Part shown: positions 1-64,000 of the stretch, one piece after another
Layout of the letters: every line of letters begins with the position of its first letter
Position numbering within the stretch: the first letter of the stretch is position 1
Source: Lineus longissimus
Taxonomy: Eukaryota; Nemertea; Pilidiophora; Heteronemertea; Lineidae
Reading direction: 5' to 3'
NCBI RefSeq assembly: GCF_910592395.1
Contig: NC_088310.1
Coordinates: 12,717,501-12,781,500 of the forward strand
Length of the DNA: 64,000 bases
Translations under genes and position numbers: made by a program
The notes under the pieces: model-generated
Told to the model about the DNA's origin: nothing
The model's input: the letters and a program-made list of their open reading frames with translations, nothing else
Database searches by the model: none

Positions 1-332
1 TTGATACTGTCTGGGGATAATAACATCTGCAGCACTGGCCGGGACAGGAGGTTGGTTTCCAGCACGCTGTCTGTTTCGTCGGATATTTCTGCGGACGTTT
101 GTTATGGGTGTCATAGCTCCAGCGGCTGCATCACTCATGTTTTGCACTCCTGCTGTAATTATCTGTTGTGGAGTTTCTTCAGTTTCTTCCGCTCTCTGTT
201 TCATATTGCTCCTCACTGTCAGCATTTCAACTCGAGCAGCATCTCCAGCATGTGTATGGTCGTCACCCTCTGCACAACCTGGTTGTTCATGATGTGCAAC
301 TTTGCTTTGCACTCACTTCGTCGTCTTTGCTC
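1..332 (-). pseudogene. FLYWCH-type transposon protein fragment, cut by window edge
   Basis: The minus strand is open for about 110 codons and runs off the left end of the window. It reads the end of a FLYWCH-type zinc module (a Cys about eight residues into the frame, then an HTH of the His-x-His kind). After that comes an Asp-Ala-Ala-Arg-Val-Glu stretch, a helix with Thr-Pro-Gln-Gln-Ile-Ile, and a basic NVRRNIRRNRQR segment. This order is typical of FLYWCH proteins carried by animal Mutator-like elements. An in-frame stop at 333-335 sits next to a possible splice acceptor, so this may be an internal exon. It lies outside the inverted repeats of MULE-1 and is a separate fragment. The family assignment is from memory of the motif pattern. 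Confidence 0.5.
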
Positions 333-572
333 TCATTCCCAACTTTCCTTCCCCTCGCTTAAATCTTTTTGCTTAACATAACAGAAACCTTCAAAGAGAA
401 GCTTCCTCCCTCCACGACTAGTTGCTATGAACTCCATGACTGATTGACACTGGCAGAACTGTACTAGTACAAGCTCTATGGTCGGTCACATGTACATTTA
501 CTAAAAATAGATTCACAGAAACATTGTATGACAGAGGCATTTCTCAGAAAAGGCGTATCATTAGGCCACTTT
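333..572. other. Unassigned AT-rich spacer
   Basis: No gene, repeat boundary or RNA could be supported here. The stretch separates the FLYWCH-type fragment from a small inverted-repeat element. Confidence 0.4.
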
Positions 573-805
573 AAAAAAAAGCTGGTTAGCGTCCTTGCTT
601 CTGGGAGGAGGTGGGTAGGGGGAGGTGTTTTTGTTTTTTTTAATTCATTTTAAGGCTGAAAATAAAGCTGCTGAGCAAATAAAGAAAATCTGAAATATGG
701 AAAAATCCGGGTAGGTGTACATTCTAGTGTAAAATGCACTATAAATTTTTTTTGGCTCTCGAGCACTTTGTCGAGTAGGAAGGGGACGCTAACTAACTTT
801 TTTTT
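573..805. repeat. MITE-like element with ~22-bp inverted ends
   Basis: An A-run followed by GTTAGCGTCC at 573-594 is matched in inverted orientation by GGACGCTAAC followed by a T-run at 784-805, with one or two mismatches. The 190 bp between them carry no ORF. This is the shape of a miniature inverted-repeat element or a foldback. No flanking target duplication was clear. Confidence 0.35.
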
Positions 806-837
806 ATTCGGGCTTAGCTACGCAAGCCTATCGCGTC

Positions 838-1319
838 TATGGCAAGCCAAAGCGGAATTTATTCAAGACTTTAGAATTACCATTCAAGAAGTTAAATATA
901 AGTTCAAGAAGGAAATATATGTTCAAGACTATAATATGTTCAACCTTGAATCAAATGTTTTCAACCTTGAATAAAATATGTTCAACCTTGAATAAAATAT
1001 GTTCAACCTTGAATAAAATATGTCCAACCTTGAACAAAATATATTCAACCTTGAACAAAATATATTCAAGACTCACGTGACCATATTCAAGACGCACGTG
1101 ACCACAAAATTGATGACGTAGTTGCTCATGTTTTGATGCTTTACGGACTTTCCCGAACCCGCGTCCAGACTTTCCCGAACCCATGGTACTTGTGTTGCGT
1201 TTCGGAGCTCGAATTGTTCGCACGAAGGTTTTGACACATGGTTGTACACGTACCTAGCCGCCTGCGAAATTTTTTTCTGCAGGATACTTCTGCCATAGTG
1301 TACATCTGACAGCCAATCA
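838..1319 (+). repeat. MULE-1 left terminal inverted repeat with 21-bp tandem units
   Basis: The repeat contains about six tandem units of roughly 21 bp with the core TTCAACCTTGAATAAAATA (about 944-1075). Then follow two E-box repeats (CACGTGAC near 1075-1105) and an inner end carrying AGCCAATCA at 1311-1319. It matches the right repeat in inverted orientation almost throughout. The right copy is longer by about 130 bp. Confidence 0.8.
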
Positions 1320-1596
1320 GAATTCAAGGCAAGCACGTGTCTTTGTTGACATCATCTTTCCACATGGCGCAATAATGTCAACAATGCCACGTGTTCTGAT
1401 AATCTTGGAAAGAACAAGTTAGCAAATGGTTAGAGGAGTATATTAGCTAAAATATATTTATTTGCAGTATCTTAACATGTATGCCCTTGAGAGAAGCTTT
1501 CTAATGAGTAGCAATATTGACAGAGGGGTTCAGTAAGTTGGCCACAATTCCCTTTTTCGAGGTGCCTCCAAGTCCTACAGTCCTTAAAGGGTTACA

Positions 1597-2126
1597 CTAC
1601 TGTTTGCTGTGTGTTTTACCTAGGCTTTGATTTCTGCTTACACATACAGAGATATTGTGTGGGGCAGCTGGTTTCTTTTTTGGTGGGAGTATTCCACCTC
1701 TGATGTCAAGTGTTGCCTTCCTTTTTTCTGGTTGCTTAGTATAGCCATGCTCACTCACACCAGAAAGCTTTGTTAGCCTCCCGCTGGAAAGACACTTGCG
1801 ACCCCCAAGTGAAGCTCTTTTCCTTCTTGCGATAGCTGTTGGCTGTACACCAATCTGCTTCATTCCAGCTATTCTCATTTTTTTCTTGTTGTTGTTTATG
1901 ACATGTGAAAGACCAGAGTACTTTCCAAAAGTGTTCAACGCTGAAATAAGTGCCGAGTCAGTTTGAAGTTTCGATGCACTCTTTATGAACGTTTTGACAG
2001 CTGGCTTGAATGTATCAGGGTCATGTTCTACCTTAGTGGCAAGCTTGGAAGCGAAGGCAATTAAATCCTCCCTAATTCCGTCTCGTTCCTCAGGACTTGT
2101 TGTTTGCTCAACGGTTGTTGCCGATG

Positions 2127-2158
<32 letters not shown>

Positions 2159-5100
2159 CTAGTTATCTGCCTTGCGTCAAATTGTTTATGGACTGTATTC
2201 TGGAGAGCTAGGCTGTCCTTCTGGAGCTGAAGACGTGTAGGCGAAGTGGAAGTAGATGATTCTGTACCATGGGACTTCTCATGAGAGCTGCCTGCCAAAG
2301 ACATGCTTACTAGAGTGTCTGCGTTACTGCAATCATTCTCACAAAACTCAACCTGTTCTCTCCTGGGTACAATCCTGGTGTCATCCCACAGGGATGTAAA
2401 CCACTCTGGACTAACATCTTTTCCAGTAGCAACTTTGTAAAGCAACTGACGGCTTTCAGCTGATGTGACTGGAATGATGTTCAATGATGCCACTTGGAAC
2501 TTTTTCGAAACTGCAACTTGGTGTTTGCATGGACCGCCATTTTTTCCGATGTGACAAGTACACAGGCCCACTTCTGTATTTACAGTGTAGATGGTGTCCT
2601 TTTTAGTCTCACTCGGTACAGTGTACACATTTGATGACAGTTGTTTAATGTCACTAAGGCTGACTTTGTTGTCAACAGGAAAGTACTTTGAATGTCTGAC
2701 ATAATCTAGGCGGTTGTTAGCCACATCAACAAGTCGTCTTTCATAGAAAGACTCCAATCGGGTGACGACAAATTCAACCAACTGGAGAGCATTGTATGCC
2801 TTCATCCTCAGAAGTATCTTTTCCTTTAGAACCCTCATTGCAGCTTCACAAAAATTGTTAGTGTTATTCCCACGAATGGGCATGTCATCTCTAAAGCATA
2901 CTGCCCACAAGTGTCTTCGATCATACAACTTACTGACGTAGGTCATGAATGACGGATATGAAGTTGCTGTTGTGTCATTTCTGGTGGCCTCATACCTTTC
3001 CACTAGGGAAGCCTTATCATCTGCATACATCATGTCCTTGACTAGGTGGAACAGCTGTTGCCTGTGTTTCATTGCAATTTGGTTTTTACTGTCCCATAGC
3101 CAACGCCATGCTGCCTGCAAAACATGGAAGACACAAAGAATGGGGGTGGATTTTGGAAAGGCGCTCTTTAACGCCTTTCTCTCAGCTTCGCAATCATCCG
3201 TCATGAAAATGATGGAGCCTTCAACCCCTCTGCCATAGAATGCCTCATTCAGGATGATGGACTTCAACAATTCCAGAGCGCTTTTGATTGTGCTTTCTGT
3301 TTCTGTGCTTGTGATGAGACAGCCAAGAGGCAACCCACCACAACAGCTATGTGTCATAAGCAGAAACAAACGCAAGTTGTGACGGTCCATGTTTCCTGAT
3401 GAATCCACAAATGTCATCTCACCACTCTGTTCAACCATTTGATGAACCCTTTTCATGAGGGGGGTGCAAATAGCAACGATAAGCTGGTTGTCACTTGTGC
3501 TCATTTTGATGATTGTTTCTCCTTCTGAATTTAGACGTTCCACTAGCTTCTCAAGGTCCTTCATCATGTTGAGATCACTGTTCCCATACGCCTTTTTCGC
3601 AATGGTGTGATATAGCCTGCAAGAAGAAGATACAAAGGCATATTGAAGGGGCTCAATGATTCAGAAGTCAGTGGTCCATTTCTGAAATGAAAATCACTTT
3701 GAATCTCAATGCAAAGCTTTCTTTTGAGTCAAAATGCACCAGTTTTCCAACTACATGTACTAGTCCATTACCACCTGTGTTCTTTTTCAGATTCAGTAAA
3801 ACATGGACTTGATGTCCACATATCATTACTTTAATGAAATAGAGCCCAGTGCATTTTGTACTATTTATTTACCTGTAGCACCATTGGAGGTCTGGAATCT
3901 TGGCACGATCAGCACTTGCAAAAATAAAGTCATCTTGATGATCTATCTGCATGTCATACTTGTGAAGTTCTAAGGCAGAAGATGGCGAATGGCCTGCTTC
4001 AAACATTGTTAAAAACTTCTTTGTCACTTCTTCAGAGACGTCACGGTGTCGAAGAGCATCAGCAGAGTTCAGTAGGTGGTTATGGATGAAATTCATGTTG
4101 ACAATCATTGGAAATATTTGGAGGTGTGCATCTTTTGATCTGAAAAAAATAAACACTGACTAAAATGTTTTACCTGTACATTTCCCAAATCAAAACAAAT
4201 AAACTTGTATATCCACAATGATCTTGAAGTTAGAACAAAAACATTGACTTACCTGCATCTCCCTTTCTCTATGCGCTTTACACTGATTGTCATAGTGGCG
4301 CTGCACTTTGTATTTTTGGAAGATAGGCGACTGCATTCAGTTCTTGTTTTATGTTGACATCTTAGGTCTTCCTGTTAAAAGAGAATGGAGGATAATGCAA
4401 ATTGTGAAAGATATATATAATGAAAGAATATTCAGTTCTTGAGAGGGAAAAGTGTAAATGTGATGTGAGTTGTGAATTGAATCAAGGAATGGAATGCAAT
4501 TTACAACAACGCCATTGAAATTTCTAGCCTAGATTAGAGCTAGAATTGTTAATTATTAATGACTTATCTCAGCTGAACAGTGTATTGATCTTGTATTGAT
4601 ATTCATTAAACTTACTTTAAATATGACCTTCTCTCCAACATGCGGATAGGTCTTGGATACTCGGAAAGTACTCTTTGAGCACTCCTGGAACTCTTTCTTC
4701 CAGCTTTTTGCTTCATCTTTACTTCGCAATGGCAGGCGAATAGTTGCCGTAAACCCTCCACTGGTAGGACACTCTGAGAAAGAGCACAGGCGGTACTCAT
4801 ACTCATCTGATAAAATTCCCTATAAAACACAGAAAAAAATCATTGAGCTGAGGGAATGATGAGTATGTTATCCTATAATACTAAAACTGGTACGAAACAG
4901 AATGTAAACAGGTGGTAGCATGACTGACCGACTGTGTACACCTTGAGAAAGTTTGCCCCTTTATAGACCTAGATCTTTGAATAGCAATACAGCCATTCAT
5001 AATAAATAGCACTAAACAAATACAATGGCCCTTCAACAATGTTCAAACTACCAAAATAGGCCTGATACCTTCAACAGCAGACATCGGATACACTGTCCCT

Positions 5101-5396
5101 TTAATAATTATCAACATTGGCAACACTGTCAGTGTCACTGCCCCTTAAAATTTCACAAATCAATGCATGCACTGCAATACATGTACAAAGTCAAATGTAT
5201 TATAATTATGTAGCGATCAGATCAGCTGATGCCTCTTTTGTATGCATAATATCATCAATTTTACAATGAATCTGTGCAATTCATTCCTAAACACTACGAC
5301 ACAAACCTTGAGTTGAGCATACTTGGGGTCAGACAATGAACTATTGTCACATTCACAGTTGAAGTGGCACTCGGCATGCGACTCGGTATCGTCCAT
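1597..5396 (-). CDS. MULE-1 transposase, five exons, 899 aa, apparently intact
   Basis: Exons by GT-AG and phase: 5396-5307, 4819-4616, 4371-4253, 4139-3873 and 3616-1597. They sum to 2,700 nt with no stop before 1597-1599. The N-terminal 220 residues are rich in Cys and His (CHFNCEC; later a C-x-H and an HNH motif), as in animal MULE DNA-binding modules. The DDE-type MULE core follows: Asp near residue 298, Asp pair near 367, Cys-Val-Phe-His near 388-391, Glu near 484. A SWIM zinc finger (CTC, then CKH) lies at about 579-592. The C-terminal third is low complexity with a polyserine run and basic segments. The protein should cut and paste the surrounding element in the nucleus. The start was chosen because exon 1 and exon 2 join in phase 0 and it lies just inside the right inverted repeat. 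Exon joins are inferred; the MULE call rests on D-D-CxxH-E plus SWIM. Confidence 0.8.
2128..2157 (+). repeat. (GCT)10 microsatellite inside the MULE-1 transposase
   Basis: Ten perfect GCT units on the plus strand encode the polyserine run of the MULE-1 transposase on the minus strand. The repeat length is a multiple of three, so changes in copy number would not break the frame. Confidence 0.85.
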
Positions 5397-5429
5397 TGTA
5401 TTTGCATTATCATGCATAAATAAACAGTG

Positions 5430-5463
5430 TGACGTCAAAGATCGCGCCAATTGTGATTGGCTG
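5430..5463 (-). promoter_or_regulatory. CCAAT box and CRE upstream of the MULE-1 transposase start
   Basis: Read on the minus strand, AGCCAATCAC at 5463-5454 marks the inner edge of the inverted repeat. It is followed by the palindrome TGACGTCA at 5437-5430, 33 bp before the inferred start codon at 5396. Both are standard metazoan core-promoter-proximal motifs. Promoter function is inferred. Confidence 0.45.
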
Positions 5464-6063
5464 TCAGATGTACACTATGGCAGAAGTATCCTGCAGAAAA
5501 AAATTTCGCTAGCCGCCTACACCTGACATGTACTCATCCTACACATCATGACATGGATGCCGAGTGAATGTCAGAGTCGATACATGTTTCACAGACATAT
5601 CAGGCAAATTATAGGTTCAAAATGCGCAATGCCTCTCACCTTTCATACCACTGTATCGGATTCTCGTTGTCTTTTGACATGTTTGAGTGTTTAGGCTATA
5701 CAGGCAATCAATCACGTCGTGAAACAGAACGCATCAGAAGTACCACAGATTCTACGCTCTACGTCATCAATTTTGTGGTCACGTGCGTCTTGAATATGGT
5801 CACGTGAGTCTTGAATATGGTCACGTGAGTCTTGAATATATTTTGTTCAAGGTTGAATATATTTTGTTCAAGGTTGGACATATTTTATTCAAGGTTGAAC
5901 ATATTTTATTCAAGGTTGAACATATTTTATTTAAGGTTGAAAACATTTGATTCAAGGTTGAACATATTTTAGTCTTGAACATATATTTCCTTCTTGAACT
6001 TATATTTAACTTCTTGAATGGTTATTCTAAAGTCTTGAATAAATTCCGCTTTGGCTTGCCATA
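5454..6063 (-). repeat. MULE-1 right terminal inverted repeat with 21-bp tandem units
   Basis: Inverted counterpart of the left repeat. It has the same 21-bp subterminal units (about 5835-5975) and three E-box units (CACGTG within about 5775-5830). The outer end is GGCTTGCCATA. Relative to the left copy it holds an additional internal block of about 130 bp (roughly 5525-5760). Confidence 0.8.
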
Positions 6064-6153
6064 CGCGTCACAAGCATCGGAATAGCATTCCGCGACGTTA
6101 CTATATATAGAATTATCGTTACTATAAATAGAAAAGAAACAATGTATTCATAA

Positions 6154-6346
6154 ATCCTATGGGGGCTAATGCCCGGGGGGGGCAAAAATCCGGGGGGGAG
6201 ATGTCCTAGGGGGGCAGAAGTCCTATGGGGGCTAATGTCCGGGGGGCAAATGTCCGGGGGGCAAATGTCCGGGGGGCAGATGTCCTAGGGGGGCAGAAGT
6301 CCGGGGGTAGAAGTCCGGGGGGCAGATGTCCAGGGGGGAAGGGTCC
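6154..6346. repeat. G-run degenerate minisatellite
   Basis: Short units of the form GGGGGGCAAATGTCC, GGGGGGCAGATGTCC and GGGGCAGAAGTCC are repeated about a dozen times on the plus strand, giving many closely spaced G5-G8 runs. A related but more decayed array is at 53755-54010. It abuts the 3' end of the EnSpm-like transposase and supplies the codons at which that frame ends. Confidence 0.75.
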
Positions 6347-9300
6347 TGATACCTCGTGGTACATACCCTAGGTTGTTAAGAGTCTTCACACAGAAAATAT
6401 TCCTATTTGGGTCCACCAACACATGGGTTACTTCACAGAACTGAGGTAATCCAGGATTATGTGGATTAATCTGGAGTACAGTTCCTTTTTAGCTCACCTC
6501 TTAGCAGAGGTGAGCTTATCCCATACCGTGGCGTCCGTCGTCCGTCGTCGTCGTCGTCGTCCGACGTCCGTTAGCAGGGCACGTTTCGTAACTGTTAGAG
6601 CTATTGAGTTGAAACTTAGTACACATGTACCCTTATGTAATGACACCTTGGAGACCAAGTTTCGGTCCGATTCGTTTCATGGTTTGGCCACCAGGGGGCC
6701 AAACGTTAAAAGTGAAAATATGCAATATCTCCCTTAATAGTTGTCGGGAAATTTTGAAAAAAATATATGGTAGGTACTTCTAGCAAAGGTGCATCATATA
6801 TCCTCCGGGTTTTTGATTTGACCTCCTTTTCAAGGTCACAGAGGTCAAAGTTTGCTGATTCACTGAACAGTAGCATGTTTCCTATCTATTTTAGCTAGAA
6901 GGTTTTAAACCAGTGTGCACATGTATCTGGGGATTCTCTATTCCACCCCTAAAACTTCGGCCGTTCGGACATCAAATATGGCCGCCAGGCAGCCATCTTG
7001 AAAAATAAACACAGTACTATTACTCCGAAACTAATGATCGGATAGCAACCAAATTTGATATGGATGTATATCTATGTACTCTCTACTAAATCCTTGATTT
7101 TTTATCAAATGTGATAGCCAATATGGGTGCCAGGCGGGCATCTTGAAAAATTCTTAGTTTGGCCACCCGGGGGCCAAATTTAATGTCCAAAGTTAAAATG
7201 TTTGATTGCTCGTTTAATAGTGGTCTGATTTTTATAACATTTTTATGGTAGGTACTCCTAGCAAGGATACATTTCATAAGTTCGGTCCAATATGATTCAC
7301 CACTTGACCACCAGGGGGCAAAATCCAAAAACCTTAAAAATGTGATTATTCCTTAACTTTTTGCCCGATTGCCACCAATTTACTATCATGGGTACATCTA
7401 ACCACCGTACAGTATATGTCACACAGGTTTTCAATTTGACCTACTTTTCAAGGTCACAGAGGTCAAATGGCGTAAATTGGCCGTCGGGCCGTAACTATGG
7501 CACGTTTCTTAACCGCAATGACTATTGATCACAAATTAAGTACATATGTACCCATTGGTCAGGTGATCTCAGGTACCGAAGTTTGTTTCGATCTGATTTG
7601 CCGTTAGGCCTCCTTTTCAAGGTCACAGAGGTCAAATGTACTGTAAATTGGCCATTTTGGGGAAATTGTAATTGGTTGGACCTACATCAAACCTAACACT
7701 ACATGACACAATACCATACTCTTCATCCATCTTTCCTCCACATGAGGTGAGCACAATGGCCCTGGCCATTTCATTCATACGTTCTCCCATGAATGATTAG
7801 TTTTCTAACCAAGGCCAAGTTACTTGGGTCAATGTTGTCCTCAGGAAACGCCACGCCCAGTTGTTCTAATATATTGGGACCAATTGGCAAGTACCCACAG
7901 TCCTTCACTTGGTCACCAGCATACAGGTAGTGAGACTTGTCCCCCGTTTTTGCTAATTGCAGGCACATCCACTCCTGGTGTCTCATTGCAATAGTTTTTG
8001 CTACATTTTTGAAGTTTTTCCCACACAGCACATGGCCTTTTTCAAGACAGTTAAGGCCTTCAAAGCGCATGCACCAAGAATACCTCAAAGGCCCAAACAT
8101 CAGCATTTGTCTGGGAAAGTGAGGCATGAAGTGATGTTTTCGAACAATATTATCTGGATACAAAGCACGAAATTGTTCATGGTGCCTGCCAATCAGATAT
8201 CGTAGACGTTCTGAATCAGACACACTGACTTCGAAGGTAAAACCAATTGAGCAAATTTTCAGCAGCAACAAGAAACATGCCAGATGTTTGTCATCTTCAT
8301 TCAGCCCAGCAACATCACTCATGAGAAAAGGCAAGCTAAAGCCAAGACTTAGCATTTGTGCTGATGACTGTCTAAGTTTCTGAGATGCTGATGTGATATG
8401 GGACTGTTCAATCAAGGATGGCTTATCCCGATCTTTGGGGTAGGGAAATCCAGTTATGAAGTCATTGATCTTTTCAATGCTAAGGAGACCACGCTTCATG
8501 ACATCGTTAAGCATGAGTTTTGTTCCCAAATTGAGAGTCCCTTCAAGGATGACATGCATGGCATCCTGGGGAAGACATGTGGTAACATCAAAGAATGGTA
8601 CTTCAGCCAGAACACTAGTCCTATTGATTCCGTACAGTTTTGAGAAATGTTGCTTCAGTGTCTTGTCTATACCAGGTCTGTTGATAAGGCTCAGTTGGTC
8701 ATTATGAGACGCCAATGATCTTTCTTCAGATTCTTCAGCAAACTGAATCTGGGTCAACTGATCACTAACAATAAGGCACTTGCGGCATGGTCGATGTGCG
8801 CTACCAACAGATTCCTTGAAGCCTCCAATAAAGTTACTCGCTGGAGTATCTCCATTAAACATTAGAAGCGCACCCCTAAACACCTCTTCATTCCCACCAA
8901 TTTGAAAAGTCTGCCCATCTTCCAGTACCTTCAAATCATTTACAAAATTTTCTAACAACTTTTCCAAGCCTCTCTCACCATATTTCTTGATATCTACTGT
9001 TTTCGCAACAGCTGCAAGTTAGATAGTTCTCAAAGATGACCGCATGCTTGGATGGATATTGCCAAGTCCCCAGTAGAACACTCCAACTTTATGCTTTTTT
9101 GATTTTGAGCCAAGAGAATTCGCAACTTCAAGATCATCGTAGTATAGATAAATTTGAAGTGCAGTAGCGTCGACAGAGAATACAGGATGAGATCGAAAGA
9201 ATTCACCATCCATAATGTCTCTCAAATTGCCATCACTGGAGCTGTGGGAATTACGGACTTCGGACAAAACTGCTGGGTCATTAAGAAGGTTTTGAAGTTG

Positions 9301-10023
9301 ATCTATAAGACCAACGTAATAACCCTGGTGACTGATTTTCTTTAGCGTACCATTTTTCCACACGTACTCCACACCCAGCTCTACAGTGTCAGGATCTGTG
9401 AGCCTCATGTTTGTTCTCAGGATATTGTCACGCTTATACTTTGTATCTACAGTAGAAAACAAACTACTAGTGTCAAAAACATTTGTACCATCTTCACCAG
9501 AGAAAACAAAACTAATCTGATCTCTTGTTAAGTTCAGGGTTTCAAGTCTTTTTTGGATTGTAGACTTGATGCGCTCAAGTCTTTCCTGGATCAAAAATCT
9601 TGTCTCTCCCACAACACCACTGATGGCAGTTTCAGTCAAACGAAACTGATGTTTTAGTTTCAGAAGGTAAAGTGCCTTAAGATACTCATCTGATGGTGAA
9701 TCAGCCTCTACTTCCATTTCAGCAATAGGTTCTCCAATCAAATTTTCACCAATATCACCAAATCCATCTGCAGCTGCAGATTCCGCAGCTGCAGAGTCCA
9801 CTTCCATTCTTACATGTATGTCAATAGCTTCATGTTTACGTCTTATATGTTTTCGCAGGCTATCAACCTTTGAATATGTCTCTTGACACGTCTTGTCTAT
9901 TGGACATTTCACCACAAAATTGTGATCCAACCTATGAATCCTATCAAGATGTCTCAACAATGATGAAAGATCTGCAGCAGAAAACTTACAAAAATCACAC
10001 TGAATATTTTTGCGATCCATCAT
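6285..10023 (-). pseudogene. EnSpm/Tnp2-like transposase with N-terminal C2H2 fingers, broken
   Basis: The frame starts at the ATG at 10023 (a second follows at once). Two C2H2 fingers come first (CDFC...HLDRIH and CPIDKTC...HIRRKH), then a helical region and a conserved YYDDLE...NSLGSKSKKHK block, ending at a TAA at 9019-9021. The same frame continues without interruption from 9018 to 7775, including a DAMHVILEG motif like the Asp-x-Met-His of Tnp2/EnSpm transposases and a PHFPRQM...FGPLRYSWCMRFEG block. A satellite-bearing insertion (6487-7774) then interrupts it. From 6486 the frame resumes with about 45 recognisable C-terminal codons before running into a G-rich minisatellite and stopping at 6285-6287. 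It would be a CACTA-type DDE transposase; assignment to EnSpm is by motif memory. At least two disabling lesions are visible, and any terminal inverted repeat on the left is lost or unrecognised. Confidence 0.65.
6487..7774. mobile_element. Satellite-bearing Helentron-like (HINE) element, copy 1
   Basis: The left end is TTTTAGCTCACC followed by an 11-bp hairpin (AGCTCACCTCT / AGAGGTGAGCT) and a GTC trinucleotide tract (about 6535-6565). Diverged ~300-bp monomers follow. The right end is GGTGAGCACAATGGCCC plus a GGCC hairpin and TTTCAT. It sits inside the EnSpm-like transposase frame. Removing it leaves the frame open with no duplicated target, which fits insertion between two Ts. It carries CCACCAGGGGGC (6688-6699, 7308-7319) and AGGTCA direct repeats with a 3-bp spacer (6833-6847, 7451-7465, 7620-7634). 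No protein is encoded. The Helentron assignment is inference from the insertion mode and architecture. Confidence 0.6.
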
Positions 10024-10241
10024 GAACAAAACGGTAAATCATTAAAAAATTACTGGTAACTGGATCAATGCCTTAGAAGAGAAAAAAACGTGTCACAACA
10101 AGAATCATAACCCAGTCATAGCCATAATGTACTACAGTGGGAAAACATACGTTATACAAAATGACATACCGGTAATGCATGTAATGTCAAGAACAGTGTC
10201 AACACAATTATAGAACACACTCATCAGGCAGCTTCAGTATA
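10024..10241. other. Short intergenic spacer between SAMD3-like gene and transposase
   Basis: This 218-bp AT-rich spacer separates the stop codon of the SAM-domain gene from the start of the Tnp2-like transposase on the same strand. No clear promoter or polyadenylation signal was identified on the minus strand. The short gap suggests the two genes were delivered together. Confidence 0.45.
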
Positions 10242-13200
10242 TTAGTCCGTCACCTCGAAAGCCCGGGCAAACGTGAGATATTTCTGTGGGCGCACTTTTT
10301 TTTCATCCTGGCGATCCGGAAGTTTCAATAGAAAATCCTGAATGAAGTACATGACTCCGCGTAGCCGTTGTGGGTATTGTAGGTGGAACACATAATATGT
10401 AGCAAATAAGATGGTGAGTGCCGATATGAACGTTGGTTTCGAGTATAGAGCAACAATCTCCTTGTCCACAATGATAGCCATCAGTTTGATCTTGCCATTC
10501 TCGATGGATAACAGCAGTCGAGGCTCTGGGGCACCGCCCTTGAATTCATCGAAATCTACCTTTGTCTGCAAGAGAAGGGAAACAGTAATATTCTGGACTG
10601 TATCCTTTTTGCAAACATAACTCTTCAAGGTAAAAAGCTCCAGTGTTGCAATTAGGCCACGTTCTGCTCATGCCAATCTCATATAGGTTCCAGAAAAAGA
10701 TTTCCCATGATGAAAGATTTCCATTTTGGGAGAGTGGTTTTTTTGTTGCCATGGAAATGGTTGCCATAATATATTCGATTTTAAGGGTCAATCAAGTTTG
10801 ATCAGGTGAGCAGCTCTATGGCGATACTTTCGTTGCTTTACCCTTAGGCCCTGGGCTACAATTATTGCTAACCGTAGGAAACTAACTTACCTCTACCACC
10901 TTGACAATCTCATGATTAACTGAAATCCTTTTTGTGACTGTTTTCTCCTGGATGCTACGAAAGACTTCCAGTTCTTGGGCAAATGTTAGTGGTGAATTGG
11001 TTGGTGAATCTGCTTTACGTAAAGCTTTCACAATTTTAGCCCAGTTCACTATTGTAGTGTTTAGCTTATCTTCTCCCACAATTAATGAGAATTCATGGAG
11101 TATCTGAAATATGAGTGCACACATTGAGATCAGTTTTAGCAAGCGACAAGGAACAACTTTCCAATATCTGTCATTTATAAGGTTCACAGGTAGTCCATTC
11201 ACCCTTTACCAGAACAAGTTTTTCTCACCCAAGTAGGAGCAGATGCTCAACTTTGAGCATTTGATTTTCATAACTACAGTTGAACCTTTCTTGCAAGACA
11301 GCACAAACATTTTCTGTCAATTATATGCTAAGTATAATGATTGGATTAGTTACAGGAATTGCTGGGTTCCTGAAATGCAATACAGCATGATGAATGGCAA
11401 CAGGGTTCCTGCACTGGTGAGGTGTAAAGTTACCTAAACTCTTTTTCCTTAAGATTTAAGATTTGAACCCGGGGCCTTTTATTTTATGCCTAACGGAAAG
11501 CACTTGTATGGATCACAAGTACAATCATTTAAATTTTTCAAAGAAAGATGATAAACTTACCCAATCACTTTCCCTAAAGCAGGGGTATTCATTAAGAATT
11601 GTCGGAAGTGTTAGTGAGGGTGTAGAGGTAATCCAATCCCTCCGGCTGGTGTATGTTGCCTCCAGCAAAGTCTTCACCGTCGACTTCTTAGGGGACAGTT
11701 TCTGTAGTTCGGTCTTAAGTAACATTGTTCGGTCTTAAGTAACATTTTCTGGAAAGAAGAAACATAGCTTAATATGAGGCACATAGAACATGGTAGAAGT
11801 TGGGTGTTGGGGGCACATCGGTAGATTACTAGAAGATATCACTGTTCTATAGATGACCGCACAAGTCAGCAAATACAATGAATAGCTTACGCAAGACTGT
11901 GCTGCCACCTGGAAAGTGGAGCAGTACCTTACAGTATTAGCAGGGGTTTATGCAGTCAGCCATGTGTGTTGCACGCATGTAGGCTAGCCTACTGTACTGG
12001 TGGGGATCTGGGGAAGGAAGGTTGGACATCTCCAGCAAGGAATTTGAAATTTAGACTTGGGGCGATTCAAATATTAGGTGACATTGCAAGATTCTGGAAG
12101 TTTTTTAACCCCTCCCTATACGCAATAGCACGGTACATGCTAAAAACTTAATACAAAATGGAAAATCAGCACTTGTCCATAGGACAACTTGAACACAGAC
12201 TTGACTTGAGAGTCTAAAAATCTATGTTGTCCCGGCAAAGCGGACAAGTGCTAAAATCAAACGCTTACTCTATGGCCAGATTCGACACTCAGGTCTGAAG
12301 GTGATCTTTAAGTTAGATCCTGGCACAGCAATGCTCACTTGGGTAAAAGTCATTGATTGGTTTTAAAGAGATATTTGGAAAGAAGAACAACGAGCACCCA
12401 AGAAATGAATGGTTCCAAACTCCCACCCACCTGTTATACTTCAATGAAACGGCCAGGGGCCATTGTGCTCACCGTATAGATATTTGGTGCTTTGTAATTC
12501 ATCCAGATTAAGAAACATTGTACATGTATAGTATATAGGTCAAACCAAAGTCGGTATGACATGTGATGTATCGTTGCTTGGAGTAAGTACCATAAGAATA
12601 TCATCAAAAACAAGTCAATAATAAACGAGATATTGCACTTTTTACCTATTTTAGTTTTGGCCTCCTGGTGGCCGAGTTGAGTACCAGATCAGATCGAAAT
12701 TCGGTGTCCGAGGCTACATGACGTAGGGAGTCATGTGTATCAAATTTCAAGTTCAAAGCTTTAGTGGTTAAGAAACGTGCCATAGTTACAATCAAACGAC
12801 AAATTTACGCCATTTGACCTCTGTGACCTTGAAAAGCAGGTCAGATCAAAAACTCATATGATATGTGATGTATCCTTGCTAGGAGAACCTACCATAAAAA
12901 TGTTATTGAAAACGAATCACTAAAAATAAGCAAGATATTGCACTTCTTACTTTTTCCATTATGGCCCCCTGGTGGCCGAATAAAGAATCAGATCGAGCCA
13001 AAATTTGGCATCAGAGGTTATCTGATGTAGGGGGTTATATGCACCAAGTTTCAAGTTCATAGCTTTACTGGTTAAGAAACGTGCCATAGTTTACACTCTA
13101 ACGGCCAATTTACGCCATATGACCTCTGTGACCTTGAAAAGTAGGTCAAATTGAAAACCCGTAAGATATGTGATGTATTCTTCCTAAGGGTACCTACCAT

Positions 13201-14620
13201 AAAAATTTTATCGAAAACAAGTCACTTATAAGCGAGATATCACACTTTTTAGATTTCCACTTTTGGCCCCCTGGTGGCAAAGTTGAGAATCAGATCAAAC
13301 TGAAATTCAGCACCAGAGGCTATGTGATATAGGGGGTTATATGTACCAAGTTTCAAGTTCATAGCTTTAGTGGTTAAGAAACGTGCCATAGTTTACACTC
13401 TAACGGCCAATTTACGCCATATGACCTCTGTGACCTTGAAAAGTAGGTCAAATTGAAAACCCGTAAGATATGTGATGTATTCTTCCTAAGGGTACCTACC
13501 ATAAAAATTTTATCGAGAACAAGTCACTTATAAGCGAGATATCACACTTTTTAGATTTCCACTTTTGGCCCCCTGGTGGCAAAGTTGAGAATCAGATCAA
13601 ACTGAAATTCAGCACCAGAGGCTATGTGATATAGGGGGTTATATGCACCAAGTTTCAAGTTCATAGCTTTACTGGTTAAGAAACGTGCCATAGTTTACAC
13701 TCTAACGGCCAATTTACGCCATATGACCTCTGTGACCTTGAAAAGTAGGTCAAATTGAAAACCCGTAAGATATGTGATGTATTCTTCCTAAGGGTACCTA
13801 CCATAAAAATTTTATCGAAAACAAGTCACTTATAAGCGAGATATCACACTTTTTAGATTTCCACTTTTGGCCCCCTGGTGGCAAAGTTGAGAATCAGATC
13901 AAACTGAAATTCAGCACCAGAGGCTATGTGATATAGGGGGTTATATGTACCAAGTTTCAAGTTCATAGCTTTAGTGGTTAAGAAACGTGCCATAGTTTAC
14001 ACTCTAACGGCCAATTTACGCCATATGACCTCTGTGACCTTGAAAAGTAGGTCAAATTGAAAACCCGTAAGATATGTGATGTATTCTTCCTAAGGGTACC
14101 TACCATAAAAATTTTATCGAAAACAAGTCACTTATAAGCGAGATATCACACTTTTTAGATATCCACATTTGGCCCCCTGGTGGCAAAGTTGAGAATCAGA
14201 TCAAACTGAAATTCAGCACCAGAGGCTATGTGATATAGGGGGTTATATGTACCAAGTTTCAAGTTCATAGCTTTAGTGGTTAAGAAACGTGCCATAGTTT
14301 ACACTCTAACGGCCAATTTACGCCATATGACATCTGTGACCTTGAAAAGTAGGTCAAATTAAAAACCCGTATGATTTAAGATGTATATTTGCTATGAGTA
14401 CCTACAACAAAAGTTTCATCGAAAACAAGTCACTAATAAGCGAGATATCACACTTTTTAGATATCCACATTTGGCCCCCTGGTGGCCAAGTAGAGAATCA
14501 GATCGGAGAGAAATTTAGTGTCACGGGTCATCTGACCTAGGGGGTCATGTGTACAAAGTTTTAAGTTCATAGGCCTAGCGGTTAAGAAACGTGCCACTGT
14601 TTTTGAACTAGGATACGACG

Positions 14621-14685
<65 letters not shown>

Positions 14686-17246
14686 ACGACGACGGACGAC
14701 GGACACTGCGGTATTGTATAGACTCCCCTACGGTGAGCCAAAAAGCCATGCTTTACTTTCTCCCCAAGCTCCCCAATAAGGAAATTAATTTCTGCAGCAA
14801 TTTGGTTGCAGGGGAACTAATGCCACTGAATGTGACAAAAAAGCTCACCTTCATAACTGTGGTCGGGAAGAACTTTCTGCCTCCTTTTCCCAGGCTTCTC
14901 TATTTGGTCACCTTTACGTTTCGCCCTAGGCGTCTTTCGCCTAAAGAGAACAGCATTGATGAATTTTTCTCGGATTGAATCCTGAAGGTGATATTTTAAA
15001 TTATTAGATTACATTAGAAACTATTAGACAACAAATCTTCGATGCAATCATCACTGGAGTCTCGTGTTATTAGCTCGCCTTATGTATTTTTGGTATCATA
15101 TTATTCCAATTTTCAAGGTGGTATCAGTATCACTGCTTCCACATCAGTAAGGCCACTGCAATTACTCTTGTTGTTATGAAGTCATGAAAGTGCAAGTGGC
15201 AGACAGGTTTTCACTTACACCTTGGAATTTTGCAAATTTTGGGGTCGTCAAACCAGTTATAATACCCTTTTCGAAGGAAAAAATTTACCCGGTTGTACAG
15301 CTGTGGCTTTGATTTAGTTTCTGCCGTCTCCAACAAAAAAAAGTACCATGCATATTCTCCTGTGGTATTCTAGAGCACTCAGCTTACCCATTTATTTTTT
15401 CCAAACGGGTCACCCAGGACAGGGTATTCTGTCACAATCTTTTGTGCTATTTCTGTATAGTCCTTGGCGAGATCCGTCTTGAAACTGGTGAAATAGTTCA
15501 CACATTCCTCGATGAAAAGGTTATTTACCGACGAATCCAGCCCCAGCTTTCCTGCCCTTATACTGTCTTTTAGGCGAGCACTAAAGTTTGGCAAAGATAG
15601 CGGCCTTGGTAGTGTCTCTGGAGGACAAGGGATCTGGCATGTCTGGAAAGTCGAAGGCTTTGAAGGCGGTAGAGGCTGATATGTCACCTCGGTTGGACTG
15701 GAGGCTGCACAGCCTGCTGCAGCGGCTGGACGACTGATCGTTGGGGTGGCGAACGTCGCACTCCTTGGAAAATCAGTTGATATGGAAAATGAACAACTCG
15801 AACTGGGTGCTGGTGACAATGCTGGCTTATATTGAAACGGTGCCGGACTTTCAAATCCCTCAATTACAGTTTGGGAGCTGCTCAGGATCTCCGATAGTGT
15901 TGCATCAAGTGAAACCTGGGAGTCAGTTTCCGCTGTCTGAAATGAAAAAAACACAATTCTACATTCAGCTTTGATCCGAATGATCACGAACATGCTGTTC
16001 AGGGGCTGCCTCGTCCATGTTTGACATAAGATTTTTTTTCAACCGGCATGGGAGGCTTTTGCCTGAATTCAGGCTTTTGGTTCAGAAACTGCTAAATGCC
16101 ATACTCCATTTGAACCTGTACATTCAGGCTTTAAAAAGATTGTTTCAAGCTTTTCCGTCTGGAAACACTCTCGTGTCTGTTTGAACAGCACCCTCTTTAG
16201 GCTATGTGACATCTCAGGTGGTGGTGAGCCATCTCGTTCTAGACGATCTGATTGGTGTCAACCATTCTGCCAACTTAATAATTACCTCATAGTCATATCT
16301 AACAGTGGGTGTTGGTGAACCCAACATTTGCTGACGCAGCTCTTCGAATTTCACACGGACTCCAAGTTGTGGGATCAGCTCTCTTATCTGATGTTCTTTC
16401 AGAGAATGGACCACACTCCCGTCAACTAAATTGTCTGAAATGAAAAGTAAATTCTAAGTACACTCGTGACATGACATAATAGGGGTTAGTTTCTCCAGAA
16501 AAGCCAGTGTTTTAAAGGAGTAGGCCCGAGTGTATTCAATGCAGAATGCGAAAACTGTAAACCATGTGAGCCCGCCGTTTGAAAAAAACCTGCCGCATAC
16601 CTCATCGAATGAAGACAATGTGCTCCAGCAATCACAATGCATGCGCAATCGATATGCATTCTAAGCCAATGAGGTACACAACAAGGGTTTCTAGACGACA
16701 GGCCCCCTCGTGCGCGTTTAGCCAGGCCTACAGTTTTCCTTTATTGAATCATGGAATACCGATACCTCCATGATTGAATACACTGCATTGTTTACACTGA
16801 CTGTCATGGAGAGCTCTACCCGGGCTCTACCAACCCACTTGTTAAAAAACTAAAATCCTGTGAATCCCCTAAATCTAAATGCAATGTATGCCTAGATCTA
16901 CATCGTGATTCGTGGTTGTCCCGAAGGCTATCGTGTGTGCATGGATGCCAATACAGAGCACATTTCATTGTGCACAGAGCATGGGCCTAAGATCCGGGGT
17001 AAGATCCCGGTGTGAGATAGTTGTCATAGTTCTATCTAGGTAGGCTAAAATAAATCCCTAAAATGGTGAAATGTGTAGCCAAATGTTACCTCTGAACGCG
17101 CACACACTTCCTCCCGGGAACTGGTTTTCTTGCAGCCATAAACAAACATCGTAAACCGATGATGTTCGATCTATTCTCCTTGTTAATGTTGTCGCCGGCA
17201 TGTTGGGGCCTGCTGCATCAAGGTCAAAAATGAACTGTTGATCCAT
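10242..17246 (-). CDS. SAMD3-like SAM-domain protein, seven exons, 565 aa
   Basis: Exons joined by phase: 17246-17090, 16434-16286, 15936-15388, 14981-14849, 11733-11561, 11103-10891 and 10565-10242, totalling 1,698 nt with no internal stop. Exons 1-2 build a SAM domain (VCLWLQE... then NLVDG...HSLKEHQIREL). Exon 3 is proline/serine-rich and ends in an LPxFSxRL block. Exons 4-5 hold the basic KRRQK segment and the RRDWI...ILNEYPCF motif. The last exon has ATYYVFHLQYP and FIQDFL. This layout matches proteins annotated as sterile alpha motif domain-containing protein 3-like, which occur in many copies in fish and cnidarian genomes. Exon 5 uses an acceptor inside a 20-bp tandem duplication; the adjacent normal-looking acceptor would bring in a stop. 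The gene lies head-to-tail with a transposase and may be an accessory ORF of that transposon. Molecular role unknown. Confidence 0.65.
12769..14605. repeat. Tandem array of ~302-bp monomers
   Basis: The phrase AAGAAACGTGCCATAGTT recurs at about 12773, 13075, 13377, 13680, 13982 and 14284, with a diverged copy near 14584, giving a period of about 302 bp. Monomers 2 to 6 are nearly identical, and the outer ones are diverged. Each monomer carries GCCCCCTGGTGG, and most also carry TGACCTCTGTGACCT. The homogenised centre with diverged edges is typical of unequal exchange in a young satellite array. Confidence 0.85.
14616..14705. repeat. (GAC)n trinucleotide tract of HINE copy 2
   Basis: About 25 near-perfect GAC units with scattered GACG variants. 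The same tract as GTC appears at the matching end of the other two copies (about 6535-6565 and 55735-55775), so it is a structural part of the element. It translates into a meaningless polyarginine frame on the minus strand. Confidence 0.85.
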
Positions 17247-17703
17247 GCTGATCTACTTACGTGCTGCTAAGCTGCAGCAGAGCGCTATGAGTGGCTCCGA
17301 TCGTCCGCGTCGCGGAACACGTGCAATTACTCTTGACCGCGCTGGGTGCGGGGCGCGCCCATTCATGTGGCGCGGACGGGCTGGGCGAACCCGCTGCCGG
17401 TAATATTCCCCCCGGGTGAGTTCGCCATCGTGTGCTCACGTCCAGTAAATCATTTTACCATTGTGGATGGGTTGGATCCGCCAAAGAACTGAGCACTTTT
17501 GGTCGAACCCATGAAGATGTGCGAAAATTACCCATAGTAATGGGTAAAACGCTGATTATTTTTTACAGTGTGCTGGGGCTAAAACATCCGGTGCTGGCGG
17601 TGCGGCATTTTTCAGGACAGGGTTGGTGGGCACATGAATTCTCTTGATCCTTGGATGACAATGCACAGCAGATGAGCACATAAGGAATGTGAGGCCTTGT
17701 TCA
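17247..17703 (-). promoter_or_regulatory. GC-rich upstream region of SAMD3-like gene, with possible CACTG terminus
   Basis: Directly upstream of the SAMD3-like start, 17270-17420 is unusually GC- and CpG-rich for this window and contains CACGTG (about 17317). It is a likely promoter. Further out, the minus strand at 17570-17551 begins CACTGTAAAAAATAATC, followed by an 8-bp hairpin (TTACCCAT / ATGGGTAA near 17527-17546). A CACTG start is what an EnSpm/CACTA terminus should look like. No matching opposite end was found at the left side of the unit, so this is only suggestive. Confidence 0.35.
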
Positions 17704-19155
17704 TCATCGATGTGTAGGCTTGGAGCAGTTATCCACAGAAGTCTTCGTAGGGTTGAGTCCAATCAGAACGTGCTCTATCAAGGAAGTGGTGATCAGCTTT
17801 AAAAGCACGAAAAGAGTGGCATATTGTTGCAAGGTAATGGGTGGCTGGGGTGAGAGTGAGCTTCCCTCTGAGGACATCATCAAGGAACATGAAGCATCCG
17901 ACTGGGCACCGTACAACAGGATAACAAATTCATTTAGGGCTTCAATGACTCGACCAAGGACCCCACTGTCAAATAGTGCCTTGAGATTTGTGAACTGTCT
18001 TGTAACATCTTGAAAGTGTGGTGGAGTGTTCATGGCATTGCGCATGGATGGCAGCCATTGCTGCATCGAAGGCAGCCAAAGTTGTCTTAATGAATATGGC
18101 ATGAATTGCATTAATTTCTTTGGGTTAGTGTAATGAGGGGTTGTCAGACATGTCCATATAGTTGCTGGCCATGCATGAGACCAACATGGATTTCGTTTGT
18201 TGCGATCACTGCTAGGGCAAACAAAGGAAGCACACTGTGGACAGGTTGGGACACCGACAACCATTCCCTGTTTATCACCGAACTGTCGCTTGACTATGTT
18301 GCCATTGTAGGATGTGTTGATGAGAGGTTCAATCGTGATTGTGTACTGCTGTGTTGATGTCCGATGACAGATGGAACAAGTGTTAGGTAGTTGTGGGTGC
18401 ACTGCAGCCATGTGATCATATACCTGTAGTGGAAGTGAGTAGGAGTTATTATTTGTCAATTTGTGTCATGAAGAAATACATTACATAGTCATGAGAATCA
18501 CATGAATTGTTCTGTTGGACATTAATTGTATCAATAAAGTTTTCAAGTGATAAAGATGGCGACTTCATATGTATACATGTACATGCAGTTAATTGACAAT
18601 GCAGGTTTAACATGTTTGACAACATGGCAATGTTCTTTTGGTTGATTCAATAGATGATATCATAACATGTCAACCTAGGTCATGTAGGTGATACATACCT
18701 GATACAATGTGTGCACTATGATGAAGGTGAACGTCTCACCAAAGGATGAAGTGATGTCTGGAGCGATAGGGTGACGAGTGGAGAACTGCTTGCTGGAAGA
18801 TAAAGGGAAGGTAAGTAAGATTGTTGTGCAATACATTGACAGTTGCCATGACCGGACATATGTGACCCCCTGCAAAATTATCTTTAAGATGCGGTGGGCT
18901 ATGTTGTGATACACTAAACTGCACTGAAAATCTTGCAAAGTATGCTACAATATTAAATTGATGGCAACACATCATTTGTTACACAATGTGTCCAAGGAAG
19001 TGGCCAGACCCTGCCTCTGTCGCTAGAGGAGAACCGACGATTGAAGTTTTTCTTGCTTTGATACATACCTGATAGAGAATAGGATGAAGGTGAAAGTGTC
19101 ACAGAAGGATGAATCATTTCCTGCCGCGAAAGGATGATCTGTGAAGAGGTTCTTG
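17704..19155 (-). pseudogene. Unrecognised cysteine-rich protein, broken exons
   Basis: Three minus-strand exon-like segments with GT-AG edges: 19155-19079, 18792-18699 and 18423 downward. The first two are diverged tandem copies of one exon. The last encodes a Cys-x2-Cys pair (CSICH), a second pair (CPQC...CP), a LRQLWLPSMQQWLPSM block and an FQDVT...L...GRVIEALNE stretch. In the starting frame this ends at 17704, but the second reading frame from about 17908 down carries CPVGCFMFLDD and stays open to a TAA at 17731-17729. This implies a frameshift between about 17909 and 17925. I have seen similar repeated uncharacterised proteins in invertebrate genomes but cannot name a function. The open segment at 19620-19422 on the same strand could be another remnant. 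Confidence 0.45.
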
Positions 19156-19400
19156 CTAGAAAAAAAGGGGAGGAAAGTGAGATTGGTGTGCATGCCATAC
19201 ACAGACAGCTGCAATGAGGGGAGGATTTGTGACATACCGCCAAATTACCTTTAAAATGAGGTGGGATATGTGGTTAAACACTAGATTACAATAGAAATCT
19301 CCATAAGTATGTTATGATATTCAATTTATCACAATGCATCCTGTCTCATACAGAGCCCGCCTCTGTCGCTAAGGACACAACAGACGACTGAGGCCTTGTG
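18675..19400. repeat. Tandem duplication of a ~363-bp exon-plus-intron unit
   Basis: Two diverged copies lie side by side. Each holds a splice-donor context (GATACATACCTGATA on the plus strand at about 18690 and 19070), the exon, and an intron with GTCGCTA and ATTACCTTTAAAATG-like phrases. The exon acceptor of copy 1 is at 18793 and of copy 2 at 19156, an offset of 363 bp. Identity is roughly 70-75% by eye. Confidence 0.6.
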
Positions 19401-19617
19401 GACATTACCATTGCGTATATGTCATGAACTGCAAGAATGAAGTTGTGTTGAACACTGGATGATAGCTTCAGCACTGATATTGCTATGACATTTGCTGGAG
19501 AAGGTGATAAATGCTCGGGTCATGGCAAATGTCATGTATTGCACACGAATCTGACTTCCAGTGATGAATGGAGTGTACCAAAAAGTTGAAGTGATGGGAT
19601 GAGAGGACACACCAGGC

Positions 19618-20430
19618 CTACAGATATTTGAACTGAGATGAGAAGGTATCCGCATAACCACCAGGTGGCAATTGCACTTTTATTTTAGGAACTTGGAAGT
19701 TTGGGTTCTTATAATAATACCTTGGCACATATTTTTTCCTTACTTGGTCTAACTCTTTACATTCCAACAGAATGTGAAACTCATCATGAGAGGAAGCATT
19801 ACATAGAACACATTTCCCAAGGGTTCCCATTTTATATGCCATTTTACCAAGTCTGAAATCTGTCCACAATTTCACAATGTACTCATTGTTTGAGTCTAGG
19901 TATGGTTCTTTGCTGATTTCTTTTTTTAACAACCGATAATTTGTACACTTGCTGTTCTCATTTATCTTTGAAAATAAATTTTGCGCCGCCTGGTCTGGGA
20001 GACTTCTGGCAATGTTCTGTTTGATAAAATGTTTTTCTGGCGCAACCTGCGTATTCCATAAGTAGGAGTACCCTGAGTCATCAAGAACAGATTTGACAAA
20101 TTTTATCCAAGGAGATGTATACACTTCATTTCTGTATAATGCTAATAATAACTGATACACTCGATAACTAAGTTTTGAATGATTACCTCTTAATAACCTT
20201 GCCCAAAATTGGACAGTTCTCTGCTTAATTTCTACACTCAGGGGCAATCTCCCAGTCTCACAAAGCAGCATCTCCATTGGTGTGAAACGATGGACTTTCA
20301 AAGCTAATCTTATAAATTTATGCTGTAGCCTTTCTTATATTGCAAGAGATTCATGGCACCATGCTTCGCTTCCATATAATAAAACAGGTACCACCATATT
20401 ATCAAAAAGAGAACACAACATTTCAAACGG
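19618..20430 (-). pseudogene. LINE ORF2 C-terminal part
   Basis: Continues the reverse-transcriptase ORF after the BEL insertion. It has the post-RT segment with LLYGSEAW, then an in-frame TAA at 20337-20335, then about 225 codons ending with the Cys-x2-Cys-x8-His-x4-Cys motif (CVLC...FHILLEC) found near the end of many LINE proteins. The stop codon and the split show that it is non-functional. The terminal TAG is at 19618. Confidence 0.7.
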
Positions 20431-21155
20431 TGGTGGAGACAGGGATGGAAAACTCAACAATTCGGGAGTCGATTTCTAATCTTCTTTTAACACCATAACA
20501 TGGGGTTTTCTGAAATAGTACAAACATGTGTCACAATCAGAAACAGTACATCACAACCATACTTGTAGTATACAAATGTCCTCAAATTTGTCTTTCCTAC
20601 AACATGGTCTTACACGGAGAACTAAAACCTACATATTACTGTCACACAGATCATTGAAAGCAGTCCTAAATATTCTCACAACTTAGTACATGACATAATG
20701 ATATTGGTACTGTAAAATCGCTGGGAGACGTTGCTCCTGTACACCGAGTGCATGCTCAATGCATAGATGTACGCATCGCACGAGGCGCGCACTCATCGAA
20801 ACTTCTGGCGAAGCATTTAAGACAACGGACAATCAAACCTTAATTTTGATGTACACCTTTAACTATTCTGAATGACAGTGGGCTAGGGTTTTCTATACAT
20901 ATTTTGCTTTTCCCTGAATCTTGAAACCTCCCGATTCAAACCATAAAGAGTTACCGTAAAAACCCACAAAAAAGAGGGACGAAGTCCGCGAAGACCTTCC
21001 CTGACAAATCGAAATGGCTGAAGCGCATGTTACGTCATCGCAACTCACGACGCGGGGTTGTCTCAGCGCGCGCGCGCAAGTTAAAGTTAGCGAGTGAACA
21101 TGTCAAAGGTGACGATAGGCAAATAACTGGGAAAATAGGCGCAATATTCAAAACA
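20431..21155 (-). repeat. BEL 3' LTR
   Basis: This 725-bp repeat is nearly identical to 33874-34596. It contains a CG-alternating stretch (GCGCGCGCGC near 21067) shared by both copies. In the element's own orientation it is the downstream LTR. Confidence 0.9.
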
Positions 21156-21314
21156 TCCTCCGGGCGCCAAAGGACGCGCCTATGATTATAACGCGGACGC
21201 ATTAATTTTTTATGATATAGAAATATAAATATCTATAATAGCCGACTAAACTTGGAATGACGGAATAGGATGATGGAATATGGGGCGAGACCAATAGGCA
21301 CAAAAACACAATAT

Positions 21315-22184
21315 CTATTGGTCCCCATGAACCACCTCCTCACTTCCAACGAAATCACTGTCCTCACCATCACACTCTAGGATAGGAACACATCTTTGAA
21401 TTGAACGATTCCTGAAACCGGTCTTGACTTTGACGCGAACATTGCGGATGACACCGTCGTCTCCAGGGAATACTTCTTCGATTCGACCTAGCTCCCATTG
21501 ACCGCGCACTGCACTTGGATCAACCAAAAGGACAATGTCACCAACCTGAACCTCTCTGTCCTTCCGAAGCCACTTAGACCTTCTTTGCAATGTGGGCAAA
21601 TATTCCCGAACAAACCGTGTCCAAAATTGATTTACCAAACTCTGGGTAAATTCAAATCTCTTGTGGAGATTTTTGGTTGGGTTGAATGGACCTTGTGGCG
21701 TTTCAGCCGATGCTCTTCCAAGAAGAAAGTGGTTGGGCGTTAAGGGCTGTAAATCATTGGGATCATTTGAACTATAACCCAATGGCCTGGAGTTGACCAG
21801 ATTCTGGACCTCCGCGAATACTGTGGACATTTCATTCCACGTGAGGGTTTGTTGTCCAACAACTAACTTGAGACCTTTCTTGACCAATTTTACAAGTGAT
21901 TCATAAAATCCTCCCTGGTTTGGACTTAGAGGGGTTATAAAACGCCACTTGACTTGGTGGAGGACGGCAAACCTTTGAATTTGCTCTCGCCCTTCCTGTA
22001 CAAGTTTTCTTAGCTCCTTCTCCGTGCTGATAAAGGAGCTACCATTGTCTGAGATGATAGTTGACGGCCATCCATGATGCGAGACAAATCTCCTGAAGGC
22101 ATGGAGAAATGCCTGAGTGGACAAATTTTCCACAATCTCAAGATGTACTGCCCTTACAGTACCACAGGTGAAGATGGCTCCCAA
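21315..22184 (-). pseudogene. pol: BEL integrase core and C-terminal domain
   Basis: About 289 codons beginning inside the integrase catalytic core (TRAVHLE-like VRAVHLEIV, then DNGSSF with the second catalytic Asp, then the NQGGFYE segment with the Glu). It ends with a C-terminal region carrying GDIVLL and WELGRI...DGVIRNV motifs typical of BEL/Pao integrases. The upstream pol frame ends nearby, so a one-base shift near 22179-22182 separates the first catalytic Asp from the remainder. The protein would be inactive as encoded. Confidence 0.75.
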
Positions 22185-23600
22185 GCCTTCGTGCTCTTAT
22201 TTCTACCACATTTGAGGAAGAATGGACCAAACAGATCAAGGCCTGTAGTACTGTAGACTGGAGCAAACAATGCAAGACGCTCACTGGGTAGGTCAGCTAT
22301 CCAAGGGACCAGTGGAGACTTGCGCAATTTCCTACACACAACACAATCTCTAACAATCTGACGTGCCAAATTCCGACCTCTCAGAAACCAGTACTTTCTC
22401 CGACCATGGCAGAGAGTACTTTCAGACCCGCAATGTCCATTTTTGCAGTGGATATTTCTCATCAACAATCTGGAAATGTGGCAAGATGCTGGGAGGAGGA
22501 AAGGATGATTTTCATCATAGGACAGCGGAGACTTGCGAAGACGACCTCCTACCCTGAGCAAACCCTGATTGTCCTCAAAGGGAGCCAGATCCTTGCAACG
22601 AGTTTCCCAATCAATGAGCCCTCTCTGCGCAGTAGAAACCCAGTATCTTTCAGCTCTTTCTCGTTCTCCTGGTTCAAGCTCTCCGGTCTTTATATCCTCC
22701 TTTCTTGCCCTGGCCCTCAAATTACCAAAGAAGCGGAGGCACAATGCTGTCACATTGATAAGTATAGGCCAACTTGAATAGTCTTCACACTTGATTGGTG
22801 GAACAATCTTCACAGCTGATGCAGACATCTTGGGGGGTTGTCTTTCCGGTCTCTTCTCAAAATCCCTTTCAGCAATCTTCGACGGCTGAGCTGGCCAATG
22901 TGTCTCTCCTTTCCTCAGAAACTCTGGCCCCTCAATCCAGCAACCGGCCATCTCTTCTGGTGTCAATCCCCTGGTGAGATCATCCGCAGGATTCTGGGCT
23001 GTTGGGACAAACTTCCAAACTGAGGGATCCCAGGTTGCCTGAATTTCAGCAACTCTTACCCCAACAAATTGCTTCAAGGAGAGAGAGTCAGACTTGACCC
23101 AGTGGAGGACAATCTCAGAATCAGACCACAAGTGGACCTCAGGCTTGGTACGCAGCTCAGAATGAATAGTCTTAGCAAGACGTGAGGCAATGAGAGCTGC
23201 CATCAGCTCAAGGCGCGGAATTGTGGTTTGGTGGAGTGGGGCCACCCTAGCCTTAGACGAGAACAGGCGGACGCTAATACCATCAGCTGTTGGCCACAGC
23301 ATGTAGGCAACAGCCCCATATGCATGAATGCTGGCATCCCCGAAAACATGAAGTTGGGGAATTCCAAATGCGTCGTCTGGTTTAACTGACCTAGGGACAG
23401 ACACTGTCTCAAGTTGTTTGAAACTGGAGAAAATCTCATTCCATCGCTGAACCTGGTCGGGGGGCAGACCAGTGTCCCAACCAAAGTCCTTGAGTCTCCA
23501 AATGTCCTGCATGGCAATTTTGGCAGTGATTGTGACTGGGGTAGCAAGACCAAGTGGATCAAAGAGAGTTGACAGATGAGACAATACAGACCTCTTAGTC
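22154..23600 (-). pseudogene. pol: BEL RNase H and integrase N-terminal region
   Basis: Resumes the pol frame directly after the Academ-like insertion with LSHLSTLFDPLG, typical of the end of BEL reverse transcriptase. RNase H follows (FGDAS, then the RLELMAAL Glu and WSDSEIVLHW Asp). Then comes the BEL connection region and an integrase zinc module (His...CVVCRKLR), ending with the GLDLFGPFF Asp motif. The frame then closes because of the shift near 22180. The first codon lies at the insertion scar. Confidence 0.75.
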
Positions 23601-23603
23601 AAA

Positions 23604-24028
23604 TAGTGCAGCGGCCAAGGCTCAAAAATTTCGAGATACCCCTACCGGAGGTATAACAAGCTGGGATTGGTCTCATTTTGTTCGTATGGAACTCTAGTTT
23701 CTGAAAAATGATGTTGTAGTTGCGGGAACGTTGTACAACATGCTGAATTAACCCCTTCTGTGCGGCAACGAGTGAAAAAATGACGATTTTCTTTAATCGC
23801 TTAGATGAGGGAATCAGCCCCTCTAACGTCTACTATGGCTGGTTATATCAGTGTATATCATTGAAATGGACCTCTAGCAATATATTTTAGGTGGTTTTAT
23901 GCTAGCAGGATGGTTACAGGGCCAAAAATATGCCCAAAATTTGAAAAATTTTGACAATTTTGACCAAAACGAAAGATATTTTCTTATATTTTTCCACAGA
24001 TACTGTATATAACAGTGTTATATATGAT
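23604..24028 (+). repeat. Academ-like element left inverted repeat
   Basis: Matches 30044-30465 in inverted orientation with few mismatches, apart from a short indel near the outer end (the right copy has about 14 extra bases after CTCAAAAA). An internal TGGCTGGTTATATCA phrase is repeated again at about 24190. Confidence 0.8.
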
Positions 24029-24898
24029 TTAATTTGTCAGCTAGGATGTCTCATTGATATAAAAATTTGTTTCAGCATATTGAAATGGGTACAACATGGC
24101 CGTTTAACCCCCTACTTGCGACAACCCGTAAAATGCCGATAATTCATAAATATCCGTTTTTGATGAAATACACCCCCTTAATGCCTACCATGGCTGGTTA
24201 TATCAATGTACTTCATTGAAGTTGAATTCTAGCACTATATTTCAGGTGTTTTATTGCCAGTAGGGGGTTACGGGCCGATAAATATGCTCAAAATTTGACA
24301 ATTTTGGACCATTTTAGACCAAAGTGAAACACGTTTTTTCTTTTAATTTAATTTGTCAGCTAAGTTATATCATGGATATATTAGTATGTTTAAGCATATT
24401 AGAAATGATACAACATGATCCATAACCCCCTTGTGTATAGGCCTAAACTTTAGGATTAACTGACAGGTGTGTGACACATTCAGCCTCCCATAGGTTTTTC
24501 AGTTTGCGTACTTGTCTGTAGATGGCAGCACACCCTAATTGCTAATTTGTTTCAATGGCTTCAATTCAAGGTCAATGCTTTCTTCACATAAAAAGATAAT
24601 CACTGGCCACAGAGAGATGGTCCTCAAGTAATTACTCTGGTATTTAGGCCAGTAGAAGGTAAGGATCTCATACAATTGATATAATTTATAAGCATGCTTG
24701 CACTGTTGTTGAAAATTGAATCAAAAGGACTGATTTTAATGAGCAGGTTTCTTCAAAACAATGTGCCATATGGGGTGCCTATTGTGAATTAATTAACAAA
24801 TAGCACTAAAATGTTTAACACCTTGATCCAGCAGCCTAGCCGGTTTTGAAGCTTTTGGATTTCGGTATTGACATTGACCCTTTTTTTCAGAAAATAGA
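24029..24898 (+). other. 5' non-coding part of the Academ-like element
   Basis: Holds a diverged second copy of the inverted-repeat sequence (about 24100-24400) and an AT-rich leader. Just before the ORF, a pyrimidine tract followed by CAG (about 24880-24892) is a possible splice acceptor. An untranslated upstream exon would then be removed. No separate gene is seen. Confidence 0.4.
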
Positions 24899-27800
24899 AT
24901 GGATGTTATCCAAGAACCTCCTGAGAAGAAAAGACGAAAAAGCAGCAATGACGACTGTGTGATATGTAACTGCCCCTTGGATGCAGACCGTGCATTTGTT
25001 AAAAATCCAACGTTAGAGGGAATCAAAGCTATTATTCAGGCTGCGGAAAAACGTCAAGATCATGTGAATGTAGCGCTCTCTGAAATCAAAGATGACATTT
25101 TAAATCAAAATGTTACAGTGAGATATCACAACCAGTGCAGAGCTTGGTACACATCTGCGAGTAATCTAAAGTACGTACGAAATGATGAAACGAGTGCAAC
25201 AGTTAGCACTGCTAGTGACATGGTGGAGAGTGGTCCTAACCGGCTTCGGCGAACTGAAACTTCTTCATTTAACATAAGAACTGACTGTTTTATTTGTGGG
25301 ACATCAAACACTCGGAAAGAAAAGTTGACAAATATTACTACCGGCACTGGGGCTTCCACTCATGAACGCATTATTGCAGCATCCCTAGAAAGACTTGATG
25401 ACAAGATTCATATGCGTATGTTGTCATATCCAGACTTGTTTGCATATGATGCCAAATACCATAGGACATGTTACAGTAGATATGTTACACCGAGAAATAT
25501 CAAGGCTGACCGAGCCAAGGTTGAGGGGCAGAAGTGTCTGAGTGATTATGATAAGGCTGTTCTATCTTTGAGTGAGGAAATCGAGAACACGTTACTCTCA
25601 AGAACTAAAAAGCTTGTTACACTGTCCTCTCTACTTGAACGATTCATTGAGATACTCAATGAAGGTAATCAAACTGGTACCAATGTAAAGCCAAGTGACT
25701 ATCCCTCGTGGAAGCTTAAGGATAAGCTCAAGAAACGGTTTAACGACAAACTGTTATTCATAGCCCAAGCTGGCAAGTCCGATCTAGTTTGTTCGAGTGA
25801 GTTGAGTGTTGGTGACGCTCTGAAAAAAGCTGCCGCACTAAACATCCAGATCAATGAATCCGGTGAATGTGAATTCATTAGTGACAGTTCAAATGAACTG
25901 GATGATGCTGCCATCCTTCATCGAGCTGCTGGTATCCTTCGCAATTCAATGGCAGGAATTACCTATCAAACCACTGAATATTCTCCAAGTGGAGACTTCA
26001 ACATACCGCAGTGCAGGAAATTTGTTCCGGATACATTGTATGACTTTATAGCATGGTGCACGTCGAAGAATTTCTTTGATAAAGCTAAGCATTGTCCCCC
26101 AACTGAGGCTGATATGAGGGTACTGGGTATCTGCCACAGCACCATTGCTTTGGCCTGTAGGACACAGACTCCCATTACATTTGGTCTTGGGGTCCAGACG
26201 CACCATGACCATGGGAGTAAGGCACTTATAGATGTTTTATGTTCCCTTGGATATTCTGTCAATTATGACCAAGTCAGAAAGTTTCTAACATCGGCAGCTG
26301 TCGATGAGCTATCAGGGCCGTCTGACGTCAAGATACCACGTGGGATTTCACAGTTTGACCCGGAAAACATTCTATCAATTGTTGATGCAGCCATTGATAA
26401 CTTCGACCAAAATGAGGAGACAATCGATGGGAAACATACCACCCATGCCATGGCAATTGTTTTGTATCAACGAACTCAAGAAACTCGAGAATCGTCTTCA
26501 ATTCCTTGCACAAAACAGAAATCACTGGACACTGCACAGTATAGGGAGCAGCATATCCAAGGGTATCGCAAGCCGGCTAAAAAGCCAGCTCCAACAGTAA
26601 CCTATCACTCGGACAATAAAACAGTTACGAGTGTCGTGATGAAAGACTTGATTTGGGAAGTGGCACGGGCTTCTGGAGATGATAACTCTAATATTCCGGC
26701 GTGGAGTGGTTTCAATGCCCTTGTGTGTACGAAGACGGTCCCAGTTACAAGGATTCGATACCTGCCGTTCATCGATGCCTCACCATCTGATCTTTCCACC
26801 ATATTCACAACGTTGTTGAGACTTGTGCTCATAGCCGAGGAGTTAGGGCAGGAGCACATACTCGTCACAGCAGACCTTGCAATCTACAGTAAGGCACAAC
26901 AGATTATGTGGAGCAAACCAGAGCGTCTAGTCGGCAAAGTAACAATGAGACTCGGAGGTATGCATCTGACAATGGCTTTCCTCGCTAGCATTGGCAAATT
27001 ATTCGGAGATGGTGGACTTCTCAATATCTTAACCTCATCTGATGTATATGCAGCAGCCACGGCTAACCAGATGCTCCAGGGAAAGCAGTATGCCCGCGCA
27101 ATCCGAGGTATTCGTCTCGCTCATGAAGCGCTAACACACATGTTTCTGATCGCAGCTGAGTCCTTTGCCACAAAGAAGTGTTTGCCCTGGCTTACTGACG
27201 AAACCAAGCAATTTGTACACGATCTTGATCAGTCCTTCAAATCAAAGGATGCGACCGCCTGTGCAGCTGCTTGTCAGAAGGCAGAGGGCATGATCCCCCA
27301 GTCCGTGTTAGATACAATAGCTCGCTTTCGAAAAGAAGGAAGATGTCAATCTGCTACATTTGCCTACTGGGATAGCTTTCTAGAGGCAGGGAATATATTG
27401 CTGCGATTGTTACGCGCAGATAGGGAGGCAGACTTCCTCATGCACCTTGAAGCTGTGATGGAAACGGTTCCCTATTTCATCCTTGCTGGGCGTGTGAACT
27501 ATGCACGATACACCCCTGTGTACATTGCAGAGATGAATCAATTGGAGGAACGAGAGCCCCTGATGTACCGCCACATGATGGAGGGAGGATTTGTTGTGCG
27601 CAGGACAGCAGCAAGAGCTTTCAATTGCGTCCCGACAGACCAAGCTCTGGAGCAAACAATCAATCGAGAGGCAAAGAGCCAGGGAGGCGTGATCGGATTT
27701 ACCCTACGCAAAGGTGCCCTGCTTCGCTGGCTTCTGACACGACACATCACGGGGGAATATGCAGAGGCTTTCAAGGATCTTGTTTGCAACTCTGGAACGA

Positions 27801-29668
27801 ATAGAAAACTGCCCGAAGAGCTTGGAAATGCCCGTATGAACAAGGACAGAAAAGACGTGAACGACATGAAGGAATACCTGGAAAGCCAGTGCCAGGATCC
27901 ATTTGACCTCGAAGATGTTCCAGACAATCTGCTGAATATTACCACAGGTCAAATGGCATCACCACAAGTTGAGGATTCACTGAAGGACATCCCAGACAAA
28001 GGCAAAGTTATCTTTGATAACTTTGTGAAGGAACGACTTGGAGATGAGCCAACAAAAGATTTTTGGGACGCATTAAAGAAGAAAACTGTGTCAACATTCG
28101 CAGATATGAAGAAAGCCCTTCCAAATGACAAGGATCGAAAGCTGATCATTGACACCGAGGTGTTGTTTCGACGGCTTCTGGCAGTCTCCAGGATTCGCGA
28201 TGTCGACATGAGGAACGTTCTCAAGTACGAACTGGCGGCGATAGCACCATCACTCTTCCATGATGACGGATCGATGAGAAAGACAACCAAATCTGATCTG
28301 ACGGACAAGCTTGAATCTAATTGCACTGAGGTGTTAGCAGAGCTGCCACAGATACCAGAATCCAATTCATCAGCTTATATCATTGATGGCATGGCAATGC
28401 TTCAAGCACTGAACGAGAACCAGTTCAAAACATTCAAGGATTTGGCAGAAGTCGTTCAGAAACGTACAGTGCGACTTCTGAATATGCAACGCTTGGAGTT
28501 GACCAGTGTGACGATTGTCTTTGATAGGTATGATCACAAGCCCTCAATCAAAACAACAGAGAGAGAACGGCGTGGTTCTTCCGTCCAGTCACAGTATCAG
28601 ATCCAGGGAGGCAGGGATGTGCCTAACTATCGAAAGTTTCTGAAAGGAGCTGGCAACAAGGCTAGCCTTGCAAATTATATCTCGCATTTCATCGTAGAGC
28701 ATGCCGCTGAATTCATCCCAAACGGTAAATCCATTGTCTTGGCCGGAGGATTCAGTGAGGGAGAACTAGTGAAGGAGGTTACCTCATCTTGTGCATCATC
28801 CCTTGAAAGTCTGTATAGCAACCAGGAGGAAGCTGATACCCGCATGATCTTGCACGCTTGCAGTCTCTCAAAGGACTTTGATAGGATCATAATACGTTGT
28901 GACGACACAGACGTATTGGTGTTGATGGTCTATTACTTCAGCAGAGGCCACTTAGCTGATCTTGTGTATATGTATGCTGGACATTCAGGGAAGGAACGTT
29001 ACATTCCAGTACATCTCATTGCAAACCAACTTGGCCCAACAGTATCTCAGTGTCTGCCTGCTGCCCATGCCCTAACAGGATGTGACACTACATGCTCATT
29101 GAACAGAATAGGGAAAAAAACTGCCTATTCTACACTGCTAAAAAATGCGGACACGCTGACAGATCTAAAGACTTTGCATTCCGAAAACCTAGAGGTGAAC
29201 ATCACTGTGGCTCGCAGTTATGCTTTACTTTTATATGGAAAGAAGGCCAAGGGTATTGACACCCTTGACGAACTGCGGTATCAGATGGCTACCACGACGG
29301 ACAAGGCAGCAGCAATGCTCCCCCCAACAGAGGACTCGTTTAAACAACATGTACTTCGTGCAAAGTACCAAACGCAAATATGGTGTGAAAGTCACATCGC
29401 AAACCAAGAGGTTGTAGAACCAGTTGGTCATGGCTGGTCTGCTTGTGATGGTGGAGGTATCACTCAGACAATGTTCACTCAAGCAGCTGCTCCAATAGAG
29501 GTTCGGAAACTGACCCATCTCTACTGCACTGATAAAGACTGTTTGGATGAGAAGAAATGTCCTTGTGCTCTTGCGAAACTATGGTGCATAGAGGCGTGTG
29601 GTTGTGTAAACTGTCAAAACCAGTATAATATTCCTGAAGAAGGTGATGAAATGGAGATGGACATGTAG
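24899..29668 (+). CDS. Academ-like transposase with XPG/FEN1-type nuclease domain, 1,589 aa
   Basis: One uninterrupted frame. The N-terminus has two Cys-x2-Cys ... His-x(2-3)-Cys modules (CVIC...YHNQC and CFIC...YHRTC). The centre (about residues 600-780) contains VTADLAIYSKAQ and RLGGMHLTMAFLASIGKL, resembling the core of a large family of animal transposon proteins. Residues about 1160-1410 carry the acidic landmarks of a FEN1/XPG nuclease: IIDGMAML, VFDRYD, EEADTRM, DDTDVLVL and GCDTT followed by an IGKKTA helix-hairpin-like turn. An eight-cysteine cluster lies at about 1543-1573 (CTDKDC...CPC...C...CGC..C). It would act in the nucleus on the surrounding inverted repeats. The gene is intact as far as the sequence shows. 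The superfamily name is from memory; the nuclease call rests on spacing of the Asp/Glu motifs. Confidence 0.75.
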   Translation: MDVIQEPPEKKRRKSSNDDCVICNCPLDADRAFVKNPTLEGIKAIIQAAEKRQDHVNVALSEIKDDILNQNVTVRYHNQCRAWYTSASNLKYVRNDETSATVSTASDMVESGPNRLRRTETSSFNIRTDCFICGTSNTRKEKLTNITTGTGASTHERIIAASLERLDDKIHMRMLSYPDLFAYDAKYHRTCYSRYVTPRNIKADRAKVEGQKCLSDYDKAVLSLSEEIENTLLSRTKKLVTLSSLLERFIEILNEGNQTGTNVKPSDYPSWKLKDKLKKRFNDKLLFIAQAGKSDLVCSSELSVGDALKKAAALNIQINESGECEFISDSSNELDDAAILHRAAGILRNSMAGITYQTTEYSPSGDFNIPQCRKFVPDTLYDFIAWCTSKNFFDKAKHCPPTEADMRVLGICHSTIALACRTQTPITFGLGVQTHHDHGSKALIDVLCSLGYSVNYDQVRKFLTSAAVDELSGPSDVKIPRGISQFDPENILSIVDAAIDNFDQNEETIDGKHTTHAMAIVLYQRTQETRESSSIPCTKQKSLDTAQYREQHIQGYRKPAKKPAPTVTYHSDNKTVTSVVMKDLIWEVARASGDDNSNIPAWSGFNALVCTKTVPVTRIRYLPFIDASPSDLSTIFTTLLRLVLIAEELGQEHILVTADLAIYSKAQQIMWSKPERLVGKVTMRLGGMHLTMAFLASIGKLFGDGGLLNILTSSDVYAAATANQMLQGKQYARAIRGIRLAHEALTHMFLIAAESFATKKCLPWLTDETKQFVHDLDQSFKSKDATACAAACQKAEGMIPQSVLDTIARFRKEGRCQSATFAYWDSFLEAGNILLRLLRADREADFLMHLEAVMETVPYFILAGRVNYARYTPVYIAEMNQLEEREPLMYRHMMEGGFVVRRTAARAFNCVPTDQALEQTINREAKSQGGVIGFTLRKGALLRWLLTRHITGEYAEAFKDLVCNSGTNRKLPEELGNARMNKDRKDVNDMKEYLESQCQDPFDLEDVPDNLLNITTGQMASPQVEDSLKDIPDKGKVIFDNFVKERLGDEPTKDFWDALKKKTVSTFADMKKALPNDKDRKLIIDTEVLFRRLLAVSRIRDVDMRNVLKYELAAIAPSLFHDDGSMRKTTKSDLTDKLESNCTEVLAELPQIPESNSSAYIIDGMAMLQALNENQFKTFKDLAEVVQKRTVRLLNMQRLELTSVTIVFDRYDHKPSIKTTERERRGSSVQSQYQIQGGRDVPNYRKFLKGAGNKASLANYISHFIVEHAAEFIPNGKSIVLAGGFSEGELVKEVTSSCASSLESLYSNQEEADTRMILHACSLSKDFDRIIIRCDDTDVLVLMVYYFSRGHLADLVYMYAGHSGKERYIPVHLIANQLGPTVSQCLPAAHALTGCDTTCSLNRIGKKTAYSTLLKNADTLTDLKTLHSENLEVNITVARSYALLLYGKKAKGIDTLDELRYQMATTTDKAAAMLPPTEDSFKQHVLRAKYQTQIWCESHIANQEVVEPVGHGWSACDGGGITQTMFTQAAAPIEVRKLTHLYCTDKDCLDEKKCPCALAKLWCIEACGCVNCQNQYNIPEEGDEMEMDM

Positions 29669-30043
29669 ACAGTTAACTTGCAATGGACATACCGATGACG
29701 TTCGTTTTACGAAAGATAGTTTTACTCTGTAAACAGGGGGTAGATTTGGTCATTCTTTACTTACTCACCATGCTATAACATATGTTCTAACCAATGTGAA
29801 CTCCCAGCTAATGATTTTAATCAGGTCAGACACTGTTTTACATTATCTTACGGTTATATGGTTCTTTTCAGTTCAAAATTGTTTAAAAAAAAATCAAATT
29901 TTGGGCATAATTTTGGGCCCGTGGCACCCCTACTAGGATGAAACCACCTGCAATATATTATATTGTTAGATATCCATTTCAATGACGAAGACTGATATAA
30001 CCAACACAGGTAGTCATTAATGAGGCTTATTTCATATATAACA
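29669..30043 (+). other. 3' non-coding part of the Academ-like element
   Basis: AT-rich 3' flank of the transposase frame, followed by a diverged inner copy of the inverted repeat beginning near 29860. No gene seen. Confidence 0.4.
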
Positions 30044-30465
30044 CTGTTATATACAGTATCTGTGGAAAAATATAAGAAAATATCTTTCGTTTTGGTCAAA
30101 ATTGTCAAAAATTTTCAAATTTTGGGCATATTTTTGGCCCTGTAACCACCCTGCTAGCATAAAACCACCTAAAATATATTGCTAGAGGTCCATTTCAATG
30201 ATATACACTGATATAACCAGCCATAGTAGACGTTAGAGGGGCTGATTCTCTCATCTAAGCGATTAAAGAAAATCGTCATTTTTTCACTCGTTGCCGCACA
30301 GAAGGGGTTAATTCAGCATGTTGTACAACGTTCCTGCAACTACAACATCATTTTTCAGAAACTAGAGATCCATACGAACAAAATGAGACCAATCCCAGCT
30401 TGTTATACCTCCGGTAGGGGTATCTCCTTAAATAGAGCCCTTTTTGAGCCTTGGCCGCTACACTA
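30044..30465 (-). repeat. Academ-like element right inverted repeat
   Basis: Inverted partner of 23604-24028. A more diverged internal copy of the same sequence precedes it at about 29875-30043. The last codons of the BEL pol frame read into this repeat before meeting a stop. Confidence 0.8.
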
Positions 30466-30468
30466 AAA

Positions 30469-33400
30469 GACGAGTCAGGTGGATCCTTCACCTTGAAATG
30501 AATAAAATCAGTGCTATGATCCCAAGAGACCCCAAGGGTCTTGACGCTATCGTTACCGCTACCTCCAAGACTAATAGACTCACCACTATGCACACTAGCT
30601 GGCTGACCTTCAGGTTTACCGATACCAAGAGAAATGTACCACTCCTTGACTCTGAAGCTCCCTGTCGCTAGGATTTCATCAAGATCACTCATCTTGCCTC
30701 GGGCAACGTCTGGTTTTCCACAGGAATGTATCAGGTCGTCCACGTATCGATCTTCTTCTAGTACCTGGGCAGCCTCCGGATGAGACGTCTTGTGGCGCTC
30801 AGCTATCTTCAACATCACTAGGCTCGCCATGTCAGGGGATGATCGATCACCAAATGCAACTCTGGTCAGCTTGAAGATTTCAGGGTCTCTTGTGTCATCC
30901 CGGTTTCGCCACAGAAAACGATGCACCTCGGTATCCTCAGGCTTCAACAAAATCTGAAGGAACATTTTAGACATGTCACCCACAATAGCAACTAAGTCCT
31001 CCCTGAACCTAAGCAATACTCCAAACAAGTTTCCAATCAAATTTGGGCCCTTATATAGAAAAGAATTTAAGGAGACACCCTGGAACTGACAAGCTGGGTC
31101 AAAGACTACTCTTAGGGGTGTGCTGAGTTTATCAGGACGGTATATGCCATGATGCGGCAGATAAAACCTAGGCCTCTTCTCAAGATCACAGGGGTCAACC
31201 CTTACGGCCCATCCCTTGTCGACATACTCCTGGACGGCGGCATCATAAAGCAAAGCCTTCTCTGGAGTACGGGACAGACTCCTTTCTAAAGAGATTAGCC
31301 TCTTCTTGGTCAGGCAATAATTGTCAGGCAAGAGACAGGGATCTCTCTTCCAGGGTAAACCGATCATGTATCGGTCCCCCTCCAGACTCACAGAGCTCTC
31401 CAACAGCGCTAGAGACTTCCTGTCCTCTGAGGACATGGGATCAACAGGGCATTGACAAGTTGGGGCTCTGACCCCAAGCACCTCCAGATCATACAAGTCA
31501 GACATATCGACCTTCCTAACCAGATTCACAGACAGCCGCTTAGGGGCCTTCCCCTCAGAACCGATTACATACCAACTCAGTGGGATGCGCTTGGCTATGG
31601 GCTCAAAATCCAATCCACGCCTGACCTTTTCCTCTGAGTGGAGATGACTGTACTGAACCCCCAATATTAGGTCGACTGGATCACCAGGGTGGGAGATGTT
31701 CAAATCCCTGAGATGAGAAAATGAATGCAAATATTCCATGTTCAAAGGTGAGACCTCAGATACTGTGCAATCCATCTCATGAGCCTCAACTAAGTGCTCC
31801 TCCCCTCCATCCAAATGGGAAATCCAGAACTTTAGTCTACGACTATCCTGCTGGCCCTGCTGTGACCCACCAACAACTTGAACTTCAATGGGCTCGTTCT
31901 TGCCCTGGAGGCCCAAACCTCTTGCAAAATCCCTCCGGATAATGTTGGTCGTTGACCCTGAATCAACCAAGACATTCCCCTGCCTGATCCTACCATTTTC
32001 AGCCCTAAACAACACCCTAACTACAGGCAGAATACCATTTTTGTCAATAGCCGCTGTGGCAGAACCTGAAAAAGGAGCAGACTGGACAATCGGAGGTGGA
32101 GAGTCAACATGTAGCATCACATGGTGCCACCTAGTGCATCCAGCTTTCCCACATTTCCTCTTCGACCTGCAGTCTTTAGATCGATGACCCCTGACAAGCC
32201 ATGAAAAACACAGATTATGTGTCTTGACAAGATTGTGACGTTCTGAGACTGAATTACTGACAAATGTGGGGCACTCAGGCACCTTGTGTGGCTCAGAGCA
32301 GATGTAACACTTATACTTGACAGCCTGCGCAGCAAAGGAGCGACTACCAGTACCTTGCTTTTCATACTTACTACCAGCAACACCCTTGTCAGTGGAGCGG
32401 AGATCCCCAAAGTCTGGGTCGCACTTTGCCCTGACTTTCTTGCGTAGGAAATCGGACAGATCGGTTATTGATGGCGCGCGTATAGGGTCACGCTCGCGAA
32501 TGTGGGCGGCTGTGTCCTGCCACTTGTCAATGAGGTAATCAGGGAGACGCTGGACGATGCGGCGTAGAGTTGCAACGGCGTTCACATCAGCGAAGTACTG
32601 GAGGCGCTGCAGACCTGCGATGACATTAATAACATCAATGGAGAAATCACGAAGTGCATCTCTAGAATTATCAATCTTTTTTCCCCTTGCAATTCTATCA
32701 ATAAAGGCACGAGCAACTACACTGCGGGCCCCAAATTGGTCCTTAAGTTGTTTCAACGCGGTTGCATACATCACACCTGCACATCCTAAACCAGCTATCA
32801 AACGTTCAGCATCACCCGAGAGATGCATTCTCAATTGCGCAAGACGGGCATCATCTTTGAGATGTGGTTTCTCATGAATGTGTAGTTTAAAGCTATCGAT
32901 AAAGTCTACATAATCGATCGCTTTACCGCTGAACGATTTTGTCTTTAATGTAGGAATGTCTCTACCCGCCTCTATGCGATAGAGGGCAGACGCTATAGTC
33001 AATTCACCACTGACACCACCGGGCAATACCGTATCTTGAAACTCCACCAGTTCATCGATCCACCGGTCGAAGGTGGGCTCTGGATCCAACGCGACTCCGG
33101 CAGATAGTCGAACACCAGACCGAATCGAAGACGGGCTGGCAAGCGGTACACCAATGGACGGTGTACTTGACAGCGACAATGGACCAGCAGCAGTCATCAC
33201 TGGGGACAAGCCGGGTGGCGGACCAAAACCAGGTGGCAACGTAGCAGGAACAGTCGGCAGCGAGGCGGAAAACAGCCCAGGAGGGGCCATCGTGGCAGCA
33301 GCAGCAGTTGTACCGCTTGGCAGCGACACGGGAACCAGTCCAGCAGGGGGCGACGTGATGACAGCAGTGACTGGCGGCAATGACACAGGAACCAATCCAG

Positions 33401-33833
33401 CAGGGGGCGACGTGATGACAGCAGTGACTGGCGGCAATGACACAGGAACCAGTCCAGCAGGGGGCGACGTGATGACAGCAGCACCGGATGCAGGCCCACT
33501 AGTAGAAGCTGTGGGGGAAGGTGGCCGAGCTTTGGCCAGCTTCGATTGATGGGCAGCGGCTTCATCAATAAAGTTGTAATACACCTCAATCAGTTCCGCC
33601 TCCCAATGAACAAATGCATCAGCATCCGTCGAATCTTCCTCCACCAGCGAAATCATATCAGTATTGATGTCACATGCCTGTCTAAAGTCCGCTGCAAGGG
33701 CATCCAGTTCTCGCTCAAGTCTCAGCAGCGAAATCGTGTCCTTATCGATGTTCTCTTTAAGGCGGTTGATAGCCCTCGTGCAACGGGCACGCAGTCCTTT
33801 GCGTTTGCTCTTTAAGTCTTCCATCGGCGCCAT
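30469..33833 (-). pseudogene. gag-pol: BEL gag, protease and reverse transcriptase
   Basis: Starts at the ATG at 33833 (upstream in-frame GTG is unlikely as a start). Gag has a coiled N-terminus, a proline-rich linker with three 18-19-residue repeats, and a capsid-like region. A zinc-knuckle stretch follows in which one knuckle reads CFSWLVRGHRSKDC and so lacks its second cysteine. Protease shows VDSGSTTN. Reverse transcriptase shows LRVVFDPAC, GDMSKMF and YVDDLI. The frame is open for over 1,100 codons and is then cut by the Academ-like element after the TSD at 30466-30468. The long open frame agrees with a young insertion. Confidence 0.8.
33319..33482. repeat. Three in-frame ~57-bp repeats in BEL gag
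   Basis: Units start at 33319 (54 bp), 33373 (57 bp) and 33430 (57 bp, partial). The last two are almost identical. They encode an Ala-Val-Ile-Thr-Ser-Pro-Pro-Ala-Gly linker. Because unit lengths are multiples of three, copy changes leave the frame open. Confidence 0.85.
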
Positions 33834-33873
33834 GTCGATCTTCACCAGTGCAGAAGCAGGATTCAGAAAAGAA

Positions 33874-34596
33874 TGGTGGAGACAGGGATGGAAAACTCAA
33901 CAATTCGGGAATCGATTTCTAATCTTCTTTTAACACCATAACATGGGGTTTTCTGAAATAGTACAAACATGTGTCACAATCAGAAACAGTACATCACAAC
34001 CATACTTGTAGTATACAAATGTCCTCAAATTTGTCTTTCCTACAACATGGTCTTACACGGAGAACTAAAACCTACATATTACTGTCACACAGATCATTGA
34101 AAGCAGTCCTAAATATTCTCACAACTTAGTACATGACATAATGATATTGGTACTGTTAAATCGCTGGGAGACGTTGCTCCTGTACACCGAGTGCATGCTC
34201 AATGCATAGATGTACGCATCGCACGAGGCGCGCACTCATCGAAACTTCTGGCGAAGCATTCAAGACAACAGACAATCAAACCTTGATTTTGATGTACACC
34301 TTTAACTATTCTGAATGACAGTGGGCTAGGGGTTTCTATACATATTTTGCTTTTACCTGAATCTTGAAACCTCCCGATTCAAACCATAAAGAGTTACAAA
34401 AAACCCACAAAAAAGAGGGACGAAGTCCGCGAAGACCTTCCCTGACAAATCGAAATGGCTGAAGCGCATGTTACGTCATCGCAACTCACGACGCGGGGTT
34501 GTTTCAGCGCGCGCGCGCAAGTTAAAGTTAGCGAGTGAACATGTCAAAGGTGACGATAGGCAAATAACTGGGAAAATAGGCGCAATATTCAAAACA
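33874..34596 (-). repeat. BEL 5' LTR
   Basis: This 723-bp partner of 20431-21155 lies directly upstream of the gag start on the minus strand, so it would provide the promoter. Small differences include a missing CG in the GTTAC(CG)TAAAA context and scattered substitutions. Confidence 0.9.
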
Positions 34597-37162
34597 AACG
34601 GCAAGTCGAGTTTTCTACCCTTTTGAAGCAAAAAGTACATGGCTTTCGAAGCCTTTTATCTGCTCTCTTTTTCCTTTCTTTGACAAAGCTCCCATTTGAC
34701 GCAAAAGTTGTCCCCAAATATGTATAATCTTCCACAATATCAATTTCTTCCTCTCCATATTTAAACCTTGGTTTTACAAATCGGTTGCTTCTCCAGAAAA
34801 TAATTACTTTTGTCTTCGATGCATTTACCTTTAGTTTCCAAACTCTACAGTATTCAAACATACAATTAAAAGCTTTTTGCAAGCCTTCAGGGGGGTCTGA
34901 CACCATGATAGTGTCGTCTGCATACAGTAGTAGCATAATTTTGATGAGATTTCCAAGCTCATCTGTTACATTATATCTGTTACACAAATTTTCAATATGA
35001 TGCAATGCTGAGAAATCCCTTTTTTCAAAGAAGGTTTCAATATCACTTAAAAATATGGAAAATAAGATAGGAGACAAATTTTCTCCCTGTCTAACACCAA
35101 TGTTACTAACAAAAAAGTCTGAAACTTTACCATTACAGCTTATACAGGATTTGATATCTTGGTACATTGTTTTGATGACCTCAAAAATTTTGCTCTTTAC
35201 ACCACTCTTGAAAAGCTTTTGCCACAAACCAACTCTCCAAACAGTGTCAAATGCTTTCTGATAGTCTATGAAGGCCACATACAATTTTCTATGGTAAGCG
35301 AGGTAAATATCCACCAGGTTTTTCAGGGTGAAGATGTGGTCAATCGTTGAAAAATCTTCTCTAAAACCTGCTTGCGCCACTGAAATTGTATTCATTTTAT
35401 CGAAAAAAACAGTTAAACGCTCATTTATTAAGGTGGTAAAAAGTTTCCCTACACAGCTCAGCAGAGTGATTCCTCTATAATTATTTGGATCTTTTTTATC
35501 TCCCTTGTTTTTAAATATAGGTAAAATCAAACCCTTAGACCATACTTCTGGGATCAGCGAATACTTCATAACCAGATTAAACAGCTTTGTATAGGTTGGC
35601 ACCATTATAACTTCAGAGCATTTCAGGAATTCATTTGAGACCTGATCTACACCACAAGCTTTGTTGTTCTTCAAAAGTTTAATACACTTTCTTACTTCCT
35701 CCTCAGTGCAGACTCTGTTAAGAGTATCCAAGTGGGGTTCTACGTCCAAGTTTTTAAACAAAACATTGTCTTCATCATCCTCATTATACACCTCATCATT
35801 TCCTTCACCTTGGTTCAGCTCTTTAAAATGCTGGAAAAGATCAGTTATATCTGCAGTTACAAAGTCTTTTTTCTTGTCTACATTACCAAGTATTTTCCAA
35901 AATTCACTCGTATCTCTATTGTTTTTCAACTTGTTTACAAACACAAGCTTCTCTCTCCTCACACAGGCTTTAACATGCTTTTTGTAATGTTTCAGACTTG
36001 TATACATCATATTTCTATTTCTGTTGCTCTTGTCTCTACGAAAAACATTTTGACTTGCAGTAAAATCTCTCTTGAGTCCGACACAAACAGCACAGCCAGT
36101 TCGTCTCTTTCTAACCTGATGTGGTTTACTCAAGTTCTTCTTTCCTGTTTGCGTAGGGGGATTTGTAATCTTTGCAGCAGTTAACAAAATATTATTTACA
36201 TTATTTGTAATTTCATTAACCGAACCAACGTCTACCTCGGTGTTACCTATTAACAACCCATCAAGTTTTTCATTGACTTGTAAAATTTGCAAAGCATCAA
36301 GATTATCGACATAAACTTGTGAATTTTCAGGTTTCCACTTTCCATAAACCCTCTCAGAGCTGAACGCTACACCAGCATCTTGTTCTAAATTCTCCCTCAT
36401 ATTTTCGGCTTTAAAAGAAAATTCAATGCTACAATGACCGTCAGAAAATAGAGGGTTAAACTCACTAATTTCAAATTTTGTAAACAATTGAAGCATCTCG
36501 CTATTTGCTAGGACGTTATCATCAAGAGCTACATCTTTCCATGTACACTTCCCAGTTTCAAAATCAGACCCTATCCTACCGTTTGCAATTAACAAATTTA
36601 GGTTCTTACACATTTCGATGAACCTATAGCCGAAATTGTTTACACGTTGTTGACACAAGTTATAACGTTGCAAATCAATACCTAAATCTCTCAAGTTGTC
36701 ATAAGAGAAAAGTATATCATTCTATATTTCAATGCCTTCTACATCATACTTGTCCCTTTCTATCAAGTCACTCAATAACCCTGTATGGGCGTTGAAGTCT
36801 CCAGCCAGTATCAAGTGAGCGTCCTCTTTTGCACTTATATTTATCCAGTCATTTTCAATGTCCAAAAAGTTTTCTAAATCTGCATATCTGGAGCCCTCTG
36901 GCGGTAAGTACACATTTCCAACATAGACATTTTTGTCCACATTTAGAACATCTTTGTCAATTTTGATCCACATAACATGCTGGTTTTCCGTTTCTAACAC
37001 CACAGCAGATTTATTATTCCACAGATTGTCTTTTATCAAAGCAGAGAGTCCACCACCCTGACCAGTTTTCCTGATCTTATGAAAAGTTTTGAAACCTGGG
37101 AAATCGCTAATAGTAATGTCACATCTGCTCAGTTTGGATTCTTGTATAACACAGATATCGAA
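34597..37162 (-). pseudogene. LINE ORF2 endonuclease and reverse transcriptase
   Basis: Minus-strand frame opening in the APE endonuclease (QESKLSR, GDFNAHTG), with an in-frame TAG at 36724-36722. It continues from 36721 through the end of the endonuclease (LLIANGRIGSD), a His/Cys-rich spacer and a full reverse transcriptase. RT landmarks are RGITLLSCVGKLF, AGFREDFSTIDHIFTL, DYQKAFDTVWR, GVRQGENLSP and LLYADDT. Near 34645-34655 the natural continuation changes reading frame. The BEL element then interrupts it at 34596. The N-terminal start of the endonuclease is missing: the frame closes at about 37187. One nonsense codon, one frameshift and one large insertion mean it is extinct. Confidence 0.75.
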
Positions 37163-37786
37163 TTTATTTATATAATTGTAACAAAATTAGTCTTTCACCT
37201 CTTCGTTCCGTCTAGGACAACTCCTGGGTCCGTATTTTACATGCACCCGCTGTGCAGCAAGTACCTGTTTTCCAGGTCGGGATTTTATATACAACCGGAC
37301 CATTTTTACTGGAGCAAATTTTCGTGTTTGAAGTCTATTTTCATCAAAACTGCGCCAAGTTAGACTGTCAAACTTCAGGGATACATTTGTCATTGGGAAT
37401 CTATTGATTGAGAGCCTCCTGGTAAGTTGTTAAGTTGGTGAACGCTTGTATTTCACTATTTTTATGTTGCGATTTGCGACTTTCTGAAAGCTGTCCCCCA
37501 TGTATGATGACGTCAGACCTCCACATTGTTTTGGATTGTGAGTGACGAACTTTCCAGTGGTAACTTTGCAAAGTGTTTTAAATCAGGTAAATGTTGGTGA
37601 AAAAGTTATTTCAAAGACATGGCTTATTTCATAAAGATCTGTAGCATCTTTTGGTGTCATTTTCAAAGCTGTGACTTTTGGGAATCTCTTGTACTTTGGG
37701 CCTAAAGTTGGCACATGTTTCAAAACGGGTTTGTTTTGTTATCATTTCGAGGGTCTGTAGTCCGTGGGTGACCCCCGTGGATTCGG
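37163..37786. other. Boundary zone between LINE and Gypsy element
   Basis: No supported gene. A short minus-strand open frame (37393-37187) shows no domain I recognise. The start of the Gypsy 5' LTR probably lies here but could not be fixed, because no matching 3' LTR is seen inside the window. Confidence 0.4.
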
Positions 37787-38730
37787 TATAAAACCCTAAT
37801 CAGCTGGGCGTGAGAGCAGATCGGGTGCTAGCATATCTAGCATCAGGAGGTTCTAGCCCTCCGGAGTTGACATTCACCCCAGTCGCATACTCCTAGCTTG
37901 CAGTTGCACAACATTGCAGAACAAGCCACATGTTACATATATGTTGGTCTTGCATTGAGATTGTTGTGTGAGTCAAGTTTCAAATACAGCTTTGAAGGTG
38001 GTCACACTGATACTGATAGAATTTAGCCAGGTAAGCGCCCTAAAGATATCTTTCTATTATATTTGCAATTTGAATTGTTGACTTTTGTTCAGCAAAAGGG
38101 GCAGAGTAATATACTGACTTTTATACAATTTATGGGAAAGTGTAACAGTCATAAAATGCCTGAATATTCAGCATCTAGTGTGCATGTTTATGCTGATGAT
38201 CTAGTCATAATAGGCACTTTTATTGAACTGGAAAACCTGGTTGCTTTCCTCCATGAACTTTTAGATTTGTTGACCCGTTTGATAAATGGTGAAGATGTGG
38301 ATATGAGCCTATATCCAGCCATCAACCACCTAGTTTAATCTGATTGAAACCTTTTTGTACCCGTTGTAAAATCATGGACATTCGCGTTTTGAGAGTTATA
38401 ATAAAACTATTTAGTTAGATGAAGTAGTTGTGCCCTTTTGTGATAGCTTAGTAGTAGTTTTCATCCGGACTCATATCAGTGACCAAAAGCAGGTCACATT
38501 GCCCAAGTCTCGCCCAGTCTCTCATATTGGAATGAGAGAAGACATAGAGGACATGTCCCTGAAGTCAGGTTACTAGATCAAATCAGGAGGACCAGAGTCC
38601 TTGGATTTCCCCAGGTTGTGACAACTACTGCCCCATAAAAAGCCTTGACTTGGTTGTGACTTTGTCTCCAGGACATTATCACTGACGCTTTACCGCTCGG
38701 ACAGGTTTCACGCTACATTGGCGACAGCTG
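37787..38730 (+). promoter_or_regulatory. Gypsy 5' LTR/leader: TATA box, splice donor and primer-binding-like site
   Basis: TATAAAA at 37787-37793 sits in a GC-richer stretch typical of an LTR promoter. A strong splice donor, CAG then GTAAGC, is at 38030/38031. The LTR probably ends with CTACA at 38717, followed by TTGGCGACAGCTGTGGGAT, which looks like a tRNA primer-binding site. Gag starts 85 bp later. The LTR's upstream end is undefined. Assignment is by position and motif only. Confidence 0.45.
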
Positions 38731-38801
38731 TGGGATTGATATTTTCCCTATAAGGGTTATTTTTCAATCTAGTGATCCGAATCCCGTCCTTTGAAGCAAA
38801 A

Positions 38802-41021
38802 ATGGCAAAGGGTAAAGGCAAAAATAAGGGCAAAGCACAGTCCAAAAAGGACACGAGAGTGCGTACCCGTAGTATGAATACCACACAGTTGGTAGATGAG
38901 GCATACCCTGTGGTTGAGTCGCTTGAAGAAAGACCAATCAGACCACTGTTTAAAGATGTATCTAGTGATCTAGAAATAGAGTTTTTAGGCCCCAATTACA
39001 AAAATGACAAGAGTGAGCCAACTGATATGAGTCCAACAATCCTAATGGATGAGAAATCTACTCCTGCTAACACAAAGGGTAAACGGGCTAAACTGGCCCC
39101 AGAGCCAGAAATCAGAGCCGGTGGTTCTGGGCAGAAGTCAACCTATGCCCGTGTAGCGAATAAGCCCCAATAGCTTACTAACACTACGGTAACCCCCCAG
39201 TGGGTAAAAGAAATCTGCAATAGTCATGATAGTATTAGGGGTGAAATGATTGATTTCATACAAAAATGTCAAGAAGAGTCCTTGTCAAAAATGTCAGCAA
39301 TACGTGATGAAATGCAACAGGCACAGGTCAATCTGATGCAAAGCATGAAAACAATGACAAACCTATTGACTCCATTGGCACATGAAATAAAAGAAACTGC
39401 ACTTGCAGTAGATGAGGTCAAATTTGACCAAAAAGCAACCCTAGACAGGTTCTGTGGGGAAATAGAGGCAACAATTGACTCTCAAGGGGAGGTAACCTGT
39501 AGCAACCTACAGCAATCAGTGGGTGAAATTAACAACAAAATAGTGACTGAATGCGCTATTGTTAAAGGTGTTCTCACCTCGGAATTCTATAAGTTACAAG
39601 TACAGTCTGAGTGCAAAATGCAAGCCACTGAAACACCACAGGCTAAGTCAGTAAAAAAACAGCTTGATTTGAGCAGCTGTATTGACCTCACAAATGTCAC
39701 TGTCAGTGACCAAAATAATGCGCCTCAGCCAACAACGTCAACCCCGCTGCCAACAACGCAAACCTCGGCTACAGATACTGTAGTGAAAGAGAGGACAAAT
39801 GCAAGTAAACGGCCAAAGTTGTCGTCATTCACTGGCAAAGGGTCAGAAACGTGGGAGATTTGGTTCAACCGGTTCTCGGCTGTAGCAAAGCGCGGAAATT
39901 GGTCTGATGAGGTTAAGCTAGATGAATTAATACCACGGCTAGAGGGTGATGCGGGTGAATTTGTGTTTGGCCAATTGTCTGAGTGTACCCGTCTTGATTA
40001 CGACAAATTAGTCAAAGAGTTGAGTAGCCGTTTTAAGAAAATAGAATTGAGCACAACATATGGTAAGAAATTTACCAACAGGCTGCAGAAACCAGAAGAG
40101 TCTGCGGAAGCCTATTGTGCAGATCTTAAAAAGTGCTATGATAAAGCCTATCCAGGTCGAGACAATGAAGTCCGGGAAGCGGATATACTTCGCAAATTTT
40201 TAGACGGGCTATGGGATGGCAAATGCCAACATCAGGTAGAATTTTTAAAGTGTCCTGTAACAGTTGATGAGGCGGTGACCCATGTGGTTAATTATAGAGA
40301 GTCAAAGGCTCTTAGAAAAACACATGCGCAAAGAAACAGTCGGGCGCATGGACACCATTCGAGAACTGCAGATGATGTGGTTGTGGTGTTGGACAGTGAG
40401 GAATCTGAGGATGATGAACCTCAACCCACTGCCAGGCAGACTAAAGTTGACACAAATGGCAAGGGACAAACCCGATACAAAAAAGTATCATTTGAAGCTC
40501 CCAAATGCTCAAGTGTAGATGCATGTCAGATAATAAATAAGGCCACAGGCACTGGGTCAGGCGCCTCAATTGAGGACAGGCCTAAAGAACCACTCACTGC
40601 TGGTAGTATGCGTGATATCAAGGATGAGATAATAGCAGAGGTGCAAAAAGTATCCCAAACGATATCTTCAAACTCACGCTCTAATCATTATGATAGACCA
40701 AGGGAAAATAATGGCAATTTCAGGCCAAGGCAGGGACAAATGTCATCCAACCGTGGTGCACAAGCAAACCAAAAGCAGCGCGATACATGCTGGCATTGTG
40801 GTCGGTACGGCCATAGGCAATATGAGTGCGATGACTATCAGCGCATGTGTGATATGAGGGATGAGTATAGGGAGCGAGGGCCACCCAATAGACCTCCCAT
40901 GGGAAGGCAGAACCATGATGCCGAGAGGCAACGGGCAGTCCACCCGAACACAAATGATAGAGGCAATAGTGTTGAAAGAGTTCATCAGTCACAGAATCAT
41001 GCCCGACCGCAGGAAAACTAG
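38802..41021 (+). pseudogene. gag: Gypsy Gag with an in-frame TAG after 123 codons
   Basis: ATG at 38802 begins a very basic N-terminus (KGKGKNKGKAQSKK). The frame meets TAG at 39171-39173 in the context CAA TAG CTT and continues open in the same frame to a second TAG at 41019-41021. The downstream part contains a coiled region, a retrotransposon Gag capsid domain (FTGKGSETWEIWFNRF ... ADILRKFLDGL, about 39830-40310) and a CCHC zinc knuckle (CWHCGRYGHRQYEC, about 40790). The internal TAG is either a nonsense mutation or a read-through site. In its last codons Gag overlaps the protease frame in the -1 register at GGAAAAC. Confidence 0.75.
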
Positions 41022-41431
41022 TGCTGACCGTTCCTGAGGGCAAGGAAACGGTCAGTGAAAGCTTAGTTGCGCTGACAACTAGTGGCGATATTGGGGAAAA
41101 GACCGGTAAAATTTGTAGTGGAAATATAGAAGTGGACAAAGCTGAAAATGAAACAGTTAGGCGGCAAAAGTCCTTACCATGTGGCCTCTATGTATTGGGT
41201 GCCGTACAAAAGAAAGCTGTTACAATAACAGTAGATTCAGGGGCAAGTAAAACATTTATGTCCAAGAGAGTTTATGAGCAAATTGATGCTGGGCAGAGAC
41301 CCAAATTAGAGGTAAAAGAAAAGTCTGAAGTTATGACTGGGGCAGATGGGAACCCTATATCGCGACTGGGAAAAGCTAGATTTGAGCTTCAACTTGGCCC
41401 ACTTACACTTGAGTCGAGAGAGAAATTATAG
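41021..41431 (+). pseudogene. pol: Gypsy protease
   Basis: Overlaps the Gag stop in the -1 frame. The active-site stretch VDSGASKTFM marks an aspartic protease of the retropepsin type. The frame closes at TAG 41429-41431, immediately after a GAGAGAGA run. The reverse transcriptase region continues in the next frame at once (VAEIEDDVLLGADIL), so a short indel in this purine run probably separates protease from RT. Confidence 0.75.
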
Positions 41432-42974
41432 TGGCAGAAATAGAAGATGATGTACTGCTCGGGGCAGACATATTGTTAAAGGAGCCTGGAGGGCCAGTCA
41501 ACTTGTTGTTGAAGGAGAGACTTCTGATTATTAATGGGGTAGAGGTACCCTTGAAACTTGTGGGAGCACCAACAAAAGTGAGACGAGTTTATGCTGTGGA
41601 CCATACATTGGTACCCGCATTTAGTGAGTGCATAGTAGACTGTTTTGTAGAGCCCAGAGAGGTTGGTCCAGAGAATTGTGACCGATGTTTGTTAGTAGAA
41701 AACTCAGAATCATGCTTGGTGAACGCATTAGATAATGCCACTGTAAAAGTGAGGGTTTTAAACCCAGATAAGCAACCCAAGTCAATTAAACAAGATATGA
41801 CCATGGGTACGGCTAGTGATGTTAGTCAACCAGTAGAAATTATTTGTGAAGAGGAAAACCTTGACACAAGGGACGACTATACCTGTTCACGCCGCTTGAT
41901 AGTAGAGTCTCCTAAGACAGTACATAGTGTAAAGAGTGACCCTAAAACTGACCATGAGGGTTTGAGAAAGGTGACTGTGGATGAAGGGGAGAGTGAGCAT
42001 AATTTGACTAGTAAAAATGAGAAAAAGGTGAAAGAAAGTGAGAAGCATCAGGTAATAGAGGAAATTCCTGAGTTACCAGCCTATCTCACAGACTTGTTTG
42101 CCCGTTCCTCCGTCAACTTAACACCCCCACAAAAAGTAGAATTAGCGAAATTGCTGTTTGAATTTCAGCATGTGTTCTCCAAGGATGAGAATGATATTGG
42201 GCAAACCAACTTAGTTGAACATGTGATTGATACTGGGGATGCACTCCCAATCAAACAAAACCCTCATAAAGTACCATTGGCATATCAAGATGATGAGCGC
42301 AAATGTATCCAGAAACTGCTTAAGCAGGGAACAATACGTCCCTCAACTTCACCTTGGGCCTCTCCGATTGTCTTGGTAAAGAAAAAGGACGGAAGTATAC
42401 GTCCTTGTTGCGATTTTCGTCGCGTCAACAAAATCATAAAGCCAGTGAGCGAAGCCACACCATTGCCGCGTGTAGCAGATTGTCTCAGCGCGCTAAGTGG
42501 GGCAACTCTGTTCTCTACTATGGACGTCACGAGTGCATACAACAACGTGCCGGTAAAAGAATCTGATATCCCAAAAACTGCTATCTGTTCAAGATATGGG
42601 CTCTATGAGTTCCTTTATATGCCCTTTGGCAGTGCCAACTCTGCCCAGACTTTTCAAAGACTCATTGAGATAGTTCTAGGGGCTATGCAGTGGATTTCAG
42701 TGGTCTTGTACTTAGACGACATAATATGTCATGCTAACAATTTTGAGACACACTTAGAGAGACTCTGTGAAGTCTTCCAACGCTTAAGTGATGCTGGGCT
42801 AAAATTGAAGCCATCAAAGTGTGCATTTCTTCAGACAGAAGTACTATTCCTAGGTCACTTGGTTGATGAATCCGGTATCAGGCCTAATCCAGACAATGTA
42901 ATGAAACTGGTCAACTGGCCTACTCCAAAGACTCCGACTGATGTGCGTGCAGTGTTAGGGCTAGCCTCTTACTA
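41431..42974 (+). pseudogene. pol: Gypsy reverse transcriptase, cut by a DNA transposon
   Basis: Follows the protease with a linker, then RT with RPSTSPWASPIVLVKKKDGS, CCDFRRVN, FSTMDVTSAY, PFGSANSAQTFQRL and the YLDDI catalytic box, plus the LKPSKCAFLQ and FLGHLV blocks. The frame ends at ASY where the 16.2-kb transposon enters at 42975. The continuation is at 59182. Confidence 0.85.
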
Positions 42975-43572
42975 GGTACCCCAAACCCAATGAAATTACT
43001 GGTGGAATGCTAAAACAATGGGCTGGATGCCTCAACTTCAGTCCATTGGTATACTATAACACTTTCCGGGAAGGCTTTTCTGATCTGTGAACGCTGGAAA
43101 TTAAGTTTGATCTTTTATCTCAAAAATGTTCTTTGTATCTCTTTATTCCATGCGAAAATAAACCTACAGCATCCAGTTAAACACAGCACACTTTCCAACA
43201 TTTTGAGAAAAATGCAGCTGATTAGCCAATACCTGTGCGGCTTTGTCTTAGTGGAGCCTGCTTCACAAAACTACATGAACTGAATTCGCAACCGCGCTAT
43301 TTTAAGACAGTTCATTTCCTGGAAAAAACACAAATAGTATCATGTAGCCGAGATTTTGAGGTTTATTTTCGTATGAAACACTTGCATTTTCATTCCCGGC
43401 AAGCCCCACAAATTTCAAGCTGAAAGCAAAGATTTGGGGTTTACATACAGTTTTTGCCGTTTTTTGATCGGAACCCCACCTCAGACCCCCCAAAAACTTG
43501 GTATCCACGGAAAGGGATTTTTTTCAACTCTCCAAATCAATTGACGAAGACAGCTTCCAATCGACGGCGGGC
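42975..43572 (+). other. 5' non-coding region of the unassigned transposon
   Basis: AT-rich sequence between the left terminus and the first recognised coding exon. It presumably contains the promoter. No clear TATA box was pinned. Confidence 0.4.
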
Positions 43573-46500
43573 ATGCGCAATGCACATTTCTTGGCTAGCT
43601 CCACAGGTCAAACCGAGGCCGCGCGTCTCAAAATGGAAATCTCAGCAGGTCTACAAGATCTTCTTCAAGATCGCGGTAAGTGCATTAAAACATCATAAAA
43701 CCATACATATTCACAAAGATTAATGACTTATGATTAAGTTACTGATAGCAAACTGTGTTTTTTATGCCTGTTATGATAAGAAAAGCAGCTTTTGAAGTGG
43801 GGTGTTGAAAAACTTGTGAAAAAAAGCCGATTGGCATTGGAAGACGCCGTCGTCTGAGGCGATTTTTTCGTTCATATCATCGTCTAACTCGACAATTTTT
43901 AGTATCAGAAAATCATAAAATGTCCAAGGAGCCATTCTATGTTGATTGTATTGAATAATTGATAGATTCCTGGCCCTGATAGGTAGTTGAAGTGCACCAA
44001 ATAATTTTCAAAATTGATTGAAGCGGCGGCCATTACCGCAAAATTTGGCTGTTCTATGTACTTTGCATACTCCAACAGCCACTGGTGTTCACTTACGTGT
44101 TGACTGTGTATATCGATTCCTTGTACCAGGGGGTGCAGACACCTCCGAGAATGGCAGTTAACAACAGCTGAGACTAGGTTTTTTTCAATCAAAATGACTG
44201 TATTTCATTAACCTCACAGATGAAATTAATTGCTCAACAATATTTCTGCTATGCTATCAGGCCTAGGCTTACACATGTTTATTGTTGTACAAATAAATAG
44301 GCCTATCACATTTAGTGACATGTACTGTCATGACAGTCCTGTCCCATCAGGTTTATTAGAATGGTTGACACATTTTAATCTTTTTTTTGCTTAAGTTAAA
44401 CCTGTGTAACTTTTTTTTACAGAAGATGACTGGTGCAGGCAAGTTCGGCGATATCTCCAAGCCAAGGGAAAGGGGAAAGGTCGCCCACCTAAACTTCCAG
44501 AAACGAATAGAGATCGAGTTCATAATCATCAACTTGTCCAGATGGGGCGGCTGAAGTCTGAACTCAGCAAGTCATGGAACGTCATCACAGAGGTTATGTC
44601 GTTGATGTTTGACTTCCGTGGATCCCGTGGCTTCCGCACATTGATTAGAACTGCTCAAAATAAACTGAACGTTCTGACTAATGAGGAAGTCCCCAGTTTT
44701 CTTGATGCCTTTGTTGACTTGGCGCTTGTTGGGCCATTGTGTTCATCCCTTGGTGTCAATCGTCATAAACTTTTAGATCCCACGCTACTGAAAGACTGTG
44801 ACAGTGACATCTTTGGCATTCATCAGCTGAAAGTTGGTGTACTTTTTGAATTGGATGACTTTCGAAAGCTGGAAAAGATTGATCTTGAGCACGTGTGCAC
44901 TTGGTTACAGGTGTTAGGAAAGTTAAGTTCTGCTCCCCCTCAGGACAAAGTGAAAGACATTCTCGGTGAACTCCGGAGTGAATTTAAGTCGTTGAACAAG
45001 AGTAAAGCGAGAAAAGGTGATCTTCTGGATGAGCTCTTGCGACGAGATATTGGTGCACAGTTTGACTTGGAAGTGATTCCTCCGACATGTTCGAGTCCAA
45101 ATGAATCTGACACTGAGGCAGTAGGCCTACATTCAGCATCAGATCTTGATGTTAGTACTGGAGATCCTGGAAGTGGAAAAAATGAGGAACTGGAATCCAA
45201 TAAATCTGAGATTGTGGAGCATTCTGGTGACCTCATGTCACCACAGAAACGGGGGGCTTTGATAAAATCACTCAAGGGTGAGCTTGAGGGAAAAAATGTT
45301 CTAATTGGTGAACTAAAAACAAAGTTGGACGCCCTTGCTGAACACTCCAAACATCTTAGTGGTCAGGTATCTGAATTGAACACCACAAATCGTGAAAAGG
45401 ACGCTGAATTATCAGAACTGAAGGCACGTTATTTCCATTTGAAAACCAACTTGTCAAAAAAAGAAAAGGACCTTTCTGACTCTCAACAAAACTTAGTTGA
45501 GTTAAAATCTAGTGGTGTTTACCAAAGGTCGCTGAAAAAACTAAGTGAACTGCAGGAGCAGGAGCAAAAGCTGGAAAAAAAACTTGCTTATCAACGTAGT
45601 GTTAATGATATGAAAGAACAAATTGCTCCTCTAAGAGAAAAAATCACGAGCCTTCAAAACCTCGTTAGTAAGTACAAACTTCAGAACAAAACAAATGCCG
45701 ACAGGGTAACTGAAGAAAAAAAGGAAAGAAAAGCTCTAAAGGCAGAGCTTGTGACTCTGGAGGCAGAATTACTTCATTATCGTAGTCCTGACTCGTTCCA
45801 AACACGAGAGGATGTAAATAACCGGTTCACTGATGAACTTGAGTTGTGTGCCATGGAATTGTCAGGTGAATGCGAGGTTGCATCAGCACGTGTAAGAAAG
45901 GTTATTCAGTGTGTAAGCAAATGGTTGCATGGCCAAAACATCAAAGATGGGGATCTTCCCAGTGCCTCAACCGTCTGCAATTTTGTTGACCGCGCACATG
46001 TCTTAGCAAAATTGCAGGTAGCAGAGGAGTGTTCTGAGAGCAAGTGTTGGGATTTGCATAGTGATGGAACCTCTAGGGACCACAATAAGATAATTGGCAA
46101 ACAAATCACCTTAGAAAGTGGCCAAACCAGGTCTGTTGGGTTTACACCTGTTGCAGTTGAAGACAGTGCGTCCTTGCTAGACAATGTGATTGCAATGATT
46201 GATGAACTGAGTGAGTTGTACTCGGATTGTTCAAAAAATGAAAAAGACACTGTCTTCAGAAATTTTCTTGAGAAAATGTTTGCCGTAATGAGTGATAGGT
46301 GCAGTGTTAACAAGGCATTCAACCGCCAACTGAGTGAATACAAAACAAATTTTCTTGGTAATGAAGTTGACACCCATTTCTTGTTTTGCAATGCCCATTT
46401 CCTTCTTGGTCTCAGCACAGCAGTTGAAGCAAAGTTAAAAGATATAGAAAAAGATCTTGTGGCTGCATTAGGTCATGGCTTGGGTCGTGATGCCAACCCT

Positions 46501-46625
46501 AAATTTCGCACTTTCAAGAATGCTTCTGGTTCAGCCGCCTGTCGATTTGTCCGACTTACCTGTGATGTGCTAGGACCAAGGGGGGATGAGAAGAATGGTT
46601 GCCGGCTCAAGTGGCTCTCTTTTCT

Positions 46626-46690
46626 GGTAACCGGAAAAACGCCGACCGACCGACCGACCGACCGACCTACTCGCCGACTCGCCGACCGAA
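46626..46690 (+). repeat. MULE-2 left terminal inverted repeat
   Basis: Carries about six GACC units after GGTAACCGGAAAAACGCC, then CTACTCGCCGACTC. The right copy has fewer GACC units but is otherwise identical in this block. Confidence 0.9.
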
Positions 46691-46887
46691 AGGAGTTTCG
46701 TAGTTGAGCCTTGCACCATGGTATCATATTTAGCGTCTTCGTTTACTAGCGCCTATAGCATGATTGTATAGTAAAAGTAATCGATCTCGCGCTTCGTGCA
46801 CGGCCAAGTCTTCTGCCTGCGGGAAATCGAATCATGTCCCAAAGAATTATCATCAAACATCATACTGAATTTAAGATAATTTGAGGA

Positions 46888-47441
46888 CCGGTGTAAAAGT
46901 AGAAAGTGTCCCCCCTGGAAAAAGTGTCCGGGCCTATTGTATTCTTACAGATTATAGCATATGGTTCTATAGGCCATGACCGTCAATAACTCGGCGCACA
47001 ATCGAATCCTTTGTTCCCGGACATTTTATCCTAGGACATTTTAAACTTCTACGCCGGTGTAAAAGAAAAAAGTGTCCCCCCTGGAAAAAGTGTCCGGCCC
47101 TATTGTATTCTGCAATATGGTTCTATAGAGACCCTGACAGTCAATAGCTCAGAGATTGAAGCGCATAATCGAATCCTTTGTTCCCGGACATTTTATCCTA
47201 GGACATTTTAAACTTCTACACCGGCCGTTTGTCGGTCTGTTTGTTCCACCACACAACTCCTCCCAGGTGGCTATAGGTCCGGTGTAGAAGTCTAAAATGT
47301 CCTGGGAAACAAAGGATTCTATTATGCACTATATATAATCTCCGAGCTACTGATGGTCATAGCTTCTATAGAACCCCATTGCAGAATACATAGTAGGGCC
47401 GGACACTTTTTCCAGGGGGACATTTTCTACTTTTACACCGG
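46888..47441. repeat. Three copies of a ~165-bp CCGGTGTA inverted-ended repeat
   Basis: Units at 46888-47057 and 47054-47224 are direct and share a CCGG at the junction. A third, 47279-47441, is inverted. Each begins CCGGTGTA(A/G)AAGT and ends ACTTCTAC(A/G)CCGG, so the units have their own inverted ends and look like MITEs inserted into each other or amplified in place. They lie in the non-coding arm of MULE-2. Confidence 0.7.
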
Positions 47442-49411
47442 GCTGTTACACCACAGCAAACTGATTAGTAGCTTTTGTGACGAGGCTATGCCAGGACAAC
47501 CAAGGAGCCATTGTTAAGGCTCAAACTGATGTTGCATTTATAGCTCCGCTGTTTCAGTTGTTCAGTTGTTAACTTGGTAAAAGATCAAGGACAGTGGAGG
47601 TACTGGTATAGGGCAAACCCTGAAGTGGGCAGATTGCGAGTGTTTCACTGTACCTTTCAGTACCACAAGCCCCTTAGCCAAAGGTGATTTTTTTAATAGG
47701 GAGGGAACAGGATCAGCTTCTTAGGCCCTATTAAACTAGGAAACAAAACATTGGACACAGTCCTATAGAAATAAATGTTTATTTCAAAACAATTCAACAA
47801 GTTGGACATGAGATTTTAAGTAGTGTAGTATTCAAAGACAAAGATTACACAAATACTAGTAGTATTAGCAAATGAAAATAATGCAGTCATATTAATCAAT
47901 ATACAGCGCGCCGATGCGGTAATCACCCCCTCACTTTCAGTTCAACTTATATAATTTTTGAGTTCAACTAATAATATTACTCGCGTTGACTGATTAAACA
48001 CAAAAAGGTCTTATCCAGCTAATAAGTGTGAAAGTGTCAGGTCCCTCAACAACATACATGTAAGAGACATTTTCCCTGGTAAATGATACAGGTCCGAACC
48101 AAAAATGCTTAACATGGTGGTTTACACAAACACAACCATACAACAGCAGTAGATTTTGTAAACTAAAATATCAGAATCTATCTTTCATGCTCATAAGCCA
48201 TTTCAGCAGTTAATTTCAGCAGTTTGAATAAACATACATGTACATGTATATTGTAATATGGACATTAATATTTCAACGAACCTTTGAGACTCAGGGAGTC
48301 AGGTTCTCAGTTCCTCTTCTTCTGTGAAGGAGGATCTGATTATGCAAGACTATAAACCTTCAGGCTAAGAGACCGAACACATTATTTTCAGGAACACAAA
48401 AACAAATACAGTAGGTATAACTAATCATCATCAATATGAGCGACACTGAAAGAAATATTTAAAAACTTAAAAACTAAAACAACTGTCACAATTTAATGCA
48501 ACATTAATTCAGATCATAGTACATGTACATGTATAATGAAATTGACTTAGATCAAACGAAACCCAAAACAAAACATTCTGAAGAAGAGAAACCACTCAAT
48601 TTGCATCAAATTAACCATATTTGTTTAAATAGCAACTCGCAACATACCACCTTGACTATGCCATTCATATGAAAATAAATCAATAAAATGTGCTGAATGT
48701 TCCAAAAGGTTAATCAAAATAAACTTGCATTGTTGTATTGCATGCTCATTGCTACAACATCCATCAATAATTATTTGGTAAGATTATTGATTACATACAT
48801 TTTTGAAACATTACATCACTTGTAAGACCATATGAAAATGCGGTTTTACTTAAGTAATCTTAAAATACTAATATAGGATGGTGATGAAAAACTGATGCAT
48901 AATATAACAAACATGTACCCAATAGGCAATACATAAAACTTTGGATTATGAAATTAAATATCCAGATACAACTTACCACCTTGACTCTGTAATTCACAGT
49001 AAAATAAATAAATAAATTTGTGACCAGTTCCAGCAAAACCCAAAAACCCACCAGTAAGCAGAGTGAATACTTTCAACCGATTTGTACGATCGTGGTAGGT
49101 CAAGTTTAGCTGCAGCTCGCCACATCGCAGAACCCTTATGAATGCAGTAAAGGTTTTTGTATTATACCAGTATCCACACAGAAGTACATTGTAACTGTCC
49201 AGAAAGCCCATTGATTGACTAATTCCTTTGAAACAACATTAGACATGTTAAATGTACACTAAATCATAAGACATAACAGTAGGCATTTACCCGAGACATA
49301 AGAACTCTAAATAGCAAAGATATAATCAAATGACTGAATGTCGTCATGGTAGTCAGGTAGTTTGTACATACCAAGTAATGTATGCAGGATGGCTGGTACT
49401 CATGACAATGA
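47442..49411. other. Non-coding arm of MULE-2
   Basis: About 2 kb of AT-rich sequence downstream of the transposase. The short open frames here show no motif. No RNA gene or nested element was recognised beyond the CCGGTGTA repeats to its left. Confidence 0.4.
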
Positions 49412-52400
49412 TTAATACAAGGATTGGAAAAAAGCATCCAATCGTTCCAAATGGTCACTGCTGAGTGTAGGTTTAATACTGTCAGGAATGACAATGTTGT
49501 CAGATGTTACCCTCCCATGTTTAATCACAAGGCATCCCTTCTGGAGATGATAGTACGTATTCTGTGGATTTGGTGTCATCACCAATTCACCAGTATTTGG
49601 ATGGCGGTACTCCCTATATTCCTGGGTTTTCAGAATGACATCACTTGGAGCTGTCCTATCTTCTTCTGTGAAACAACCACGGCAACCATAACATCGTTTT
49701 ATGATACCTGCGATGAAAGTTAGCTCAAATTTCTTGGTCATCTCGTCTGGAATGACCTTTTCAAGATCACTTGGTTTCCCAGCAGCTGCACTTGGCTGGC
49801 GCTTCCTTGTGGCTGGCTTTCTCCCACGAGAGGAGGACATGTCCTTCTGTAACACCTTTGAAAGATTGACGGCTTTACCTTTCTTTCCAACAAATGAAAG
49901 AAATTTGTCCATCACACCCATATCCTGAGCACACCTCAAGCTGTGAGAGCAAAGGCCAAGTGACTTGTAGTTGGCACAGTCACACTCACATCTCCCATTT
50001 GGAAGCTGCGACACAATGTGTGGCTTTCTGGGGTTCGACCTGCTAGGTACGATCCGCATTGTGCTAGTACCAGGGACTACCCCAACAGTCATGTCTACTG
50101 CTTTACTGCACATGTCTTCCAAAATGCCCACTGGTATATTGCCATGATGAATGTTGTAAGTTTTCACTTTCTCGTAATAGATGTTTACGCTGCTTTCTTG
50201 AGCCAGTCCTTCGTTGAGTACTAACTGATCAGTCGATGATGGAATGGGAAAGGGTGCGTTGTGAAATTTTCGTACTGCAGCAATACGGGCAGTTGGACTG
50301 GACGCCATCTTTGCCCAATCCTGTGGTTTGACTTCGTACATGCGGTATTCCGGTTTAAGCTCGTATGGACCTCTATTCAATATGGCTTCCTCCAACCGTT
50401 TCTCCTGTTCATTGACAAACTTTTCCAAATTTACGGCAAAGGAAAATTCATCAATGTTCTTTCCTGTCTCTTCCTTCATGATTTTGTGCACTAGCTCAAC
50501 AGAGTTAGTAGTGTATCTCTCATGGGGAATCCCAGCCATTTCCCGGATGGGAGCTATCAGTGAATCGCACATGTATTCCGAATAGTTTTCAAGAAACCAA
50601 ACATAGAACTGAGCACCTTTCCCATTGCTGCAACTCTCCCACTTAGGCTTCAACTTTTCAATCGATGAGGCAAATGCTGACCTACTAGCAGAATCAATCA
50701 ATCCTACCACTGCCACCTTTCCAAATATATCAGCCAGAAACTGGTCCTTCTCACAAATATGCAGCTCCTCTAGCTTCCTGGTTATGTTCTTTTTGGCATG
50801 GAGCTCGCATCCTACATGGGTGGCGAAAGGAAATTCATCTCGGAAAGCGCCCTTAAGAGCCTCTTCATTATCTGAGCCAAAACTGAGGACATTACCTAGC
50901 CGTGGGTCCAGGATTTTTAATGCACTGGCAAACTGCGCATAAGTTTGCTTTGTTTTCTTTTGGTGGACCATGACTGGACCAATCGTCACAGGCGATTTTA
51001 CACTACCGCGCCGGTTCAGCATTTGATGTTCATACGCTATGACAGTCACATCAAACTTGCCAACACCAAATGTGACATCCACTGCGAAAGGCCGATACTT
51101 CTGTGGATTGCAGCAAAACCGTGCTATATCGTTTAGCTGGCGATCCGAGCACAGAACAGCAATGGGCTGTGGCGCTCCCCGGACACTTCTCAAAAATTTG
51201 TCATTTTCCTTGCATTTTACTTGAAGGGACAGCCAGGGATCATTGTCCTTTCCCTTCGGGCGCATTTTCCTAACTTGTTCATAGGACCTAGGAATTTCCC
51301 CCATGCTATGAGTCTCGGCCAAAGGTGTCGTTACCATATTAAACACCTTTGTGTGTTTAAGATGATTGTCCGACTCCCTAATTTCGTTTTTGACGCTTTC
51401 ACAAGTCCTGAAATAGGGAGTGGTCAACTTTTTGGCGTTACCATGCACTCCTGGAGACACTGCATGCTCCTCATTTGCAAAGCTGTATTGAATGAGAACA
51501 ACACTTTTAAGTTTCCCGTTCGTCGTCATAGAGTCAATCCTTTTCCTCACATCTTTATGCGCATTCAGCTTGAAAAAATCCCTTCTTACAGTTATTTGTT
51601 CCTTTCCATGATCATCCAATTTGAGGTTGTCGTGATTGTTATCTAAGTAACTACCACGGTAGTTGTATCGCTTATTCCCAAGGTTCTTCCACGAACCCAT
51701 ATCGTCACACTTGTAATCCAAATGATTTCGGAGGCGAGACGAATCAACAAGGAATGTTACATTATTTTCAACCAAGATTGGCTGTACCGATGCAACCTTT
51801 TCCAAAGGTGCATCCAAAAGAAGATTGATCAGTTCTTTTTGATTTGGGACATCCTTGCCAAAACAGTAGACCGGAAGGTCTGGATTCCCATGATAGTATG
51901 ATCTCTCTATTGTTGTGCTTGGTTCGTCATTCATGTCGCTGTCAGTGTCATCGCTAATGACTACCACTGATTTTGGAGACCTAAAAGATAAAATCATTGT
52001 GCGTTCAGTTAACGGGAACTACACACAGGCAAAGGTTTCCATGCGTTGATCCATCATAGGGTTGAGCATCAACGTTCCATTCTTGCCCAATATTTGGATA
52101 GGTATCATACCATGGATGGAACCAATGGTTATATGTACCATCAACTGTGGGCCCATCATTGATCCATGGATGGAATCCCTTATAGCATTTTTTGACCTTT
52201 CTTATTTTCCAGAATTGGAAACTGCCTCACAAATTAGTATCTTTGTACTTTGACGCATAGGGTCTATAACAGAACTTCTATCAATGGATAGTCCGTGGGC
52301 CATCAGTGGATCTACCATGGGCTATCATACAATCTACGATGGGATCCCTAAGTAAAACATGATTATGATAGTCATAATATTCAGATATTCATACTCTATA

Positions 52401-54933
52401 ACAAAGCTAAAGACAAAACTTATGTTTTTGCATCATCATTATTTGTTAATCAAAGCAGTCTGTGCCAGTGTCAAGCCAATCAGAGAGTAGTTTCGGAGTT
52501 ATGCCAGATTTGCCAGCCCTTCCGGTCCAAATCATACCTTGTGGTTTGCTGCAATTCATCATCATCACTTTTTTTATCGGGGGTAGATGGTGGGACAGAG
52601 GTTCGGGAACTTAAAAAAAAGAAAGATTTTGATTAAAGTAATGTCAATACTGACACATAAGGTTCACCATTTTCACAAGATGTTTCATGATATGATAATG
52701 ATAAGCATCTGATGAACCTGGTTCACAAAGGAAGTTTCTTTTCCAAACTTGATATTACCATTTCTCTACTTACGGTACCCAGAACTGTACCCAGAACTGT
52801 CCAAGAATATGTCAGTTTCCTAGGCCAAGCTATATACACAATTTCAAAATGATTTAAAAAATAGTATAAAATGTAGGCCAACCCGGGGGGGCCTAATTTC
52901 ATTTAGCTACCTTTACCTTTTATTGACTGGAGGTAAATCAGGGAGGTGGATGTCATCTTCGAGCTCTTGGTTTTCCAGGTTTGGTACAAAACTGAAAAAA
53001 AGAATATAAAGTTGAAGAGTGGATTACGTTGAAACGTGTGTGGGCTTGAAAATGTGGTGAAATCAGAAACTTGATATTCACTTAATACCACTTGAATTTC
53101 ATGGAATTCCCTCAAGTTTTATTAGAGTGATTGCAAAATCATTGTGAAGTTGCAATGTGATGAATTTCAACGGACTGGACTGCATGCACAGGATTACTCC
53201 ACCTGTGATATATCTTTATTACATTTACATGGGTACATGTAGATCATCCTCCTCATCGACTCGTGCAATAATATTTCTGAATCTTATATTCTCTCTTTCC
53301 TTGTTCCTTCGGTTAAATGCCCGCAATTAGGGTATCACTATCAGTGCTGAGACTGCACTTTAGACTGACCGTGACCTACCTGTCATTCTCATTTTCATCT
53401 TTCACTTTGGTTTGGAGCACAAGTTTCCTTTTGCTAAAATAAGAAAAGAACACCCTTTGTAAGACTGCCGGTAGTCGAAACCCATCCCTGCGTCAGTAAC
53501 AAGTATAGTAGAAGCTCTCTTTCAAGGAACTGGAAACCCTTGGGACTGACAAATGCTGCTCTTAATAGAGAGGTCAAATTTAATGGAAACAACCTACTAA
53601 TTTGGGACCAAAACTAGTGTCCTTTTCCCTAAGCTAAATGTACCTTATCTACATCATTCATAGTGTACATGTTAGCCTAAGAAAAAACGATTTCCTGAAA
53701 ATCAGCATAATTTCTTTGGCTTTTGGCTATTTCTTTTCTGTTTTTTTCCCTAGTGGTCTCAAGGGTCTAGGACATTTCCCCCTCGACAAGCTACCACCCC
53801 CCTGACGATTGCCCCCAGGACAATTCCGCCCTTTAACCAATTGCCCTAGGACAATTGGTCATGGACATCACCCCCCCCCCCCCCCCCCCCCAGACAAATG
53901 CCCCCAAGCTTTAGCCAATTGCCAGGGGTAATCGTCCAGGGATTAATCATTCACGGCTGGGGCAACTGTCCTTGGGACATTTGTCAAGGGGCGGGGGGGG
54001 GGGGCAATTACCATTATCAAAGGAAAAGTCACGACTAGGTGGGCCTACTTAGGTCATGTATGATGTACATGATGTAGGCCTAGTCCTAGATCATCCAGCC
54101 CTTTTGAAATTGTATAGGCCTACTTTACCAAACTCGTCCCCAGTGCAGTATACGTACCACCAACACCACTGGCATAGGCTGAATCGCTTTCACAAGAATG
54201 TTGTGAAGCGTTGGCCCAGTGCCAAAAATAAAAACTGCCTTATGTACTGAATAGGGTATAGATAAGATACATTTTAGATAGAAAACACATTTTTTGTCAA
54301 AATACTTGAATTTGGACGTTGATTATCTACGATTTAAGAATAACATGCTCAGGACTACTTGAATCCTTCCGCCAAAACGCGTTGTACGGTCAAAAAATTA
54401 GTATATATCGATGCGCATAGTTTAATGCATAAAGCAGTAGACCAAAAGTAGATCGACGCAGTCTATTCCAGTGGTGTTGGAGGTACGTAAACTCAGCTGG
54501 GGACGAGTTTGCTACTTTACTTTTGATTTGGCAATTTAGGCTAAATTGTACATTATTATGTACAGGCGTCAGTAAATTTGCTCTCTCCTCAGTCTTCTTC
54601 TACCACACATGATGACACGGACTGACACGCATTTTAAAAAGTAGCCATGCCGTGTCCATGTGCCAGCATCTGTACGCCTACATGTATACATGTATATAGG
54701 AAAAGCACGTGCATCCACTACCCGTCATCGACTAAAAAAAACATCCAACAAAAACCACTCTGAGTGCATAGATTGGGCCCGTTATCTCGTTTATATATCG
54801 ACTATTAGGCAAACAATGTCTTTAAGATGATGTCATCATCATTTCCTTACCGATTAGGCTTGCTTTGCCGGTAGAATTCTTGTAGGAATTCCATCGATTT
54901 CTCGGGACTGCTGCCGCTGTCAGACTCCATCAT
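49412..54933 (-). CDS. MULE-2 transposase, five exons, 950 aa, apparently intact
   Basis: Exons by GT-AG and phase: 54933-54851, 53433-53380, 52991-52917, 52609-52538 and 51980-49412, totalling 2,853 nt. The four short N-terminal exons encode acidic, Ser/Pro-rich, poorly conserved sequence. The large exon contains the MULE catalytic core with Asp near residue 396 (VDVTFG), Asp near 465 (FGSDNEEA), Cys-x2-His near 486-489 (CELH) and Glu near 590 (NSVELVHK). A SWIM finger (CDC...CSH) follows near 761-774, then a basic linker and a Cys-rich CYGCRGC segment. It should mobilise the surrounding element and, being intact, may still be active. The small exons are inferred from splice signals and consistent phase 2 joins. 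Confidence 0.8.
53755..54010. repeat. C-run degenerate minisatellite in MULE-2 first intron
   Basis: Units such as CAATTGCCCTAGGACAATT and CCCCCAGGACAATT recur, with a 21-base C run (about 53871-53891) and a long G run (about 53991-54004). It resembles 6154-6346 on the opposite strand. It lies in the intron between exons 1 and 2 of the MULE-2 transposase. Confidence 0.65.
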
Positions 54934-54967
54934 GCTCACGCTGGGTATGAGGAGCGAATGGGATGCC

Positions 54968-55027
54968 GTAAGTGAGGTTAGAGTCGGCGAGTAGGTCGGT
55001 CGGTCGGTCGGCGTTTTTCCGGTTACC
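54968..55027 (-). repeat. MULE-2 right terminal inverted repeat
   Basis: Inverted match to 46626-46690 with about four GGTC units. Its inner edge is about 35 bp upstream of the transposase start codon at 54933, so the terminal repeat probably includes the promoter. Confidence 0.9.
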
Positions 55028-55690
55028 CTCTTTTCTTGAAGAAAATCTTCAGAAGAAATCAAAAGTAACAAGCTTCAGAATGAACCGCTTCAACAATTTC
55101 TTTCTTGGGGCCGCCACTCTTTTTCATCATTCCTCTGATATGATACTGTTTTTTGAACATTTTGAACAGCTGAACTTGAAATTGGAGAGTGTTCAAATTG
55201 ATAATACATCCCCTGAGATTCTGGCCTTGGCACGGGCCCTTGGCATACTTTATTATAAGGTTAGTGGGCCATTTTGGCTCATGCTTCAGGGAGATGTTGA
55301 GTATGTTGACCAGTATCAATATATTCAAGAGATGCTTGCCAAATTCAAGCAGTGGGAAGCAGATTCGACATCTCTCATGTCAAGAGACCAAAATGGTATA
55401 TTTGGTGCTCAGTTCTTCCCTCCTCGGGATGAAGTCTATGAGAGTTTGTTCTCTGACATGCACTCCTCAGAGTCCGACTTGACCAAATCGGCTCTCGAGA
55501 AGTTGATGACTGCATGCATAATGGTCACAGAACGACAACTTGTGGACTTCCTTCCTGGGGGGAGGTACAGTTCACCAGCAACAGAAGAGCAAAGAATTTC
55601 TATGAAACACTGCAAGTTAACTAATCTAGTGAGTGAATGGGAATTCGGAGATCTCATCTTTGGAATGTATAAGCGTAGAAATGCTTCCCT

Positions 55691-55738
55691 TTTTGGCTCA
55701 CCGTAGGGGAGTCTATACAACACCGCAGTGTCCGTCGT

Positions 55739-55772
<34 letters not shown>

Positions 55773-57223
55773 TGTCCGTCGTATCCTAGTTCAAAAACAG
55801 TGGCACGTTTTTTAACCGCTAGGCCTATGAACTTAAAACTTTGTACACATGACCCCCTAGGTCAGATGACCCGTGACACTAAATTTCTGTCCGATCTGAT
55901 TCTCTACTTGGCCACCAGGGGGCCAAATGTGGATATCTAAAAAGTGTGATATCTCGCTTATTAGTGACTTGTTTTCGATAAAACTTTTGTGGTAGGTACT
56001 CATAGCAAGGATACATCATATATCATACGGGTTTTTAATTTGATCTACTTTTCAAGGTCGCAGAGGTCAAATGGCGTGAATTGGCCGTTTGAGTGTAACT
56101 ATGGCACGTTTCTCAATCACCAAAGCTATGAGCTTGAAACTTGGTACATATAACCCCCTATATCAGATAACCTCTGGTGCTGAATTTCAGCCTGATCTGA
56201 TTCTTGACTATGCCACCAGGGGGCCAAAACAGAAAAAGTAAGAAGTGCAATAGTTTGTTTATTAGCAAATTGTTTTTGATGAAATTTTTATGGCAGGGAC
56301 CCCTAGCAAGGTTACCTCAGATGTTGCACGATTTTTCGGATTTGACCTACTTTTTAAGGTTGGAGAGGTCAAATGGCGTAAATTTGCTATTTGAGTGTAA
56401 CTATGGCACGTTTCTCAACCGCAACAGAAATGAACTTGAAACTTTGAACAAATGACCCCCTAGGTCAGTTGACCTTTTACACTGAATTTTGGTTCGGTCT
56501 GATTATTGACTTGGCCACCAGGGGGCCCAAACTCAAAACTCAAAAAGTGTGATTTCTCGCTTATTACTGATTTGTTTTTGATAAAAGTTTCATGGTAGGT
56601 ACTCCCAGCAAGGGTACATCACATATCTTACAGGTTTTTGATTTGACCCACCTTTCAAGTTCACAGAGGTCAAAGTTGAAAACTTTACCGTTCTTGGTAC
56701 GTTTTGTCGTTGTTCAATGTAAAGAGTTTTAATTTTGTGCAATGATGCATCTAAGAAGCCATTATTTGTATGCCAAGTTTCAGCCAGATCGGAATTCAAA
56801 TATGGCCGAAATTGCATGTTTTGTGGGTTTTTCCTCGTATTGTGGCAATCCAAAGGTCGTGAGTTCAAACCCCGGTCAAGGACAGCCAAAAATATTTTTA
56901 TTTTTCATCTTTTCCTTTTTTATTTTCTGAGTTCTATCTTACATTTTCTTCATTTTTTGATTTATTTGGTGCCATAGATTTAATTAGGCGGCCATCTTGG
57001 AAATGGTTTTTTGCCGATTGCTGTAGTGTAACGAGTGATGAAATTGTTATGGTCAGGTGGATGTGTCTACATCACATATCACCCTGGTTTGTTATTTGAC
57101 CTACCTGTCAGGGTCACTGAGGTCAAAGTTAAAAATGTATTCACCATTGTCATACTGTAGCACTTTCTGTAACTGTCTACTAAAAATACTTACGGTGAGC
57201 ACAATGGCCCCTGGCCGTTTCAT
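55691..57223. mobile_element. Satellite-bearing Helentron-like (HINE) element, copy 3
   Basis: Begins TTTTGGCTCACCGTAGGGG, followed by the GTC tract and about five diverged ~300-bp monomers. It ends GGTGAGCACAATGGCCCC then TGGCCGTTTCAT. It interrupts the unassigned transposase: the frame is open to 55690 and again from 57224, with no duplicated bases, and the join falls at a TT. CTCF-like CCACCAGGGGGC occurs at about 55913, 56212 and 56515. Confidence 0.65.
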
Positions 57224-58200
57224 TTACCATTCAAGTCTGCAAATGATAAAGAGAAATTACACAATTTCTCAGTGGCTCACTAGAAAACCACCTGCTGAAC
57301 GTAAAAGGCTGCTGAAATTTGCCCGGTCAAAAAGTTCTACTGTAAAGGGGAAATACAGAAAGGAAGACCCTAGTGAAGACCCTAGCTAGGCTTGAAGAGT
57401 CCCGTAGAAACAAAGAAAAGAAGAAGACTGACAAGTTGGCTGCCCTCCAAAAAATAACAGCAACTGTAATTGCTCATGGGGGTCCTTGTGTGAATGGAGC
57501 TGATGTTCAGAGGGTTATAGCTGGGGGGAAGTCTCAAACTCAGCAGATGAGTATTCTTAAAGATGAGATAAGGTACATAACTAAAGTGCTAGGAAAAAAG
57601 GATGATCGTCTAGTCATGGCGAAGAAATCCTTCCAACGTCTGTATGCTGACTTCATTTCTTATTTGGGACTTGCTCCTTCCACTGGTTCTGGGCAAGACC
57701 AAATCCTTGCTGATGTTGTTCCTCCTCCACCTGCAAGAAAGAGAAAGTATAATGAAATTTGTGATCGTGGTGACTCGGAGTCAGAATCAGAATTGGAACT
57801 GGAAAACTCTGAAGATGAGTTCTTGGAATCAGATTCTGATTCTGTGTCTTTCGCCAAGTCTGATGCAGGTAATGAAAATGAGGAGGTGGAGGAATGGAGT
57901 TATAATTTTTCTTTTTCTAGACAAGGTGTGCCAGTCGCTGTAGCATATGATGAAGGGTTCTTCCTGGGTGAGGTCCTTCAAGTTGAGAGTGAAGATGTTG
58001 CAAAGGTCCAGTTTATGAAGGCTGGATATGGCAACACTTATAAGTGGCCTGTAGTGGAGGATATTGATGAGCATGTAGAGGCAAAGTTCATAATCTATGC
58101 TGATTTCAGTGTAGAAGTGAAGGGGAGATGTTCCATTGTCCCTGATTTGGGGAAAATAGAAAAACAGTTCAGAACCTTTAAGAAGCTGTTCCTTGAGTAA

Positions 58201-59173
58201 CCTTTGTATCTCACTCCTGTGTATAACTATAAACGGTTGAGAAGCGAAATCGGTAAATGAGAGTGTTAAAATGTTTTGCCTGTTGTACTCCTTGTACTTT
58301 TTATTCATTGGGAAAAGAACTTGTTGACTTGTTGAAGCTGACCATGAAGGACAATACCTGAAAATCTCAAACAAATCTGTTGGATATATGATTTTTAAAA
58401 TTTTTTCGAAGACCTGCAATTTTGGCAGAATTTTCCGTTTTTGGCCAAAAGGGGTTAAAGGTCTCGGTTATTTCAGATTAACTAAAATGAAGAAGCTGTA
58501 CTTTTTTATAATGAACTTTATTAGAAGAATAAATGCTGAAAATTTGGTACAATTCTGTTGTACGGTTGTTTTTATATGAATTTTTGAAGTTGGTGCATTT
58601 TTCGCTATTTTTGGCACTTTTTATCAAATGGTGATTTTGGCCCCGGAAGCCTTTTTGGGGGTCAATTTCCCTATGTTACAACCTTCTGCTACCCCCAGAA
58701 AAAATTGGAGGGGCAGAACCTGTCCCATAGGCATAGGAAATGTGAAATAATGACTTTCTGGGTCAATAAATTTTTCAAAAATGTCCGTCAAATATGCAAG
58801 CAATCCCATTACGGACCTTCGCCAGACAGTGGAAAATTGAATTTTTTTGCACTTTTGATGGTCAATTAAAAAAAAAGTAAGCCACCTATGCCTCTGGAAC
58901 TCTTTGTGCTCTTTCTCTGGGGTAGATATTAGTAGAAAATAGCATTAGAACCAAACCTGGATGCTTACTTATTGAATTGGGGGGTCCCAAAAATGCTACT
59001 TTTTACTGCCTCGGGCACGCCCGAAACAAGGAAACAGTAAAAATGGTCCCATTTTCGTATTTCTTGCCCGATTTTAGCAAATGAGGTGTCGTTCGGCTCG
59101 TAACAACATTTTCAATAAGATAAAACCATCAGAAGTCACCTAAAAGCACTTTGAAAAATTCACTTGTGGTACG
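58201..59173 (+). other. 3' region of the unassigned transposon
   Basis: AT-rich 3' flank of the transposase frame, ending at the right terminus that touches the duplicated TCTTACTA. No further gene was supported. Short open frames on either strand lack motifs. Confidence 0.45.
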
Positions 59174-59181
59174 TCTTACTA

Positions 59182-61242
59182 CCGGCGCCACATAAAAGGG
59201 TTTGCAGAAAAAGTCAAACCTCTAACTGAGTTAACCAAGAAGAACAAGAAATATGAGTGGACAGAAAGGTGTCAAGAGGCCTTTGAGGACCTCAAGCGAA
59301 TCCTCACTAGTCCACCAGTAATGGCATACCCAAAGCCAAACTGCCCATACATACTAGATTGTGACGCCAGTAAAGAAACAATTGGAGGGGTCCTTTCCCA
59401 AATCCAAAATGGCGAAGAAAAAGTGATAGCGTACGGGTCAAGGACGCTTAATAAAGCGGAAAGAAAAATGTGTGACTGATCGCGAGTTACTGGCCGTTAA
59501 GTTTTTCATTGAGTATTACAAGTACTATTTATTAGGTCAACCTACTTTCACAGTGAGAACTGACCACCAGGCTATCCTGTGGCTATACTCACTGAAGGAG
59601 CCCAAAGACAGAATAGCGAGATGGATTGAGACACTGTCACAGTATTCATTCGAAATTCAGTACCGCCCTGGTAAAAACCATCAAAATGCTGACAGTCTGT
59701 CCAGATGTCCTAATCCGCGTGATTGTCAATGTACGGACACCAGTGACACCATACCCTGTGGGCCTTGCAACAAGTGTCAAAAGAGGGCCATAAACATGAT
59801 GAGTGCCTGGTACGAAGACACTGAGATTAAGCGTGTGACCTTGAGATCCGAAAAGCAGCATCAGCCTGTATCGGTGCCTGTAAATGAAAACTTTGAGCAA
59901 CTCAGAGCTAAACAGCTAGATGACACAGACTTAGCACCTCTCCTCAAGTGGCAAGAGAGTGGTGTCCGCCCTTATGGCAATGAGGTCTGTGAGGCCAGTC
60001 AAACCACGCGCCATTATTGGAATTATTGGAACAGTCTGTGCCTGAACAATGGGGTTCTCTTCAAAAAGTTTGCAAAAAGGGACGGCACTGATAACTACCT
60101 TCAGTTTCTTGTACCTAGAACCATGAGAGCAGACATATTGAACATGAATCACTCAGTCCTTTTGAATGGAGGCCATCTAGGCAAGAAAAGGACTGTCAAC
60201 AAGTTACTCAGAAATTTCTATTGGTTTGGTGTCCGCGAAGATGTAGCTATATGCATTGCAAGATGCGATGAATGTGCATCTATCAAACCGCCTCACAAGC
60301 CACCACGCGCACCATTAGGTTCAATGCCTGTAGGGGGGATACTTGACAGGTTGTCCACCGATATTCTTGGGCCATTTCCACTCTCTGATAAAGGGAATCG
60401 TTATATGCTGTCGGTCTGTGATTATTGGACAAAGTGGGTTGAACTCTTTGCTGTCCCTGACCAAACTGCTGTCACATGTGCTGATAAAATTGTAAATGAA
60501 GTAATTGCAAGATTTGGATCCCTTGGATCTCCATAGCGACCAAGGAAGAAACTATGAGAGTAAAATCTTTGCACAAGTTTGCAAGCTACTTGAGATCAGA
60601 AAAACATGAACAGCAAGTGGGCATGCAGCCTGTAATGGTGTAGTTGAGCGCTTCAACAAAACACTGGTGCGTATGATCAAGGCCTATATGAAAGGTCAAC
60701 AAACCAGGTGGGATGAAAACTTGGGTTGTATGGCCGCCGCTTATAGGGCAACCCCACATGAATCAACTGGTTTGTCACCTAATATGCTTATGTTGGGGCG
60801 CGAGGTCAGACTTCCTTCTGAGACCATGTTTGGCACTGGCAAGTCACACCCTGATGAAACTGTCACGTCGTATGGGGAGTATGTGTCAGAATTGCGTGAC
60901 CGTTTTCTTAGAGCGCACGATGTGGCGCGTAGGAATTTGAAAAAGTCTGCTGTAAGGAGGAAGGGGTATTATGATGCCAAAACCTGTCTTACTAAGTACC
61001 AGAGGGGCAGTTTAGTATGGATTTTGTCTGATATTTCTCAGCTCCATATCACGCCAAAGTTACGCAGGTCTTATGAAGGGCCATATCTAGTGTTGTATAA
61101 AATAAATGACTTAGACTACCGTGTACAGCTCAATGCTGAAGGGAAGAACAAGACAGTCCATCACAACCGTTTGAAGCCTTATTCAGGGACTGTGTATCTC
61201 CCTTGGGCCAAAGATGCCCTGAGAAAAACAAGAAAGAAGTAG
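59182..61242 (+). pseudogene. pol: Gypsy RNase H and integrase, with two frameshifts and a stop
   Basis: Resumes the pol frame after the transposon scar with YRRHIKGFA, then RNase H (LDCDASKETIGGVL). A shift in an A-run at 59464-59468 ends that frame at 59477-59479. The adjacent frame continues with TDRELLAV and TDHQAI, then the integrase His-His-Cys-Cys module (GGHLGKK...CDEC) and the first catalytic Asp (STDILGPF). It ends at TAG 60534-60536 after a second shift. The next frame carries the second Asp, a TGA at 60607-60609 and then the catalytic Glu (GVVERFNKT), followed by a GPY/F-like C-terminal module (RSYEGPYLVLYK) to 61242. As encoded, no active integrase can be made. Confidence 0.8.
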
Positions 61243-61474
61243 TGGGCCTAAAAAGTGTGGCTGTGTATCACTGAAGATTGCCTATATCATTACTCTGTCA
61301 CTACCTTATTTTGAATCTGAGGGGCGCTGTCTCCTTCTTATCAAAGCACCTTCATGGCTTATTGTGGGCTTATAGTATTAAGTTGTAGACATCTACATGA
61401 TTGTTGACATGTGATATATATTTTAAAATGGCTTTTATAGCTGGTTTGTAGAGGAATAAATGTCTTACCTCTTG

Positions 61475-61489
61475 TGTTTTCCATTTCAG
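61475..61489 (+). promoter_or_regulatory. Splice acceptor directly before Gypsy ORF3
   Basis: The pyrimidine-rich TGTTTTCCATTTCAG ends at 61489, four bases before the ORF3 start codon at 61494. With the donor at 38030/38031 it would allow a spliced subgenomic mRNA, as used for the envelope position of gypsy-type elements. Use of this site is inferred. Confidence 0.5.
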
Positions 61490-61493
61490 GATC

Positions 61494-62387
61494 ATGCAGT
61501 CGTCGCGAGAACGTTTTCGGTGTCTGCGGTGCAGCCATGTCGGCACAGGGTTTAATGCCTCCGTTAGCCATGTTCTTAAAGAACACTTCACGCCACAACA
61601 GGTTCCGTGGTACTGTCTGCTATGTCGGGCGAGGTCCAGAACTAGGAGTATCGCCACCAAACATTTCCACTCCCAACATTGGAAAGAGGCCAAACAGGGC
61701 CAAAACTTTCAGAAGACGGTTGGTGGCCGTTTGCGCAACTGGACACAGAACGATTTTCTGAATTGGCTAGAGGAAACAAAGCCGCTGTCAACCAGTGCCA
61801 AGCTACCCCCACAGTCTGTGAGGAGTGCCGTCAGGGTTCCTGAGTTACGTCGGGCCCAGTTGAGGCCATTTTGTAAACAAACCTTGTCAGAGGACCTGGT
61901 GGGTGAAGAAGACCGGCCCATGGACTTGTCCGTTCAGAACAGTGTTTTAAATGAGGGCCCACAGGATTCCCCTGTTGAGGGCGGGGAAAACCTAAGTAAT
62001 CCCCAGGCTATGCCTGAACTTAGCTTAACAGAGACATGTGCGACAAAAGCAACTGTCCTGCATGAAACTGTCTTCAAGTCCATGGATGACTTCCGCCAGG
62101 ACGTATTCTCCATGGTGCAAGAAGCCCTGAGCCAGCATGTGGGCGTTGCCCCCAACACGTTAACAGAGATACAGGAGCAGCTGGCAAAGCAAACAGCCAT
62201 CCTGCAGGAGCTGTCCAGCCGGAAATGTCCGTGTTCCTGTAGTTGTAGCGGACCAGACGTGCCACCGAAGGAAGAGGCGGGGCCAGTCAGCCCACGATTT
62301 TCAAAGTTCAAGAACCTGAGGAGCGATGAAGAGGGAAGTGATGGGAACTTTAGCATCAGTGATATGTGGACTATTGACTTGCCGTGA
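61494..62387 (+). CDS. Gypsy ORF3: two-zinc-finger accessory protein, 297 aa
   Basis: Intact frame downstream of integrase, where gypsy-type elements may carry env. The first 75 residues hold two C2H2-like fingers (FRCLRCSH ... HVLKEHF and WYCLLCRAR ... HFHSQHW). A Ser/Pro/Glu-rich middle follows, then an amphipathic helix (about residues 195-245, FRQDVFSMVQEAL...IQEQLAKQTAILQEL). A CPCSCSCSG cysteine cluster and an acidic tail end the protein. There is no signal peptide or membrane segment, so it is not an envelope protein. A nucleic-acid-binding or regulatory role is likely. It is the only Gypsy frame without an internal lesion. Confidence 0.65.
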   Translation: MQSSRERFRCLRCSHVGTGFNASVSHVLKEHFTPQQVPWYCLLCRARSRTRSIATKHFHSQHWKEAKQGQNFQKTVGGRLRNWTQNDFLNWLEETKPLSTSAKLPPQSVRSAVRVPELRRAQLRPFCKQTLSEDLVGEEDRPMDLSVQNSVLNEGPQDSPVEGGENLSNPQAMPELSLTETCATKATVLHETVFKSMDDFRQDVFSMVQEALSQHVGVAPNTLTEIQEQLAKQTAILQELSSRKCPCSCSCSGPDVPPKEEAGPVSPRFSKFKNLRSDEEGSDGNFSISDMWTIDLP

Positions 62388-64000
62388 ACTATGACTCTAA
62401 ATTATGTGATTGTGATATTCGATATAGTGCAGTGTGTTCGGTGTCATGGTTGAGTTTGAGACTGTTTTGTCTAGTATACATTTCAAAATTTATCTGGTGT
62501 CCCATTTTTTATCTGTTTCAAGTTTTACAGTCAAAAATCGGGCAATGTATGGCAATCCCATACCTTGTCATTCTAATTGTTTAAAAAACTTTTAATTAAG
62601 CACGAACTCAATCTTGTTATGATAGTACCACTCTTCACTGTGTGTGATAATTCTGGAAGTATTCTTGGGAGTGACGTTGTTTCTAACCTGTGGAGGTGAG
62701 AAAGTCGATTTCTCAGTGTGTTACCTCATCAATTTTATAAGTACAAAGTAGGGGTACAACTTTCCCCATAGTTGTAATCCTGCTGTTTGTAATTGTAAGA
62801 ATTATCTAAATAACATGTATTAATGGTGCAATTTATATTTGGTGCAACTGGGCAGGTGCTGGTCTAGCATGTGTTACCATGGAAACTTTGTCAAAACTAG
62901 AGTAATTGGTGTTTGATTGAATTATTTGTGAAGGGTGAAATTTCCAAAAACTGTAATTTGGTAGTTGGGACTTGATGTTTGAGTACTTTGAGTGTCTGGT
63001 TCAAGAATTAAGATGAAGCTTGGTAATTTTAAGACAAATTTGCGGTGGATGTACAGTTAAAATTTGTCCCTCTTTGCAGTGATCTCTGTAAGTTTGATGG
63101 TACGTGTGGTGTAACTTTTGATATATTTGAATTTTGATGAACTTGTGTACAGTGGGTAAGAGTATTTTGGATAGGTATTTGTATACTGTGCAACTTTGGG
63201 AACCAACAAACCTGCCATTTGAGATTAAGCTTGGTTCATTTGTATTGCATGTAACGTTTTAATATGAATCTCAAGTTCGATAACATGTTGCTGAGTCAAT
63301 ATGATGTGGTATTATTTTGGTACTGATAATTTTTGGTAGTTGGTGCCTGAGAAGAATACTTTAGAATACTGAAGTTTAGCTGTTGTTGAAACTGCAGCAA
63401 TTGTTTGGAAGTGAGGTACTGACTGTATAGTAATACTTGGTAACTTGATTAGTGTCATCTATAGTGGTCATAACTGCAAAAGGCCATAGCGCTTATATTG
63501 TGCCAAGTAAAGGTGAACATTTGCTTTGGAGTTGTATGCTTTGTAGCTGAGATGGATTGTGCACATTTCAGATTGGTTGATCAGATAACTTGTGGCTTGA
63601 CTGGTAACATTCCAAGTTGTTTGGGCAAACTGGTTGCCGTGGTAATAAGATGTTGAGCAATTCCCCTTTCACTTTAGATGGGTACTGTTATTTTTGACAC
63701 TTCGATATTTTAATTTGAACTTGTCTCATCTGTAAATATGATTTTGCATTATGTTTTTAAACCTACTTGTCTTCTAGATATGTAATGTAAGTGCATTGTT
63801 TACGGGTTCAAAGTTTTGAATGTTGCTAGTGTCTTTTGCACTGCACATTGGGATGGCACAAGTCACTGTCACTGAATGAACACTTGAGTTATCAGTCTGA
63901 TCTTTGTATCAATGTAAGTTGAGTACAGTTTGCGTGTAACTAGTTGTGGGCAAAAGCAAATGAGGTTGAAGTAACTGTTTCTGGTTCTCCTGGTATAAAA
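62388..64000. other. T/G-rich non-coding sequence after Gypsy ORF3
   Basis: The plus strand is visibly rich in T and G and poor in C, with no ORF or repeat boundary. It is probably the Gypsy 3' untranslated region and perhaps the start of its 3' LTR. TATAAAA occurs at the very end (63994-64000), but the preceding sequence does not match the 5' LTR by eye. Confidence 0.4.

What the first reader, a model, noticed from the sequence alone, without database searches (positions are those of the whole stretch)
42975..59173. 16-kb DNA transposon with 8-bp duplication and a transposase of no superfamily I can name
Boundaries are certain: TCTTACTA duplicates flank it and the Gypsy RT frame is open across it. 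Its two-exon protein of about 1,310 codons has Asp (DLHSDGTS), Asp (VMSDRCSVNK) and CNAH in an order like hAT/MULE cores. It lacks a SWIM finger, BED finger or KDZ signatures, and has an AT-hook-like N-terminus, a long coiled coil and an SH3/Tudor-like C-terminus. Related proteins are plentiful in fish and cnidarian genomes, usually as uncharacterised. A complete element with exact ends would let the family be defined.
Basis: partly seen in the sequence, partly recalled or inferred. Interest (0 to 1): 0.75.

Follow-up and report, generated by a model that had tools for sequence, protein, structure and literature searches.

The report
hAT-like transposon with chromatin-reader tail
This is a damaged copy of a large cut-and-paste jumping gene from a ribbon worm; its enzyme is predicted to fold like hAT transposases but matches no catalogued protein family, and it ends in a domain that looks built to read marks on chromatin.

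The parts
42973..59172 (+). host DNA transposon with its nested inserts (about 6.3 kb without them)
   Evidence: ends set by the rule of related copies; flanked by interrupted Gypsy pol frame
42966..42972 (+). left copy of the inferred 7-bp target duplication CTCTTAC
   Evidence: fits nTnnnAn of six other copies
59173..59179 (+). right copy of the duplication, first base differs (GTCTTAC)
42973..42984 (+). left terminal repeat TAGGTACCCCAA
   Evidence: compare TAGGTATCCCAA of the C17:1.56 Mb copy
59143..59172 (+). right end; inner part matches the right end of the C17:1.56 Mb copy (CAAGTGAAwTTTTCAAAGTG), last three bases absent by comparison
44422..46625 (+). main coding piece: N-terminal helical domain, coiled coil, first part of the RNase H core
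46063..46065 (+). proposed first catalytic Asp (DGTS)
   Evidence: D in 58 of 62 rows, 3 gaps, 1 Ala
46294..46296 (+). proposed second catalytic Asp (MSDR)
   Evidence: D in 60 of 62 rows, 1 gap, 1 Asn
46387..46398 (+). CxxH motif (CNAH)
   Evidence: C and H in 62 of 62 rows
46626..55027 (.). nested MULE-like transposon, 9-bp duplication CTCTTTTCT at 46617-46625 and 55028-55036; minus-strand transposase-like ORF 49412-52018
   Evidence: inverted ends; ORF; weak MULE Pfam match E 0.12, below cut-off
55029..55700 (+). coding piece: insertion domain and end of the RNase H core (right limit approximate; the tblastn match runs to 55739)
   Evidence: tblastn with P0002
55635..55637 (+). proposed catalytic Glu (NLVSEWEFGDL)
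   Evidence: E in 54 of 62 rows, 7 gaps, 1 Gln; in a helix of the model
55700..57218 (.). second nested insert with three ~300-bp repeats; exact ends and duplication not found
57219..58197 (+). C-terminal coding pieces; frame changes between 57368 and 57382
57892..58197 (+). Agenet/Tudor-like C-terminal domain
   Evidence: weak profile match to Agenet structures; cage aromatics

Best explanation
A class II cut-and-paste DNA transposon. Its ~1,100-1,200-aa transposase would bind the TAG-starting inverted ends, cut with a DDE RNase H core that carries a large helical insertion between the second Asp and the Glu (as in hAT Hermes), and join the ends with a 7-bp stagger at nTnnnAn targets. A predicted helical N-terminal domain and a coiled coil probably serve end binding and multimerisation, and a C-terminal Agenet/Tudor-like domain probably reads a methylated lysine. 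Shown: ends, duplications, conserved motifs, recent transposition of relatives. Predicted: the fold. Inferred: catalysis and the roles of the outer domains. The window copy itself is dead.
Confidence: 0.82

Rival explanations
1. It is simply a divergent subgroup of the hAT superfamily, perhaps already filed as such in Repbase or Dfam, comparable with hAT5, hAT6 and hAT7.
For: Hermes-only top fold matches; 7-bp hAT families exist in rust fungi (PMC12730594, passages); TIR TAGGG of L048/L049 (the hAT end pattern is recalled); target nTnnnAn resembles the Hermes target (PMC10368747, passages); SERxF-like motif around the Glu (the hAT motif is recalled).
Against: No hATC or BED Pfam match; no profile match to Hermes; protein nearly twice Hermes' 612 aa; extra N- and C-terminal domains.
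Confidence: 0.45
2. It belongs to the P superfamily (P, Galileo, THAP9), which also has a coiled coil before the RNase H core (recalled) and, for Galileo, 7-bp duplications.
For: 7-bp duplication; for Galileo only term counts of '7-bp TSD' in a search listing were seen. CxxH-type motifs also occur in P (PMC3706591, passages).
Against: No THAP or P-element match among the Pfam hits of 33 + 4 + 18 sequences. The top fold matches are hAT, though absence of P chains from the list excludes nothing.
Confidence: 0.08
3. It is a KDZ/Zisupton or Dada element.
For: Large transposase; Zisupton 8 bp, Dada 6-7 bp duplications (PMC12730594 and PMC3706591, passages).
Against: No KDZ match among the Pfam hits (that Pfam holds a KDZ model is recalled). 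Dada-U6 and Dada-U1 lack terminal inverted repeats, Dada targets small RNA genes, and D2-E is 176 in Dada-U6_DR; here there are inverted repeats, varied target sequences and D2-E of 302.
Confidence: 0.05
4. It is a host gene family spread by segmental duplication, not a transposon.
For: NCBI annotates LOC135484780 as a gene; ten of 16 loci showed no clean ends with duplication.
Against: Insertion into Gypsy pol, whose frame continues on the other side; near-identical copies on different chromosomes with sharp ends and different duplications.
Confidence: 0.03

Closest known systems
hAT superfamily (Hermes of the housefly; hAT5/6/7 variants)
   Different: 7-bp duplication (usually 8 in hAT, 7 in hAT7); no BED or hATC match; no profile similarity found; ~1,100-1,200 aa; long coiled coil, unmatched helical N-domain, Agenet-like C-domain; elements of 5.8-7.7 kb against 2.5-5 kb for hAT (PMC3942097, passages)
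P superfamily (P element, Galileo, THAP9)
   Same: coiled coil before the core (recalled for P); CxxH-type motif; 7-bp duplication in Galileo (term counts in a search listing only)
   Different: no THAP or P models among the Pfam hits; GTP-binding insertion not tested directly
Dada superfamily
   Same: 6-7 bp duplication; large protein; C/DxxH motif (PMC3706591, passages)
   Different: no terminal inverted repeats in Dada-U6/U1, zinc fingers, small-RNA-gene targets, D2-E 176
Gypsy-10_Ec32 of Ectocarpus (Tudor-carrying retrotransposon)
   Same: mobile element whose polyprotein ends in a Royal-family reader (PMC12477816, passages)
   Different: LTR retrotransposon; its authors call it, to their knowledge, the first reported TE with a Tudor domain; here a DNA transposon transposase

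Membership tests
hAT superfamily | RNase H core with Asp, Asp, CxxH, Glu | tested here: met
   predicted model; conservation
hAT superfamily | large all-helical insertion between second Asp and Glu, as in Hermes | tested here: met
hAT superfamily | 8-bp target duplication | tested here: not met
   7 bp is the one length that fits all six copies; L049 and L051 cannot be longer than 7. 7-bp hAT7 families are in print
hAT superfamily | target pattern nTnnnnAn | tested here: inconclusive
   analogous pattern one base shorter, nTnnnAn: T2 in 6 of 6, A6 in 5 of 6
hAT superfamily | hATC dimerisation domain (PF05699) | tested here: not met
   not among the hits of 33 members at E<=0.01, 4 ORFs at E<=1, 18 cores at E<=5
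hAT superfamily | N-terminal BED zinc finger | tested here: not met
   no BED among the Pfam hits; N-domain modelled as helical. Not all hAT have BED (recalled)
hAT superfamily | sequence similarity to hAT transposases | tested here: inconclusive
   no Hermes hit with profile A3; profile-profile comparison with hAT proteins of this genome not possible, the genome search unanswered
P superfamily | THAP domain and P-element transposase models | tested here: not met
   not among the hits; that Pfam holds these models is recalled
P superfamily | GTP-binding domain inserted in the RNase H core | tested here: inconclusive
   no P chain among the listed fold matches, which excludes nothing
KDZ/Zisupton | KDZ transposase similarity | tested here: inconclusive
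   no KDZ model among the Pfam hits, its presence in the library being recalled; no direct comparison made
KDZ/Zisupton | 8-bp duplication of Zisupton | tested here: not met
   7 bp
Dada | no terminal inverted repeats; shared small-RNA-gene targets | tested here: not met
   inverted repeats present; six duplications of different sequence, and the window copy lies in Gypsy pol
Royal-family (Agenet/Tudor) reader | barrel similar to Agenet | tested here: inconclusive
   4 of 4 PDB hits at E<=10 are Agenet/DUF724, best E 0.0019, but the best single stretch has i-Evalue 0.99; the domain was not folded or searched alone
Royal-family (Agenet/Tudor) reader | three-aromatic cage | tested here: met
   positions matching ADCP1 Y129, W134, F151 by my spacing are aromatic in 23, 22 and 23 of 23 sequences
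Royal-family (Agenet/Tudor) reader | binds methylated lysine | not testable with these tools
   needs a binding assay

The most novel reading that the evidence does not exclude
A superfamily-level lineage of animal DNA transposons, sister to or deep within hAT, that steers its insertions with a built-in C-terminal Agenet/Tudor-type reader of histone methylation: a DNA-transposon counterpart of chromodomain retrotransposons.
Probability: 0.35. Interest if true: 0.85.

Novelty: new variant of a known kind. Interest (0 to 1): 0.66.

Why it matters
It gives ends, a duplication rule, a domain map and recently moved copies for a transposase family that the Pfam scans did not recognise and that NCBI annotates as uncharacterised genes, so gene catalogues of molluscs, nemerteans and echinoderms can be cleaned. 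If the C-terminal domain reads histone marks, it would make chromatin-guided integration by a cut-and-paste transposase directly testable; the one held paper I saw that speaks to it calls a Tudor-carrying Gypsy, to its authors' knowledge, the first TE with such a domain (PMC12477816, passages).

Tried and rejected
First protein search with the whole exon 2 found only the window's own gene model, only the 7985 candidates sharing most words being scored; restricting to the core worked. Profile A1 against the PDB: the 60 shown of 388 matches lie mostly at the coiled coil and look like coiled-coil proteins. NCBIfam scan of P0001: 17 weak hits, mostly in the coiled coil, none a transposase. N-terminal model against the PDB: 26 matches at E<=10, best E 2.7, none meaningful; N-terminal profile: best E 0.22. 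P-element, KDZ and Dada chains did not appear in the fold lists; that excludes nothing. L046 has a right end but no matching left end; L050 has both inverted ends but no duplication; C6:7.72 Mb gave one AT-rich pair that I judged chance and dropped; C13:10.09 Mb gave only pairs inside a larger palindrome, not counted; L052, L053, C20:9.24, C20:7.20 and C16:12.35 Mb gave no convincing ends in the stretch read. A hunt for further copies with the window's end sequences and for hAT genes of this genome (for a profile-profile test) did not complete. Second insert: ends CTCACCGTA/TACGGTGAG seen, no duplication found. Literature searches for this family under another name: 20 listed of 2,009; 20 of 22; 15 of 15; 12 of 285; 10 of 38; 13 of 13; 12 of 84; I recognised none in these listings. 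Repbase and Dfam could not be searched.
Full report
WHAT IS THERE. The window belongs to Lineus longissimus (bootlace worm): the gene model LOC135484780 is identical to the window's frame over the 95% of the query it covers, and the window is C3:12717501-12781500 of a 391-Mb assembly. A Gypsy-like pol frame ends abruptly at ...GLASY just before 42975 and resumes as YRRHIKGF after 59174. TCTTACTA occurs three times in the window (1.56 expected), so the evidence for insertion is the interrupted frame and the shared ends of relatives, not the 8-mer.

NESTED INSERTS. Inverted repeats of 47 bp, 89% complementary, lie at 46626-46672 and 54981-55027. They are flanked by the 9-bp direct repeat CTCTTTTCT and enclose a minus-strand ORF of 868 codons with a SWIM-like cysteine cluster (the motif is my reading; MULE Pfam match E 0.12, below cut-off): a MULE-like element of 8.4 kb. 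It splits the transposase frame after ...CRLKWLSFL. NCBI's model removes it as an intron, keeping 22 extra residues (compare). A second insert of about 1.5 kb with three ~300-bp repeats lies between about 55700 and 57218, and the frame changes between 57368 and 57382. The host element is thus about 6.3 kb and this copy is dead.

ENDS AND DUPLICATION. I looked for ends in 16 loci: the window, L046-L053, four joined stretches (C20:9.24, C6:7.72, C17:1.56, C13:10.09 Mb), and flanks of C17:1.53, C20:7.20 and C16:12.35 Mb. Six gave inverted ends with a 7-bp duplication: L047 (7712 bp, TTTGCAA), L048 (5952 bp, ATTATAG), L049 (5952 bp, ATTTTAG), L051 (5831 bp, GTTAATA), C17:1.56 Mb (6012 bp, CTAGAAA) and C17:1.53 Mb (GTAAAAA). 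The inverted repeats begin TAGG or TAGC in five; the sixth reads AATAGG with 7 bp or ATAGG with 9 bp. L049 and L051 cannot be longer than 7 bp; L048 and C17:1.56 Mb can also be read as 9 bp, and L047 as 8 bp (with unequal ends) or 5 bp. So 7 bp is the one length that fits all six. In 11 of the 16 loci a fixed search (exact 7-bp duplication, first 8 end bases equal) found 6 pairs, one AT-rich pair in C6 being dropped as chance, against 5 pairs in 220 shuffles. Position 2 of the duplication is T in 6 of 6 and position 6 is A in 5 of 6. Hermes prefers 8-bp nTnnnnAn (PMC10368747, passages).

THE WINDOW COPY BY THIS RULE. Its left end is TAGGTACCCCAA from 42973, after CTCTTAC. Its right end has the same inner sequence as the C17:1.56 Mb copy (CAAGTGAAwTTTTCAAAGTG), but its last three bases and the first base of the duplication are altered. 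TCTTACTA looked like 8 bp because both the element and the target continue with TA (inference from the other copies).

FAMILY. The core finds 62 proteins at E<=0.01, the window's own model included; a divergent member's core finds 10 more. In the Lineus genome the core gives 70 matching fragments among 95 candidates, several belonging to one copy; the tool calls such counts lower bounds. Copies L048 and L049 are 99.85% identical over 5966 bp on different chromosomes with different duplications; L050 and L051 are 99.9% identical over 5832 bp. L048 and L049 each hold an uninterrupted 1216-codon frame. So relatives moved recently.

OUTER DOMAINS. The N-terminal 199 residues of the window's exon 2 model as a helical domain with an invariant GxGR motif (pLDDT 89) without a solved match (best E 2.7). 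The C-terminal ~100 residues form strands in the P0030 model; their profile (11 sequences) hits four PDB sequences at E<=10, all Agenet/DUF724, best E 0.0019 for ADCP1 Agenet 1/2. That whole-sequence value sums two weak stretches; the best single stretch has an i-Evalue of 0.99. The domain was not folded or fold-searched alone. ADCP1 reads H3K9me1/2 with cage residues Y129, W134 and F151 (PMC6318295, passages). The positions that match these by my own spacing are Y/F in 23, F/Y in 22 (one H) and F in 23 of 23 sequences: the window and the 22 of 33 A1 rows with at least 85 residues there; the other 11 rows were left out. The script looked for F at the third position, but F41 is also invariant in the 11-row alignment. 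I read this as a methyl-lysine reader; that is inference.

WHAT IT WORKS LIKE, AND MEMBERSHIP. It works most likely like a hAT transposase. It fails three tests often used to file an element as hAT (8-bp duplication, hATC, BED); hAT families with 5, 6 and 7 bp exist (PMC12730594, passages), so the first of these is soft. I call it a new variant: hAT-type catalysis with its own ends, N-domain and reader. Whether it is a superfamily of its own stays open; Repbase and Dfam were out of reach and the search for this genome's hAT genes, needed for a profile-profile test, did not complete.

NOVELTY. Seven literature searches (listings capped as told under Tried and rejected) listed no paper that I could recognise as describing this family; only listings, abstract starts, one outline (PMC12730594) and the cited passages were seen. 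A 2025 paper calls a Tudor-carrying Gypsy of Ectocarpus, to its authors' knowledge, the first reported TE with a Tudor domain (PMC12477816, passages).

Noticed in passing
46626-55027: Nested MULE-like transposon with GGTAACCGGAAAAACGCCGACC(GACC)n ends, 9-bp duplication and a minus-strand 868-codon SWIM-type ORF without internal stops.
   Followed up: partly
55700-57218: Insert with three ~300-bp repeats; related repeats lie in the C6:7.72 Mb stretch.
   Followed up: partly
46617-55036: NCBI model LOC135484780 splices the MULE out as an intron and keeps 22 extra residues, an annotation artefact.
   Followed up: yes
46888-47441: Repeats CCGGTGTAAAAGTAGAAAGTGTCCCCCCTGG inside the MULE, in direct and inverted copies.
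   Followed up: no
61452-62387: 311-codon ORF with cysteine/histidine pairs just beyond the Gypsy element.
   Followed up: no
L051:8463-8999: Integrase-like ORF (my reading) next to the L051 copy.
   Followed up: no
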